From contig JAJZFS010000078.1 of the NCBI GenBank assembly GCA_021805245.1, positions 1-60,866 of the forward strand: a stretch of DNA of 60,866 nt. The letters run 5' to 3'. Shown piece by piece: positions 1 through 60,866 of the stretch (position 1 is the first letter of the stretch; the number at the start of each line of letters is the position of its first letter). A program made the translations under genes and the position numbers. The DNA comes from Pseudomonadota bacterium (GTDB lineage Bacteria > Pseudomonadota > Alphaproteobacteria > Micavibrionales > UBA2020). The notes under the pieces are model-generated. The model did not search any database. It was not told the DNA's origin and saw only the letters and a list, made by a program, of their open reading frames with translations.

Positions 1-78
1 GGTGTGCTGCGTGAAAAGGGCGATGATCTGACGCTCGGCGATCTGATCCGTGAAAGCTTGAAGGAGTTGAGCGCATGA
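1..78 (+). CDS. ruvA: Holliday junction helicase subunit RuvA, C-terminal fragment (truncated by window edge)
   Basis: Frame 1 reads [25 protein letters not shown], overlapping the ruvB start; typical ruvA-ruvB order. Confidence 0.75.
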
Positions 79-1145
79 CCTCCGACGCACAAGTCCAGCG
101 CGAGATCGCGCCCGCCTACCAGCCGGAGAAAGACGGCGAGGAGCCGTCCATCCGTCCTCTGTCGATCGACGAATTCATCGGCCAGAAAAAATCCCGCGAA
201 AATCTGAAGGTGTTTATCGAGGCCGCACGCACGCGCAAGGAGCCGCTCGATCACGTTTTATTGTTCGGCCCGCCGGGGCTGGGCAAAACGACGCTGGCGC
301 AGATCATCAGCCGCGAGATGAAGGTCGGCTTTCGAGCCACCTCCGGCCCTGTGATTTCCAAGGCGGGCGATCTGGCCGCCATTCTCACCAACTTGCAGCC
401 GCACGATGTGTTGTTCATCGACGAAATCCACCGCCTCAATTCCGCGGTTGAGGAAATTCTTTATCCGGCGATGGAAGACCGCCAGCTTGATCTGATCATC
501 GGCGAAGGCCCGGCGGCGCGTTCGGTGCGGATTGATCTGCCGCCGTTCACGCTGGTCGGCGCGACGACGCGCTCCGGTCTGATCACGCGCCCGTTGCGCG
601 AGCGTTTCGGCATTCCCCTGCGCCTGGAATTTTACGCCGCGGAAGAACTGGCGGAGATCGTGCTGCGCGGATCGGGGATCATCGGCATGGACATCACGCC
701 GGAAGGCGCGTTCGAGATTGCCCGCCGTTCACGCGGCACGCCGCGCATCGCGGGCAGGCTCACGCGCCGTGTGCGGGATTTTGCCGCCGTGGACAAAGTC
801 AAAAAGGTGGACGCCAAAATTGCCGACGCCGCGCTGTTGAAACTTGAAGTGGACAAGCAGGGGCTCGATTCCATGGACCGCCGCTACATGAACTGCATCG
901 CCGAGAATTACGCGGGCGGCCCTGCGGGCATCGAGACGATTTCCGCCGCGCTCTCCGAACAGCGCGACGTTCTGGAAGAAACGGTCGAGCCGTATTTGAT
1001 ACAATGCGGGCTGATTATCCGCACGCCGCGCGGCCGCATGATTTCCGACAACGGCTACAAATACCTCGGCCTGCCGCCGCCGACAAACACCAAAGACCGG
1101 CAGATGGCGTTGATGATCGATTTGCCCGCGGGTGAGGAACTATAA
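75..1145 (+). CDS. ruvB: Holliday junction branch migration helicase RuvB
   Basis: 356 aa; Walker [18 protein letters not shown] Walker [19 protein letters not shown] sensor region. Confidence 0.98.
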
Positions 1146-1551
1146 CGCCGTGGCCGCCCATGAACTGAAAATTCGTGTATACTACGAGGATACCGATGCC
1201 GGCGGCGTGGTGTACCATGCGCGTTATCTCGCTTTCGCCGAGCGCGGCCGCACGGAAATGCTCCGTGCGGCGGGCTATGAACATGCGCCGCTCCTGAGCG
1301 AGAACGGGACGGCCTTTGCCGTTGTCGCGGCGGATCTGCAATACAAGGCACCGGCGCAGCTTGACGATGAACTGACCATTAAATCGGAGATCACGCGGGT
1401 CGGCGGCGCGAGTATGGAAATAAAACAGGATATTTTTTGCGATGACAGGTTGCTGACAGAAATCAAAGTTACGCTAGTTTGTGTTGATAGCGCTTTCAAA
1501 GCTGTTAGATTGCCGGCAGAGATAAAAAAGATATTCGATTCAAAATCTTGA
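1132..1551 (+). CDS. ybgC: Tol-Pal associated acyl-CoA thioesterase YbgC
   Basis: [31 protein letters not shown] hotdog motif; upstream of tolQ. Confidence 0.95.
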
Positions 1552-1564
1552 GGGAGTGAAAACA

Positions 1565-2317
1565 ATGGTGGCTTTACCGGTTGCGGAGGCGTCTTCAGCG
1601 GTGCTTGCAGGGTCGCACGTGGCGCATGACCTTTCGGTCTGGGGGTTGTTTTTGCAGGCCGACCTGATCGTGAAGTGCATTTTGCTGATCCTCGTTTCGG
1701 CGTCGATCTGGAGCTGGGCGATCATCTTCGACAAGTGGGCGACGTTCAAGAGCCTGAACTCCAAAGCCAACAAGTTCGAGAATTCGTTCTGGTCGGGCGA
1801 GGCGCTGGAAAAGCTCTACAAGCGCATTCAAGCCAAGCCGGGCGACCCGATGGCGCGCACCTTCTGCGCGGGCATGAACGAGTGGAATTTGACCGTGGAA
1901 AGCGGCGGGGCGAACCTCGCCGCGAACGACCTGCGCGCCGGCTTGCAGCAGCGCATCGACCGCGTGATGGCGACCTCCATCAACCGCGAGATCAACTCGC
2001 TGGAAAAATACATGACGTTTCTCGGCACCGTCGGCTCGACGGCGCCGTTTATCGGCCTGTTCGGCACGGTATGGGGGATCATGAACAGCTTTTCCGCCAT
2101 CGCGGGCGCGCGGAACACCAGCCTTGCCGTCGTCGCGCCGGGCATCGCCGAGGCTTTGTTCGCGACCGCGCTTGGCCTTGTCGCCGCCATTCCGGCGGTG
2201 GTGGCCTATAATAAATTTTCGACGGATCTTGGCCGTTACGGCGACAGGCTGGAAGCCTTCTCCGCCGAGTTCGGCTCTATTTTGAGCCGCCATCTCGAGC
2301 AGCAAGGAAAACGCTGA
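1565..2317 (+). CDS. tolQ: Tol-Pal system proton channel TolQ
   Basis: MotA/TolQ/ExbB family; [24 protein letters not shown]; operon context. ATG at 1565 preferred over GTG at 1556. Confidence 0.96.
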
Positions 2318-2760
2318 TGGGCGTCAAACTTGACAGAGGCCGCCGCGGCAACCGCCGTGCGCACAAGGTAATGGCGGAGATCAACGTCACGCCGATGGTG
2401 GACGTCATGCTGGTGCTGCTGGTGATTTTCATGATCACCGCGCCGCTTTTGACGACCGGCGTCAACGTCAACCTGCCCAAGGCGCACGCCCGCGCGCTCA
2501 GCAAGCAGGACAACACGCCGCTGGAAATTTCCATCAACGCGGGCGGGCATATCTACATCGGCCAGACGCGCGTGACGATCGAGGAATTGAAAGAAAAGCT
2601 CACGGCCATCGCCAAACAGACGCCGGACAGACGGGTTTATATCCGCGCCGACCATCATTTGTCTTACGGGCAGGTGATGGGCATCATGGCGGTCGCCAGC
2701 ACGTCCGGTTTTAGCAAGATCGCCCTCGTGACGGACCCGCTTTCGGCGCGGGGGCGCTAA
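2317..2760 (+). CDS. tolR: Tol-Pal system protein TolR
   Basis: ExbD/TolR family; [28 protein letters not shown] overlap with tolQ. Confidence 0.96.
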
Positions 2761-2766
2761 CATGGG

Positions 2767-3564
2767 ATGGTGACGCACATGCGGCGCACGTCGGTATACG
2801 CATCCATGGCTTTTCACGTGATGGTTTTCGTCATCGTGATCGTGGGCTTGCCGTTTCTGCCCGCCATCGTGCCGGACATGCCGACGCCGATCACGGTTGA
2901 TCTTGTCACCATCGCCAAAACAACGCAGACGAAAACATTCTCGCGCACGCCGTCCGTCCGGAAGCCAAAACCGGATCAGCCGCCGCCGAAGCACGAGACT
3001 CCAGCGCCGACCAATATGTCTTCCAGTGCCGTGGCTCCGGACGTTATGCCGAGGCCGCAAGACCGCCCGCCGCACAAGACCGTGGTATTGGACAAAAATA
3101 AGCTGCCGAAAAAAGTCAGAAAGAAAAGGGACAAGGCGAAGGTCGTTAAAAAGGAACAGCCGCAGGATTTTGCAGCCGTGTTGCGCAACCTCGAGGACAG
3201 CACGCCCAAGCCGGTGCAAAAAGCCGGGCAGAACGCTCCCTTGGGCGAACGCATGACGATGAGCGAGGAGGACGCGCTGCGCACGCAGCTGGAAAGCTGC
3301 TGGAACGTGCCGATCGGCGCAAAGGACGTAGAGAATATGTCGGTCAGCATCTTTATGGTTATAAACCGCGACCGCGTGCTGCAATCGGCACGCATCGTCG
3401 ATACGGCGCGCTATAATTCCGATCAGGTTTTCCGTGCGGTCGCGGACAGCGCGCTGCGGGCGGTGCGCAACCCAAAATGCTCGCCTTTTGACCTGCCGCC
3501 TGATAAGTATAATATCTGGAATAACACGACAGTGACTTTCAACCCGAAGGATATGTTTCAATGA
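2767..3564 (+). CDS. tolA: TolA-like cell envelope integrity protein
   Basis: N-terminal TM, Pro/Lys-rich middle, TonB/TolA C-terminal-like domain (CWNVPIGAKD...ALRAVRNPKCSPFDLP); between tolR and tolB. Confidence 0.88.
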   Translation: MVTHMRRTSVYASMAFHVMVFVIVIVGLPFLPAIVPDMPTPITVDLVTIAKTTQTKTFSRTPSVRKPKPDQPPPKHETPAPTNMSSSAVAPDVMPRPQDRPPHKTVVLDKNKLPKKVRKKRDKAKVVKKEQPQDFAAVLRNLEDSTPKPVQKAGQNAPLGERMTMSEEDALRTQLESCWNVPIGAKDVENMSVSIFMVINRDRVLQSARIVDTARYNSDQVFRAVADSALRAVRNPKCSPFDLPPDKYNIWNNTTVTFNPKDMFQ

Positions 3565-4898
3565 AACTCCATAAAGGCTGGCTGGCCGTTTTCGCCGTTC
3601 TCGTTTTTTGGGGCGCGGGCATCGCGCCGGCGCGCGCCGATCTTCATCTCAACGTCAACAGGGGCACGGTCAACCCGTTGCCGATCGCGATACCGGATTT
3701 TTCGGGCAGCGTGAGCAGCGACCCGACGTTGGGGCATGATCTGGTGACCGTGATCTCGAACGATCTCGACGGCTCCGGCCTGTTCAAGACGCTGGACCCG
3801 AAATCCTTCATCCAGCAGGCGAAGGACGCCGCGACCAATCCCGACTTCAAGTCATGGGGCACTGTGGGCGCGCAGGCGCTCGTCACCGGCACGATCAGCA
3901 CGACGGGCGGCGACCGCACGCGCGTCGAGTTCCGCCTGTGGGACGTCGAGTCACAACAGCAACTCGTTGGCATGGCCTACATGACGACGCCGACGAACTG
4001 GCGGCGCATCGGGCATATCATCGCCGATTCCATTTACGAGCGCATCACCGGCGAGAAGGGCTATTTCGACAGCCGCATCGTCTATATTGCGCAGACAGGG
4101 CCGTACGGCGAGCGCACGCGGCGGCTCGCCATCATGGATCAGGACGGCGCCAACGTCCATTATCTCACCAACGGCGACGCGATCGTGCTGACGCCGCGCT
4201 TTTCGCCAACGCAGCAGCAGATCACTTATATGGCTTATTACAACCACAAACCGCGCGTGTATCTTTATAATATCAGCACGGGCGCACAGCAGGTGCTGGG
4301 CGACTTTCCGAACATGACGTTTGCGCCGCGGTTCTCGCCGGACGGCAGCAAGGTCATCATGAGTCTCTCCGACAACGACGGAAACAGCGATATTTACACG
4401 ATGGGTACCGACAGCCACAACGTCGTCCGCCTGACGCATACCGATTCCATCAACACCAGCCCGACCTATTCGCCGGACGGAAAATATATCGCTTTCGAAT
4501 CCGACCGCAGCGGCTCGCAGCAGATCTACGTCATGAATGCCGACGGTTCGGGCGCGCACCGCATCACCTTCGGTTCGGGGCGCTACGCATCGCCGGTCTG
4601 GTCGCCGCGCGGAGACCTGATCGCTTTCACGCGCATCTATAAAAACGAATTCTACATCGGCGTCATCCATCCCGACGGCACGGGCGAGCGGCTCATCACC
4701 CACGGCTTCGACGTCGAGGCGCCCACCTGGTCGCCGAACGGGCGCGTGCTGTGCTTCTTCAAGGTCGTGCCGACGGGGCCGCACGGCGAGGGGCGTTCGT
4801 CGCGTCTTTATACGATCGACCTGACGGGCTTCAACGAGCACATGATCAAGTCGCCGACGGATGCGTCCGATCCGGCGTGGTCGCCGCTGAACAAGTAA
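3561..4898 (+). CDS. tolB: Tol-Pal system beta-propeller protein TolB
   Basis: Repeated WSPDG/FSPDGSKV propeller motifs, signal peptide, ATGA overlap with tolA. Confidence 0.97.
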   Translation: MKLHKGWLAVFAVLVFWGAGIAPARADLHLNVNRGTVNPLPIAIPDFSGSVSSDPTLGHDLVTVISNDLDGSGLFKTLDPKSFIQQAKDAATNPDFKSWGTVGAQALVTGTISTTGGDRTRVEFRLWDVESQQQLVGMAYMTTPTNWRRIGHIIADSIYERITGEKGYFDSRIVYIAQTGPYGERTRRLAIMDQDGANVHYLTNGDAIVLTPRFSPTQQQITYMAYYNHKPRVYLYNISTGAQQVLGDFPNMTFAPRFSPDGSKVIMSLSDNDGNSDIYTMGTDSHNVVRLTHTDSINTSPTYSPDGKYIAFESDRSGSQQIYVMNADGSGAHRITFGSGRYASPVWSPRGDLIAFTRIYKNEFYIGVIHPDGTGERLITHGFDVEAPTWSPNGRVLCFFKVVPTGPHGEGRSSRLYTIDLTGFNEHMIKSPTDASDPAWSPLNK

Positions 4899-5020
4899 AT
4901 GTTTTTCATATCATTAAAGACGGCTTGAAATGGCGATAAAGGCCGTTTCAAAAAGTCGTTTCAATATGGGGGCATTTTTATTACAAATAATACCCTGAAA
5001 GATAACCCGAGGACAAAACG

Positions 5021-7684
5021 ATGGCAGACGACAAAACCCCTATGAGCGAGACCGAAAAGAAATACTACGCGGAATGGGAAAAATCCGGCGTTTTCTCCTC
5101 CGACACGAAGAGCAACAGGGCGCCTTATTGCATCCCCATGCCGCCGCCGAATGTCACCGGCAGTCTGCACATGGGCCATGCGCTGAACATGACGCTGCAG
5201 GATATTCTCAGCCGCTACGAGCGCATGCGGGGGAAGGATGTTCTCTGGCAGCCGGGCACGGACCACGCGGGCATCGCGACGCAGATGGTGGTCGAGCGGC
5301 TGCTCGCCAAAGACGGCAAAACGCGCTACGACCTTGGCCGCGAAGGCTTTCTGGAGCGCGTGTGGGAATGGAAGAAAGAGTCGGGCGGGATGATCACCAG
5401 CCAGCTCCGCCGCCTCGGCGCCACGCCAGACTGGAGCCGCGAGCGCTTTACCATGGACGACGGTTTGAATGCGGCCGTGCGCAAGGTGTTCGTGCGGCTT
5501 TATAAAGAGAAGCTGATCTACCGCGATAAGCGCCTCGTCAACTGGGACCCGAAGCTGCACACCGCGATTTCCGATCTCGAAGTCGAGCAGAAGGAAATCA
5601 AAGGCCATATGTGGCATTTGCGTTATCCGATCGAAGGCGATGAAAATCGGTTTATCGTCGTCGCCACCACGCGTCCGGAAACGATGTTCGGCGATACGGC
5701 GGTGGCGGTGCATCCGGATGACGACCGTTATAAAGACCTCGTCGGCAAGAACGCCATCCTGCCGATCGTGGGACATCCGATCCCGATTATTGCTGATGAA
5801 CATGCCGACCCTGAAAAGGGCTCTGGCGCGGTCAAGATCACCCCCGCGCACGACTTCAACGACTTTGAAGTCGGCAAGCGCCATAACTTGCTCAAGATTG
5901 ATGTGCTGGATGAGAACGCGAAGATGAACCGGAACGCACCGGAAGAATATCGCGGCATGGACCGCTACGACGCACGGAAGAAAGTCCTCGCCGAGCTGGA
6001 AGCACAGGAGCTGATAGAAAAAATCGAAGATCACGTTTTGCAAATGCCTTACGGCGACCGCTCCGGCGTGGTCATCGAGCCGATGCTGCTCGACCAGTGG
6101 TATGTGGACGCCAAAACGCTGGCGGAACCGGCGATCAAGGCGGTCGAGGACGGCAAGACGCAGTTCATCCCCGCCAACTGGACGAAAACCTATTACGATT
6201 GGATGCGCAACATCCAGCCGTGGTGCATTTCGCGCCAGATCTGGTGGGGGCACCAGATTCCCGCGTGGTTCGCTGAAGACGGTTCTATCTTTGTCGAGGA
6301 AACTGAAGAAGAAGCTTATGCTGCGGCGCGAAAGAAATTTGGTAAGGATGTTCAATTGTGGCGCGACCCGGACGTTCTCGATACGTGGTTCTCCTCGGCG
6401 CTGTGGCCGTTCTCGACGCTCGGCTGGCCGGAGGAAACCGAGGCGCTGAAGCGTTATTACCCCGCCGAAACGCTGATCACCGGCTTCGACATCATCTTCT
6501 TCTGGGTCGCCCGCATGATGATGATGGGCATTCATTTCATGGGCGACGTGCCGTTCAAAAAAGTTTACATCCACGCGCTTGTGCGCGATGAAAAAGGCCA
6601 GAAGATGTCGAAGTCGAAAGGCAACGTCATCGACCCGCTGGGGCTGGTCGATGAATACGGCGCGGACTCTTTGCGCTTCACGCTCACGGCGATGGCCGCG
6701 CAGGGGCGGGACGTCAAACTGTCGGCGCAACGCGTCGAGCACACCCGCAACTTCACCACCAAGCTGCGCAACGCCGCGCGCTTCTGCGGCATGAACGGCT
6801 GCACGCTCAATCCGGCTTTCAAGCCGGAAAGCGTCAGGAATGTCGTCAATAAGTGGATTATCAGCGAGCTGGCCGCGCTGACGAAAGATGTCGCCGAAGC
6901 GCTCGACGTGTACAGGTTTAACGATGCGGCCTCGCACCTTTACCATTTCACTTACGATTTGTTCTGCGACTGGTACATCGAATTCACCAAGCCGCTGCTG
7001 AACGGTGACGACGAAGCCCTGAAAACCGAGGTGCGCGAAACGACCGGCTGGGTGCTGGACACGCTCCTGCAACTGCTCAACCCCGTCATGCCGTTCGTGA
7101 CCGAGGAGCTGCATGCGCAACTGCGTGGCAAAGAGAAAACCGACAAAAACGACTGGCTGATGGTGCAGCCGTGGCCGGAATTGGGCGGGGAGGTCGTCGA
7201 TCAGGAGGCGCAGGAGGAGATGAACTGGGTCATCCGGCTGATCTCCGGCATTCGCAGCGTCCGCGCCGACATGAATGTGCCGGCGGCGGCCAAAATCAAG
7301 ATGCTGCTCAAGGGCGCCAGCGCGGCCAACAAGCAGCGGCTCGAAACCTATAACGACATCATCTGCCGCCTCGCGCGGCTGGAATCCGCCGCCATATCGG
7401 AGGAGAAGGTGCAAAAAGGCTCGATCCAGATCGTTCTGGATGAAGCTAATATTATCCTGCCGATAGCGGACGTTGTTGATATTGAACAGGAACGTACGCG
7501 CTTAAAGAAAGAAATCGAGAAAGTCTCGCAGAGCATTGAAAAAATTGATAAGATGCTCTCGAACCCAGGCTTCCTCGCCAAGGCACCGGAAGAGGTGGTC
7601 GAGGCGCAAAAGGAAACCATGCGCGACGCCGAAAACGTCCGCGCCAAACTCCATCAGGCCCTGAAGCAGCTCGAGGCGGCTTAA
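5021..7684 (+). CDS. valS: Valyl-tRNA synthetase
   Basis: 887 aa; PPPNVTGSLHMGHAL (HIGH) and KMSKSKGNV (KMSKS). Confidence 0.99.
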   Translation: MADDKTPMSETEKKYYAEWEKSGVFSSDTKSNRAPYCIPMPPPNVTGSLHMGHALNMTLQDILSRYERMRGKDVLWQPGTDHAGIATQMVVERLLAKDGKTRYDLGREGFLERVWEWKKESGGMITSQLRRLGATPDWSRERFTMDDGLNAAVRKVFVRLYKEKLIYRDKRLVNWDPKLHTAISDLEVEQKEIKGHMWHLRYPIEGDENRFIVVATTRPETMFGDTAVAVHPDDDRYKDLVGKNAILPIVGHPIPIIADEHADPEKGSGAVKITPAHDFNDFEVGKRHNLLKIDVLDENAKMNRNAPEEYRGMDRYDARKKVLAELEAQELIEKIEDHVLQMPYGDRSGVVIEPMLLDQWYVDAKTLAEPAIKAVEDGKTQFIPANWTKTYYDWMRNIQPWCISRQIWWGHQIPAWFAEDGSIFVEETEEEAYAAARKKFGKDVQLWRDPDVLDTWFSSALWPFSTLGWPEETEALKRYYPAETLITGFDIIFFWVARMMMMGIHFMGDVPFKKVYIHALVRDEKGQKMSKSKGNVIDPLGLVDEYGADSLRFTLTAMAAQGRDVKLSAQRVEHTRNFTTKLRNAARFCGMNGCTLNPAFKPESVRNVVNKWIISELAALTKDVAEALDVYRFNDAASHLYHFTYDLFCDWYIEFTKPLLNGDDEALKTEVRETTGWVLDTLLQLLNPVMPFVTEELHAQLRGKEKTDKNDWLMVQPWPELGGEVVDQEAQEEMNWVIRLISGIRSVRADMNVPAAAKIKMLLKGASAANKQRLETYNDIICRLARLESAAISEEKVQKGSIQIVLDEANIILPIADVVDIEQERTRLKKEIEKVSQSIEKIDKMLSNPGFLAKAPEEVVEAQKETMRDAENVRAKLHQALKQLEAA

Positions 7685-7795
7685 AGGCGACGCTTCCACT
7701 ATCTCGATCAAGAGGCGTAGTGGATACCCGCTTGCGCGGGGATGGTATTTTTATTCATAATTGCGATAAAGCGCGCTTAAGCTCGTCGTGCAAAA

Positions 7796-7896
7796 ATTTG
7801 CGGGCAAATGCGGACAGTTTGCAGACAGAAGCGGGTCTGATACAGGCAAATGCGATATAAATACGGGTGGTTTGCGGGCAAATATAGCCAAATGCG
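7796..7896. repeat. Short repeats and partial palindromes upstream of dksA (ATTTGCGGGCAAAT / TTTGCGGGCAAAT / CAAATGCGG units)
   Basis: ATTTGC-GG-GCAAAT at 7796-7809, TTTGCGGGCAAAT at 7871-7883, CAAATGCG variants near 7805, 7856 and 7889. Confidence 0.6.
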
Positions 7897-8020
7897 GGCA
7901 GGGTTTTTGCGCTTTTATATGGTTAATTTGATATTATGTCATACGCATTTATGGCGGCTTGTGAAATGGCGCGGGCGGCATTATAGTCTTTGAATCATTA
8001 TATAAGACAGGAAATTAGCC

Positions 8021-8464
8021 ATGAGCTCTCTGCCGGAATCATCGTCCACCATTCTCCCGCCGGATTACCACCCGAAGGAAAAAGAGAAATTCATGAACCC
8101 CGTGATGCTGGAATATTTCCGGCAGAAACTGATGCGCTGGCGCTCCGAACTGCTGGAAGAGTCCAACGAGACGATCAAGGAAATGCAGGAGGACAACCTG
8201 CAAAAACCCGACATCGCCGACCGCGCTTCGGCCGAGACGGATCACGCGCTCGAGCTGCGCACGCGCGACCGCGAACGCAAACTGATTTCCAAGATCAACG
8301 CCGCGCTCGAGAAAATCGACGAGGGTACGTACGGTTACTGCGAAGAAACCGGCGAGCCGATTTCCGTCGCGCGTCTGGAAGCGCGCCCCATCGCCACGCT
8401 CAGTCTTGAGGCGCAGGAACGTCACGAGCGCAAGGAGCGCACGCAACGCGACATGCGTGAATAG
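8021..8464 (+). CDS. dksA: RNA polymerase-binding transcription factor DksA
   Basis: TraR/DksA family: DRASAETDHALELRTRDRERKLISKINAALEKIDEGTYGYCEETGEPI. Confidence 0.95.
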   Translation: MSSLPESSSTILPPDYHPKEKEKFMNPVMLEYFRQKLMRWRSELLEESNETIKEMQEDNLQKPDIADRASAETDHALELRTRDRERKLISKINAALEKIDEGTYGYCEETGEPISVARLEARPIATLSLEAQERHERKERTQRDMRE

Positions 8465-8466
8465 AC

Positions 8467-9438
8467 ATGGCGCAGATGACGCCTCTGCTTGTTTTTATTT
8501 TTCTTATCCTGCAGTTCGGCATCGGATATTCATTGCCGTATAAGGCGGGCTATAAGCCGATTTTTTACCGCTGGGTGGAAGATGCGGGGATTGACCTTGA
8601 CCGCCGTCTGAACCGTCCGGGGCGTCCGCAGTCCGTGCGCATAGTGCGCGGCGCGATGGTCGGCGTGGTGATGGGGCTTGCCGCTGTCGTGATCGGGCTG
8701 GCCGTGCATTACGTGGGACGCAGCGTATACGGCTTTTTCGCCCAGCTTTTGTTTCTGGCTTGCTGCGTCAATTTCATGACGCCGATAAAAGTCGCGCGCG
8801 AGGTGCTGAAGAACATAGAGGATTTGCCAAAGGCCAAGGCGTCGTTGCAGCCTTATCTGCACGAGCCGCTGGAACATGCGGACGGTCATACGGTCATCCG
8901 CAGAACGATTGAATTCATCGCGTTTTCATTCAACAGGTTTCTGCTGGGGCCGGTGTTCTGGTTTCTGGTGGCAGGGCCCATCGGCATGGCGCTGTATGTA
9001 ACATATTCGGCTTTGCAGCACGCGTTCGGCTTGCCCGACAAACGCCGGAAATATTTCGGCCAGTTCGTGCGCGGTGTGGATATATTGTTGAATATCGTTC
9101 CGGCGGCGTTGAGCGTTGTTTTTATAGCAGCAAGCGGGCTTTTCGTGAGGCGGGTCAATCCGTGGAACGAGGTCGTATCAATCGTGCAGCAGAGCCGTGC
9201 GGCAGGGCTTGTTTATCGGGAGTGGCTGATGGCGGCCATGGCAAACGGCCTTGGCATCGCGCTCGGCGGCGCTGTGCGATACAATGAAAATTATGTTGAA
9301 AAAAAACCCTGGCTCGGTCCGAAAGATGGCACGGCGCGCCTGATGCCGGATGATTTGTTGAGCGCGACGCACCTTCAATATGTCTTCTTATTATACATAT
9401 CCGTGATGATTTCCATCTTTATGATAATTGGACTATAA
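8467..9438 (+). CDS. Multi-TM membrane protein, divergent CobD/CbiB (AmpE) superfamily-like
   Basis: 323 aa; VIRRTIEFIAFSFNRFLLGPVFWFLVAGPIGMALYVTYSALQHAFGLPDKRRKYFGQFVRGVDILLNIVPAALS resembles the CbiB core by eye. Confidence 0.6.
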   Translation: MAQMTPLLVFIFLILQFGIGYSLPYKAGYKPIFYRWVEDAGIDLDRRLNRPGRPQSVRIVRGAMVGVVMGLAAVVIGLAVHYVGRSVYGFFAQLLFLACCVNFMTPIKVAREVLKNIEDLPKAKASLQPYLHEPLEHADGHTVIRRTIEFIAFSFNRFLLGPVFWFLVAGPIGMALYVTYSALQHAFGLPDKRRKYFGQFVRGVDILLNIVPAALSVVFIAASGLFVRRVNPWNEVVSIVQQSRAAGLVYREWLMAAMANGLGIALGGAVRYNENYVEKKPWLGPKDGTARLMPDDLLSATHLQYVFLLYISVMISIFMIIGL

Positions 9439-9575
9439 TTACATAAAAAAATTAAGCTTGAAATTAAACTATAAAAATATCCATGACCTGGATAATAAGC
9501 ATATAAAAAAAATATTTATCTTATATTAATTATTCACCATTTACCTATTGCGTCAAAATGATAGGATGTTTGTCG

Positions 9576-9646
9576 AATAAAAACAGCTTCGATTCCCGAT
9601 ATGTTTTCCGGCCGTGAGGCCTTGTTTTCGAAACACTGTTTTTATT
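9576..9646 (+). promoter_or_regulatory. Inverted repeat/stem-loop upstream of the vWA/AAA+ operon
   Basis: AATAAAAACAG (9576-9586) and CTGTTTTTATT (9636-9646) are perfect reverse complements; inner CCGGCC-GTGA-GGCC. Confidence 0.65.
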
Positions 9647-9672
9647 GACTACGCTTTAACCTTTAAAACGAG

Positions 9673-12600
9673 ATGACGCGTATGGCTGGAATGGAAGATA
9701 GAAGAAATATTGACAGTATTCTGCGTGAACCGCTGACGCGTCACAGGTTTCTCCTGAACAGCAAGATACGCGCAGCGCAGGCGCCTGAGGACCCGACGCC
9801 GTTTACGCTCGACGATTTAAAGGAATTTGCCAACAGCATTCCCACAAAAGATCCCGAATTCAAGGATGAAATCAAGAACGTCATAGATGCCATCCAGGCG
9901 GGCAAGGCGCAACAGCCGCCGCGTTTCAATACGCCGGAAACCCAGTTGCTCTGGGGCGCGGGGCTGGCCTACCTCAAATTGACCCCCGATACTCTGAAAA
10001 CATGGGATCCGGCTGTGGAAACCGGAGAGTTGAGCGGCACAGGTCTATGGAAACAAATTACCGGAACGCGGACGGCTTATCAGGAACTGCTGCTCCATGC
10101 GCAGCACGTCCGCGAAGCTTTGCGTGACAAGAACACCAAATACGCCTGGGGTGAGCCGGGCAGCGGATTTGCCTTCCGCCGCCAGAAGAACGTTATCGAT
10201 ATTGACTTGATGCAGACGATGATCGTCGGCTTCGAGCACGCCCGTGCCGACGTCTACCGTGAAATCGGCCGCGCCCTGCTGACGGTGAGCTATCCGCGCC
10301 GGATGCAGAAAGTTTACAACCTGATGCAGCCGCTGCTGCAAAAGTCGCGTAAGGCCGCGGCGAAAAAGGGTCCGGAACTCAAGCCTGACGAATACAAAAA
10401 GCTGCGTCTTTTAAGCGCCGAATGGCAGCTGCGCAGCATGATGTTCGATGCGGCGGAGGAGAACGTCGCCAACAGGTTTGTCTCCAACATCGGCCTGCAG
10501 GAGCTGCAAGACTACAGTGTGTCGATCAACAACACCGCCGTCACGCAACGCGCGACGGGTCTGACGCGCCTGCCGCCGGACAAGAACGCTTCGGAAGAAC
10601 TGCGCCGCTACATGAACCTGTGCAACGCGGTGCAGTTGAGCTTCTTCCAGAACAACGGCCTGTTCGAGGATACGGCTGCGGGCTGGAAGCGCGTCGGCGT
10701 CGATCCGGACATGGTGCGCAAGACGGCTACGCTGGCGCAACGGCCTGCCGGTGCGAAGGAAGATACGGACGGCGTGGATCATGCGGATTTCAAACATCTG
10801 CGCGAACTGTGCGGCGGTCCCGACGGCCTCGAAAACCTGCAGCCCAAGGCGCACGAGCGTCTGTACGGCTGGAGCAATATGTTGGGCCGTGTCAAGAGCA
10901 TGGATCAGCGCCGCAAGGAAGTCATCGACACCATATGGGATCTTTATGCCGAAGACCTGATCAAGAATATTCTGGAGCAGGTCAACGATCAGGTCGACCA
11001 GCAGCTGAAGGATGCAAAAGACAAGCAACAGCAGCAGGGTGAGGACGGCGAGGAAGGCGACGAGCAGGACGGCGAGGAGCAGGACGGCGAGGAGCAAGAC
11101 GGACAGGGGCAAGGCCAGGGTCAGGGCAAAGGTAAAGGCAAAGGCAAGGGCCAAAAAGGTAAAAAGAGCAAAGAACACGGCAAACAGCAAGGCGAGCCGC
11201 AGGATCCGGACGATCTGGATAATGACGGCGAAGGCGACGAGAACGAAGGCGACGAGAGCGAGGACGCCGACGGAGAAAAAAGCGACCAGAAGGGCGATAG
11301 CCCTGAAGGAAAGCTTGGCACCGAGAACGAAGATTCCGTTCCCGTTGAAGGCGCCGGCGATATGCCCAATGTTGAAAATCCGACTGAAAATCCGGAAGAC
11401 GAAGTCGATCCGGATGCCAACGGTCAGGATGCCGACGGCGAAGGCAAGGACGGCGAGGATCTCGATGATCTTGAAGACGCCAATGACGATGGTTCCGGCG
11501 ATGCCATGGACATGGACGAGCTGGAAGACCGCGCCAATGAGGGGCAGGACGGCGAAGACGGCGAAGACGGCGAAGACGGCGACGATGCCGATGGCGAAGA
11601 CGCCGACGGGCAAGGTCAGGGCAAAGGCAAGAAAAAGAAGAGCAATAAGCGCACCAAAAACGGCAAGCCGAGCAAAGGCGCCGGTAAGGGCGAGGGCAAA
11701 AGCCTGGCCGATCTTGCCAAGCAGGACTGGACGAATTATCCGGAGCGCATCAAGGAACTGGCCAGCCATATCAACCGCGTCCGCCTGATCTTCAAAAAGA
11801 TCCAGGAAATGCAGATGCAGACGCAGATCACCAAGTCGAGGTCGCTGGAGATTCTGCCTCAGGACGGCGAAGTGAAAGACCGCTTCAATGTCGAGGCGCA
11901 TAAAGATCTCACGATCAAAAAGGCCATGGGGTCTGTTGAAGAAGAGGATCTCAAGCGTTTCCACAAGGACGAGAACAAGCTCACGCCTGCCGAAGTCGAT
12001 ATCGTTATCATGATCGACGGCTCCGGCAGTATGGATATGGCATCCGGCGCGCTGAAGGGCGTCACCCCGCTGCAAAGCGCGCTGCAGGCCGCCGCTATCC
12101 TTTATGAAGCGGCTGCGGGCAAGGACATGCATATGAATGTCTATGTCGGCATGTGGGGTAACGACAAGCCGCCTATTTTGATTAAACCCGGAGATGACCG
12201 CGTCAAGGTCGGCCAGGCCATGGAAACCATGCGCAAAGGCCTCAATTCCGGGACGGAATTTGCACCCGCCGTTCCAAAGGTCGCGGAGACGATCAGTGAA
12301 CACAGGGGCAAAAGTGGAAACCTCTCCGGTTTCACGCATGTGTTGGTGATTTCTGACGGGGACGCTGTTGACGAACTGCCGTCCAAGGACAAAATCGCCA
12401 CCATGTTCAGGTACTCGGACAAGGTGACGTTCGACGTTGCGATCATCACCGCGCAGAAAGGTACTTCCATGGAGAAAATGGCCAAAGGACTCGGGGCAAA
12501 GAAGCCGCACCAGCAGGTCGGCGTTGTCCTGGGGAAAGACCCCAACGAGGTGCCGATGGCGATTGTGGGACTACTACTCGAGAAGGTTCGGAAATGTGGC

Positions 12601-12678
12601 AGTTTCAAAGCCATTCCGAGCAGCAAGAAACGGCGAGACATGAAAAAAGCCCTTAACAAGATGGATCCAAAGAAATGA
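9673..12678 (+). CDS. vWA-domain protein with long acidic low-complexity linker (CobT-like architecture)
   Basis: 1001 aa; C-terminal MIDAS VDIVIMIDGSGSMDMASG and downstream HVLVISDGDAVD; D/E/G/K/Q-rich linker. Confidence 0.85.
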   Translation: MTRMAGMEDRRNIDSILREPLTRHRFLLNSKIRAAQAPEDPTPFTLDDLKEFANSIPTKDPEFKDEIKNVIDAIQAGKAQQPPRFNTPETQLLWGAGLAYLKLTPDTLKTWDPAVETGELSGTGLWKQITGTRTAYQELLLHAQHVREALRDKNTKYAWGEPGSGFAFRRQKNVIDIDLMQTMIVGFEHARADVYREIGRALLTVSYPRRMQKVYNLMQPLLQKSRKAAAKKGPELKPDEYKKLRLLSAEWQLRSMMFDAAEENVANRFVSNIGLQELQDYSVSINNTAVTQRATGLTRLPPDKNASEELRRYMNLCNAVQLSFFQNNGLFEDTAAGWKRVGVDPDMVRKTATLAQRPAGAKEDTDGVDHADFKHLRELCGGPDGLENLQPKAHERLYGWSNMLGRVKSMDQRRKEVIDTIWDLYAEDLIKNILEQVNDQVDQQLKDAKDKQQQQGEDGEEGDEQDGEEQDGEEQDGQGQGQGQGKGKGKGKGQKGKKSKEHGKQQGEPQDPDDLDNDGEGDENEGDESEDADGEKSDQKGDSPEGKLGTENEDSVPVEGAGDMPNVENPTENPEDEVDPDANGQDADGEGKDGEDLDDLEDANDDGSGDAMDMDELEDRANEGQDGEDGEDGEDGDDADGEDADGQGQGKGKKKKSNKRTKNGKPSKGAGKGEGKSLADLAKQDWTNYPERIKELASHINRVRLIFKKIQEMQMQTQITKSRSLEILPQDGEVKDRFNVEAHKDLTIKKAMGSVEEEDLKRFHKDENKLTPAEVDIVIMIDGSGSMDMASGALKGVTPLQSALQAAAILYEAAAGKDMHMNVYVGMWGNDKPPILIKPGDDRVKVGQAMETMRKGLNSGTEFAPAVPKVAETISEHRGKSGNLSGFTHVLVISDGDAVDELPSKDKIATMFRYSDKVTFDVAIITAQKGTSMEKMAKGLGAKKPHQQVGVVLGKDPNEVPMAIVGLLLEKVRKCGSFKAIPSSKKRRDMKKALNKMDPKK
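11037..11700 (+). repeat. Low-complexity tandem coding repeats (GACGGCGAGGAGCA, GGCAAAGGTAAAGGC, GACGGCGAA units)
   Basis: Visible tandem units encoding DGEEQ, GQGQGQGKGKGKGK and DGEDGEDGEDGD. Confidence 0.9.
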
Positions 12679-15557
12679 CGAAAAAAATGGAACAAGACAC
12701 ACAGCTCCTTAAAACAAAAATCAAGGACTTGATCGTTGATGAGGGTTTCCAACGGAAGGAAGCCCGCAGACTGCTGGGCGAGAAGGCCACGGAAGCCGCC
12801 GTCAGAAAAGAGACAGAGCGCCGCATGGAACGCGCGCAGGAATTGTCTGAAAAGCTGATCAGGCCGCTGGGCACGACGTCGCGTCCCTACCCGATGTGGG
12901 GCTCCCAGCGCGTTGATTACAACGGCCATTCGAACCTGGAGCAGGTTTTGTCCAGGATCGCGGACGATAGCAACCCGATGAAGGTCTACTCCGAGCGTCC
13001 TTATGCGCAAGTCATCGCCATGGCCTATTGCGACATGCCGGTGCCGAGCATGTTGCCGCTGTTCTTTGACGGCCTCGAGCGCCGCAAGCCCGAAAGCACC
13101 AACCGCACGCAGATGATGATCGGCGATCCGGGTGCGGGTAAATCCTTCATGGGCGCCCTGCAGGGCCGTATGCGTTCGACGAAGCCCGTCGAAGTGTTCG
13201 ACTGCGGCGGCAAGAACATGAACGAACTTCTGTTCGAAATGGTCCTCGATTTCGGCGCGGGCGATGCTCTGCCCAAGGCCGTCGACAAGCGTCTGCAAGC
13301 AGGGTCTCTGGAAGCGCTGTCTCTGGCGAAGCTGAAGCAATTGCCGACGGGAGCCGTCACGCTTGACGATGACAGCAACATCAAGTCCGTCGACTGGAAT
13401 TACTTCAAGGGTAACGCCAAGCCCCAGGACGTCGAAGCTGCGTTCGCCATCCTGAAGGATGTCGCCCAGATCGAAGGTCTCGACAATGCCAGCGGCAACA
13501 TGCTGGGCATGAACTCGCAATACGGCCCGCTGATCCGCTGGTTCATCGAAGGCCGCGAAGGCGTGCTGGACGAGTACAACAAGTCCAAGGAAGGGTCGGA
13601 CAACGGTCTGCAAACCGTTTGGCAGTTCCTCAACGGCGAAACCAACGAATGCACGGTTGAAAACCCGCTGAAGAACAAAGACCTGACCAACGGTCCGTCG
13701 TCCTTCACGTTCCGCCGTGACGACATGCAGGCGGGCTTCTTCGTCACCCTGACGGGTAACAAGACGGAAGACGGCCTGACGACGCGCAGCCTGAACAAAT
13801 CGGTTTACTCGCGTCTGTCGCCGCAAACGCTGCCTGACCCGACGGAAGCCGACTGGCAGCACCGTATCTGCCAGATGATGTGCGGCGTGCCTGTGTCGAC
13901 GCTGTACAACGTCTTCAGAGAACAGGCTGACGAAAATCCGAAGGAATTCGGCCAGTGGCTGATGCAACTGAGAAAGACCAAAGCCGAACTCGAAGGCGTG
14001 CCTGTTCCTGAACTGCAGGAAACGCTGCTCGAAAACTGGAGGAACGTCGTTAACTCTTCCCGCAAACTGGCACGTTTCTACAGCGAATGGTCCGAAATGA
14101 CCAACGCCGAAAACCTCATGACGACGGGCAATACCGATCTGATCGAGGAAGTGGACGAAGAATACTCCAAGAAGGAAGGCATCGACTTCCGCAAGATCAA
14201 GCAGCACCTCGAGGCGGCTCTGCCGATCCGTCCCCGCATGCTGCCTGAGGATGCGGAAACCAAGGCCGATTTCAAAAACTTCATGGAACAGCCCAAGCTG
14301 GGCGAGAAGGAGTACGAAAACCCGTCCGTGGCTTTCGGCACGCGCCTTGTCGATGTTCTGGACCGCATGGTGTTCGAGAAGTCCGAAGCGATCGGCAAGC
14401 ACAAGCTCTATGAGAAGCTGCAAGCCTCTATGGGCAATGCCGGCCTGCGCGATATCGTGTTGCAGGACGGGGCGCACAGCTTCCAGCGTTCGGTGGAAGA
14501 AGACCTGAACGTCAGCGTCTTCGACAGCACCGACGTGGGCAAGAGAGCCGCCGCGGCGCGCAAAGTGTTCTGCGATTATATCCGTCAGGTTGATCCGCAG
14601 ATCGTTGAAGCCGATGACGACAAGATCATCACGATCGCGCGTCTGAAGAGAGCCTTGCAAACCGTCGGTGACAATAACACTGCGGAATCCAAGGAACTGT
14701 TCATCGTCAACCGTGACCATGAATCTCTGGGGGCTTTCCCGCTTGCGCGCGCCAGGATCGAAGATATGGCCGCTTATCCGGAAGGCACGGAAGAGGTCGA
14801 GCTGTCCGTCAGCGACATTGTCAGCCATGAAGACTTCATGGCGGCACTGGCCCTGCCGACGGTGAGCGCGAAAAACCTCGACGCGGTCTGGGATACGAAT
14901 ATCCGCACTTTGTCCGAGCGGATTGAAAAAGAACACAATCCGCAAGAGGCAGCGCCGGAGAAGAAGTCGAGCGCGGACGAAATCTTCAAGATCACGGAAA
15001 ACCGTTCCGAACAAGGTCTTGCAACGACGACGTTGCGGGTGATGTTCAAAGACGCCGCGGGCAAGGAGAGTGATGTCTCCGTGCACATCGTCTTGAACAA
15101 AAACCGCAACAAGGCTCTGATCGTCGGCGAGAAGGTTCCGACCAAACTGCTGTCGGCCTTCAAGGAAGCCGGTATCATCCACGTCGACCGCCATGCGCCG
15201 AACGCGAAGGCCAAAGTCGATGCGGCTCTGACCGACCTGACGCGCGGGACGCGCAATCCCGAGCTGACGAAGCGCCATCTTGCAGATGCCTTCAGGTTCC
15301 GGAACGACTTTGATCTGGGCGATTTCCTTGTCGAGAAGAAGGCCATCACCCCGGCGGAACTCAAGGCCGCGCGCGAAGAGCTGAAAAACGTCAACGACTC
15401 GGAAGCGAAGCTGGACGAAGTCCTGATCAAACAGGGCGTCATCACAGCCGCGCAACTGGCCGAGAAGACGAAACTGTCCGAGATGCTTGTCGATGACAAA
15501 ATGGGCATGCTGTACGAAAAGTATGTCGTTAAAGACAGGAAGAAGCCGGCAATCTAA
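12675..15557 (+). CDS. Large MoxR/CobS-like AAA+ ATPase with long C-terminal extension
   Basis: 960 aa; Walker A GDPGAGKS; GVLDEYNKSKEGSDNGLQTVWQFLNGE (MoxR Walker B region); FFVTLTGNKTEDGLTTRSLNKSVYSRL (sensor 1); ATGA overlap with vWA gene. Confidence 0.85.
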   Translation: MTKKMEQDTQLLKTKIKDLIVDEGFQRKEARRLLGEKATEAAVRKETERRMERAQELSEKLIRPLGTTSRPYPMWGSQRVDYNGHSNLEQVLSRIADDSNPMKVYSERPYAQVIAMAYCDMPVPSMLPLFFDGLERRKPESTNRTQMMIGDPGAGKSFMGALQGRMRSTKPVEVFDCGGKNMNELLFEMVLDFGAGDALPKAVDKRLQAGSLEALSLAKLKQLPTGAVTLDDDSNIKSVDWNYFKGNAKPQDVEAAFAILKDVAQIEGLDNASGNMLGMNSQYGPLIRWFIEGREGVLDEYNKSKEGSDNGLQTVWQFLNGETNECTVENPLKNKDLTNGPSSFTFRRDDMQAGFFVTLTGNKTEDGLTTRSLNKSVYSRLSPQTLPDPTEADWQHRICQMMCGVPVSTLYNVFREQADENPKEFGQWLMQLRKTKAELEGVPVPELQETLLENWRNVVNSSRKLARFYSEWSEMTNAENLMTTGNTDLIEEVDEEYSKKEGIDFRKIKQHLEAALPIRPRMLPEDAETKADFKNFMEQPKLGEKEYENPSVAFGTRLVDVLDRMVFEKSEAIGKHKLYEKLQASMGNAGLRDIVLQDGAHSFQRSVEEDLNVSVFDSTDVGKRAAAARKVFCDYIRQVDPQIVEADDDKIITIARLKRALQTVGDNNTAESKELFIVNRDHESLGAFPLARARIEDMAAYPEGTEEVELSVSDIVSHEDFMAALALPTVSAKNLDAVWDTNIRTLSERIEKEHNPQEAAPEKKSSADEIFKITENRSEQGLATTTLRVMFKDAAGKESDVSVHIVLNKNRNKALIVGEKVPTKLLSAFKEAGIIHVDRHAPNAKAKVDAALTDLTRGTRNPELTKRHLADAFRFRNDFDLGDFLVEKKAITPAELKAAREELKNVNDSEAKLDEVLIKQGVITAAQLAEKTKLSEMLVDDKMGMLYEKYVVKDRKKPAI

Positions 15558-15573
15558 GGCTTAGGAGGAGTAC

Positions 15574-15918
15574 ATGACGGGTGAGGGACGTAAAACGCCC
15601 CCCCCCGCCGCTCTTCTGGAGAAAACCGCGTCTGTTGCCGCGCAGCAGAACGCCATGGAGCGGGGATGCAAGTTCCTGCCACACGGCAGCCGGTTGTTTC
15701 CAGTCGAGCAGGGGTGGGAAAGCACGACGATCAGCCGTGACGAGAACGTTTCCGTTGTCAGCACTTTGCTGGAACTTGAAGAGACCATGCAAAGCGCCGA
15801 TGCGAAGGTTATCTTCATCCCGATAGATGCGTTGATGACGGATGCGGATATCGAAAAGATATGCCAGAGAAACGCGACCGTCAGAACGTTCTTCAAAGAA
15901 GTCAAAAAAGGCGAATAA
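15574..15918 (+). CDS. Hypothetical protein, third gene of the vWA/AAA+ operon
   Basis: 114 aa, strong SD AGGAGGAG before ATG, 16 bp after the AAA+ stop, same strand. Confidence 0.75.
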   Translation: MTGEGRKTPPPAALLEKTASVAAQQNAMERGCKFLPHGSRLFPVEQGWESTTISRDENVSVVSTLLELEETMQSADAKVIFIPIDALMTDADIEKICQRNATVRTFFKEVKKGE

Positions 15919-15934
15919 CCTTTACATCTTTTGT

Positions 15935-15969
15935 CACAGGGCAGGCCGCGATGCGCGGCTTGCCCTGTG
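15935..15969. terminator. Strong hairpin between convergent genes
   Basis: CACAGGGCAGGCCGCG-ATG-CGCGGCTTGCCCTGTG. Confidence 0.7.
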
Positions 15970-15986
15970 CGCATATTTAAGATGCG

Positions 15987-16817
15987 TCAAAAGCCTTGTA
16001 CGGCCCTGAAAGGCGAAAGCGCGATGTGCGGCGGAACGAGGCAGTCCGCGGCATCATAGGGAAGCGGCTGTCCGTCCAGTGTTTCGACCCGTCCGCCCAT
16101 CGCTTCAATAATGGCCTGGCCCGGCGCCACATCCCAGAAAGCGATGCGGCCTTGCGGTTTGGCCGTACAGAAGACAAACAGGTCCGCCTGTCCTTCCGCG
16201 ATTTGGCAGGGGCGGAAAATGCCTGTCTCCGTGTCCTCCCGTATGGGCTGATCTTTGAAATGCTCCGCAAGATAGTTTCTGATCTGCGGCAAATGGGCGT
16301 ATTTCTTCTGCAGTAAAATGCGCGGCACAGGGGCTGCGGGAGCGGTGCCGGCCGCAAGCGGGGTTCTTTTCCCGTCCGCGCCTGTTCTCGTGGCCGTGCC
16401 GCGGCCTGCGGCGCTGTAAAGCAGGTCGAGCGACGGATGGTACACAACGCCCAAAGCGGGTTTGTTGCCGATGACAAGGCCTACCGCCACAACGAAGCCA
16501 TCGGTTCTATCGATGTATTCCTGCGTGCCGTCGATGGGGTCGACCGTCCAGAAAGTGCCTGCGGAGAAATCGGGAATTTTTCCGTCGGCGACACGTTCCT
16601 CCGAGATGATAGGCACTTGCGGCGTAATTTTCTGTAATGCCGGAAGTATAATGTTTTCCGATGCAATATCTGCATCCGTCACGTTGCTGCCGTCCGCTTT
16701 CGCGTAGACTTTGGCGCGGTCATACAATGCCATGACCGTGTGACCGGCCTGTCTTACGATCTGTTCGACGGCGGGGAGGAGATCTTGCGGGGCAGGATCG
16801 GACACTACTTTGTTCAT
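15987..16817 (-). CDS. cysQ: 3'(2'),5'-bisphosphate nucleotidase CysQ / inositol monophosphatase family
   Basis: WTVDPIDGTQEYIDRTDGFVVAVGLV and FWDVAPGQAIIEAMGG motifs. Confidence 0.9.
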   Translation of the reverse strand: MNKVVSDPAPQDLLPAVEQIVRQAGHTVMALYDRAKVYAKADGSNVTDADIASENIILPALQKITPQVPIISEERVADGKIPDFSAGTFWTVDPIDGTQEYIDRTDGFVVAVGLVIGNKPALGVVYHPSLDLLYSAAGRGTATRTGADGKRTPLAAGTAPAAPVPRILLQKKYAHLPQIRNYLAEHFKDQPIREDTETGIFRPCQIAEGQADLFVFCTAKPQGRIAFWDVAPGQAIIEAMGGRVETLDGQPLPYDAADCLVPPHIALSPFRAVQGF

Positions 16818-17033
16818 TTCTATTCAAGCATAAAGGGTTATATTCTTTTCTTAGCACATTTTTAAAAAATGAAATAGCAGCGGAGAAAAACAGAGGAAAT
16901 ATCCGCTTCTGTTATCCACAGGGCTGTGATCAATGCGCTCTAAAATTTTTATATCAATTGACGTGAGGCTGCAGGAATTTTATGCTGAGATCATTACAAA
17001 AAAACATTCCATCGAAGTGAACAGGGATTCGCC

Positions 17034-17252
17034 ATGAAATCTGCACTGAAACCAGCCCTAGAGAATCTGGATAAGGCCTTGGGGCACCTTGAGATAGCTG
17101 TTGAAAAACGCTTTCAGTCCATTAAAAAACAGAAGGTGGAACCGCAACTTGATTTGAGCGCGCGCAACGAACGCGAAGTGAATCGCAAGATCGCCGCGAA
17201 GCTCGACCAAACGATCAACCGTCTTGAAATGCTTTTAACCGAGGAGGCATAA
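17034..17252 (+). CDS. Small coiled-coil protein (DUF4164-like) upstream of zapA
   Basis: 72 aa helical protein directly before zapA, common alphaproteobacterial arrangement. Confidence 0.65.
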   Translation: MKSALKPALENLDKALGHLEIAVEKRFQSIKKQKVEPQLDLSARNEREVNRKIAAKLDQTINRLEMLLTEEA

Positions 17253-17256
17253 ATCC

Positions 17257-17643
17257 GTGGCTGAGGTAACAATCTATATCAACGGACGTTCCTACGACAT
17301 CTCCTGCGATAACGGACAGGAAGGCCGCATTGTCGATCTGGCGACCTATATTGACGAGAGACTGCAACAGATTTCGCGCGCGGGCGCCGCATACAATGAT
17401 GCGCACTTGATGGTCCTGACAACTCTGGTGCTGGCCGACGAGCTTTTTGACGCCCGCGAAGGGCATGTGCCTGCATCGGCGTTGCGCGCCACGCGCGGGA
17501 ATGCCGCCGCTGCGCCGGTGGCCGCGCCTGCGGTGCCGCAGCCAGCCATTGACCGCGAGGAAGAACAGGCCGTCCTGAAAGTTCTGGAGCAGATAACCAA
17601 GCGAATTGAAGGGGTTGCCACCCGCGTGATGCAGGCCTCCTAA
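17257..17643 (+). CDS. zapA: Cell division protein ZapA
   Basis: VTIYINGRSYDISCDNGQEGRIVDLATYIDERLQQI; GTG start; next to 6S RNA and ygfA. Confidence 0.92.
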   Translation: MAEVTIYINGRSYDISCDNGQEGRIVDLATYIDERLQQISRAGAAYNDAHLMVLTTLVLADELFDAREGHVPASALRATRGNAAAAPVAAPAVPQPAIDREEEQAVLKVLEQITKRIEGVATRVMQAS

Positions 17644-17683
17644 GAGTTTGTTGCTTCTCCGCGCTTGTGCGCCTATAGTCATT

Positions 17684-17851
17684 TCCGGAAGGCTGCTGCA
17701 GAGTTCGATAAGACAGCACTGTCCCAGAGGCCGATGATCGTTAGATCGGGAGCCGTCCCTGTTCAGACCGTGGTCTGATTATATGGCGCCCCCCTGTTTT
17801 ACAGGGCCTAGCGGATAACCCCGTCGACGGCTCAGGTGGCAGTCTTCCGCT
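17684..17851 (+). ncRNA. ssrS: 6S RNA (ssrS)
   Basis: Between zapA and ygfA; closing stem CCGGAAGGCTGC...GGCAGTCTTCCG with large imperfect internal stem; conserved zapA-ssrS-ygfA synteny. Confidence 0.85.
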
Positions 17852-17878
17852 TCTTTTTGTTTGAAGAGAAAGTCGCAC

Positions 17879-18454
17879 GTGACACTGCACCTCCCTACAA
17901 AACCGGCTTTGCGTCAGTCGTATCTCGAGAGGCGCCTGCAGATATTGCCGAACAACAGAATCGCCGCGTCGGAAGCCATCTGCGACAGGTTTTTTAAGGA
18001 TGTGCAGTTGGAGGCGGGCGCTCTCGTGGCCGGGTACTGGCCCGTCAAAGGCGAGGTGGATGCGCTGCTGATTTTGCGCGCGCTTCTGGCCAAGGGGCAT
18101 AACTGCGCTTTGCCGCATGTGGTGGGCGACGGCGCGCCGCTGCTGTTTCGCCATTGGGACGAGAACGTACCGATGATAACGGGCAAATACGGCCTTCAGG
18201 AACCCGTGGCGGGCGATGAGGCGGTCATGCCGGATGTTTTGCTGGTGCCCGTGCTGGCGTTCGATGCGCAAGGTTACCGTCTCGGTTATGGCGGCGGCTT
18301 TTATGACCGCACGATCGTCCGTTTGAAGAAGCAGAAGCCTGTGCGGACGATCGGACTGGCCTATGAGATGCAGCACTACAAAGAAGGCTTGCCGCATGAC
18401 GCAAACGACATCAAGGTGGATGTCATCATAACAGACGGAAACATATACACATGA
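17879..18454 (+). CDS. ygfA: 5-formyltetrahydrofolate cyclo-ligase
   Basis: LVPVLAFDAQGYRLGYGGGFYDRTI motif; start ambiguous (TTG 17861 or GTG 17879). Confidence 0.93.
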   Translation: MTLHLPTKPALRQSYLERRLQILPNNRIAASEAICDRFFKDVQLEAGALVAGYWPVKGEVDALLILRALLAKGHNCALPHVVGDGAPLLFRHWDENVPMITGKYGLQEPVAGDEAVMPDVLLVPVLAFDAQGYRLGYGGGFYDRTIVRLKKQKPVRTIGLAYEMQHYKEGLPHDANDIKVDVIITDGNIYT

Positions 18455-19272
18455 GGCTGCTTTTTCTGGGAGACATTGTCGGACGTGACGCGCGCGATGA
18501 ACTGATGGCGCGTCTTCCCGAACTGCGCACCCGATACAAGCTGGATGCCGTGATCGTCAACGGTGAAAATGCGGCGCACGGTTTCGGCATCACCGCCCAG
18601 ATTTGCACCGATCTTTACAAGGTGGGCGTGGACTGCATCACGACCGGCAATCATGTTTGGGACCAGCGCGAGATCATCTCCTACATTTCAGGCGATCCGA
18701 AACTGCTGCGTCCGGTCAATTTCCCCGAAAGCACGCCGGGTCGCGGCACGTATATCATCGAGACGGCGCACGGCCACAAGATTCTTGTCGTGAACGTGAT
18801 GGGCAGGCTGTTCATGGACGCGCTGGACGATCCTTTTGCCGCCGTCGATAAAATCTGCAATACGTACCGCATGGGCGCGCAGGTGAATGCCATCGTCATC
18901 GACATGCACGCTGAAGCCAATAGCGAGAAAATGGCCATGGCGCAATATTGCGACGGCCGCGCATCCTTTGTCGTCGGCACGCACACGCACATCCCGACGG
19001 CTGACGCGCAAATCCTGCCCAAAGGCACCGGCTACCAGACGGATGCCGGCATGTGCGGCAATTACGACAGCGTCATCGGCATGGATGCGCCGACCGCCAT
19101 TCACAGGTTTACGCGCAAGATGCCGGGCGAACGGCTGCGTCCCGCCGAAGGCGGGCCGGTGACGCTGTGCGGCACAATGGTCGATATCGAGCCGTCTACG
19201 GGACTGTGCAAGGCTATCCAAGCCTTTAGGCTTGGCGGAAGATTGTCACAAGCCCTGCCTGCGGAAACATGA
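18451..19272 (+). CDS. YmdB-type metallophosphoesterase (TIGR00282 family)
   Basis: MRLLFLGDIVGRDARDEL; NGENAAHGFG; TGNHVWDQ; GTHTHIPTAD. Confidence 0.93.
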   Translation: MRLLFLGDIVGRDARDELMARLPELRTRYKLDAVIVNGENAAHGFGITAQICTDLYKVGVDCITTGNHVWDQREIISYISGDPKLLRPVNFPESTPGRGTYIIETAHGHKILVVNVMGRLFMDALDDPFAAVDKICNTYRMGAQVNAIVIDMHAEANSEKMAMAQYCDGRASFVVGTHTHIPTADAQILPKGTGYQTDAGMCGNYDSVIGMDAPTAIHRFTRKMPGERLRPAEGGPVTLCGTMVDIEPSTGLCKAIQAFRLGGRLSQALPAET

Positions 19273-19288
19273 TTATTTGAGAGGTCAC

Positions 19289-19771
19289 ATGAAAACATCC
19301 AAAATATTGATGAATGCCGCTATTTTCTTCTGCATCGCATTGGGGGGCGTGTTTTATTTCTCCCACAGAGCGCACGGCGAAATCCACACCCAAGAGCTCG
19401 TGATTGTCAGCCAGAACGGCGTCAAACACGATTTTCGGGTGGAAATCGCGGCCACGCCGCAGGAACAGGAGATGGGGCTGATGTTCCGCACAAAGATGGC
19501 GCCGAACCACGGCATGCTGTTCGAGATGAACCGGACGGCGCCGGTCGTCTTCTGGATGAAGAACACGCTGATCCCGCTCGACATGCTGTTTGTCGCGCCC
19601 GACGGCGTGATCACGCATATTCACGCGAATGCGATTCCGCAAGACCTGACGGCGATCCCGTCCGGCGGGCCGGTCAGCGGCGTCATTGAAATCAACGGCG
19701 GGCGGGCGAAAGCGCTCGGAATCGCCGTTGGCGACAAGGTGCTGCATCCTTATTTCAATGACGTGAAATAA
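19289..19771 (+). CDS. DUF192 family exported protein
   Basis: EQEMGLMFRTKMAPNHGMLFEMNRTAPVVFWMKNTLIPLDMLFV; N-terminal signal. Confidence 0.92.
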   Translation: MKTSKILMNAAIFFCIALGGVFYFSHRAHGEIHTQELVIVSQNGVKHDFRVEIAATPQEQEMGLMFRTKMAPNHGMLFEMNRTAPVVFWMKNTLIPLDMLFVAPDGVITHIHANAIPQDLTAIPSGGPVSGVIEINGGRAKALGIAVGDKVLHPYFNDVK

Positions 19772-19772
19772 A

Positions 19773-20288
19773 TCAGGCTTTTTCTGCCGCCTTTTTTTGC
19801 AACGGCTTGGCGTAGCGCGAGAATTCTTTCACCACATGCGCGTAGACCGTGCGCTTGAAAGGCACGGCATATTGCGTCAGCTCGTCGAAGGGCACCCATT
19901 TCCAGTTGCCAAACTCCGGCTCGTCGTGGGTGGTCAGGTCTATTTCGTCGTCGGTGCCGAGAAAGCGCAGGGCGATCCATTTTTGCCTCTGGCCGCAGTA
20001 TTTTCCGTCCCAGAGCCTGTCGCTCAGCGCGGGCGGAAAATCGTAGCATATCCAGTCGTGCATCATGCCGAGGATCTCCGCGTTGCGCGTGCCGATTTCC
20101 TCTTCCATTTCGCGGAAGACGGCGGTTTCCGGCTCTTCGCCTTCGTCGATGCCGCCTTGCGGCATTTGCCATCCGTTGGGGTTGTCAAGCCGCTCGGCGA
20201 TCAGGACATGACCCTCGGCATTGAACAGGACAATGCCGACGCCCGGCCGGTAAATCTTGGAAGGTTGGGTGTTCCCGTTTTCCGGCAT
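19773..20288 (-). CDS. rppH: RNA pyrophosphohydrolase RppH (Nudix)
   Basis: YRPGVGIVLFNAEGHVLIAER; Nudix box GGIDEGEEPETAVFREMEEEIG. Confidence 0.95.
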   Translation of the reverse strand: MPENGNTQPSKIYRPGVGIVLFNAEGHVLIAERLDNPNGWQMPQGGIDEGEEPETAVFREMEEEIGTRNAEILGMMHDWICYDFPPALSDRLWDGKYCGQRQKWIALRFLGTDDEIDLTTHDEPEFGNWKWVPFDELTQYAVPFKRTVYAHVVKEFSRYAKPLQKKAAEKA

Positions 20289-20289
20289 G

Positions 20290-21357
20290 TCAGGGCTGCC
20301 TGAGTTGTGATTGCGGGGGCGGCACTGCTGCGGACGCGGCGACGGGAGATGATGGCGCGCCGGCGGCGGCGACGGGGGCTGCCACTGGCGACTGAGCCTG
20401 CGGAATATAATGTTTTTTATGTCTCCAGATGGTCTTCAACGGTGCCAGGATGATCCCCTTGGCGGCGAGGCCGTCGGCCCATGACTTTAGAATATTGAGC
20501 GTGACAGGATAGGGCTGGGCGATGCCGATGGCGTAGCCATACTTGTGCGCGTCCTGTTCCAGTCGGGAGAGCTGGTCGCTGATGGCGTCGTCTGTGGGTA
20601 TTTTATCTATGCGCAGGTTCGCCTGCAGGAAGGGAAGGCCGGTTTGCGCGGCGGTGGCAGGGGCGGTGGAATCTTCGATGCCGGGCGTTTCAATGAACAT
20701 GGCGTCGTTTCGGCGCAGGGTCGTGAAGGTGGAGGAAAGCCTCTTCTGGTCGGTCAGGTAGCGCGAGCCCATCATGTTCATGACGCCGTCTGTGCCGTCG
20801 CCACGGGAGAGCAGCCACTCAAGGTTGGCGTTGTTGACCTTGTCGCTCAGACGCGAGGACAGGGCGCGCGGGCCGGGATCGTTCCCTGGGTAGTCGGACG
20901 TTTCCATCGGCACAAGCATGAGCGCTTCGTGGTTTGCGGCTACCGCCTTGCTGACCCATGAACGCACGTCGTCGGCGTAAGGCGAGAAAGCCAGTGTGAA
21001 CTGTGCGGGCAGGTCTTCAATGGCCCTTTGCGTTTCGAGAGAAGACAGGCCGAGGTCGGAAACGATGATGGAAATGTATGTCTTGCCGTCATCGGCGACG
21101 GGCGGGAGCGTGTTGGCCGGCGTCGTCGCGGGGGTGGCGCTGGAGACGCTCGTGATTTGCGGCGTCGTATAAATGTTCCTGACTGTGGCCGTCACGGAAG
21201 GAACCTCCGCCCGCAGGCTTTCAAGAGTCCGCCCGGCTTGCGTCGAAATCCATAGGGCGCACAAGACCATCAGCAGCGCGTAAGCGGCCAGACCCTGAGT
21301 GCAACGCTTTTTATGCGCCGCAGGAAAAGATGACCATATTTCAGTCCATCTTTTCAA
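20290..21357 (-). CDS. Divergent polysaccharide deacetylase family protein
   Basis: ISIIVSDLGLS...FTLAFSPYADDVRSWVSKAVAANHEALMLVPMETSDYPGNDPGPRAL; upstream of ctpA. Confidence 0.88.
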   Translation of the reverse strand: MKRWTEIWSSFPAAHKKRCTQGLAAYALLMVLCALWISTQAGRTLESLRAEVPSVTATVRNIYTTPQITSVSSATPATTPANTLPPVADDGKTYISIIVSDLGLSSLETQRAIEDLPAQFTLAFSPYADDVRSWVSKAVAANHEALMLVPMETSDYPGNDPGPRALSSRLSDKVNNANLEWLLSRGDGTDGVMNMMGSRYLTDQKRLSSTFTTLRRNDAMFIETPGIEDSTAPATAAQTGLPFLQANLRIDKIPTDDAISDQLSRLEQDAHKYGYAIGIAQPYPVTLNILKSWADGLAAKGIILAPLKTIWRHKKHYIPQAQSPVAAPVAAAGAPSSPVAASAAVPPPQSQLRQP

Positions 21358-21367
21358 CTTGCGCTCC

Positions 21368-22744
21368 CTATTTGTTCAGTTCCTGGTCGCGCGTGTGCTT
21401 TTCCTTCGCCGGAGACGTTTTCGCAGGGATGCCGGTGGTGTTGGACTTGTAAAGGGATATTCCCTGCAGAAGGTCGACGGCGCGCAGCAACTGGTAATCC
21501 GCTGCCAGTTTCTTGTCTTCGTCCACGCTGTCCTTCTTTTCCTTGACAGGCGTGCCATCCGGGTTTTTGAGAGCGCCCCGCAGATCGGATTCGTGGATCG
21601 TCGGGAACGGATTGTCGTCGGCCACGATCTTGGCAGGCTTGATCACGATATCCGGCGTGATGCCTTCCGCCTGAATGGAGCGGCCCGACGGCGTGAAGTA
21701 GCGTGCCGTCGTCAGTCGGACCATGCCGCCGCCGGGAACGTTAAACAGCGTTTGCACCGAGCCTTTGCCGAAGGACTGCGTGCCGGCGATGATGGCGCGG
21801 TGGTTGTCCTGCAACGCGCCGGAAACGATTTCCGAGGCCGAAGCGGAGCCGCCGTTGATCAGGTCGACGACGGGCAGGCCGTCGGCCATATCGCCCGGCG
21901 TGGCGTAGTCGGCGCGGTCGTCGTCGGAATTACGGCCGCGTGTCGAGACGATCTCGCCCTTGTTGAGGAAATCGTCCGATACGGCAATCGCCTGATCGAG
22001 CAGGCCGCCCGGATTGTTGCGGAGGTCAAGAACGTAGCCGATCAGCTTTTTACCGGCCTGTTTCCTGATGTTTTTAAAGGCTTTGAGCATGCCGGGCTGC
22101 GTTTGCGCATTGAACATGGTAATGCGGATATAGCCGACGTTGCCGTTGATGACGCGGTACTTGACCGATTTGATCTGGATCACGGCGCGGGTGAGGGTGA
22201 TTTTAAGAGGCGCTTTTTCGCCCTTGCGGATGATGGTCAGCAGGATTTTGGAGCCGACCTTGCCGCGCATCTTGCCCACGGCGTCGTTCAGGCTCATGCC
22301 GGTGACGGGCTTGCCGTCGATTTCGATGATCAGGTCGCCGGACTTGATGCCCGCGTGCGCCGCCGGCGTGTCGTCGATCGGCGAAATGACTTTGATGACG
22401 CCGTTGGCCATGGTGACCTCGATGCCGAGGCCGCCGAATTCGCCGGTGTTTTCGACATCCATCGCCTTGGCTTCCTTGGCATTCATGTAGGAGGAATGCG
22501 GGTCGAGGCTGGAGAGCATGCCGTTGAGCGCGTATTCGATCAGTTTCTTGTCGGACATGGGGTCGACGTAATCCGCCCGCACCATTTCGAAAACGTCGCC
22601 GAACAAATTCAGTTGTTTGTAAGTGTCGGTGCTTGCGTCAGGACTTTGCGCGGCGCCGCTTGCTTCTGCGATGACGGCGAGCGAAGTGCAGGCCAGCATA
22701 ATGGCGGCGATGATGGCGACGAATTTGAAGGACTTTTTATTCAT
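21368..22744 (-). CDS. ctpA: S41 family C-terminal processing peptidase
   Basis: PDZ domain plus GSASASEIVSGALQDNHRAIIAGTQSFGKGSVQT. Confidence 0.96.
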   Translation of the reverse strand: MNKKSFKFVAIIAAIMLACTSLAVIAEASGAAQSPDASTDTYKQLNLFGDVFEMVRADYVDPMSDKKLIEYALNGMLSSLDPHSSYMNAKEAKAMDVENTGEFGGLGIEVTMANGVIKVISPIDDTPAAHAGIKSGDLIIEIDGKPVTGMSLNDAVGKMRGKVGSKILLTIIRKGEKAPLKITLTRAVIQIKSVKYRVINGNVGYIRITMFNAQTQPGMLKAFKNIRKQAGKKLIGYVLDLRNNPGGLLDQAIAVSDDFLNKGEIVSTRGRNSDDDRADYATPGDMADGLPVVDLINGGSASASEIVSGALQDNHRAIIAGTQSFGKGSVQTLFNVPGGGMVRLTTARYFTPSGRSIQAEGITPDIVIKPAKIVADDNPFPTIHESDLRGALKNPDGTPVKEKKDSVDEDKKLAADYQLLRAVDLLQGISLYKSNTTGIPAKTSPAKEKHTRDQELNK

Positions 22745-22746
22745 GG

Positions 22747-23922
22747 CTAGCTTTTTTCCTGTTTCAGTTGTGCAAGCAATAACCCCTGGGGATTGATCGG
22801 CTTCCCGTTATGGCGCAGTTCGAAGTAGATCCGGGGAGAGCCGGACGTCTTTGCCACTCCGACGGGCTCACCGGCCGCAAGAGACGCTCCAACGACAGTG
22901 TCGATGTGCGCCAGTCCGGTAATGAGGCTATGATACCCGCCCTTATGCTCGATAATCAAGATTTGCTTGTATTTTTGGAAGGGGCCTGCGAAGCGGACGA
23001 TTCCGGCAAGAGGCGCGACAACACTGGCGCCGGGACTTGTGGAAAATATGATGCCTTCGCTGCGCGCTCCGAGTTCGTTCTTCTGGCCGAAGGCAGTGAA
23101 TACTCTTCCACTCACAGGCATGATCAGCTGACCGGGGCGGTGGGCCCTTTGGGCCTCATGCTCATGCTCAACGTTTCTGTCATTCTGTTCTTTTAATTTA
23201 AGTCTTCTAACTAAGTCTTCGAGATTTCTGGATTCTTTTGTAAGTTTGGCAACTTCCATTTCCTGGGCACGGCGCTGATTTTCCGTACTTTGATAAAGTT
23301 TTTGCCGTGCAGCCAGCAGGAGGGTGAGGGCGCTTTGCTGTTTGTTCAGTTGTTGCGTTTGCGCTGTTTGCAGTACTTTTTGCTGCTGGATGGAATCTTC
23401 TATTTTCTTAATTTCACCAAGTTCTGCCTTGAGCAGGCTGGCCTGCTTTTGCAGGCGCGGCATGACCGATTTCATAACCAGAGAGGCGCGGGCGGCATCG
23501 ACCGGGTTTGCCTGCATCAGCATGTCCGGGGTTGTCATCTGCGAATACTTCCTGATCGCGGAAACAAGCCCGCCCATGGCCTGCTGGTCCTTATATAATT
23601 TTTCCACGACCAGGCTCTTTTTCTGCTCGAGGTTTTGCAGCGTCTCGCTCGTCTGGGAGAGGTCGTCCTGACTGAGGCGCAGGTTTCTTGTCACGCGGAC
23701 GAGGTTTTTTTTCAGATCGGAGACCTGCGCGTTCAACTCGTTTGACTTGTGGGTGAGCATGGCGTGGGCTGTCTGCCGCGCGATGATCTCGTTGCGGATA
23801 TTGTCGGCTTTATTGGTGTAATTCGTGATATTGCAGAGTGCGGAAACGGGCGACAGCAAGACAGCGGCCACAACGCCCGTGCGGAGGAGGAAAGTAAGGC
23901 GCTGTCCTTTCGCTATGTTCAT
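22747..23922 (-). CDS. envC: Murein hydrolase activator EnvC-like (coiled coil plus LytM/M23)
   Basis: Coiled coil then GRVFTAFGQKNELGARSEGIIFSTSPGASVVAPLAGIVRFAG...IEHKGGYHSLITGLA. Confidence 0.88.
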   Translation of the reverse strand: MNIAKGQRLTFLLRTGVVAAVLLSPVSALCNITNYTNKADNIRNEIIARQTAHAMLTHKSNELNAQVSDLKKNLVRVTRNLRLSQDDLSQTSETLQNLEQKKSLVVEKLYKDQQAMGGLVSAIRKYSQMTTPDMLMQANPVDAARASLVMKSVMPRLQKQASLLKAELGEIKKIEDSIQQQKVLQTAQTQQLNKQQSALTLLLAARQKLYQSTENQRRAQEMEVAKLTKESRNLEDLVRRLKLKEQNDRNVEHEHEAQRAHRPGQLIMPVSGRVFTAFGQKNELGARSEGIIFSTSPGASVVAPLAGIVRFAGPFQKYKQILIIEHKGGYHSLITGLAHIDTVVGASLAAGEPVGVAKTSGSPRIYFELRHNGKPINPQGLLLAQLKQEKS

Positions 23923-23933
23923 CCACCCACCGC

Positions 23934-24386
23934 CTATTGTCTGTGATACGGGTGTCCGGCGATAATCTGCTGGGCACGGTAAAGCTGTTCTAACAGCATA
24001 ACGCGAACCAGCATGTGAGGCCACGTTTGTTTGCCGAAAGACAACAAAAAGCCTGATTTTTCGCGGACCTGATTATCGAAACCGTCCGCGCCGCCGATCA
24101 GAAACGTGACAGTGTTGGCGGGCGCGCTGTCCTGCCAGCCGGAGAGCTTTTTGGCGAAGGCGGGGCTGGCGAGCGTTTCTCCCCGTTCGTCAAGGGCCAC
24201 GACGAGAGACTGCTGTTTTTCAAGTTCCTGCAGGATGAGGGGCGCTTCCTGCGCCGATGTCGCGCCTTTGGGACTGTTAATCTCCTTAAGACTGACGTCC
24301 CATTTCATGCGTTTGAGGTATTCTTCGCACAGCTCTTTGGCCGGAGAAGCTTTTTGCCGCCCGACGGCGATAATGCGGATTTTCAT
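23934..24386 (-). CDS. rlmH: 23S rRNA (pseudouridine1915-N3)-methyltransferase RlmH
   Basis: LDERGETLASPAFAKKL; FLIGGADGFDNQVREK; HMLVRVMLLEQLYRAQQIIAGHPYHRQ. Confidence 0.97.
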   Translation of the reverse strand: MKIRIIAVGRQKASPAKELCEEYLKRMKWDVSLKEINSPKGATSAQEAPLILQELEKQQSLVVALDERGETLASPAFAKKLSGWQDSAPANTVTFLIGGADGFDNQVREKSGFLLSFGKQTWPHMLVRVMLLEQLYRAQQIIAGHPYHRQ

Positions 24387-24887
24387 TTAAACCGACTGGT
24401 AACGCGTATAGTTCACCGTCGAAAAATCCCCGCCCCAGAGCTTTTCGAGGTCGTAAAAGGCGCGTACTTCGGCGCGGAAGATATGCACCATTACATCGCC
24501 GGTGTCGATGATCGCCCAGTCGCCGGATTCCAGCCCTTCGACGCGCGCCTTGATCTGGCGGTCGTGGTTGAGCTTCTCGCGCAGGTTTCGCGCCAGGGAG
24601 GCGACGTGCCGCGAAGAGGTGCCGGTGGCGATCACCATGTAATCGGCGATTGACGTCTTGCCCTTCAGCGGTATGCAGACGATATTTTGCCCCTTGTCGG
24701 CATCGAGAGCGGCGGAGATGAAATCCTGCAAGCTTGCAGGTTTCTTGGCAGCGGCTGGCTTGGCGGATTTTTCAGCGGCCTTTTTAACAGGCTTTTTGAC
24801 GGCTTTTTTAACGGTCTTGGAGGCTACGGCCTTTTTGGCGGGAGCCTTCTGATTTTTTTTTGCAGTCGTCGCCTTCTTCGTTTTCAT
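24387..24887 (-). CDS. rsfS: Ribosome silencing factor RsfS with Lys/Ala-rich N-terminal tail
   Basis: GQNIVCIPLKGKTSIADYMVIATGTSSRHVASLA...GDWAIIDTGDVMVHIFRAEVRAFYDLEKLW; tail MKTKKATTAKKNQKAPAKKAV. Confidence 0.95.
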   Translation of the reverse strand: MKTKKATTAKKNQKAPAKKAVASKTVKKAVKKPVKKAAEKSAKPAAAKKPASLQDFISAALDADKGQNIVCIPLKGKTSIADYMVIATGTSSRHVASLARNLREKLNHDRQIKARVEGLESGDWAIIDTGDVMVHIFRAEVRAFYDLEKLWGGDFSTVNYTRYQSV

Positions 24888-24910
24888 AGCCGGAGTATAG
24901 CGTACACGGT

Positions 24911-25498
24911 TTAAGTCCGCAACTTCCTTGTTTCCCGAATAGCCGTCGCCGACTGGCTGTTCAGGGGGATGTGCAGTATCGTCCAGGCGGGCAGGCGGCA
25001 GGTTTTGAGGCGCAGGGCTTCGTCTTGCGGCAAAAGACGGCCGCGGAACCGTTCCAGCGCCCGGCAGGACTTGATGTTATTGCCGCGCGGCGGGCGGTCG
25101 AGGACGGCGACGGGGACGCTTTGGTAGATTTTTTCCCATTCCTGCCAGCGGTGGACCTGCAGCAGGTTGTCGGTGCCCATCAGCCAGACGAAGCGCGTGC
25201 GCGGGAAGCGTGTTTTCAGCGCGGTGATCGTGTCGGCGGTGTAGCGGGTGCCGAGATGCTGCTCGATGTCGGTGACGAAAATGCGCGGATGCCCGCCGGC
25301 GATCTTTTGCGCGCTCGCCAGACGCTCCGCCAGCGGCGCCATGCCGTTGGTCGATTTCAGCGGGTTTTGCGGGCTGACCATCCACCAGACGGCGTCCAGT
25401 CCCAGCAGCTTCATCGCGTAAAGGCTGATATGCAGATGTCCTTCATGTGCGGGGTTGAACGACCCGCCGAGGAGGCCAATGGTGCGTTGGGGGATCAT
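24911..25498 (-). CDS. nadD: Nicotinate-nucleotide adenylyltransferase NadD
   Basis: IGLLGGSFNPAHEGHLHIS; VWLMGTDNLLQVHRW; SATAIRE. Confidence 0.95.
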   Translation of the reverse strand: MIPQRTIGLLGGSFNPAHEGHLHISLYAMKLLGLDAVWWMVSPQNPLKSTNGMAPLAERLASAQKIAGGHPRIFVTDIEQHLGTRYTADTITALKTRFPRTRFVWLMGTDNLLQVHRWQEWEKIYQSVPVAVLDRPPRGNNIKSCRALERFRGRLLPQDEALRLKTCRLPAWTILHIPLNSQSATAIRETRKLRT

Positions 25499-25517
25499 GT
25501 TTGCCCGCCGCGTAGCG

Positions 25518-25934
25518 TCATTCAACTTTACGGACACGGTTTGAATAGTCTATCGTCCCGTCGGGAAATGTGAGATGCCACACTTCATAGCCCGTAAAAT
25601 TGAACACCTGGAGCTTCAGGTTGTCGGTGAACTCGAACGTCAGATCGGAACTCTCTTTTTCAAGTCTGGCGGCGACAACGACTTTTCCTTCCAGTTCGTT
25701 TTTCGCTTCCGTGAACACATTGAGCGGCATGGGGATCCCGTATTTCTGCTCATAGTCAAAATTGCAGAGTTTGTTTGTGCCGTTTTTTATGATGCGCCAA
25801 TAATCGCTTCGCAAAACCGTCCCCTGCGAAAATGTGACAACCAGAGAAACAAAGTCCCCTTCAACATACTTCCCCGCAACAGTGACAGAACTGTCTTTCA
25901 GCTTCTCGAGCGCCGAACTAAGCTTCATTTCCAT
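25518..25934 (-). CDS. Hypothetical protein
   Basis: 138-aa ORF between nadD and putA, same strand; no family recognised. Confidence 0.65.
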   Translation of the reverse strand: MEMKLSSALEKLKDSSVTVAGKYVEGDFVSLVVTFSQGTVLRSDYWRIIKNGTNKLCNFDYEQKYGIPMPLNVFTEAKNELEGKVVVAARLEKESSDLTFEFTDNLKLQVFNFTGYEVWHLTFPDGTIDYSNRVRKVE

Positions 25935-25969
25935 ACTCTATTTTCGTTAAATAACATACGTATAATTTG

Positions 25970-28900
25970 TTACACCTCTGCCAAGGATACCAGCGTTGTG
26001 TTCCCACCGGAAGCGGTAGTATTGATGCTGACGCTTTTTTCTGTGGCAAAGCGGAAGAGGTAGTGCGGCCCGCCGGCTTTCGGGCCGGTGCCGGAGAGGC
26101 CTTGCCCGCCGAACGGCTGCACGCCGACGACTGCACCGATGATCGTGCGGTTGACGTAGCAGTTGCCGGCGTTCACGCGCGCGCAAGCCGAGCGCATCTG
26201 GTGGTCGATGCGCGTGTGGATGCCGAAGGTGAGGCCGTAGCCCGTGGCATTGATCTGGTCGATCACGCTATCGATCTCGCCCGCCTTGTAGCGGATAATG
26301 TGCAAAATCGGGCCGAACACCTCGCGCTTCAGCACGTCGAGCGACGCGATTTCATAAGCGCGGGGGGCGAAGAACGTGCCGTTTTTGCAGCCTTCCGGCA
26401 TTGTGACCTTTGCCAGCGGCGTCGCTTCCCTGTCCATGCGGGCGGCATGTTCCTCAAGGATAGACAGCGCGTCCTTGTCGATGACGGGGCCGATGTCGGT
26501 CGAGAGCTTCGCCGGATCGCCGAGAACGAGTTCCCGACAGGCGCCGTCAAGCATCGTGATGACCTTGCCGGCGATGTCTTCAGGCACGAACAATACGCGC
26601 AGGGCGGAGCAACGCTGTCCCGCCGAGCGGAAAGCGGATGTAATCACGTCGTCGACGATCTGTTCCGGCAGGGCGCTGGAATCGACGATCATCGCATTCT
26701 GTCCGCCGGTTTCGGCGATCAGTGTCGCGATGGCGCCTTTGCGGCTGGCGAGCGTGCGGTTGATCAGTTGCGCGACTTCGGTCGAGCCGGTGAAGCAGAC
26801 GCCGGTGATGCGTTCGTCCGCGACCATCACTTCGCCCGCGAGTTCGCCCTTGGCGGGCACGAAGGAGAGAACATTCCTGGGGATACCGGCCTTGTACAGC
26901 AGCTCGACGGCCTTTTGCGCGATGGCGCAGGTTTGTTCCGCGGGCTTGGCGATGACGGCGTTGCCTGCCATCAATGCCGCGGAAACCTGCCCCATGAAAA
27001 TTGCCAGCGGGAAGTTCCACGGGCTGATGCAAAGGAACACGCCGCGTCCGTGGAACGAGAGCAGGTTGGCCTCGCCCGTCGGTCCCGGCAGCGTGAGAGC
27101 TGCGCCGAAGTGTGCGCGGCCTTCGACGGCGTAATAGCGGCAGAAATCCACCGCCTCGCGGACTTCGGCAATCGCGTCGGGCAGGGACTTGCCCGCTTCG
27201 CGCACGCAAAGCGAGGCGAACTCGGCCGTATTTTCTTCCATCAGATCCGCCATGCGCTCAAGACAGGCGGCGCGGTCGTCCGCGGGGGCGCTGTCCCATG
27301 CGGGGAAGGCATCATGCGCCGTTGCGAGTGCCAGTTTCATGTCCTCTTTCGTCGCCATCGTCACCGTGCCGACTTCGCGGCGGTTGTCGACAGGGCTGAG
27401 GATTTTCTGCGAGCTGCCGATTTTGGTCATGCCGTTGATCAGCGGCGCGACGGCATAGCGCTGGCTGGCAAACGTCTCGACGTCCTGCAGGAACTTCGCG
27501 CTGACGTTCGTGTTGGCGAATTCGAGACCTTTGGAATTCTTGCGCGCCGTGCCGTAGATGTCGGCGGGCAGGGGGATTTTCGGGTGCGGCTTGCTCTCCA
27601 GCTTCTCCATGTAGAGCACCGGATCGGCGATGATGTCTTCCACCGGCACCTTGTCATTTTGCAGGCGGTTGACGAAGCTGGAGTTCGCGCCGTTTTCGAG
27701 CAGGCGGCGGACGAGATAGGGCAGCAAGTCCTGATGGCTGCCGACGGGGGCATAGACGCGGCAGGGATACTTGCCGTCTTCAAGCCCGACGATCTGGTGA
27801 TAGAGCGGCTCGCCCATGCCGTGCAGGCGCTGGAATTCGAAGTCTTTTTTGTTTTTGCCCGCAAGTTCGATCAGGGCCGCGACGGTGTAGGCGTTGTGCG
27901 TGGCGAACATCGGGTAGAGAATGTCGCGCCGTTCCATCATCTTCGCCGCGCAGGCGAGATAGGCGACGTCGGTCGCGTTCTTGCGCGTGAAAACGGGATA
28001 TCCGGGCAGGCCGTTGACTTGCGCATACTTGATCTCGCTGTCCCAGTAAGCGCCTTTGACGAGACGCAGCATCATGCGGCGGTTGCTGTTCTCGATGAGG
28101 CCGATGAGCCAATCCAGCGCGCGGCCGGCGCGCTTTTGGTAGGCCTGCAGCGCGAGGCCGAAGCCTTCCCAGTCTTTGAGTTTGGGATCGGGGAGAACGT
28201 TGCCGATGATGTCGAGGGTGATTTCAAGCCGGTGCGCTTCTTCCGCATCGACGGTCATGCCGATGCCGTAACCGGCGCACTTCCGGGCCAGTTCCAGAAT
28301 TTTCGCGGAGAGCGCGGGCACGCAAACGTCGCGATGCGCATATTCGAAGCGCGGGTGCAGGGCGGAGAGCTTGACCGAGATGCCGGGGGACATGACCACG
28401 CCGCGTCCGTTGGCGGCCTTGCCGATGGCGTCGATGGCCATGGCGTAGTTTTTGAAATAGCGCTCCGCATCTTCCATCGTGCGCGCGCCTTCGCCGAGCA
28501 TGTCGAACGAGTGGCGGTAGCCCATCTTCTCGGCGTCAGCGCCGCGGGAAAGTCCTTCCTCGATCGTGCGGCCCATGACGAACTGCTGGCCCATGATCTT
28601 CATGACATGCAGCATGGCCCTGCGGATAACGGGTTCCCCCATGCGGGGGATCAGGCCTCTGGCTTCGTCTTCGACGTCGCTGATGACCTTGCCGGTCAGC
28701 ATCAGGGCCCATGTCGAGGCGTTGACGAAGAGGTCGTGGCCTTTGCCGAGGTGCTGGTTCCAGTCGGCACCGCTCATCTTGTCGCGGATCAGCAGGTCGG
28801 CGGTCTCTTTGTCGGGAATGCGGAGCAGGGCTTCGGCAAGGCACATCAGCGCCACGCCTTCCTTGGTGGTGAGGCCGAATTCCTGCAAAAAGCTGTCGAG

Positions 28901-29080
28901 CCCGCCGAATAATTTCCTTTTGGCGCGGACATTCTCGACCAGTTGTCTGGCTGTGCCGTTAATGCGTGTTCTGGCGTTGTCGTCAAAGCGGATGGCGGCG
29001 AGATATTCTTTCACGGCGGCGTTTTCGTCGAGGTGATAGGCGTCGTTCATACGCGTCATCAAGGCGGAGAGATCATTCAT
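25970..29080 (-). CDS. putA: Bifunctional proline dehydrogenase / L-glutamate gamma-semialdehyde dehydrogenase PutA
   Basis: PRODH domain (MLRLVKGAYWDSEIK, FATHNAYTVAAL) and ALDH domain (SPWNFPLAIFMGQ, AETGGQNAMIVDSSALPEQ, SAGQRCSALRVLFV); start ambiguous. Confidence 0.97.
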   Translation of the reverse strand: MNDLSALMTRMNDAYHLDENAAVKEYLAAIRFDDNARTRINGTARQLVENVRAKRKLFGGLDSFLQEFGLTTKEGVALMCLAEALLRIPDKETADLLIRDKMSGADWNQHLGKGHDLFVNASTWALMLTGKVISDVEDEARGLIPRMGEPVIRRAMLHVMKIMGQQFVMGRTIEEGLSRGADAEKMGYRHSFDMLGEGARTMEDAERYFKNYAMAIDAIGKAANGRGVVMSPGISVKLSALHPRFEYAHRDVCVPALSAKILELARKCAGYGIGMTVDAEEAHRLEITLDIIGNVLPDPKLKDWEGFGLALQAYQKRAGRALDWLIGLIENSNRRMMLRLVKGAYWDSEIKYAQVNGLPGYPVFTRKNATDVAYLACAAKMMERRDILYPMFATHNAYTVAALIELAGKNKKDFEFQRLHGMGEPLYHQIVGLEDGKYPCRVYAPVGSHQDLLPYLVRRLLENGANSSFVNRLQNDKVPVEDIIADPVLYMEKLESKPHPKIPLPADIYGTARKNSKGLEFANTNVSAKFLQDVETFASQRYAVAPLINGMTKIGSSQKILSPVDNRREVGTVTMATKEDMKLALATAHDAFPAWDSAPADDRAACLERMADLMEENTAEFASLCVREAGKSLPDAIAEVREAVDFCRYYAVEGRAHFGAALTLPGPTGEANLLSFHGRGVFLCISPWNFPLAIFMGQVSAALMAGNAVIAKPAEQTCAIAQKAVELLYKAGIPRNVLSFVPAKGELAGEVMVADERITGVCFTGSTEVAQLINRTLASRKGAIATLIAETGGQNAMIVDSSALPEQIVDDVITSAFRSAGQRCSALRVLFVPEDIAGKVITMLDGACRELVLGDPAKLSTDIGPVIDKDALSILEEHAARMDREATPLAKVTMPEGCKNGTFFAPRAYEIASLDVLKREVFGPILHIIRYKAGEIDSVIDQINATGYGLTFGIHTRIDHQMRSACARVNAGNCYVNRTIIGAVVGVQPFGGQGLSGTGPKAGGPHYLFRFATEKSVSINTTASGGNTTLVSLAEV

Positions 29081-29225
29081 GGCTGGCTGCTCTTTTCCTG
29101 CATGTTTCATGGGAAACCTCATTTTTTGCGGTGCGGGTTGTTTGTATTTATACTCCCTTTATTTGGCTTTGACCATGGTATGATTATGTAAATAAATGTA
29201 CTATTCTTACGTGGATTTCATAAAA

Positions 29226-29271
29226 AAGTTTGCTTATTTATAAATACTTGTGCTATATTTTATGCAAACTT
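29226..29271 (+). promoter_or_regulatory. Putative promoter embedded in an inverted repeat
   Basis: TTGCTT (29230) - 18 bp - TATATT (29254), flanked by AAGTTTGC (29226-29233) and GCAAACTT (29264-29271). Confidence 0.5.
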
Positions 29272-29298
29272 AATTTACGAAAAATAAGAAGAAATACA

Positions 29299-30264
29299 AT
29301 GAAGAAGCCATCTCGATCAAAACCGCAACCGCATGACAAAAATGCGCGGGAATTGCAGAAAATGACCTTTTCCGGTTATTTGCAGCAATTGTTCGGGAAG
29401 ACGTCTGCGGATAACGTGCTGGAGGTCTTCGACCGCCTTGGCCTGCCTGCGCCGCGCAGCGGCAAGGAGTTTCTGGCGGGCGCGGAGGGCGGCCTTGTGT
29501 TTCTCAATCAATACGGGCTGGTCATACGCATCGAGCATTCCGACCCTGAAAACGGCCGTTTTGGCTGGAGCAGGGTGGATGACAGCGGATGGGTTCTGCG
29601 CCCGCTGGCGGGAATCGAGGCCGGCCATGCGCATGTGGAAATCTGCCCCGGCTGCAACCTCGAGCAAGACGCGCGGAAAATCGATTATCTGAAGAAACGC
29701 CTGGAGGAGCAGCGTATCGATTTCTGGGACAGGTGGCTGGTGAATATCGGCCGTGTTCCCGTCTGCACGGAGCGGTTTCCCGAGGGCATGCCGGTCGTGA
29801 TCGACAGGCTGGCCGTCTGTGCGCTGACGGAAAGCGCGGAGCCTGTTGCCAAGGCGCTGGCGCAGGAGGCGCAGGATGCAGCGGAGGTGCAGGAGACTTT
29901 ATATGCGCCGCTGCGTGCGGCGCTGGATGAGGCCTGGCCGGATAAAGAGGGACCGGCGGACGCCAAGAAGATGCAGACGTTCTGGAAGCTGTGCGCGCAG
30001 TATGTGGCTGACGGCAAAATGGTCGCGGGCTGGAATCAGGCCGAGATCGGCGTTTATTACAAAACGGACATCGTTATAAACGTGGCGAAGACCTATGGCG
30101 CACGCCTCATGTATAAGGCCCACAAGCTGATCGGAGAAACGCCTCCTGCCACGCTGGGCAGCCGTTTTGGGGAAAAGGCGCAGCCGGAAGAACAGGACAA
30201 CATGCCGTCCGGCGGCCATATGGCTTCAAAGCACGGAGACGGCGGCAAGCGTCCGAAACCGTAA
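29299..30264 (+). CDS. Hypothetical protein (orphan)
   Basis: ATG MKKPSRSKPQPHDKN after GAAGAA; long clean ORF with recognisable upstream promoter; no family recognised. Confidence 0.75.
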   Translation: MKKPSRSKPQPHDKNARELQKMTFSGYLQQLFGKTSADNVLEVFDRLGLPAPRSGKEFLAGAEGGLVFLNQYGLVIRIEHSDPENGRFGWSRVDDSGWVLRPLAGIEAGHAHVEICPGCNLEQDARKIDYLKKRLEEQRIDFWDRWLVNIGRVPVCTERFPEGMPVVIDRLAVCALTESAEPVAKALAQEAQDAAEVQETLYAPLRAALDEAWPDKEGPADAKKMQTFWKLCAQYVADGKMVAGWNQAEIGVYYKTDIVINVAKTYGARLMYKAHKLIGETPPATLGSRFGEKAQPEEQDNMPSGGHMASKHGDGGKRPKP

Positions 30265-30270
30265 CGGTCT

Positions 30271-30744
30271 TCAGTTCATTTTTTGCGGGAGGTCTTTGAT
30301 CGCCTGGTCGACCAGCTTGTCGCCGTGTTTGGCCATGGCGCCGGTCAGCAGGTGTTCCGCAGCCGCAGCGGCGATGTCTGCCGCCTGATGGCGCAGGTCC
30401 TGCACGGCGGCGGCCTCTGCACGGGAGATGCGTTCCATCAGCATCGTTTCGTGCCGTTTCAGGCTGTCTGCGATATCCTGCTCGACCTTCTTTTTCATCA
30501 CACTGACGGTTTCTTCCGCGTTTTCGATGATCTTTTTCGCGGTTTCGACGGCATCGTCTTGCTTCTTTTTGTAATCGGCAAGGAGCTGTTCCGCTTCGGC
30601 TTTCAGGCGTTCGGCTTCTTCAAGATCTGCCTTGATGCGCGCGGTGCGGTTATCGAGCGCGTCGAGCAGGGGCTTCCTGCCTTTTGCCCAGAGGGCGCCC
30701 CAGACCAGAAGCGCCGAAAACAGGATCCATATTTCCGGGTTCAT
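30271..30744 (-). CDS. atpF: F0F1 ATP synthase subunit b
   Basis: N-terminal TM plus long charged helix; atp operon position. Confidence 0.92.
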   Translation of the reverse strand: MNPEIWILFSALLVWGALWAKGRKPLLDALDNRTARIKADLEEAERLKAEAEQLLADYKKKQDDAVETAKKIIENAEETVSVMKKKVEQDIADSLKRHETMLMERISRAEAAAVQDLRHQAADIAAAAAEHLLTGAMAKHGDKLVDQAIKDLPQKMN

Positions 30745-31334
30745 GCCGCATGCTCCTTCAGGGCTGTTTCGACCGCGCGCTTTGCGTCCGCTTCGTCGAC
30801 GCTCAGATTGGCGACCTTTTGCGTGATGTCGGCGGCGATGCCGGTCGCGATCTCGGTCATGGAGCCGAGCGCTTCCGTTTTCGCCTTGGCGATGTTGCGT
30901 TCCGTATCGGCCAGACGCTTGCGGGCTTTTTCGGCGAAGGCCGATTGCTCTTGCGCGGCTTTGGCGCTTGCGTCGCGCGCTGCGGCGGCCATGGCTGTGG
31001 CGGCCTTTTTCTGCGCTTCGGCAAGAGATTTCTCGTACGCCTTTTTGACCTTTTCCGCTTCGTCGTTGAACTGGCCCGCCTTGTCGAGGTTGCTGTCCTT
31101 GTGGGCTTGGCGGCGGTCAAGCGTCTCCCGTACGCGGGGCAGGGAGATTGCCGCCATCACGACATAGATCAGGGCGAAGCTGACAGCCAGCCAGAAAATC
31201 TGGCCCGGATAGGTGCTGGCGTCCATCTGCGGCAAGCCGCCGCCCCCGCCGGCACCGCCATCACTGGCGAACGCCTGCGCGGCAGGGAGCAAGCCGGCCG
31301 TGACCGACAGCGCTATGAAGGCCGTACGCTTCAT
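30741..31334 (-). CDS. atpG: F0F1 ATP synthase subunit b'
   Basis: MDASTYPGQIFWLAVSFALIYVVMAAISLPRVRETLDRR; after atpE. Confidence 0.9.
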   Translation of the reverse strand: MKRTAFIALSVTAGLLPAAQAFASDGGAGGGGGLPQMDASTYPGQIFWLAVSFALIYVVMAAISLPRVRETLDRRQAHKDSNLDKAGQFNDEAEKVKKAYEKSLAEAQKKAATAMAAAARDASAKAAQEQSAFAEKARKRLADTERNIAKAKTEALGSMTEIATGIAADITQKVANLSVDEADAKRAVETALKEHAA

Positions 31335-31345
31335 CTTCCCGGCCT

Positions 31346-31576
31346 TTACTTGATGCCGTAGACGACGAAGAACGCCATGCCGAGCGCGTAAATGGCGATG
31401 GATTCGATCAGCGCGAAGTAAAGGATGACGTCCTTTTTGATGAGGGGCGCGGCGGAAGGATTGCGGCCCAGCGCGGTAACGACGTTACCGAACAGGATGC
31501 CGAGACCGACCCCGGAACCGAGAACGCCGACGGCTGCGATGCCCGCGGCGAGAATTTTTGCTACTTGTACGTCCAT
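31346..31576 (-). CDS. atpE: F0F1 ATP synthase subunit c
   Basis: AAGIAAVGVLGSGVGLGILFGN...YFALIESIAIYALGMAFFVVYG. Confidence 0.96.
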   Translation of the reverse strand: MDVQVAKILAAGIAAVGVLGSGVGLGILFGNVVTALGRNPSAAPLIKKDVILYFALIESIAIYALGMAFFVVYGIK

Positions 31577-31604
31577 GATAGTTCTCCTTTTTGGTTGTTT
31601 TTCT

Positions 31605-32351
31605 TTAGTGTAATTCCACACCGTCCTTGAGGTAAACGCAGGTCAGGACGGCGAAGACGTGGGCCTGAATGAGCGCGACCAGGCATTCCAGCGCCATCAG
31701 CAGCGTGTTGACGCTGAAGGTGACGGCGGTGAACAATTTCATGCCGATGCCGAGGGCGATCATCGTGACGCAGAAGCCGCCGATCAGGCGCATCAGCATG
31801 TGTCCCATGACCATGTTGAGGCAAAGACGTATCGAGAGACTGACGGGGCGCGACAGGTAGGAGATGATTTCGACCGGAATGATGAAGGGCGCCATCACGA
31901 TCGGCGTTCCCTTGGGGAAAAACAGGGAGAAGAAATGCAGGCCGTGCTTGGCAAAGCCGAGCAGCGTCGCGAAGCCGACGACCAGCGCCGCCAGCGCGCC
32001 GGTGACGATGATCTGGCTGGTGTAGGTATAGGCAAAGGGAATGAGCCCGAAAAGATTGCCCATCAGCACCACCATGAACACCGTGAAGACGAAGGGAAAA
32101 TATTTCCGCGCCTCGTCATTCAAATATTCTTTGGTGAGGCCGAAAATGCTCTCATAGAGAATTTCGCTGACGTTTTGCCAGCGGCCGGGAACCAGCGCCT
32201 TGCGGCGGACGCTCAACGTCATGAGCGCGATCGTCAGCAACGCGCCGGCGATCATGAACGCCGAGGATTGCGTGAAAGGTATGTTCAGAGATCCGGCATG
32301 CAGCGGAACGAGGGTCTTGAGGCTAAACTGCTCGAGAATATTATCTGACAA
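31605..32351 (-). CDS. atpB: F0F1 ATP synthase subunit a
   Basis: FTQSSAFMIAGALLT...RLCLNMVMGHMLMRLIGGF...LIQAHVFAVLTCVYLKDGVELH. Confidence 0.97.
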   Translation of the reverse strand: MSDNILEQFSLKTLVPLHAGSLNIPFTQSSAFMIAGALLTIALMTLSVRRKALVPGRWQNVSEILYESIFGLTKEYLNDEARKYFPFVFTVFMVVLMGNLFGLIPFAYTYTSQIIVTGALAALVVGFATLLGFAKHGLHFFSLFFPKGTPIVMAPFIIPVEIISYLSRPVSLSIRLCLNMVMGHMLMRLIGGFCVTMIALGIGMKLFTAVTFSVNTLLMALECLVALIQAHVFAVLTCVYLKDGVELH

Positions 32352-32362
32352 AATATTAATCC

Positions 32363-32707
32363 CTAACTGCGGTCCTTGGTTGTATCTTCGGCCTTTTCCG
32401 GCTCTTTTTTGCTCTTTTTGTCTTCGTTCGCAGTTTCCTGCGTTTGCAGTCTTTGCATCCTCATAACGCCGGAGACGAAGCCTAAAAACAGAAAGGCAAT
32501 CATCCCGAAAGGTTGGATGCCAAGCCAGCGGTCAATCCAATACCCTAAAAATACGCCAACCGCAATAGAAGCGATGAAGTCCGTTCCCATGCGCAGCCCG
32601 GCATTGCTTTCCATCGACATGCCCGATTTGGGCAGGGGAGATTCCGCCGGCGGCCTGTCTTTGGCTTCCTTGATTTTGCGGGCGAGTTCCTCTGGAGACT
32701 GGCTCAT
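32363..32707 (-). CDS. atpI: AtpI/AtpZ F0F1-ATPase assembly protein
   Basis: Two-TM protein with FIASIAVGVFLGYWIDRWLGIQPFGMIAFLFLGFVSGV, first gene of the F0 operon. Confidence 0.88.
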   Translation of the reverse strand: MSQSPEELARKIKEAKDRPPAESPLPKSGMSMESNAGLRMGTDFIASIAVGVFLGYWIDRWLGIQPFGMIAFLFLGFVSGVMRMQRLQTQETANEDKKSKKEPEKAEDTTKDRS

Positions 32708-32842
32708 ATGGTACTCTTGCGGCTCGGCACTTCGGTTGCTTGGACAGGCGCCCGCAACCTACAAATAGCGGCTTGAATTGTCAATAAAATTTATAGCGGA
32801 GCGGATGTGCGGCAGATGGGGTCGCTCTTGTGTTATGGATAT

Positions 32843-33418
32843 TTAAAAGCTGACGCCCGTCGTACGCTGCAGGAGGACGTTGAAGAGCGATTTGTCCTCG
32901 TACTGGTTGACGTCCTGATTGCCGTCGATCTCGGCCTGCAGCAGCTTGCCATGATCGAAGATCAGCACGAGCTTGAGGACGTATCCCGTCTTGTTAACGC
33001 GCAGCGAGCCGAATCCCAGCGAGCCGCTGTCGTTGAGATTGGAGTAGGGCAGATAATAGCCGGTATATTTCATAAGCTGATGTCTGAATTTATCCAGTTG
33101 CGCGGGCGATCCTTGCACGATCGAGTTGCCGTAGAGGCTGGTTTGCACTTCGGGCAGGCTCATGCGCGAGAATTTATCCTTTGATATGGAGATTTCCTTG
33201 AAGACAGCGGCTTCGGTCATGCCGGGATGAAGCTCGGCGGCGCGCTGTTCCATATCCTCTTTACTTTTGAAGAGATTCGAATTGATGTGCTGGTCACCGA
33301 CCGGGATGCAGGAGGTCAAAGCAAGTACAAGAATAGCGGCGGCAAATACTCTGATTTTATTGAATAGAATCCTTGCCTCTTTATTTGTAGAACATACGTT
33401 TACGGTTTGTTCCCGCAT
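32843..33418 (-). CDS. Lipoprotein, possibly BamE/SmpA-like
   Basis: Lipobox LALTSC; HPGMTEAAVFKEI; family assignment tentative. Confidence 0.7.
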   Translation of the reverse strand: MREQTVNVCSTNKEARILFNKIRVFAAAILVLALTSCIPVGDQHINSNLFKSKEDMEQRAAELHPGMTEAAVFKEISISKDKFSRMSLPEVQTSLYGNSIVQGSPAQLDKFRHQLMKYTGYYLPYSNLNDSGSLGFGSLRVNKTGYVLKLVLIFDHGKLLQAEIDGNQDVNQYEDKSLFNVLLQRTTGVSF

Positions 33419-33626
33419 ACTCCCTCACTAAAAAACCTGTGGGTACAACTATAATATGACATAATAACATTAATATGCCATTAACGGGTAATTATCCGTA
33501 CGATATCAATGCTATAGAAAATATATTTCAGATCGCGTAAAGTCAAAAAAGTGCTTTAGGCGCACCGCATCTATCCATAAAATTGCTGCGGCGCAATATC
33601 GTTTTTGAGTCAATGAGGCTTTGGAA

Positions 33627-34076
33627 ATGTTGTCGTCGCAAACCCCCTGGGTTTATCCGTCCATGCTGGCGGTCGCGCTCTGGGGCGTGTCGGCGTTTCT
33701 GCCGAAGCTGGCTTTGCGGCAGTTGCCGCCGTTGCACATGACGGTTTACTCCAATTGTTTTTTCCTGCTGGGCTGCGTTGCGTTGCAGGCGTTTTACGGC
33801 TTCCATGTGCAGTTCAACGCGCACGGCGTGCTATTGGCTGTGCTTGTGGGGGTCACCGGCACATTGGCGCAGATTCTCTATTATATTTCCCTGCGCACGA
33901 ACTCTCTGACATACAACGTCGTGATCACCTCGCTCTATCCGGTCGTGGCGACGCTGCTGGCCTATTTGTTTCTCGGTGAAACGCTGAGCGCGCGTCAGGC
34001 GGCGGGCGTGGCGCTCGGTATTTTGTCCCTTTTGCTGATGGTGAAGGCGCGTGATCGCAAAACTGAAGGCACATAG
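33627..34076 (+). CDS. Half-size EamA/DMT transporter
   Basis: 5-TM-size EamA repeat: ...SLYPVVATLLAYLFLGETLSARQAAGVALGILSLLLM. Confidence 0.88.
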   Translation: MLSSQTPWVYPSMLAVALWGVSAFLPKLALRQLPPLHMTVYSNCFFLLGCVALQAFYGFHVQFNAHGVLLAVLVGVTGTLAQILYYISLRTNSLTYNVVITSLYPVVATLLAYLFLGETLSARQAAGVALGILSLLLMVKARDRKTEGT

Positions 34077-34479
34077 CGGCTTTCTGCTGCCGCTGGCGGC
34101 GCTGGTATTGTGGGGGGTCTGGTCGTTTCTTCCCAAGATGGCGATGCAGTCGATGCAGCCGAACAGCGTCCTTTTATACGAAGCCGCGGGCGGCGTGATG
34201 GTCGCGCTGCCGCTGCTGTTGTTCATCAAGGGCGGCCTGTCGCGGAATAAAAAAGGCATCAGCCTCGTTCTCTTCGGCAGCAGCCTCAGTATCGTCGCGA
34301 TCTTTTGCTATTACATCGCGCTGCGGGGCGGTCCGGTCGCGACGGTGGCGACCATCACGGCGATGTATCCCGTCGTCGGCGTGGCGCTGGCGCGGATCTT
34401 CCTCAAGGAAAAGCTGACCCGCTGGCAGTGGGTTGCGGCGCTGCTGGCGATGGTTTCCGTGTACCTGCTGGCGGGTTAG
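34051..34479 (+). CDS. Half-size EamA/DMT transporter (paired paralogue)
   Basis: ...TITAMYPVVGVALARIFLKEKLTRWQWVAALLAMVSVYLLAG; overlaps previous gene. Confidence 0.88.
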   Translation: MIAKLKAHSGFLLPLAALVLWGVWSFLPKMAMQSMQPNSVLLYEAAGGVMVALPLLLFIKGGLSRNKKGISLVLFGSSLSIVAIFCYYIALRGGPVATVATITAMYPVVGVALARIFLKEKLTRWQWVAALLAMVSVYLLAG

Positions 34480-35309
34480 GCGGCCTTATCCCATTTCGGC
34501 GCGATGCCTGCGGGGTTGACGATGCGGCCGTCCGGACGGGCGAGGGCGAAGATCTCGTTCATCTCCCCGTCGCTTAAGGCGAAGTCGAAAATGTCGAAAT
34601 TCTCGCGGATGTGTTTCTCGCTGCCGGCCTTGGGGATGGCGGCGACGCGCTCTTGCTGGATAAGCCAGCGCAGCGCGACCTGACCCGTCGTCTTGCCGTG
34701 GGCTTTGGCGATTTTGCCGAGCACGGGGTCGCCCGCGATCTTGCCTTGCGCCAGCGGGCAGTAGGCGGTGAGGAACATCCCGTGCGCGCGGATGTAATCG
34801 AGCAGCGGTTTTTGCGAGAGATACGGGTGATATTCCACCTGATTGGCGGCGAGGGGCGCACCGATCTTCTCGACCACTTCCTTCATTTGGGGAATGGTGT
34901 AATTGGAAATGCCGATCAATTTGGCTTTTCCGGCGTCTTTCACGGACTGCAGCGCTTTCATCTGCTCGGCGAAGGGCGCGGGCGACGACGGCCAGTGGAT
35001 GAGCAGCAGATCGACGTAATCCGTCTTGAGCTTTTTCAGGCTTTCGTCGAAGGATTTTTGCAGTTTGCCTTCGGCGGCGTTGTCCGGCCAGATTTTGGTG
35101 GTGAGGAAGATGTCTTTGCGTTTCACGCCGCTCGCCGCGATGGCCGTGCCGATGTCGGCTTCGTTGTTGTAGAACTGCGCCGTGTCGATATGGCGGTAGC
35201 CGACCTCGAGCGCTTTGGAAACGGCGGTCTGGCAGGCGTCGCCGGTCAGCTTGTAGGTGCCGAAGCCGAGGGCGGGGATTTGCGTGTCTTGTGCCGTGAT
35301 GGTGATCAT
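34476..35309 (-). CDS. Aldo/keto reductase (2,5-diketo-gluconate reductase type)
   Basis: LGFGTYKLTGD, GYRHIDTAQFYNNEADIG, LLIHWPSS, AYCPLAQGKI. Confidence 0.95.
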   Translation of the reverse strand: MITITAQDTQIPALGFGTYKLTGDACQTAVSKALEVGYRHIDTAQFYNNEADIGTAIAASGVKRKDIFLTTKIWPDNAAEGKLQKSFDESLKKLKTDYVDLLLIHWPSSPAPFAEQMKALQSVKDAGKAKLIGISNYTIPQMKEVVEKIGAPLAANQVEYHPYLSQKPLLDYIRAHGMFLTAYCPLAQGKIAGDPVLGKIAKAHGKTTGQVALRWLIQQERVAAIPKAGSEKHIRENFDIFDFALSDGEMNEIFALARPDGRIVNPAGIAPKWDKAA

Positions 35310-35327
35310 GTCTTTCTCCTGAAATCT

Positions 35328-35729
35328 CTATTCCGTCGTTTTGCCGTCGAAGTGTTCGTGATTGGCTTCGGCGTCGTCTTTGGTTTTGTGGATCGTGCCG
35401 TCGATATGCTCGGGCGGGCCGTAGATGGTGTAAAGGTGCAAAGGTTCGGTGCCGGTGTTGATGACGTTATGCTCTGCGCCCTGCGGAACGATCACCGCGT
35501 CGTCGGGGCCCACTTTGTGGCGGGCGCCGTCGATCCACACTTCGCCTTCGCCTTTTTCGATGCGGAAGAACTGGTCGCGGTCGTCATGCACCTCCGCGCC
35601 GATATCGCATCCGGCGGGCAGGGTCATCAGGACGAGCTGGAGGTTATGCCCCGTGTAGAGCACGCGGCGGAAATCCGTGTTGTCCTCGGTCAGTTTTTCG
35701 ATATTTCTGCAGAAGCCTTTCATGTGCAT
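35328..35729 (-). CDS. Cupin domain protein
   Basis: GAEVHDDRDQFFRIEKGEGEVWIDGARH...VPQGAEHNVINTG. Confidence 0.93.
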   Translation of the reverse strand: MHMKGFCRNIEKLTEDNTDFRRVLYTGHNLQLVLMTLPAGCDIGAEVHDDRDQFFRIEKGEGEVWIDGARHKVGPDDAVIVPQGAEHNVINTGTEPLHLYTIYGPPEHIDGTIHKTKDDAEANHEHFDGKTTE

Positions 35730-35791
35730 GCCTTTCCTTCAATGTCGCCATTTATAATAGCTATACATTTCGGGCGGGCAAGGCAAAAGGG

Positions 35792-35977
35792 CTATACGAT
35801 GATGTCTAAAAGGATGCCGACTTTATAACTTTTGCACACATACGTATCTTTGGTGACGGGGGATTGCCAATAACTGACCGTATCCGGCGCGCCGCTCGGC
35901 TTCACCTTGACGATGACCAGCGAGGTGCGCTGTTGTCTCATCAGAAAATTGTTGGCAGGCGGCGGCAATATTTTCAT
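35792..35977 (-). CDS. Small hypothetical protein
   Basis: 61-aa ORF with strong SD (GCAGGAGAAGCC-ATG) on the minus strand. Confidence 0.55.
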   Translation of the reverse strand: MKILPPPANNFLMRQQRTSLVIVKVKPSGAPDTVSYWQSPVTKDTYVCKSYKVGILLDIIV

Positions 35978-36107
35978 GGCTTCTCCTGCAAACAGGAAAA
36001 GCGATTGCGGCCTTTTGCGCTTTGACGGGTATCAATGGCGCGATTTTATGCTGGGGGAATGTGCCGGAAGAAGAACGTTTTGCGATTTATTATAGAGTGA
36101 GATGTTA

Positions 36108-36869
36108 TTATATTGCTTGATATGCGGCTTCAAGAGATTTTTGTATATTTTCATACGCATCATAGAATTTAAAGTAAATATCACTGTCGAGATTTATACT
36201 TACTACTAATCCTAAATAATGAGACGGGTCTTTATTGCCGCCCCCTGTTAAATAATGCATTCCCTTGCAATCCCTTCCTAATATAATTGCAGTGGAAATA
36301 TCTCGTTCACTGATGCCTAATTTTCTTTGTAAAGTTTTAGCTGATACGCTTGTTATATGAGGATTGTAATTTATTAGTTGCTTTATATAGCGGATAATAA
36401 CATCAAGCTGTTCTGGGATATGTGTCTTGAGGTCGGCATTATATATTCCGAATAATGTTATGACGTTATCTTCTGATGTTCCTATAGATGGATTTTTAAG
36501 CTTTATTAAACGGTGATCTATATTTTTATAATCAAAGGCTTCAGAAATCCCCTCACTTTTTACAAGATCCTTTTTGAGGACATGTGCGGGGATTTGTTCT
36601 CCTCTAAGAAAAGCCTGATATACTGTATCAAACCATGTTTGTTGATCTTGCGTTAAAGATATTTTTGGCAGGGTTATATAATTTTTGCCTGTATATTTAA
36701 CATCTGGTTTTGGAAAGTTTCTTTCAAGAAAGCAGGCCTTTGTCTCGTTAAATTTTCGTATAGTAAGTTTTTTGAAATGGCGTCCTTTCTCATAGAGAAA
36801 AGAAATGATAATGGTCGTGATTAAACCATTTATTACTCCCCATAAAATTTTATTTTCTAGAGTGTTCAT
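36108..36869 (-). CDS. Hypothetical membrane-anchored protein in an AT-rich island
   Basis: 253 aa, N-terminal TM (WGVINGLITTIIISFLY); compositionally distinct from flanks; starts just after the polA stop. Confidence 0.75.
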   Translation of the reverse strand: MNTLENKILWGVINGLITTIIISFLYEKGRHFKKLTIRKFNETKACFLERNFPKPDVKYTGKNYITLPKISLTQDQQTWFDTVYQAFLRGEQIPAHVLKKDLVKSEGISEAFDYKNIDHRLIKLKNPSIGTSEDNVITLFGIYNADLKTHIPEQLDVIIRYIKQLINYNPHITSVSAKTLQRKLGISERDISTAIILGRDCKGMHYLTGGGNKDPSHYLGLVVSINLDSDIYFKFYDAYENIQKSLEAAYQAI

Positions 36870-36875
36870 TAATCT

Positions 36876-39656
36876 TCAATGCGCCTCAGCCCAGTTCTTG
36901 CCCCAGCCGGTGCCGACTTCGAGCGGCACGCCGATGCCCAATCCCGCCGATTCCATGATCTTTTTCACCAGCGCCTCGGTCTCGGCTTTCTCCTGCACCG
37001 GAACCTCGAACAGCAATTCGTCATGCACTTGCAGCAGCATCCTCGCGCCGAGTTTCGCCTCGGCGAGCGCGGGGCGGAGCGCGATCATGGCGCGCTTCAT
37101 GATGTCCGCCGCCGTGCCCTGCAGCGGCGCGTTGATCGCCTGGCGTTCGGCGAAGCTCTTCATCGGGCCCTTGTCGTTGATGCCGCGGATAAAGCATTTG
37201 CGGCCGTAGAACGTCTTCACATAGCCGTGCTTTTTCGCGTAATTTTTCGCGTCGTCCATGAATTTTTGCAGCTCGGGGAAGCGCGAGAGATATTTCCTGA
37301 TGTAGTCCGACGCTTCCGCGGGGCTGATGCCGAGTTGCTTGGCCAATCCAAACCCGCTGATGCCGTAGATGATGCCGAAATTGACCGCCTTGGCGCGGCG
37401 GCGGATTTCCGGCGTCATGTCTTTCAGCGGCACGTCGAACACCTGCGAGGCCGTCGCGGCGTGAATGTCCACGCCGTCATGAAACGCTTTTTTGAGCGCC
37501 TTGATGTTGCCGAGTTCCGCGGCGAGGCGCAATTCGACCTGAGAATAATCGACCGATAGCAGTTCATAGCCCTTTTCGGGAATGAAGGCGGCGCGGATCA
37601 TCTTGCCGTTGTCGGTGCGGATGGGGATGTTTTGCAAATTCGGATCGGACGACGACAGCCGCCCCGTGTTCGTGCCCGCCATGGAAAAAGAAGTATGGAT
37701 GCGCCCCGTCTTCGGCGTGATCGCGGCGGGGAGGGCGTCGGCATAAGTGCTTTTCAGCTTCGACAGTTCGCGCCATTCGAGGATTTTATCGACGATCTCG
37801 TTGCCGGCGAGCTGCTCCAGCGCGTCCGCGCTTGTCGACCATGCGCCGGTCTTGGTCTTCTTGCCGCCTTCCAGCCCCATCGCGCCGAACAGCACGTCGC
37901 CCATCTGCTTGGGCGAGCCGATGTTGAAGCTCTGCCCCGCGATGTCGTAAATCTGCTTTTCGTTCTCGACGATCTGTTTGGCGAAGGAGTTGCTGAGACT
38001 TTTCAGTTCCGCCACATCGACCTTGATGCCGTTATATTCCATCTCGGCGATCACGGCGGCGAGCGGGCGCTCCAGCGTTTCATAGACCGTGACCATCTGC
38101 TCCTGCGCGAGGCGCGGCTTGAACATTTTGTGCAGTTGCAGGGTGATGTCGGCATCTTCGGCGGCGTAATCCAGCGCCTTGTCGAGCGGCACAAGGTCGA
38201 ACGTCACCTGCGCTTTGCCCCTGCCGGTCACGTCTTCGTATTTGATCGTGTCATGTTCCAGAAAAGTTTTTGCCAGCTCGTCCATGCCGTGGCCGTGCGA
38301 GGTGCCGTCCAGCACATAAGAGAGCAGCATCGTATCGTCGACCGGCGCGATTTTGATATCGTAAGGGAAGAACATCTGCATGTCGTATTTTATATTGTGC
38401 CCGATTTTCAGCACGCTCGGGTCTTCCAGCATCGGCTTCAGGAGCTTCATGGCCTTTACGATAGGGATTTGGATGAGCTCCGGCTCCGGTTCTTTTTCCT
38501 TCATCGAAAAGTCGAAGCTTTCGCTATACCCCTCGGGGTTGCGGTGCTGCAGCGGAATGTAGCAGCCGTTGCCCGCCGCCGTGGACATCGAAATGCCGAC
38601 CAGCTTTGCCCCCGCGGGCGTCAGCGATGTCGTTTCCGTGTCCACCGCGACGAAGCCCGCCTCGATCGCCATGCCGATCCATTTTTTAAGCGCGGTTTCG
38701 GTTTGCACGAGTTCGTAGCCTTGCGCTTGCGCTTTTTCGTGTTTGGCAGGTGTGGGCGCGGCCGGCGCTTCATCGTTCGCCGCGCCGAATTTCTTTTCCA
38801 TCCGCGTCAGCACGCTTTTGAAGCCCTGTTCCTGCAAAAAGGCGAAGAGTCTGGCGGTATCCGGCTTTTTGACTTTGAGGTCGGCGAGCTTGAGCGGCAC
38901 TTTGGCATGGTCGTCGAGCTTTACCAGTTGTTTTGAAATACGCGCCATCTCCGCGTTTTCGAGCAGTGCGTCGCGGCGTTTCGGTTGTTTGATTTCGCCC
39001 GCGCGTTTCAAGAGCGTTTCGAGATCGCCATATTCGTTGATCAGCAGCGCCGCCGTCTTGATGCCGATGCCGGGCACGCCGGGGACGTTGTCCGTGCTGT
39101 CCCCCGCGAGCGCCTGCACGTCCACCACCTTGTCGGGCGTGACGCCGAATTTTTCCAGCACCTCGCTTTCGCCGATATCTTTATATTTCATCGGGTCGAT
39201 CATCCGCACGCCGGGGCGGACAAGCTGCATCAGGTCTTTGTCGGAGGAAACGATGGCGACGGGGTAGCCTTTTTCGTTCGCGAGGCGGGCGTAGGCGGCG
39301 ATCAAATCGTCGGCCTCGAAGCCTTCCATCTCGATCGCGGGGATGGAAAACGCCTCCGTCGCTGCGCGGATGAGCGGAAATTGCGGGATCAGCTCCGGCG
39401 GCGTTTCGTCGCGGTTGGCTTTGTATTGGGGGTAAATGTCATTTCGGAAGTTTTTCCGCGCGGCGTCGAAGATCACCGCGATGTTCGGCACGTGCATGTC
39501 GGTAATGAGTTTGACCAGCATGTTGGTGAAGCCGAGCACGGCGTTGACCGGTGTGCCGTCAGCACGGGTGAGCGGCGGCAGGGCGTGATAGGCGCGGAAG
39601 ATAAACCCCGAGCCGTCGATGAGAAACAGTTCGTTTTTACGGTCGTTTTCGTCCAT
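36876..39656 (-). CDS. polA: DNA polymerase I
   Basis: 5'-3' exo, 3'-5' exo (FVAVDTETTSL) and polymerase motifs (LSVDYSQVELRLAAEL, RRAKAVNFGIIYG, LLQVHDELLFEVP). Confidence 0.98.
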   Translation of the reverse strand: MDENDRKNELFLIDGSGFIFRAYHALPPLTRADGTPVNAVLGFTNMLVKLITDMHVPNIAVIFDAARKNFRNDIYPQYKANRDETPPELIPQFPLIRAATEAFSIPAIEMEGFEADDLIAAYARLANEKGYPVAIVSSDKDLMQLVRPGVRMIDPMKYKDIGESEVLEKFGVTPDKVVDVQALAGDSTDNVPGVPGIGIKTAALLINEYGDLETLLKRAGEIKQPKRRDALLENAEMARISKQLVKLDDHAKVPLKLADLKVKKPDTARLFAFLQEQGFKSVLTRMEKKFGAANDEAPAAPTPAKHEKAQAQGYELVQTETALKKWIGMAIEAGFVAVDTETTSLTPAGAKLVGISMSTAAGNGCYIPLQHRNPEGYSESFDFSMKEKEPEPELIQIPIVKAMKLLKPMLEDPSVLKIGHNIKYDMQMFFPYDIKIAPVDDTMLLSYVLDGTSHGHGMDELAKTFLEHDTIKYEDVTGRGKAQVTFDLVPLDKALDYAAEDADITLQLHKMFKPRLAQEQMVTVYETLERPLAAVIAEMEYNGIKVDVAELKSLSNSFAKQIVENEKQIYDIAGQSFNIGSPKQMGDVLFGAMGLEGGKKTKTGAWSTSADALEQLAGNEIVDKILEWRELSKLKSTYADALPAAITPKTGRIHTSFSMAGTNTGRLSSSDPNLQNIPIRTDNGKMIRAAFIPEKGYELLSVDYSQVELRLAAELGNIKALKKAFHDGVDIHAATASQVFDVPLKDMTPEIRRRAKAVNFGIIYGISGFGLAKQLGISPAEASDYIRKYLSRFPELQKFMDDAKNYAKKHGYVKTFYGRKCFIRGINDKGPMKSFAERQAINAPLQGTAADIMKRAMIALRPALAEAKLGARMLLQVHDELLFEVPVQEKAETEALVKKIMESAGLGIGVPLEVGTGWGKNWAEAH

Positions 39657-39734
39657 GGGCGCCGCCTTCCGGAGTGCATATGTGCTGATCATGGACACTA
39701 GGATGCACGGCGGGCGAGGATGAGTCTAGAGCTT

Positions 39735-40145
39735 TTATTTCTTGCGTTTTCCACCCTTGTCGCGGCTTGCGGTGACGAGGGTGTTGATCGCGTCCACATG
39801 CGCTTTGGAGGCTTTGCCGGGCTTTTTGACGCCGCGCGGCGTCGCTTCGCCGAAGTTGCCGGTCGGTTCGCCTTTTCCGCGCAGGCTTTCGAGCAGCGCG
39901 TCGCCGAATTCGTCAATGTCGTGGTCTTTCGGATTGATCTTTTTCGGTGTTGATCTTTGCTCCGGTTTGTCGATGTGGGCGAGGGCATGGACGATAATGC
40001 TGTGCATGTGCGGGCTGACGAGGCCGTAGAGCAGGCTTTGGTCTTTTTCCAGCCACGACATCAACAGGCGTTGCGCCTTGAGGTGGTTGCCGCCGGATTT
40101 TTCCAGCGCGTCCTTGACCCGTGACAGTGCGTATTCTCTACTCAT
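39735..40145 (-). CDS. Hypothetical protein
   Basis: 136 aa; MSREYALSRVKDALEKSGGNHLKAQRLLMSWLEKDQSLLYGLVSPHMHSIIVHAL; Lys-rich C-terminus. Confidence 0.75.
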   Translation of the reverse strand: MSREYALSRVKDALEKSGGNHLKAQRLLMSWLEKDQSLLYGLVSPHMHSIIVHALAHIDKPEQRSTPKKINPKDHDIDEFGDALLESLRGKGEPTGNFGEATPRGVKKPGKASKAHVDAINTLVTASRDKGGKRKK

Positions 40146-40184
40146 AAAACCCTCCCTTAAACTCGCTCAATCAAGAGTGGCATA

Positions 40185-43100
40185 TCAGCAAAGTTCCGTC
40201 AATTCCTTCAAAATTTTGTGCGTGCCGCGCAGTCGTTGCGGCAGTTCGTCCCAGGCCTTGATAATGACGAGTTTCTGGTCTTCGGGCCGCAATTTGACCG
40301 TCCCCGGTTGTTTGGAAATATACTGCACCAGCTTATTAATATTGACCTTTGTGGACTGATGGAAGGAGATGAGCGCGCCTTTCGGGCCTGCGTCAATGCG
40401 CGCTACGCCGGCGATACGGCAAAGCTGCTTGATTTCCACAAGCTTGAGCAGATTTTCCACATCATCCGGAAGCGGGCCGAAGCGGTCGATCAGCTCCGCG
40501 GCGAAGCTTTCGAGCTCCTGCTTGTTGGCAAGTTCGGCGATGCGGCGATAAATGGAAAGGCGGAGGTTGAGATCGGGGATATAATTCTCCGGAATGAGCA
40601 CCGGCATGCCGAGGTTGATTTGCGGCGACCAGTGATCGGCTTCGGGAATAATCTTGCCGCCTTCCTTGGCGGCGGCGACGGCCTCTTCCAGCATTTCCTG
40701 ATACAGCTCGACGCCGATTTCGCGGATATGGCCGGACTGTTCTTCGCCCAAAAGATTGCCTGCGCCGCGAATGTCTAGGTCGTGGCTGGCCAGCTGGAAT
40801 CCTGCGCCGAGGGAGTCGAGCTGCTCGATGGCATGGAGGCGCTGTATCGCTGACTTTGTCAGCGATTTGTTCTGCGCGTAGGTGAGGTAGGCATAGGCGC
40901 GCTGCTTGGCGCGGCCGATGCGCCCGCGGAGCTGATAAAGCTGCGCCAGGCCGAACATTTCCGCGCGATGGATGACCATGGTATTCGCATTGGGAATGTC
41001 GAGGCCGGATTCGACGATGGTGGTCGAAAGCAGAACGTCGAACGCGCCGTCGTAAAACGCGGTCATTTTTTCCTCGATGTCCTCTGCGCCCATCTGTCCG
41101 TGCGCGACGACGATTTTGAGTTCCGGCACCAGCGTGCGCAGGTCGCGCTCAAGCTCGGCAATGTCGGAGATGCGCGGGCAGACATAAAAAGATTGCCCGC
41201 CGCGGTAATGCTCGCGCATGAGCGCGTCGCGGATCACGACGGGGTCGTAAGGCAGAACGAAGGTTTTGACGGCAAGGCGGTCGATCGGCGCGGTGGCGAT
41301 GAGGCTCAGTTCCCGCACGCCCGTCAGCGCCATTTGCAATGTGCGCGGGATCGGCGTCGCGGTCAGCGTCAACACATGGACGTTTTCTTTGAGTTGTTTC
41401 AGGCGTTCTTTTTGTTTGACGCCGAATTTCTGTTCTTCATCGACGATCAGCAGGCCGAGGTTGCTGAACTTGATTTTTTTGCTCAACAGCGCATGGGTGC
41501 CGATGACGATGTTGACATCGCCTTTGGCGAGGTCTTCACGGGTCTGGTCGGCCTCCTTCGCGGAAACGAAGCGCGAGAGCAGGGCGGTTTTGACGGGGAA
41601 GCCGTGGAAGCGTTTGGCGAATGTTTGATAGTGCTGGCGGGCGAGCAGCGTGGTCGGCGCGATGAGCGCGACCTGATGCCCGCTCAAAGCAGCGACGGAG
41701 GCGGCGCGCAAGGCCACTTCCGTCTTGCCGAAGCCGACATCGCCGCAGACCAGCCTGTCCATCGCCACGTCTTTGTCGAGATCGCCGAGCGCGTCCTCAA
41801 TGGCGCGTTGCTGGTCTTCTGTTTCGGGATAGGGGAATCCGGCGGAAAATTTCTCGTAGATTTCCGGCGCAAGCTGGATGGGGTCGGAATGGCGCAAAAT
41901 CCGCGCCGCCGCGATTTTGAGCAGTTCGTTGGCGAGCGCGAGCAGGTCTTTTTTGACGCGGGCTTTGCGTGCCTGCCACGCCGCGCCGCCGAGCTTGTCG
42001 AGCACCGCACCGGCTTCCGCGGAGCCGTAGCGCGAGAGAACGTCGAGGTTTTCTACCGGCACGAACAGTTTGTCGCCGCCCGCGTATATCAGTTTTAGAC
42101 AATCATGAGGAATGTTTTCGACAACGACGGTTTCCAGCTTGTCGAACCGCCCGACGCCGTGATCCTCGTGGACGACATAATCGCCCTCATGCAGCTGGCT
42201 GATCTCGAACAGGAAGGCGTCGCTCTTCTTCTTTTTCTTGGTCGTGCGCGAGAGGCGGTCACCGAGCAAATCCTGCTCGGTCAGGACGGCGAGGTCGGCG
42301 GTTTCAAAGCCGTGTTCAAGCCCGAGGATGGCGAGGTCGTATTTTGGCGAGGTGTAAAGTCCTTGCTCTTCAAGCAGATGCTTCAGGCGGTCGCGCGATC
42401 CGAGACTATAGGCGGCGATCAAAACTTTCTTGCCCAGCGATTTGATATGCGCCGCGATGGCGGCATAAAGGTCGGCGCCGGACTGCGCGCGGACATCGCC
42501 GAAATCACGGCCCTTGCGTCCGCCCGCGTCCTCTTGTTCAGGGGGCGGCGCGAACGGTGAAAAGTCGATGGTGTCGTAAGATCCGAGTTTTTTCTCCCAT
42601 TCCGCCTGCGGCACATAGAGCAGCGCCACCGGAACGGGGCGGTATTGCGCGGGCGTATCCTTCTGCTCGGCCTTGAGCATGGAGAGCCGTGCCTGATAAA
42701 GGTCTTCGATCTGTTGCAGCCGCATGTCGCGGGCCTGTTCGGCCTGATTGTCGAGCGTGATTGTCGCTTCCGGCATATAGTCGAACAGCGTTTCGAGGCG
42801 GTCGTAATAGAGGGGCAGCCAATGTTCCAGCCCCGCGTATTTGCGGCCTTCGCTGACGGAGTCATACAGCGCGTCTTCCTTGCGCACCGCGCCGAACAGT
42901 TCACGGTATTTGGTGCGGAAGTTTTCGATTGCCTCCGGCGTGAGCAGCACTTCGGAGACGGCGTAAAGATCGAGCGTGTCTTTGTCTTCTGTCGTACGCT
43001 GGCTTAAAGCATCGAAAGCACGGATATGCTCGATCTCGTCGCCGAAAAGGTCGATGCGCAGCGGCTCCGCGGAACCGGCGGGGAAAATATCGATCAGCCC

Positions 43101-43607
43101 GCCGCGCAGGGCGAATTCTCCCGCTTCGCGCACCGTTTCCGTGCGGTGATAGCCGTTGGCGGCGAGGAAGGTTTGCAGATGACGCACGTCGAGCCGTTCG
43201 CCCCTTTTGACCGAAAATGCAGAGTTTTTGAGCAGGTCGCGCGTGGGCACGCGCTGGATGACTGCGGCAACCGTGGTGAGGACGATCAGCGGTTTGTTAC
43301 CCTGCCAGTGCATGAGGCGGGCGAGAGTTTTCAGCCGTTCGCCCACCACGTCGGACGTCGGCGAGATGCGGTCATAGGGCAGGCAGTCCCATGCCGGAAA
43401 GCGCAAGACTTCCACATCCGGCGCGAAGAAGCGCAAGGTCTCGTACATCTGCTCGAAGCGGAGGTCGTCGGAAGCGATGTGGATGACGGGATGAGGGGCT
43501 TTTTTCGCCAGCCGCCCCAAAAAGACAGAATCGTACCCCTCCGGCACGCCAAAAAGGGGGTGTCGTTTGTGGATTTGCCGTTGCGGCGCAGGGCTTGGTT
43601 CAGTCAT
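40185..43607 (-). CDS. mfd: Transcription-repair coupling factor Mfd
   Basis: 1140 aa; DRLVCGDVGFGKTEVALRAA, VDEEQKFGVKQKERLK, TRCF C-terminal domain. Confidence 0.99.
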   Translation of the reverse strand: MTEPSPAPQRQIHKRHPLFGVPEGYDSVFLGRLAKKAPHPVIHIASDDLRFEQMYETLRFFAPDVEVLRFPAWDCLPYDRISPTSDVVGERLKTLARLMHWQGNKPLIVLTTVAAVIQRVPTRDLLKNSAFSVKRGERLDVRHLQTFLAANGYHRTETVREAGEFALRGGLIDIFPAGSAEPLRIDLFGDEIEHIRAFDALSQRTTEDKDTLDLYAVSEVLLTPEAIENFRTKYRELFGAVRKEDALYDSVSEGRKYAGLEHWLPLYYDRLETLFDYMPEATITLDNQAEQARDMRLQQIEDLYQARLSMLKAEQKDTPAQYRPVPVALLYVPQAEWEKKLGSYDTIDFSPFAPPPEQEDAGGRKGRDFGDVRAQSGADLYAAIAAHIKSLGKKVLIAAYSLGSRDRLKHLLEEQGLYTSPKYDLAILGLEHGFETADLAVLTEQDLLGDRLSRTTKKKKKSDAFLFEISQLHEGDYVVHEDHGVGRFDKLETVVVENIPHDCLKLIYAGGDKLFVPVENLDVLSRYGSAEAGAVLDKLGGAAWQARKARVKKDLLALANELLKIAAARILRHSDPIQLAPEIYEKFSAGFPYPETEDQQRAIEDALGDLDKDVAMDRLVCGDVGFGKTEVALRAASVAALSGHQVALIAPTTLLARQHYQTFAKRFHGFPVKTALLSRFVSAKEADQTREDLAKGDVNIVIGTHALLSKKIKFSNLGLLIVDEEQKFGVKQKERLKQLKENVHVLTLTATPIPRTLQMALTGVRELSLIATAPIDRLAVKTFVLPYDPVVIRDALMREHYRGGQSFYVCPRISDIAELERDLRTLVPELKIVVAHGQMGAEDIEEKMTAFYDGAFDVLLSTTIVESGLDIPNANTMVIHRAEMFGLAQLYQLRGRIGRAKQRAYAYLTYAQNKSLTKSAIQRLHAIEQLDSLGAGFQLASHDLDIRGAGNLLGEEQSGHIREIGVELYQEMLEEAVAAAKEGGKIIPEADHWSPQINLGMPVLIPENYIPDLNLRLSIYRRIAELANKQELESFAAELIDRFGPLPDDVENLLKLVEIKQLCRIAGVARIDAGPKGALISFHQSTKVNINKLVQYISKQPGTVKLRPEDQKLVIIKAWDELPQRLRGTHKILKELTELC

Positions 43608-43667
43608 ATTGCCCTCGTTGGTTCGCGCAGGACTTGTAGCATTAAATCGGGAAAATGGCCAGCTTTT

Positions 43668-44324
43668 TCAAGCCGCTTCCTGCCGGTCGCCGAACAGCGC
43701 CGTGCCGACGCGCACGTGCGTTGCGCCGTATTTGATGGCGGTTCCGAAGTCCGCGCTCATGCCCATGCTGAGTTGTTTTAACCCCACTTCGCCCGCCAGC
43801 TTGGCGAGCAGGGCGAAGTGCAGGTCGGGCACGTCTTCTTCGGGCGGAATGCACATCAGGCCGATGATGTTCAGCTTCAACTCTTTGCAGGTTTGGTACA
43901 GCGCGGGCAGATCCTTGGGCGCGACGCCGCCTTTTTGCGGTTCCTCGCCGGTATTGACCTGAATGAAGCAGGGCAGCTCGCGGCCTTGCTTGTCCATTTC
44001 TTTGCGGAGCGCCTGGGCGAGCTCCTCGCGGTCGACGGTCTCGATCACATCAAAAAGCGCGACGGCGTTTTTGGTCTTGTTGGTTTGCAAATGGCCGATG
44101 AAGTGCAGCTGGATATCGGGATATTGTTCGCGCAAGGCGGGATATTTCTCTTCCGCCTCCTGCACGCGGTTTTCGCCGAAGACGCGCTGGCCGTCTTTTA
44201 AGAGGTTTTCGACCTTGTCCGCCGTTTGAAACTTGCTGACCGCGACCAGCGTGACGGAATCCGGCTTGCGGTCCGCCGCCTTGCAGGCCGAAATAATGTC
44301 TGCTTTGACGTCGGCCAATCCCAT
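43668..44324 (-). CDS. yggS: YggS/PROSC family pyridoxal phosphate homeostasis protein
   Basis: LVAVSKFQTADKVENLL, FGENRVQEAEEKY, HFIGHLQTNK, LSMGMSADFGTAIKYGATHVRVGTALFG; start trimmed from the longer ORF. Confidence 0.95.
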   Translation of the reverse strand: MGLADVKADIISACKAADRKPDSVTLVAVSKFQTADKVENLLKDGQRVFGENRVQEAEEKYPALREQYPDIQLHFIGHLQTNKTKNAVALFDVIETVDREELAQALRKEMDKQGRELPCFIQVNTGEEPQKGGVAPKDLPALYQTCKELKLNIIGLMCIPPEEDVPDLHFALLAKLAGEVGLKQLSMGMSADFGTAIKYGATHVRVGTALFGDRQEAA

Positions 44325-44325
44325 A

Positions 44326-45753
44326 TCAGCTCCCCGTGACAGGGGTGAAGGCGGTCGGCGCGGGGTCGACGACGACAGGATGTCCTTCCTCAATCTGCAG
44401 CACGGCGAGGCCGCGCTCCGAAAGCCCGCTCGGCAGGAAGCGGAAGATGCCGTCGATGCCCGCGAAGCCGCGCGGGTTGGTGATCCGTGACGCGGTATAA
44501 GCGTCGGCATCGTCCGGCGCCGAGCGCGCCAGCACGGCGGCGAGCGCGGTCGCGTCATAGGCGAGCGAGGCGAGGCGCATCGGCGGCGTGCCGAAGTCGG
44601 CCTGATAGCGCTTCTCGAAATTGGCGCGCAGCTTCGGGTCCGGCGCGGCGAACAAACCGCCGAAAAGTCCCGGACTGTTCATCAGCGTTGAATCGTCCCA
44701 CAGGCCGGTGCCAATGAACTTGATGCCGCTCGGCGTGCGCTGTTGATACGGCGGCGCGCCCCGCGGCAGCGGCAGATATTGCGAGATGCCGTTGTCGTTC
44801 AGCGTGGTGACCAGAGAGCGCAGGCCCTCGCTGCCGATCGGCAGCACCAGCGCGTTGAAGTCAAATCCGCCGCCGCTTTTGCTCTCGCTGGCGAAATCCT
44901 GCACATAAGACGTCAGCTCGATCTGGGTTGCGGGATAGCGGTAAATGCGCACCAGATCGGCGTTGCTCTTTTGCAGCGTGTTGATGACGATGTCGGCATA
45001 TCGGGTGTCGGGCGCGAAGACGGCAATCTTGCCGAAGCCCTGACCGGCGGCATATTGCGCGACGCGTATGACCTGCGTGAAGGGCAGGAAGCCCATGACG
45101 TAGGTATCGTCTCCGGCGAGCGTCCAGTCGGTGGTGAAGGAGATGATCGGCGTGTTGGTGGGATTGACGACCGGCTTGATGGCTTTCAGGTCGCCCGCGA
45201 AAATAGGGCCGAGGATGAGCGCGCTGTGCGCGTTTATGGCTGCCTGCGCCGCGGCGATCGCGCCGGCGGAGGTGCTTTTGGTGTCGCGCGGGACGAGCTC
45301 GAAGTTGGCGCTGCCGATATCGAACAAGGCCATCTGCGCCGCGTTGAGCATCGACTGGCCGAGGCGGGACTGCGCTCCGGTCAGCGGCAGAAGAATGGAA
45401 ACGATGATTTTATGAGGCGCCGCGGGGATGGCAGGGATGGGCTGCGCCGTGACCGGCGGCGTTACAGGCGCGTTCGGGGCCGCTGCGTTCGGCATTGGCG
45501 CGGCAGAGGGGGCATTCTGAGCCGCGGGTACGGTGGCCTGCGCCTCCACGGCCTTGCTTTGGTCGGAGAGAACCTGCCGCTGCCCCGGCGTTTGCCAGCT
45601 GATGTTGGGCATTACGGCGGGATTGCTGGTGACGATGCCCGTGTTGGCGGCGGCTCCCCATGGCATGTAGTAGCTGTTGCTGGCGCAACCGCTCAGCAAC
45701 AGGGCGGAGAAAAGGGTGATCACAAGGCGGGTTTTTGCGTATACTCTCAACAA
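44326..45753 (-). CDS. Penicillin-binding protein activator, LpoA-like periplasmic-binding lipoprotein
   Basis: Lipobox LLLSGCASN; ABC substrate-binding fold (ILLPLTGAQSRLGQSMLNAAQMALFD); next to rsmI-yraN-dolP as in the E. coli yra cluster. Confidence 0.88.
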   Translation of the reverse strand: MLRVYAKTRLVITLFSALLLSGCASNSYYMPWGAAANTGIVTSNPAVMPNISWQTPGQRQVLSDQSKAVEAQATVPAAQNAPSAAPMPNAAAPNAPVTPPVTAQPIPAIPAAPHKIIVSILLPLTGAQSRLGQSMLNAAQMALFDIGSANFELVPRDTKSTSAGAIAAAQAAINAHSALILGPIFAGDLKAIKPVVNPTNTPIISFTTDWTLAGDDTYVMGFLPFTQVIRVAQYAAGQGFGKIAVFAPDTRYADIVINTLQKSNADLVRIYRYPATQIELTSYVQDFASESKSGGGFDFNALVLPIGSEGLRSLVTTLNDNGISQYLPLPRGAPPYQQRTPSGIKFIGTGLWDDSTLMNSPGLFGGLFAAPDPKLRANFEKRYQADFGTPPMRLASLAYDATALAAVLARSAPDDADAYTASRITNPRGFAGIDGIFRFLPSGLSERGLAVLQIEEGHPVVVDPAPTAFTPVTGS

Positions 45754-45765
45754 AGGAAGGTCTCC

Positions 45766-46653
45766 ATGGTGCGTAAGACGGTTTTAGACACAGATTCGGA
45801 CTTGCCGGCGGGGCTGTACATTATAGCCACGCCGATCGGCAATATAGAAGACATCACTTTACGTGGCCTGAGGATATTAGGAAAGGCGGATCTCATCGCT
45901 TGTGAGGATACGCGCGTATCCGGAAAGCTTACATCTTTTTACGATATTTCCACGCCGAAAACGCCTTATCACGACCATAATGCCGACGCGGCGCGGCCAA
46001 AGCTGCTCGCCATGCTGCGCGAAGGCAAGCGGATTGCATTGATTTCGGACGCCGGCATGCCGCTGGTTTCCGATCCCGGCTATAAACTTGTGGCGGCCTG
46101 CGCGGCGGAGGGTATTCCCGTGACCTGCGTTCCGGGAGCGTCTGCGTCGCTTGCCGCGCTCGCTTTGTCGGGGTTGCCGACGGACAAGTTTATGTTTGCG
46201 GGATTTTTACCGGTGAAACCGGCGGCGCGGCGTACGGCTCTGGCCGAACTCAAGGGCGTGCCGGCCACGCTGATTTTTTACGAAACAGGGCCGCGGCTGG
46301 AAAAAAGTTTGCAGGATATGCTGGAGGTTCTGGGAGATCGTCCGGCTGCCGTAGCGAGAGAATTAACAAAGAAATTTGAAGAAGTTAAAAGAAATACTTT
46401 ATCTAATTTATTAGAAATTTATGCGGGCGGCGGAGAGACGCGCGGCGAGATCGTCATTGTCGTCGGCGCGCCGGAAGAAGGCAGCTCAGGGGCATGGACG
46501 GAGGCAGATATCGATGCGCTACTGCTTGACATGATCAAAGGACAGGACATGAGCGTTAAAGACGCGGCTGCTTATGTAAGCGCGAAATCCGGCCTGAAAA
46601 AACGCGACGTTTACCAGCGCGCGCTGCTCCTGAACAAAAAGGAAGATAATTGA
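45766..46653 (+). CDS. rsmI: 16S rRNA (cytidine1402-2'-O)-methyltransferase RsmI
   Basis: GLYIIATPIGNIEDITLRGLRIL, CEDTRVSGKL, ALISDAGMPLVSDPGYKL. Confidence 0.98.
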   Translation: MVRKTVLDTDSDLPAGLYIIATPIGNIEDITLRGLRILGKADLIACEDTRVSGKLTSFYDISTPKTPYHDHNADAARPKLLAMLREGKRIALISDAGMPLVSDPGYKLVAACAAEGIPVTCVPGASASLAALALSGLPTDKFMFAGFLPVKPAARRTALAELKGVPATLIFYETGPRLEKSLQDMLEVLGDRPAAVARELTKKFEEVKRNTLSNLLEIYAGGGETRGEIVIVVGAPEEGSSGAWTEADIDALLLDMIKGQDMSVKDAAAYVSAKSGLKKRDVYQRALLLNKKEDN

Positions 46654-46997
46654 TGGCAGAAACATCTCATAGCAAGGGCTTATTGGCTGAACTTAAAGCA
46701 AGATCTTACTTGCGCTCCAAGGGGTTCCGTATCCTCACAAAAAGATTTAAAACTCCACTTGGGGAAATTGATTTTATTGCGCAAGATGGCAAGATTCTCA
46801 TCTTCGTTGAAGTGAAACTGCGCAAAACCAAGGAAGCGGCAGCGGAAGCCATTGATAAGAAGAACAAAAAACGCGTGCGCAACGCGGCGGAACTTTACCT
46901 TCAGCAGCATCCGGAGTACAATGACTTCGAGATGCGGTTTGATGCCCTGATCCTCGCGCCTGGTGCCTGGCCAGAGCATATTCCGGACGCTTTTTGA
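46653..46997 (+). CDS. yraN: YraN/UPF0102 family endonuclease-like protein
   Basis: GLLAELKARSYLRSKGFRILTKRFKTPLGEIDFIAQDGKILIFVEVKLRK. Confidence 0.95.
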   Translation: MAETSHSKGLLAELKARSYLRSKGFRILTKRFKTPLGEIDFIAQDGKILIFVEVKLRKTKEAAAEAIDKKNKKRVRNAAELYLQQHPEYNDFEMRFDALILAPGAWPEHIPDAF

Positions 46998-47047
46998 TAA
47001 ATCATCGTTCAAAAGGCCTTGGGGAAGGTCGTTCGCGAGGGGGAGAA

Positions 47048-47689
47048 ATGCTTCAGCAAAAGCGTATGCGTTTTTTATCAGTCTTGCTGGCATCGGCTTG
47101 TTGCCTGCTGGCCGCGGGCTGCAGCCCGACAAGTATGGCGTTCGGATCCGCCGCGTCGATCGGCGTTGCGGCGGAGCAGGAAGGCGGCGTCACTGCTGCG
47201 GTCAAAGACGATGCCATCCAGCTTAGAATTGTCGATGCTTACATCCAGCATAATCTCAACCTGTTCCGCGATCTCAGTGTCACCGTCAAGGAAGGGCGCG
47301 TCCTGCTGACGGGATCCGTGCCCAATCCGGACATGCGGGTCGAGGCGGTGCGCCTTGCGTGGCAGGCACCAAACGTGAAACAGGTCTTGAACGAAATTGC
47401 GGTCAATCGGGGCGAGGGCATTTCCGGTGCCCTTGTCGACGGCTGGATCACCAGCAATATCAAGACCCGCCTGATGTTCGACAAATACGTGCAGTCGATC
47501 AACTACAACATCGATACGGTGGACGGCAATGTCTATGTCATGGGCGTGGCGCAGGATCAGAGCGAGCTCGAGCGCGTGCTGGCCTATGCGCGCAACACCA
47601 ACCATGTCCGCAACGTCATCAGCTATGTCCGCCTGAAATATCAGGACCCGAACCAAATGCCCGGCGTGGCATCGGGTAATAATGGTTGA
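47048..47689 (+). CDS. BON-domain lipoprotein (DolP/YraP-like)
   Basis: Lipobox CCLLAAGC; two BON domains. Confidence 0.92.
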   Translation: MLQQKRMRFLSVLLASACCLLAAGCSPTSMAFGSAASIGVAAEQEGGVTAAVKDDAIQLRIVDAYIQHNLNLFRDLSVTVKEGRVLLTGSVPNPDMRVEAVRLAWQAPNVKQVLNEIAVNRGEGISGALVDGWITSNIKTRLMFDKYVQSINYNIDTVDGNVYVMGVAQDQSELERVLAYARNTNHVRNVISYVRLKYQDPNQMPGVASGNNG

Positions 47690-48563
47690 GGCGGACGCGG
47701 AAGATTCCGCCCCTTTTCAGTCGGCGGACGAGGCGCTTTCCTATCTCCGGCAGATCGGCGACCTTGCGGACGAGGATATCGTCCTTGCCGAAGCCGCGCT
47801 GGCGTTGGGATTGATTTTCCTGCCCGGCGTGCACGTTGACCGTTACCGCCAGCATTTGGCCAAGCTTTCCGGACAGGTGCGGGAGGAATACCACGCGCGG
47901 CTGCGTTTGGAAGAGAAGGACACGCTCGCCTTGCGTGTGCAGGTCCTGCGCAAGATCGTCCACGAGATGAACGATTATCAGGGCGACGATAAAAATTACG
48001 ATGACCTCCAGAACGTCAACTTCATCCGCGTTATGGAGCGGCGCAAGGGATTGCCTATATCGCTGGGCATTCTTTACATTATTCTGGCGCGCGGGATGGG
48101 GTGGGTTTGCGAAGGCCTCAATTTTCCGGGGCATTTTCTGGTGAGGATGGAAATGGACGGAGAGCGCGTCATACTCGATCCGTTCAAGCAGGGCCGCGAG
48201 ATGGACGCTGCGGCGTTGCGCGAGCTCCTCAAGTCCATCGTGGGCACAAGAGCGGAACTCTCGCATAACTATTACGATGCCGTTTCCAACCGCGAAATCC
48301 TGGTGCGGCTGGAAAACAACCTCAAGAAGCGCCTGATCGACGGCGAGGAGTACGCCGAGGCTATCCGCGCTGTGGAGGCGATCGGCGCCTTTTCACCGGA
48401 TGAATACCGTATTTATCTCGACAAGGGCGTGCTCTACGCCAAGCTGGGGCAGGGCGCACTGGCCGTGGAAGCTCTTGAAGCCTATATTGCCAAAACGCCC
48501 TATGCGCGCGAAAAACAGCAGGCGCACTTATTATTACAGCAAATAAAAGCATCGCTTGATTAA
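47682..48563 (+). CDS. SirB1 family transglutaminase-like/TPR protein
   Basis: RKGLPISLGILYIILARGMGWVCEGLNFPGHFLVRM. Confidence 0.92.
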   Translation: MVEADAEDSAPFQSADEALSYLRQIGDLADEDIVLAEAALALGLIFLPGVHVDRYRQHLAKLSGQVREEYHARLRLEEKDTLALRVQVLRKIVHEMNDYQGDDKNYDDLQNVNFIRVMERRKGLPISLGILYIILARGMGWVCEGLNFPGHFLVRMEMDGERVILDPFKQGREMDAAALRELLKSIVGTRAELSHNYYDAVSNREILVRLENNLKKRLIDGEEYAEAIRAVEAIGAFSPDEYRIYLDKGVLYAKLGQGALAVEALEAYIAKTPYAREKQQAHLLLQQIKASLD

Positions 48564-48643
48564 GGGGCAACTCGCCGGCTGACAAAAAACGGAGATTAAG
48601 GTATGATTTATAAGATGTTTATGTTTGAAAGAAGGATGTTGTC

Positions 48644-49093
48644 ATGTCCCTGATCACTTTGGCTATGCTTATCGCCCTGTCGCTGCTTTATATGACACGG
48701 TGGACGGTTAGAAAAGAGAATGACCCTTTGTTCAATCTGGTGGACAAATCGGACGGTTATCTCACTAAATTCGATGATTTTTTGAGGAAAACCATCCACT
48801 GCGATGCGCTGACGGCGTTCTTTATATATGCCATTGCGGCTGCGCTTTTCACGCTGCTGCTGCCGCTGGACCCTCAGGGTCTGCTCATCCGATTTTTCGC
48901 AAACGTGGTGGCCGCGTTGATGATATTGCCGTTCGTGGTCGAAAAGGCCGTTGTCAAATACAAGGATAAGGTAAATGCCGCCATCCTTCAGGAACTGGCG
49001 AACCTCGCCGCCTGGGTCGTGAGGAATGAGAAATATTTTACTTTCGTCGGCGCGGGCTTCGCCGTTCTGCTGTTCTTCGTCCTGTTTAGATAG
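48644..49093 (+). CDS. Hypothetical membrane protein
   Basis: 149 aa, about three hydrophobic segments; SD AAGAAGGA upstream. Confidence 0.65.
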   Translation: MSLITLAMLIALSLLYMTRWTVRKENDPLFNLVDKSDGYLTKFDDFLRKTIHCDALTAFFIYAIAAALFTLLLPLDPQGLLIRFFANVVAALMILPFVVEKAVVKYKDKVNAAILQELANLAAWVVRNEKYFTFVGAGFAVLLFFVLFR

Positions 49094-49110
49094 TGCGTTG
49101 CGCATAAAAA

Positions 49111-49226
49111 GCCGCTCCCTTTGACAGGGGGTATAGTGTAAGGGCAGAGAGTTCCGATTTTTGACCACACGCCCAAAGATTAAGAAAACAACCCTTACCT
49201 TCTCTGGCAGGGGCTGTTTTCTTAAT
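49111..49226. repeat. Left arm of imperfect inverted repeat flanking the CDF cassette
   Basis: GTGTAAGGGCAGAGAGTTCCG...CCCAAAGATTAAGAAAACAACCCTTACCTTCTCTGGCAGGGGCTGTTTTCTT aligns with the reverse complement of 50719-50835. Confidence 0.85.
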
Positions 49227-49231
49227 GATAA

Positions 49232-49333
49232 TATATCCAAACCCATCTTGTTGATATCAAGCATCATCCTGAAGCGCTTGATCAAGAGGCCACTGAAGAA
49301 CTGCTTGAAGTCATTCGCGCATATTTAAAGTAG
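49232..49333 (+). pseudogene. C-terminal remnant of a CsoR/RcnR/DmeR-type metal-responsive repressor
   Basis: Frame reads TAA TGA TAA | YIQTHLVDIKHHPEALDQEATEELLEVIRAYLK*, resembling the FrmR/RcnR C-terminus; no start codon. Confidence 0.7.
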
Positions 49334-49342
49334 GAGATTACT

Positions 49343-50641
49343 ATGACTGATATGGAACCCCAGCCTGAGGTAGAATTACCAATTTTCCCACAAATTCATA
49401 GTCATGCTTTCCTGGGTGAGAAGCACGAAGGCTCGGAACGTCGGACATGGTCGGTAATCTGGCTTTGCGGCATTATGATGGCCGCCGAGATCATTGGTGG
49501 AAAATTATTCGGGTCTTTGGCTTTGATTGCTGATGGCTTACATATGTCCACTCATGCGGGTGCATTGCTACTGGCGGCCTTGGCTTACACTTATGCGCGT
49601 AAACACGTTCACGATGATAATTATGTTTTCGGTACAGGAAAGGTTGGCGATCTTGCAGGATATACAAGTGCAATCATTCTGGCTACGATTGCCTTGCTGA
49701 TCGGCTATGAAGCTGTCATGAGGTTTTTGAACCCCGTTGTAATTCACTTTAGCGAAGCTATTCCAATTGCCGTTCTTGGCCTTGCCGTTAATGTTGGAAG
49801 CGCATGGCTCCTCAGTGCTGGCGGCGGACACCATCACCACGGTCATGGGCATCATCATGACGATGATCGCAGCCATGACCATCACGACGAGACGCGCCGT
49901 ATCGGCATTGATCAAGGAATGTTGATCCTTGAAATCTTTGAAGATGGTATACCACCGCACTTCAGGGTACGCACAGAAAATATGAGAGTGCAAGCCCAAG
50001 ACTTGGCAATCGAAACAGTGCGCGCGGATGGAAAACGTGAAATATTTACCTTTGTGGATAAGGGGGGGTACCTGGAATCCCGTACTGAAATTCCCGAGCC
50101 TCATGAGTTTTCGGCAAAAATACATCTTACAAGTGAGACGGGGTCTCAAGTTTATCAAACCGAGTTTGAAGAGCATAGCCACGGTGCAGAGGATGGACGT
50201 ATACATGCCGATCATAACATGCGTGCTGCTCTTGTTCATGTCATGGCTGATGCCGCTGTGTCTGTTCTGGTTATCATTGGACTGTGTCTAGCCTATTTCT
50301 TTGGCTGGCTTTGGATGGATCCGCTTGCGGGTATGGTGGGAGCATGCGTCATTGCCAGTTGGTCTTATGGCCTCATGAGAGACACATCTGGCATTCTGCT
50401 CGACCGAAACCCTGACCGGAACATGACTAAAAATATACGTGCAGTCATCGAGTCCGAGGGTGATCGATTGACCGACTTGCATTTGTGGCGGTTGGGGCCG
50501 GGGCATATGGGGGCTATTCTGTCGGTAGCGACGGCTACCCAAAAGTCTCCTGGTTACTTTAAAACGCGGCTTTCAGGTTTTCAGTCATTATCTCATGTGA
50601 CCGTTGAGGTAGTGACGATAGCTGAACCTTCTCTTGCCTAG
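49343..50641 (+). CDS. dmeF: CDF family divalent metal efflux transporter (DmeF-like) with His-rich loop and inserted domain
   Basis: IADGLHMSTHAGALLLAALAYTYARKH; HHHHGHGHHHDDDRSHDHHDE; DPLAGMVGACVIASWSYGLMRDTSGILLD. Confidence 0.85.
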   Translation: MTDMEPQPEVELPIFPQIHSHAFLGEKHEGSERRTWSVIWLCGIMMAAEIIGGKLFGSLALIADGLHMSTHAGALLLAALAYTYARKHVHDDNYVFGTGKVGDLAGYTSAIILATIALLIGYEAVMRFLNPVVIHFSEAIPIAVLGLAVNVGSAWLLSAGGGHHHHGHGHHHDDDRSHDHHDETRRIGIDQGMLILEIFEDGIPPHFRVRTENMRVQAQDLAIETVRADGKREIFTFVDKGGYLESRTEIPEPHEFSAKIHLTSETGSQVYQTEFEEHSHGAEDGRIHADHNMRAALVHVMADAAVSVLVIIGLCLAYFFGWLWMDPLAGMVGACVIASWSYGLMRDTSGILLDRNPDRNMTKNIRAVIESEGDRLTDLHLWRLGPGHMGAILSVATATQKSPGYFKTRLSGFQSLSHVTVEVVTIAEPSLA

Positions 50642-50718
50642 GGCGTATATCACGTTACACATCCTCTTATGTATGCGCATGTGAAAACCATATATTTTCA
50701 GCACTCTCATGTACATAT

Positions 50719-50835
50719 AAGAAGACAGCCCCTACCAGTGAAGGTAAGGGCTGTTTCTCAATCTTTGGGTGTACGGCCAGAAACCGGAACTCTCTGGCCT
50801 TACACTCTACCTCCACCCTTTGACAGGGGGCGGCC
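50719..50835. repeat. Right arm of imperfect inverted repeat flanking the CDF cassette
   Basis: Reverse complement reads GTGTAAGGCCAGAGAGTTCCGGTTTCTGGCCGTACACCCAAAGATTGAGAAACAGCCCTTACCTTCACTGGTAGGGGCTGTCTTCTT. Confidence 0.85.
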
Positions 50836-50861
50836 TTTTTGTCTTGAGCGCTCCGGGCTTT

Positions 50862-51131
50862 TTAGCCGCGCAGGCCGAGGCTGTCGATCAGCCCTTCATA
50901 GCGCTTCGGATCGACCGTCTTGATGTATTTCAGAAGGCTGCGGCGGTTGCTCACCATGGTGAGGAGGCCGCGGCGGCTGCCGAGATCTTTCTTGTGTGTT
51001 TTCATGTGCTCGGTCAGGTTCTTGATGCGGCCGGTCAGAATGGCGATCTGCACTTCCGGTGAACCTGTGTCCTTCGGCGTGGTCGCGTATTTCTTGATCA
51101 GCGCCTGCTTTTCTTTCTTCTCAATCGACAT
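50862..51131 (-). CDS. rpsO: 30S ribosomal protein S15
   Basis: [50 protein letters not shown]. Confidence 0.99.
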
Positions 51132-51151
51132 CGCATACTCCTTTTTAAGAG

Positions 51152-52084
51152 CTAGAGGTTGAACACGCGCACCGGATGCAGTTGAATGCCGTCCTTTTCG
51201 AGGAGAGCAAGCGGCTTGTTATCGCCGATGCCCAGTATGAGGTCCGTCATGTCGTCGATGCCCGCGATATCGAGGCGGCCAATATCCTGACGCGACAGAA
51301 GCCTGATGCTCTGGCCCTGCTTGATGCGGCTGATCTCGTCGTCCGTCAGGGCGAGGGCCGGGATGTCGTCCAGCACTGTCTCGACAGGCAACAGGTACCG
51401 ATCAGGGTCGGCAGATTGCACCATTTTCTCGAATACGTCCAGCGAAATCGCGCTTTCAGCCTCAAAAGGGCCTACGGCAAGCCTCCGGAGCGACGAAACA
51501 TAGCCAAAACAGCCCAAAATCAAGCCCATATCGCGGGCGAGGGCACGGACATAGGTGCCTTTGCCGCATTCCATCTCGAAGGTCGCCGTGTCGGTTGTGG
51601 TGCCGGTGAGGCGCAAATCGTAAATGGAAACGATGCGGGATTTGATCTCCACGTCCGCGCCGGCACGGGAAATATCGTAGGCGCGCTGGCCATCGATCTT
51701 GATGGCGGAGAACTTGGGCGGCGTCTGCTCTATGTCGCCGATGAACTGCGGGATCAGGGCGGTGATTTCCTCCGCCGTCGGGCGTTTGTCCGAGGTTTGG
51801 GTGACCTCGCCTTCGCCGTCGTCGGTGTTGCGCGCTTCGCCCCACGTTACGGTGAATTCATAGACCTTGTCGCGATCCTGCGCGAAGGGGATGGTCTTGG
51901 TCGCTTCGCCAAGCGCTATCGGCAGCACGCCGGTGGCGAGCGGATCAAGCGTGCCCGCATGGCCGAGCTTCTTCGCGTTGAGGATGCGGCGGATGCGGCC
52001 GATGGCTTGTGTCGATGTCAATCCTTGCGGCTTGTCGATATTCAGCCAGCCGTTGACGACGATGCCTTTTTTATTGCGGCCCAT
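51152..52084 (-). CDS. truB: tRNA pseudouridine55 synthase TruB
   Basis: [48 protein letters not shown]. Confidence 0.98.
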
Positions 52085-52495
52085 TTATTCTTCTTTTTTC
52101 TCTATGTCGCGGCGCACGCGCTCCTGTTTCAGCAGGTTTTCGATGCGTTCGGCCTCGTCGAAGCTGCGGTCGATCTTGAAGGTAATGCGCGGGATGTAGC
52201 GCAGGTCGATCTTGGGCGCGATTTCGCTGCGGAAGTAGCCGGCTGAGCGGTTGAGCGCGTCGAGCGTTGCTTCCGCGTCCTTGCCGCCGAGCGGCATGAT
52301 GAAGGCGGTGGCGTTCTTGAGATCTGGGCCGATCTCGACGGCGGTGATGGTAACGCGATGCGCGTCCAGCAATGCGGGGTCGTGAAAGCTGCCGCGCTGG
52401 AGCGTTTCAACCAGCAGGTGGCGGATTGTTTCGGCGACGCGCAATTGGCGCTGCCCCGGCGGCGTCCGGCTGGCGTGTGATCGCGTTCTTCTCAT
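52085..52495 (-). CDS. rbfA: Ribosome-binding factor A
   Basis: RQLRVAETIRHLLVETLQRG...ITFKIDRSFDEAERIENLL. Confidence 0.95.
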   Translation of the reverse strand: MRRTRSHASRTPPGQRQLRVAETIRHLLVETLQRGSFHDPALLDAHRVTITAVEIGPDLKNATAFIMPLGGKDAEATLDALNRSAGYFRSEIAPKIDLRYIPRITFKIDRSFDEAERIENLLKQERVRRDIEKKEE

Positions 52496-52513
52496 GGTGT
52501 TGCTGCGCCTTCT

Positions 52514-54970
52514 TTAAGCCAGTTTGCGTTCGGTTTCTTCCATCTCGAAGGCTTCGATCACATCGCCTTCCTTGATGTCGTCGTAGTTTTCGAACGCCAT
52601 GCCGCATTCATAACCCTTCTGCACTTCCTTGACTTCGTCCTTGAAGCGGCGGAGCGTTTTGAGCGTGCCTTCGTGGATGACGACGTTGTCGCGCAACAGG
52701 CGGACCTTTGCGCCGCGGCGGACGAGGCCTTCGGTAACGAAGCAGCCCGCGATCTTGCCGGCCTTGCTGACGTTGAAGACCTTGCGGATTTCGGCGTAGC
52801 CGATGAACTTTTCCTTGACGTCGGGAGAGAGGAGGCCGCTGAGCAGCTGCTTCACTTCGTCGATGACTTCGTAAATGATCGAGTAGTAGCGGATCTCGAC
52901 GCCGTCGCGCTTGGCGAGGTCGCGCGCCTGCGGATTGGCGCGGACGTTGAAGCCGATGATCAGTGCCTTGGACGCATTGGCGAGCGTGACGTCGGATTCC
53001 GTGATCGCGCCGACGCCGGAATGCAGCACCTGCACCTGAACTTCCTTGTTTTCTTCGGTCAGCTTGTTGAGCGCGGATGCGATGGCTTCGACGGAACCGT
53101 GCACGTCGCCTTTGATAAGCACGGGCAGGTTCTGCGCGACACCGGCCTGAATCTCGCTGATCATCTGGTCCAGACCGCCGCGGCCTTTCTTGGTCTTGGC
53201 GGCGGCGAGGGCGCGCTTCCTGCGCAGGCGGAAGTCGGCGATGTTGCGTGCCTTGGCGTCGTCTTCGACGACGGTCAAATCGTCGCCCGCTTCGGGCGTG
53301 CCGGAAAGGCCGAGCACTTCGATCGGCTGGCCGGGCAAGGCTTCCTTTACCTGCTGGCCGCGGTCGTTGATGAGCGCGCGGACGCGGCCCGTTTCCGTAC
53401 CGGAGACGAAGATGTCGCCCTGTTTCAGAGTGCCATTTTGCACCAGCACAGTGGCCACCGGGCCGCGGCCCTGATCGAGGCGGGATTCGACGACGGAGCC
53501 GATGGCGGTACGGTCGGGGTTGGCGCGCAGGTGCAGGACTTCGGCCTGCAGCAGGATCGCCTCTTCCAGATCGGTGAGGCCTTTTTTGGTCTTGGCGGAC
53601 ACTTCGACGCACTGGCTATCGCCGCCCATTTGCTCGACGACGACTTCGTAGCTCAGCAGTTCCTGACGCACCTTGTTGGGGTTGGCGTCGGGCAGATCGC
53701 ATTTGTTGATGGCGATGATGAGCGGCTTGCCCGCGGCCTTGGCGTGGCTGATCGCTTCGACGGTCTGCGGCATGACGCTGTCGTCCGCCGCGACAACGAG
53801 GACGACGATATCGGTCACGTCGGCGCCGCGCGCGCGCATCTCGGTGAAGGCGGCGTGGCCGGGCGTGTCGATGAAGGTGATCTTCTTGCCGGACTTGGTT
53901 TGAATTTGATAGGCGCCGATGTGCTGGGTGATGCCGCCCGCTTCGTGCGCGGCGACGTCCGCGGAACGGATGGCGTCGAGCAGGGAGGTTTTGCCGTGGT
54001 CGACGTGGCCCATGATGGTGACGACCGGCGGTCGGGATTTGAGCTCTTCTTCCTTGTCTTCGACGCTGTGCGCGCCGAGTTCGACGTCGGATTCCTGCAC
54101 GCGCTTGAAGGTGTGGCCGAATTCCTGAACGATCAGCTCGGCCGTGTCGGCGTCGATGGACTGGTTCGCCGTTGCCATGATGCCGAGACTCATGAGTTTT
54201 TTCACGACATCGCCGAGCTTTTCCGTCATGCGGTTGGCGAGTTCCTGCACGGTGATGACTTCGGGAATGACCACTTCGCGGAACTGCTTGACTTTTTCCT
54301 GTTGTGCGGCGGCCTGCTTGCGCATGCGCTCGCGGGCGCGGCGTTGCGCGGCCATGGAGGGCGTGCGGCCTTCGCGGTCGCCGATCGTGTCGTTGATGAC
54401 CTGATGAACGGTCAGTTTTCCGCTGTTGCGGCGGTTGCGCGTAGTGCTGTTGCGCAGGCCCGGCCGTTTTTTGCCGAAAGCGCCGGCATCATCTTGCGTG
54501 TCGGCGGCGGGACGGCTGTAAAAATCGACCTTGCGCCCGCTGGGCTTTTTGTCCGCGGGCGGCGCGACCACGGCCGCCTCCGCGGCGCCGGGGGCGGCGG
54601 TTTCGGCCGTATTCGTCTCTATGCTTTCGGAGACGGCTTCTTCTTCTTCGATTTCCGGTGTCTTGATGACGAGCTTGGTCTGATAGGGGGTCGTCGTCGT
54701 TTCCTTCGGCGACTCCTTGGCCTGTTGCAGCGCGCGGACGCGGCTTTCGCGTTCGGCATCCGTCAAATGCAAGTCTGTATCGGAGGCGGCAGGTTTGGGC
54801 GTCGTGTCGGCGCTTGCGCCACGCTTCTTGCGGACTTCCACGGCGACAGGCTTCGAAGAGCGTCCCATCGCGACATTGTGCCGCTTCGGTCCGGCGCCGA
54901 GGGGCGCCTTTAGGCTCAGCGTTCCTTTTTTGTCCGGTTTCTTTTGCTCTTTTTCAGATTTGTCCGTCAT
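52514..54970 (-). CDS. infB: Translation initiation factor IF-2
   Basis: [59 protein letters not shown]. Confidence 0.99.
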
Positions 54971-54996
54971 TGTAAGCCGTTTCACTTTCCTAGAGA

Positions 54997-56547
54997 TTAT
55001 CCGTTGCTCGCGGTTTTGGCGTCGTCACCATTGGCGCCGTCAGCAGGGGGTTCGTCGGCAAACCATCCGGCGCGGGCCGTCATGATGACTGCGTTTGCCT
55101 GGGATTCCGTCAGTTTGTCTTCACCGACGATTTCGCGCAGCTCGTCGCCGGCAAGGTCACCGAGATCGTCCATCGTCTTCACGCCTTTTTCGCCGAGGAC
55201 GATGATCATGTCCTGCGTCAGGCCGTCGACGGCGGAAAGCTCCGCGCTGATGCCGATTTCCTTGGCGCGCTTTTCAAAAGCGTCTGTTTTGGCGCTGAGC
55301 CAGCTGGAAGCGCGGCGTTTCAGTTCCACTGCGATATCTTCATCGAAGCCCTCGATGCGGGCGATTTCGGCGTCGGAGGTCTCGACGATGTCTTCGATGG
55401 AAACGAAGCCTTCGACCACCAGCAGGTGGGCAATCACCTCATCCACGTCCAGCGCCTCGATGAAGAGGGTGGAGCGCGTCTTGAACTCGTTCTGGCGGCG
55501 TTCGGATTCTTCCGCTTCCGTCATGATGTCGATGTTCCAGCCGGAAAGCTGCGTCGCGAGGCGCACGTTCTGTCCGCGGCGGCCAATCGCCAGAGACAAC
55601 TGGTCGTCGGGTACGACGACATCAAGTCTCCGGTTGTCCTCGTCCATGACGACTTTGGTGACTTCGGCGGGCGAGAGCGCGTTGACGACGAAAGTCGCCG
55701 TGTCCTGCGTCCACGGAATAATGTCGATCTTTTCGCCCTGCAGTTCGCCGACGACGGCCTGCACGCGGCTGCCGCGCATGCCGACGCAGGCGCCAACCGG
55801 ATCGATGCCGCCGTCGCGGGAGATGACGGCGATTTTGGCGCGGGAGCCGGGATCGCGGGCAACGGCCTTGATCTCGATGATGCCGTCGTAAATTTCAGGC
55901 ACTTCCTGCTTGAACAGCTTGGCGAGGAAGTCGGCGTGCGTGCGGCTCAAAAAGACTTGCGGGCCGCGCGGCTCCTGACGGACGTCGTAGATGTAGGCGC
56001 GGACGCGGTCGCCGGTCTTGAAGTGTTCGCGGGGCAGGGCGTCGTTGCGGCGCATAAAGGCTTCGCCGCGGCCGAGATCGACTGTGACGTTGCCGTATTC
56101 CACGCGTTTGACCACGCCGGAGACGATTTCGCCCACACGGTCCTTGTATTCTTCGTATTGCTTTTCGCGTTCGGCGTCGCGCACCTTCTGGAAGATGACC
56201 TGCTTGGCGGTCTGCGCGCCGATGCGGCCGAAGTCGAATGACGGCAGTTCGTCGATGATGAATTCGCCGAGCTGGATTTCTTTGTTGATCTTCTTCGCGT
56301 CCTTGAACAGGATTTGCTGCGGCTCGAGTTCCGGCGTTTCGGGGTTGAAGGCCTCGACGACTGTGCGGTAGCGGTACAGCTTGATCTCGCCGGTTTTGCG
56401 GTCGATCGTGGCGCGGATGTCGTGATCGTAGCCGTATTTCGAGCGGCCGGCTTTCTGGATCGCCTCTTCCATGGCGACAATGACGATCTCGCGGTCGATG
56501 TTCTTCTCACGAGCGGCGGCGTCTGCGACTTGAAGTAATTCCTGCAT
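54997..56547 (-). CDS. nusA: Transcription termination/antitermination factor NusA
   Basis: S1 and KH domains; [32 protein letters not shown]-terminal acidic repeats. Confidence 0.98.
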
Positions 56548-56566
56548 CTCTTGTTTTCCTGTTCTC

Positions 56567-57091
56567 CTAGTTGGCTTTTTTGCTGCGTTGTTTCGGTTTT
56601 AAAAGTTCTTCTACGATAGTCAATTTGGCTTTTTCAATGCTGTTGAAAGGGATCTCCGTCTCGCCGTCTTCCGTGGCGATCAAAACGGATTTGCCTTTCG
56701 TGCCCTTCAGTATGCCGCGGAAGCGCTTGCGGCCGTCGATGGCGGGTTCGATCTCCACTTTCGCATCTTGCCCCGCGAAGCGGTCGAAGTCCTTGAGGCG
56801 GGTCAGCGGGCGGTCGATCCCCGGCGAGCCGACCTCGAGAAAGTAGGGCTTGTCTTCCATCACGTTCTCGACGTCCAGCACCACCGAGATGGCTTGGGAC
56901 AGCTTGCCGCACTCGTCGATGGTGATCGTGCCGCCGTCTTTCGTCTCCGGATTCCATGGCCTTTCCGCCATGATCTGCAGGGTCGGCTTGCCCGAGCCGG
57001 TGATCAGTACGCGCACCAGTTCAAACCCCATGGATTCGGCAGTCGGGGTGATGGCGTGTTCGATCTTTTGAATAAGCGGCGGTTTGTTCAC
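56567..57091 (-). CDS. rimP: Ribosome maturation factor RimP
   Basis: ITPTAESMGFELVRVLITGSGKPTLQIMAERP...YFLEVGSPGIDRPLTRLKDFDRFAGQDAKVEI; GTG start. Confidence 0.95.
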   Translation of the reverse strand: MNKPPLIQKIEHAITPTAESMGFELVRVLITGSGKPTLQIMAERPWNPETKDGGTITIDECGKLSQAISVVLDVENVMEDKPYFLEVGSPGIDRPLTRLKDFDRFAGQDAKVEIEPAIDGRKRFRGILKGTKGKSVLIATEDGETEIPFNSIEKAKLTIVEELLKPKQRSKKAN

Positions 57092-57111
57092 GTCTATAAA
57101 ATTTCCTAAGC

Positions 57112-57145
57112 AAAAGGGCGGGCTCTTTTGAAGCCCACCCTTTTT
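57112..57145 (-). promoter_or_regulatory. Hairpin (terminator/attenuator-like) in the rimP-nusA-infB leader
   Basis: Minus strand AAAAAGGGTGGGCTTCAAAAGAGCCCGCCCTTTT, immediately upstream of the rimP start. Confidence 0.55.
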
Positions 57146-57415
57146 GTTAATGCCGACTACAGGCATATCACCTATATCAGCTTGGGATTTAGCAGGTTTA
57201 TACCGCCTGGAGAGGCCCTTTAGCAAGGTTTTTTTTCGCATTTATTAAGTCTTTAAATGGTCCTTATCGCTTTGTATTTTCATAATAATTAACATTTTTT
57301 TCCACCTCTTTCATAATTTAATTATTTTTTAACATAATTTGTATAAAGTTTTACTGGTAATTGAAATAACTATATACATAATTCGTGAAACGTTGCTATA
57401 ATAAGGAGTATAGGG

Positions 57416-58549
57416 GTGGTAGACGAACTTTGGAAGATTAGTGCTGCTGCGGCTCAAGCGGGGAGATTTGGCGGGATGGACTCGAGGCAACTTTTGCAAC
57501 TGGCGCAAGACACGACACCTCAGGGGCGTTATGTGCTGGCTAATGCGGTTTCCGGTTTTTTTGAAAATGACGAACTGAACGAGATGGAACACCGTCTTGT
57601 TGTCGAGATCATGATGCAATTGATCCGGCAGGCGGAGCTTGACCTGCGCGAGGCGCTGGCGGAGCGGCTGGCGGTTTTGTCGAACGTGCCGCCGGAGGTG
57701 GTGATCTTCCTTGCCAATGACGAGATTTCCGTGGCGCGGCCGATTTTGCGCCAGAGCACGGTTTTGAACGACGTGGACCTTGTCTGCATCATATCTTCGA
57801 AGAGCGCGGAATACTGGCGCTCGATCGCGCAGCGCCAGCAGATCAGCCCCGTGGTGGTCGGACGGCTGATCGATACGGGCGACGCGGGCACGGCGGTCAA
57901 CATAGTGGAGAACCCGAACGTCATGCTGCCGAAGAACAGCATGAAGCGTCTGGTCAAGACGGCGGTGACGTACGAGAAGCTGCAGGAATCCCTGCTGCGC
58001 CGTCCGGAGGTCGACAGCGATCTGGCGGCGGACCTGTACGGCTGCGTTTCGCAAAAGCTGAGATACGAAATTTCGCAGCGTTTCAAGATTCCGGCCGAGA
58101 GCATCGAGCTGGCGCTCGACAATCTGGTCGAGGAACTGTGCCGCGAATCGCGGGGCAGCGTGCACGTGACGCATGCCATGACGGCGCTGGCGCAACGTTA
58201 TCAGGAGCGGGGCGAGCTTTCGCCGAACCAGATGATCAAGACGCTGCGCCGCGGCCAGATATCGTTTTTCATCGCGCTGCTCGGCGTGAAGCTGGAGCTG
58301 CCGCCCGATGCCGCGCTGCATATCGTCCGCAAGGAAGGCGGCAAGCCCTTTGCGATCGCCTGCCGTTCGATCGGCATGATGAAGACGGAGTTCGCCTCGA
58401 TCTATCTTCTCAGCCGCCCCGCGCGGACCGAGGACAAGGTGGTCGACCAGCTGGAGATGGCGCAGGCGTTGAAATACTTCGACACCGTCCGCGACGCGGA
58501 CGTGATGCGCATCCGCAAGGAGTGGGCGCGCAATCCCGACGCCGTTTGA
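57416..58549 (+). CDS. DUF2336 family protein
   Basis: 377 aa repeat-rich helical protein (LRQAELDLREALAERLAVLSNVPPEVVIFLANDEISVARPILRQS). Confidence 0.88.
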   Translation: MVDELWKISAAAAQAGRFGGMDSRQLLQLAQDTTPQGRYVLANAVSGFFENDELNEMEHRLVVEIMMQLIRQAELDLREALAERLAVLSNVPPEVVIFLANDEISVARPILRQSTVLNDVDLVCIISSKSAEYWRSIAQRQQISPVVVGRLIDTGDAGTAVNIVENPNVMLPKNSMKRLVKTAVTYEKLQESLLRRPEVDSDLAADLYGCVSQKLRYEISQRFKIPAESIELALDNLVEELCRESRGSVHVTHAMTALAQRYQERGELSPNQMIKTLRRGQISFFIALLGVKLELPPDAALHIVRKEGGKPFAIACRSIGMMKTEFASIYLLSRPARTEDKVVDQLEMAQALKYFDTVRDADVMRIRKEWARNPDAV

Positions 58550-58551
58550 TC

Positions 58552-58800
58552 TCACAGCGTATACCATGTGCCTTTGCCGCGCCCGTGGCGGCGGACGATC
58601 CCGTCCGCGACGAGCTTGCGCAAATGGCGCTTGATCGTATCGCGTCTGGTGCAGGTTTCGTAGGCGAGCTTTTTGGCCGTCAGGCTTTGCTTCCTTTTCA
58701 GCCAGTAGATGATCTCCACCGCGACGGGATGCAGCGCGTCGCCTTTGCTCCCGCCGCTTGGGTCGCAATCTTGGGTTGAGGGGGTCAGATCGGTCTTTTT
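58552..58800 (-). CDS. Winged-helix/HTH DNA-binding protein
   Basis: HPVAVEIIYWLKRKQSLTAKKLAYETCTRRDTIKRHLRKLVADGIVRRHGRGKGTWYTL. Confidence 0.75.
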   Translation of the reverse strand, partial: KKTDLTPSTQDCDPSGGSKGDALHPVAVEIIYWLKRKQSLTAKKLAYETCTRRDTIKRHLRKLVADGIVRRHGRGKGTWYTL

Positions 58801-58906
58801 CATGGTCGTATCGCCCCGCATTCCGCCGGTATGGACCCGCAAGCGCACCGCATCGCCCCCGTATGGCCCCGCACAAAACCGCAGGTTCCGCCAAACGGGG
58901 CGAAAC

Positions 58907-58927
58907 GGCCTGAAACGGTTTCAGGCC
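58907..58927. promoter_or_regulatory. Perfect 10+1+10 palindrome (possible operator)
   Basis: GGCCTGAAAC-G-GTTTCAGGCC, flanked by AACGGGG(N)2-3AAACGG-like repeats. Confidence 0.6.
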
Positions 58928-59022
58928 TTGCGTAACGGGGACAAACGGCGGGCGAGGGGTGCGGAATGTTGCGCGGGCGGCGAAACGCAAAAGCGCCTCC
59001 TTTCGTTCGCGTCAAAATAAAA

Positions 59023-59057
59023 AAGGACCCGTCGGCGCGATGCCAGACTGGGTCCTT
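59023..59057 (-). terminator. Rho-independent terminator/attenuator-like hairpin
   Basis: Minus strand AAGGACCCAGTCTGGCATCGCGCCGACGGGTCCTT followed by TTTTATTTT. Confidence 0.75.
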
Positions 59058-59159
59058 ACCTTTAGCACAAAGATGGGACGAACCCACCACATGAGCGGTT
59101 TCTATTCAATCATGGATTGTGGTGAGAGTCAAGACATATATATAAATACGGTCATTGGC

Positions 59160-60698
59160 CTAGGATACTTTCGCTGCAGAGAAAACACAAATATCGTTTA
59201 TAAGGTCAGACATTTCTTGAGGAACTTCGTCTACATGCATTGCATCAATAATTGCGGTAGGCGTTATATTAACCCCATATTTGCTTTGCAGGTGTACATT
59301 AATAGCACTAATGGCCTGCTTACCCGGTATTGCTAATAGTCTCCATTCGTAATTTTTCCAACGTTTCCCAAACTTCTTCAAAGCCTCTTCATTGGCCTGC
59401 GCTTCACTAATATATGAGGGATATTTTTTGCGGTAGTTTTTTATTGCATCTAGGAACTGTGCTGTTACATATTCCTTTTTTTCCTCCGCAAAAGTATTCA
59501 AAAATTCATTAATATCCATGTCATATTTTATATCGCAATTTTCTCGTTTTGCTTTATCGGCTATTTTGCGGGTAATCGCACGATCGATTGCACTGGGTAC
59601 AAGTAGAAAGTTTTCTATTTCTTTTCGGTCATGAATTTTAGCGTAGCTACAGATAGTCTTTATGTCTGAAGATATATGAGAACATTCTTCGTCGCATCTA
59701 TAGTCTTTATCCATTATAGCTGCAGCCAGAATTTTTCCGCCAAGTGTTTCTTCCATGCCATCTTTTAAACTGCGAATTCGTTCCGGATTAAAGCCTTCAA
59801 CTGGAACGACAGCAAAAGCACTTCTATTGCTTACGTTATTGACCTTTAACTTTTGTGCAAATTTTCCAAGGATTTGAAAATCTTTACCCTCAACGAATAA
59901 AGCCCTTCTTGTCTTCGCGAGTTGTGTCAAAATAGGATTGAGGTTTGTGCCTAGAGTTTTAAAAACATCTTCTAATTGCATTGGATTGTTTATACGGCGT
60001 GAAGATATCCTCTTCTTGCTAATAAGAATGATATCGTCAGGCTCTGCTTCGGTAATTATTTCGGTAGAGTGCGTCGCGATCAGAATGTCTGAACCCATAT
60101 TGCGTAAAATGCTGAGTAATTGACGTTGAAGTTCGGAATGTAGGTAAATATCAGGTTCATCAATCAGGAAAAGCGCAGCATCATTTGACTGAATAAGGTG
60201 TGTTAGCATTTGGCACCAGACTTGGAAGCCAAAACCGGCCCAGAATATTTCCCTTGGAATACGATCTTCTGGGCAAAACATGTGAAGTCTGGTTTTTCCT
60301 AGGAAGTGTTCTATTGTTGGCGGCTGGATATCCATGCCAGGCCAAGTTCGCTTTAATAGGGCTTGGAAGTCTTTAAACTTCTCTGGGTAATGGTACCAAA
60401 TATTTCTAAAGTTACGTGCGGCCTTATAATTATATAACGCTAATCTTGCTGCTTCTTTCCCAAATAATTCTTCGTGATGTTCTACGGGGCCTAGAATTGG
60501 TACAAAGCCAATTGGGCAGTTATAATTTTTTTTAAAGCTGCTCGGAGAATGTTGTTGTTTTCCTTGAGCGTCCGCAATGAGGTGACATGTGCCGTGTTCA
60601 GGAAAGTATAGTGTTAATTCATTTTTATTTGATAGGGTGAAATTAACAATCGCTGGTTCCGCATCATCATAGTTATAAAAAATGTTTTCTTCAGCCAC
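59160..60698 (-). CDS. AAA/ABC-type ATPase with TOPRIM-like region (OLD-like), apparently missing its Walker A N-terminus
   Basis: AALFLIDEPDIYLHSELQRQLLSIL (Walker B), DILIATHSTEII (H-loop), RALFVEGKDFQIL and AAIMDKDYR (TOPRIM-like). Confidence 0.78.
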   Translation of the reverse strand: MAEENIFYNYDDAEPAIVNFTLSNKNELTLYFPEHGTCHLIADAQGKQQHSPSSFKKNYNCPIGFVPILGPVEHHEELFGKEAARLALYNYKAARNFRNIWYHYPEKFKDFQALLKRTWPGMDIQPPTIEHFLGKTRLHMFCPEDRIPREIFWAGFGFQVWCQMLTHLIQSNDAALFLIDEPDIYLHSELQRQLLSILRNMGSDILIATHSTEIITEAEPDDIILISKKRISSRRINNPMQLEDVFKTLGTNLNPILTQLAKTRRALFVEGKDFQILGKFAQKLKVNNVSNRSAFAVVPVEGFNPERIRSLKDGMEETLGGKILAAAIMDKDYRCDEECSHISSDIKTICSYAKIHDRKEIENFLLVPSAIDRAITRKIADKAKRENCDIKYDMDINEFLNTFAEEKKEYVTAQFLDAIKNYRKKYPSYISEAQANEEALKKFGKRWKNYEWRLLAIPGKQAISAINVHLQSKYGVNITPTAIIDAMHVDEVPQEMSDLINDICVFSAAKVS

Positions 60699-60832
60699 TG
60701 AAATAGATTGTAAATGAATTTTATATCCAAAAACTTTGCCTAGCAGTCCACTGAAAAACCCTCTTTTTTGCTGAGGTTTCGCATCTTTTGGGATGTTTGT
60801 CTGATTTTTTCATGCGGGTGGGCTGATGATCG

Positions 60833-60855
60833 ACGCCGCATCGCGGCGTTTTTTT
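60833..60855 (+). terminator. Rho-independent terminator on the + strand
   Basis: ACGCCGC-ATC-GCGGCGT followed by T run. Confidence 0.7.
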
Positions 60856-60866
60856 GTTTTCGTGGC

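Follow-up and report, generated by a model that had tools for sequence, protein, structure and literature searches.

Casposons are mobile elements whose enzyme is related to CRISPR Cas1, and they are proposed ancestors of the CRISPR adaptation machinery. Solo terminal inverted repeats (TIRs) and degenerate casposons that lack a casposase have reportedly been described in Methanosarcina mazei. A different class of mobile DNA, the group IIC introns, inserts at intrinsic terminator hairpins by RNA-based retrohoming next to the stem, and these introns have no TIRs and do not duplicate the hairpin core. Known features of casposons include TIRs, target-site duplications of ~15 bp, the occurrence of family 3 in bacteria and intergenic insertion (PMC4046053, PMC6614799, PMC9939771), and overlap between the TIR and the duplication is also a published casposon feature (PMC4046053). 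Among non-autonomous elements, MITEs and the Tn3-derived TIME elements are TIR-flanked and can form mosaics with passenger DNA (PMC4133298).

A dmeF locus between inverted repeats

The window, a 60,866-nucleotide stretch of an alphaproteobacterial genome (UBA2020), contains a dmeF gene flanked by two repeat arms, beside rpsO (Table 1). When the genome was searched against itself, the reverse complement of 50718-50839 aligned with 49105-49235 at 81% identity over ~120 nt (E = 1.4e-26), and a separate comparison recovered this match as ungapped pieces. The ~115-bp imperfect inverted repeats noted in the initial annotation are thus real, and each arm does carry its own hairpin, with the folding energies and z scores listed in Table 1. 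Its placing of the rpsO neighbour and of a CDF gene was also correct, and no transposase lies between the arms. The annotation had further assigned the sequence CCCTTTGACAGGGGG to both inverted arms. Two copies are indeed present, at 49117 and 50816, and the window has no others (0.10 expected at ≤2 mismatches), but they are direct repeats placed along the outer edges of the arms and therefore represent a target-site duplication that is not part of the inverted repeat. The duplication of the window element reads CCCTTTGACAGGGG(G), a maximum of 15 bp that fits the expected ~14-15 bp. A length of 14-15 bp suits all elements of this group, and the exact value is ambiguous because the GGGGG tip of the TIR matches the GGG of the stem. 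Conservation of the arms extends beyond the hairpin to the tips, and an Rfam search of the locus gave no match.

Table 1. Positions of the element, its cargo and its flanks in the window
Feature	Position	Strand	Details
Left neighbour	48644-49093		149-aa membrane-type ORF, convergent with rpsO
Left half of split host terminator	49106-49131	.	A-tract, left stem, loop, inner right stem
Left target-site duplication	49117-49131		Last 15 bp of left terminator half; overlaps GGGGG tip of TIR
Left TIR	49127-49226	+	Tip GGGGGTATAGTGTAAGG; covariance model match 1.7e-16
Terminator-like hairpin in left TIR	49180-49226	+	A-tract, GC stem, T-tract; -21.6 kcal/mol, z -5.2; covariation over 24 arms
dmeR 3' remnant (RcnR/CsoR-type metal repressor)	49232-49333	+	~34 codons with stop, cut at TIR
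dmeF, CDF-family Co(II)/Ni(II) exporter, 432 aa	49343-50641	+	NCBIfam NF033827 4.8e-141; Pfam Cation_efflux 1.9e-28
Terminator-like hairpin in right TIR	50716-50762	-	-27.7 kcal/mol, z -7.1; called terminator-like at 50754-50725
Right TIR	50718-50814	-	Tip partly mutated (GGAGGTAGAGTG); covariance model match 2.2e-15
Right target-site duplication	50816-50830		Exact direct repeat of 49117-49131
Right half of split host terminator	50816-50840	.	From empty-site reconstruction
rpsO	50862-51131	-	Gene to right of element

Casposases in homologous elements of relatives

Homology searches in related genomes located the arms again, as inverted pairs enclosing 1.1 to 11.4 kb of DNA. In genomes G054 and G031, the large enclosed segments encode a Cas1, a family B DNA polymerase (with an HTH domain at its end in G054) and a small 115-aa protein whose HNH-like motifs were assigned by motif reading, with no Pfam or NCBIfam match. 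The Cas1 matches Pfam Cas_Cas1 (6.4e-40), and the closest solved structure, to which it was also aligned, is the M. mazei casposase 6opm (1.8e-22). Cas1-solo proteins are encoded outside CRISPR loci, between TIRs in G024, G031 and G054 and beside a TIR in G068. Across 145 genomes of the order, casposases were found in G024, G031, G054 (three stops in the matched stretch) and G068 (one stop), with fragments in G021 and G005; the polymerase accompanies the casposase in G031, G054 and G068, and G024 has none. Both the searches and a covariance model indicated that the window TIRs are homologous to the TIRs of casposase-bearing elements, where model matches weaker than ~E = 1e-9, which are mostly host terminators or decayed arms, were left out. 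An element in G005, from the same genus, has arms that are 81-83% identical to the left arm of the window and encloses a casposase fragment, and this links the repeat family of the window with a casposase. On these sequence comparisons, the assignment of the TIR family to casposons is strong. A MITE dependent on a DDE transposase was also considered, and no such transposase was noticed in the homologous elements read, which contain a casposase instead.

In a scan of genome contigs, relatives came from Micavibrio sp. and uncultured Alphaproteobacteria, with more distant casposases in Nitrosomonas and Sphingomonas. A maximally supported branch (100/100) sets these bacterial casposases apart both from the M. 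mazei enzyme and from the CRISPR Cas1 proteins that members of the same order encode, and the casposases of the present lineage group with those of Nitrosomonas and Sphingomonas in a tree built without the published family 3 type sequences. Among 387 sampled genomes of the class, the arm model had matches in the window's own genome alone, and casposases were absent from phage records and represented by one fragment in plasmid records. This unannotated casposase-like fragment lies on a conjugative Bradyrhizobium plasmid (NZ_CP147719.1:223040-223391; 50% identity, E 7e-23).

The elements of this lineage resemble the family 3 casposons of Nitrosomonas sp. AL212 and Henriciella marina in having Cas1-solo, PolB and HTH genes between TIRs, with a possible HNH-like gene, and a duplication near 15 bp that the TIR overlaps (PMC4046053), and they have the tip GGGGTATAG and TTTTGACCACAC in common with casposons of Nitrosomonas MAGs. 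In contrast to family 3 casposons, the window copy retains none of the casposon genes and has a metal exporter as its cargo. The missing casposase is a feature of the degenerate M. mazei casposons too, but the window element comprises an intact TIR pair around an open cargo gene, at a terminator and in a bacterium. It is non-autonomous and TIR-flanked like MITEs and TIME elements, which differ in relying on DDE transposases and making short duplications, whereas the source enzyme of the window element would be a Cas1-type casposase.

Terminators at the insertion sites and terminator-like hairpins in the element ends

The rpsO site is empty in three congeners (G002, G004 and G005), where an intact terminator lies after rpsO and leads directly to the convergent 149-aa gene; the cassette is absent. 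Empty sites were rebuilt from the elements by overlapping their direct repeats, which was possible for nine elements with both ends aligned; ends on different contigs (G002, G141 and G068) were paired via their common repeat, and G021 and G007 were added after a search for the repeat's second copy, giving a total of 11 sites. Ten of these are bidirectional rho-independent terminators in which the insertion occupies the same position, and the exception, G005, has one half-site and no hairpin. In the rebuilt target of G012, AAAAAAGCC[CCGGATAAAACCGGGG]CTTTTT, the repeat spans the inner stem and the loop. The rebuilt site of the window folds at -21.3/-22.6 kcal/mol, compared with -9.5 (left) and -13.8 kcal/mol for the split junctions, from which the T-tracts are lost. 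A strict terminator detector accepted 258 of 214,614 background positions (0.12%; P 7e-29 for 10/11), or 123 of 14,708 (0.84%; P 1.8e-20) outside long reading frames; the detector was set after the sites had been seen, so these P values are descriptive, and the gap is very large. The terminator bias of the insertions in this lineage is statistically strong. Most single arms with intact tips (C85 of the window's own genome, G028, G002:C211, G068:C261, G140 and G143) also adjoin half a terminator, as judged by eye.

Casposons beyond this set were also examined for terminator targets. For the Nitrosomonas casposons, including the MAG elements that were checked, tips were found and the flanks are not terminators, and the ends of the casposon at L140 do not lie in a terminator (by eye); for the Sphingomonas casposon, a search for the arm found none. 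Family 3 casposons have so far been published only as "intergenic", and a terminator target goes unmentioned in the portion of PMC4046053 examined. Among the screened papers that mention both casposons and terminators, none appeared from its title and abstract to report terminators as targets, and a search for casposons together with Micavibrio returned nothing. Insertion at terminators is a likeness to group IIC introns, from which the present lineage differs in having TIRs and a duplicated hairpin core rather than retrohoming.

This lineage appears, from the rebuilt sites, to use intrinsic terminators as its target. Its casposase could recognise the palindromic A-tract/GCCC...GGGC/T-tract of a terminator as double-stranded DNA, such that each active site would meet the same half-site on opposite strands. 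Alternatively, terminators might not be recognised as such, and the casposase might need only short A-tract plus GCCC half-sites, or selection might remove insertions made elsewhere. A AAAAAGCCC-like sequence is common to the half-sites, the hairpin-less G005 site retains one of them, and insertions into terminators spare coding sequence. However, selection against hits in coding sequence alone would scatter insertions over intergenic DNA, whereas 10 of the 11 fall within terminators, which make up 0.84% of intergenic positions, and always at the same place in the hairpin; we regard this explanation as possible, if rather doubtful. We tentatively suggest, at somewhat short of even odds, the broader reading that a lineage of Cas1-type integrases selects short palindromes, here intrinsic terminators, and duplicates their core. 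If true, this would mirror in nature the way in which Cas1-Cas2 integrates into CRISPR repeats, themselves palindromic, and duplicates them, and it would offer a testable account of how such repeats came to be targets of Cas1. Target choice by a Cas1-type integrase becomes directly testable in a lineage that has a defined symmetric target and open casposase frames in at least two genomes.

Terminator-like sequence is also found within the elements, where a GC hairpin between A- and T-tracts lies ~50 nt inside each tip. When 24 arms were aligned, 93% of cells paired and two-sided changes numbered 35; shuffles gave 13.9 and slid controls no more than 10. The loop has drifted, but the GC stem and its A/T-tract flanks are kept. 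At the right end of the G024 element the usual hairpin is gone and an unrelated terminator-like hairpin is present slightly further in. Each insertion thus splits one terminator and supplies two terminator-like hairpins. The TIR ends would thereby restore termination for both flanking genes, replacing the broken terminator, and insulate the cargo, and so insertion could be cheap for the host. The hairpin might instead act as DNA, possibly as a single-stranded hairpin, in casposon end recognition, excision or replication, its likeness to a terminator being incidental. Internal palindromes occur in some published casposon TIRs (PMC4046053), the 37-bp palindromic TIR of A. boonei is conserved beyond the needs of integration (PMC6614799), and a conserved DNA palindrome would likewise give covariation. 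The drifting loop with kept stem and tracts and the different terminator-like hairpin of G024 count against this, and we consider a purely end-recognition role unlikely; both roles could hold. Host terminators without TIR tips, for example L182:5267 (G005:C6:130267-130357), are very similar to the TIR hairpin, down to the CTCACTGG loop; they may be relics of arms, or the TIR hairpin may derive from them.

Cargo, probable derivation and decay of the window element

The sole gene of the window element is dmeF. Over its last 30 residues, the dmeR remnant aligns with the C-terminus of a repressor whose gene lies upstream of dmeF on a Rhodopseudomonas plasmid (score 82, compared with a best of 42 in 1000 shuffles), and the spacing between repressor and dmeF is 9 nt in both. 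As the remnant lies directly upstream of dmeF, the cargo is a dmeRF operon cut at the TIR; a Pfam search with the remnant, which is only 31 aa, gave no match. The congener G004 has a dmeF with 82% identity at another locus, without arms, and the comparison of the two genes (dN 0.11, dS about 2, near saturation) is consistent with purifying selection on the protein. The GC3 of dmeF is 0.45, against 0.66-0.71 in the two upstream genes. A promoter scan of dmeF gave one weak sigma-70-like match just upstream (CTGGCA-17-GATAAT, 49204-49232), with match counts no better than in shuffles. The predicted Co/Ni efflux may account for the retention of dmeF.

We estimate a probability of roughly 0.88 that 49127-50814 is a non-autonomous casposon inserted, with the dmeR 3' end and dmeF, into the rho-independent terminator that serves both rpsO and the convergent 149-aa gene. 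Insertion of the TIR-flanked segment and duplication of 14-15 bp of the hairpin core would be the work either of an autonomous casposon itself or of the casposase it supplied in trans. This derivation rests on TIR homology, the target-site duplication, the empty sites, the truncated dmeR and the absence of a casposase from the assembly, all read from sequence. Single arms do exist elsewhere, as at C85, and a resident dmeF with an independent solo TIR or mini-casposon on each side might mimic one element, but the direct repeat occurs at the outer edges only and rebuilds one intact terminator, and dmeF is absent from the site in congeners, which makes such a coincidence very improbable. The inner hairpin does resemble host terminators, to which the weak model matches belong, but ordinary REP-like or terminator repeats around an ancestral dmeF can be dismissed, since the 2.25-Mb genome has only three arms and no more long ones, the tips are conserved beyond the hairpin, a target-site duplication is present, and the cassette is missing from the site in three congeners.

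The initial annotation was right in proposing a cargo element that is non-autonomous, flanked by repeats and the carrier of a CDF exporter, and the duplication and empty sites it suggested looking for were both found, as was a recombinase, in the form of the casposase in homologous elements of relatives but not in the element's own assembly. The casposon type, the terminator target and the identity of CCCTTTGACAGGGGG as a target-site duplication go beyond that annotation.

In the window's own assembly (2.25 Mb, ~97% complete), neither a Cas1 casposase nor a casposon PolB was found, in the element or elsewhere, and the window element is accordingly classed as a non-autonomous derivative and an orphan copy. 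A trans-acting casposase was sought in the same assembly and none was found, so mobilisation in trans would have been a past event. The lack of a casposase and the mutated right tip suggest that the copy is probably immobile now. Together with its relatives it forms a series of decay, in which full elements with cas1 and polB (G031, G054 and G068) are followed by G024, with a casposase and cargo (glycosyltransferase and isochorismatase-like genes) but no full polB, then by elements with casposase fragments (G005 and G021) and by cargo-only elements, namely the window element, G012 (two unknown genes) and G007 (one unknown ORF). This series, like the terminator-like TIR hairpins, adds to the testability of the system, in which a casposon derivative would spread a metal-efflux gene.

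Several further observations concern individual copies. The third arm of the window's genome (C85:22018-22133) matches at 79% identity; it adjoins half a terminator (L009:4042-4140 = C85:22041-22137) between a 116-aa ORF and a 204-aa ORF of no recognised family, near eno, and neither a partner arm nor a second duplication copy was detected in the search. In the congener G003, a same-family arm without the G-tip (L048:6110-6210; G003:C46:20116-20205) adjoins an rpsO cut at ~codon 57, which points either to a second rpsO insertion followed by deletion or to an assembly fault. The G024 casposon (L042:2302-8571) has an open casposase frame and, in place of polB, retains only an HTH protein similar to the C-terminus of PolB from G054. 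The largest casposon, at 11.4 kb (G054, L041:2855-14086), encodes an OLD/PtuA-like AAA ATPase, a DUF4238 protein and a KAP-type NTPase, which are possibly defence genes.
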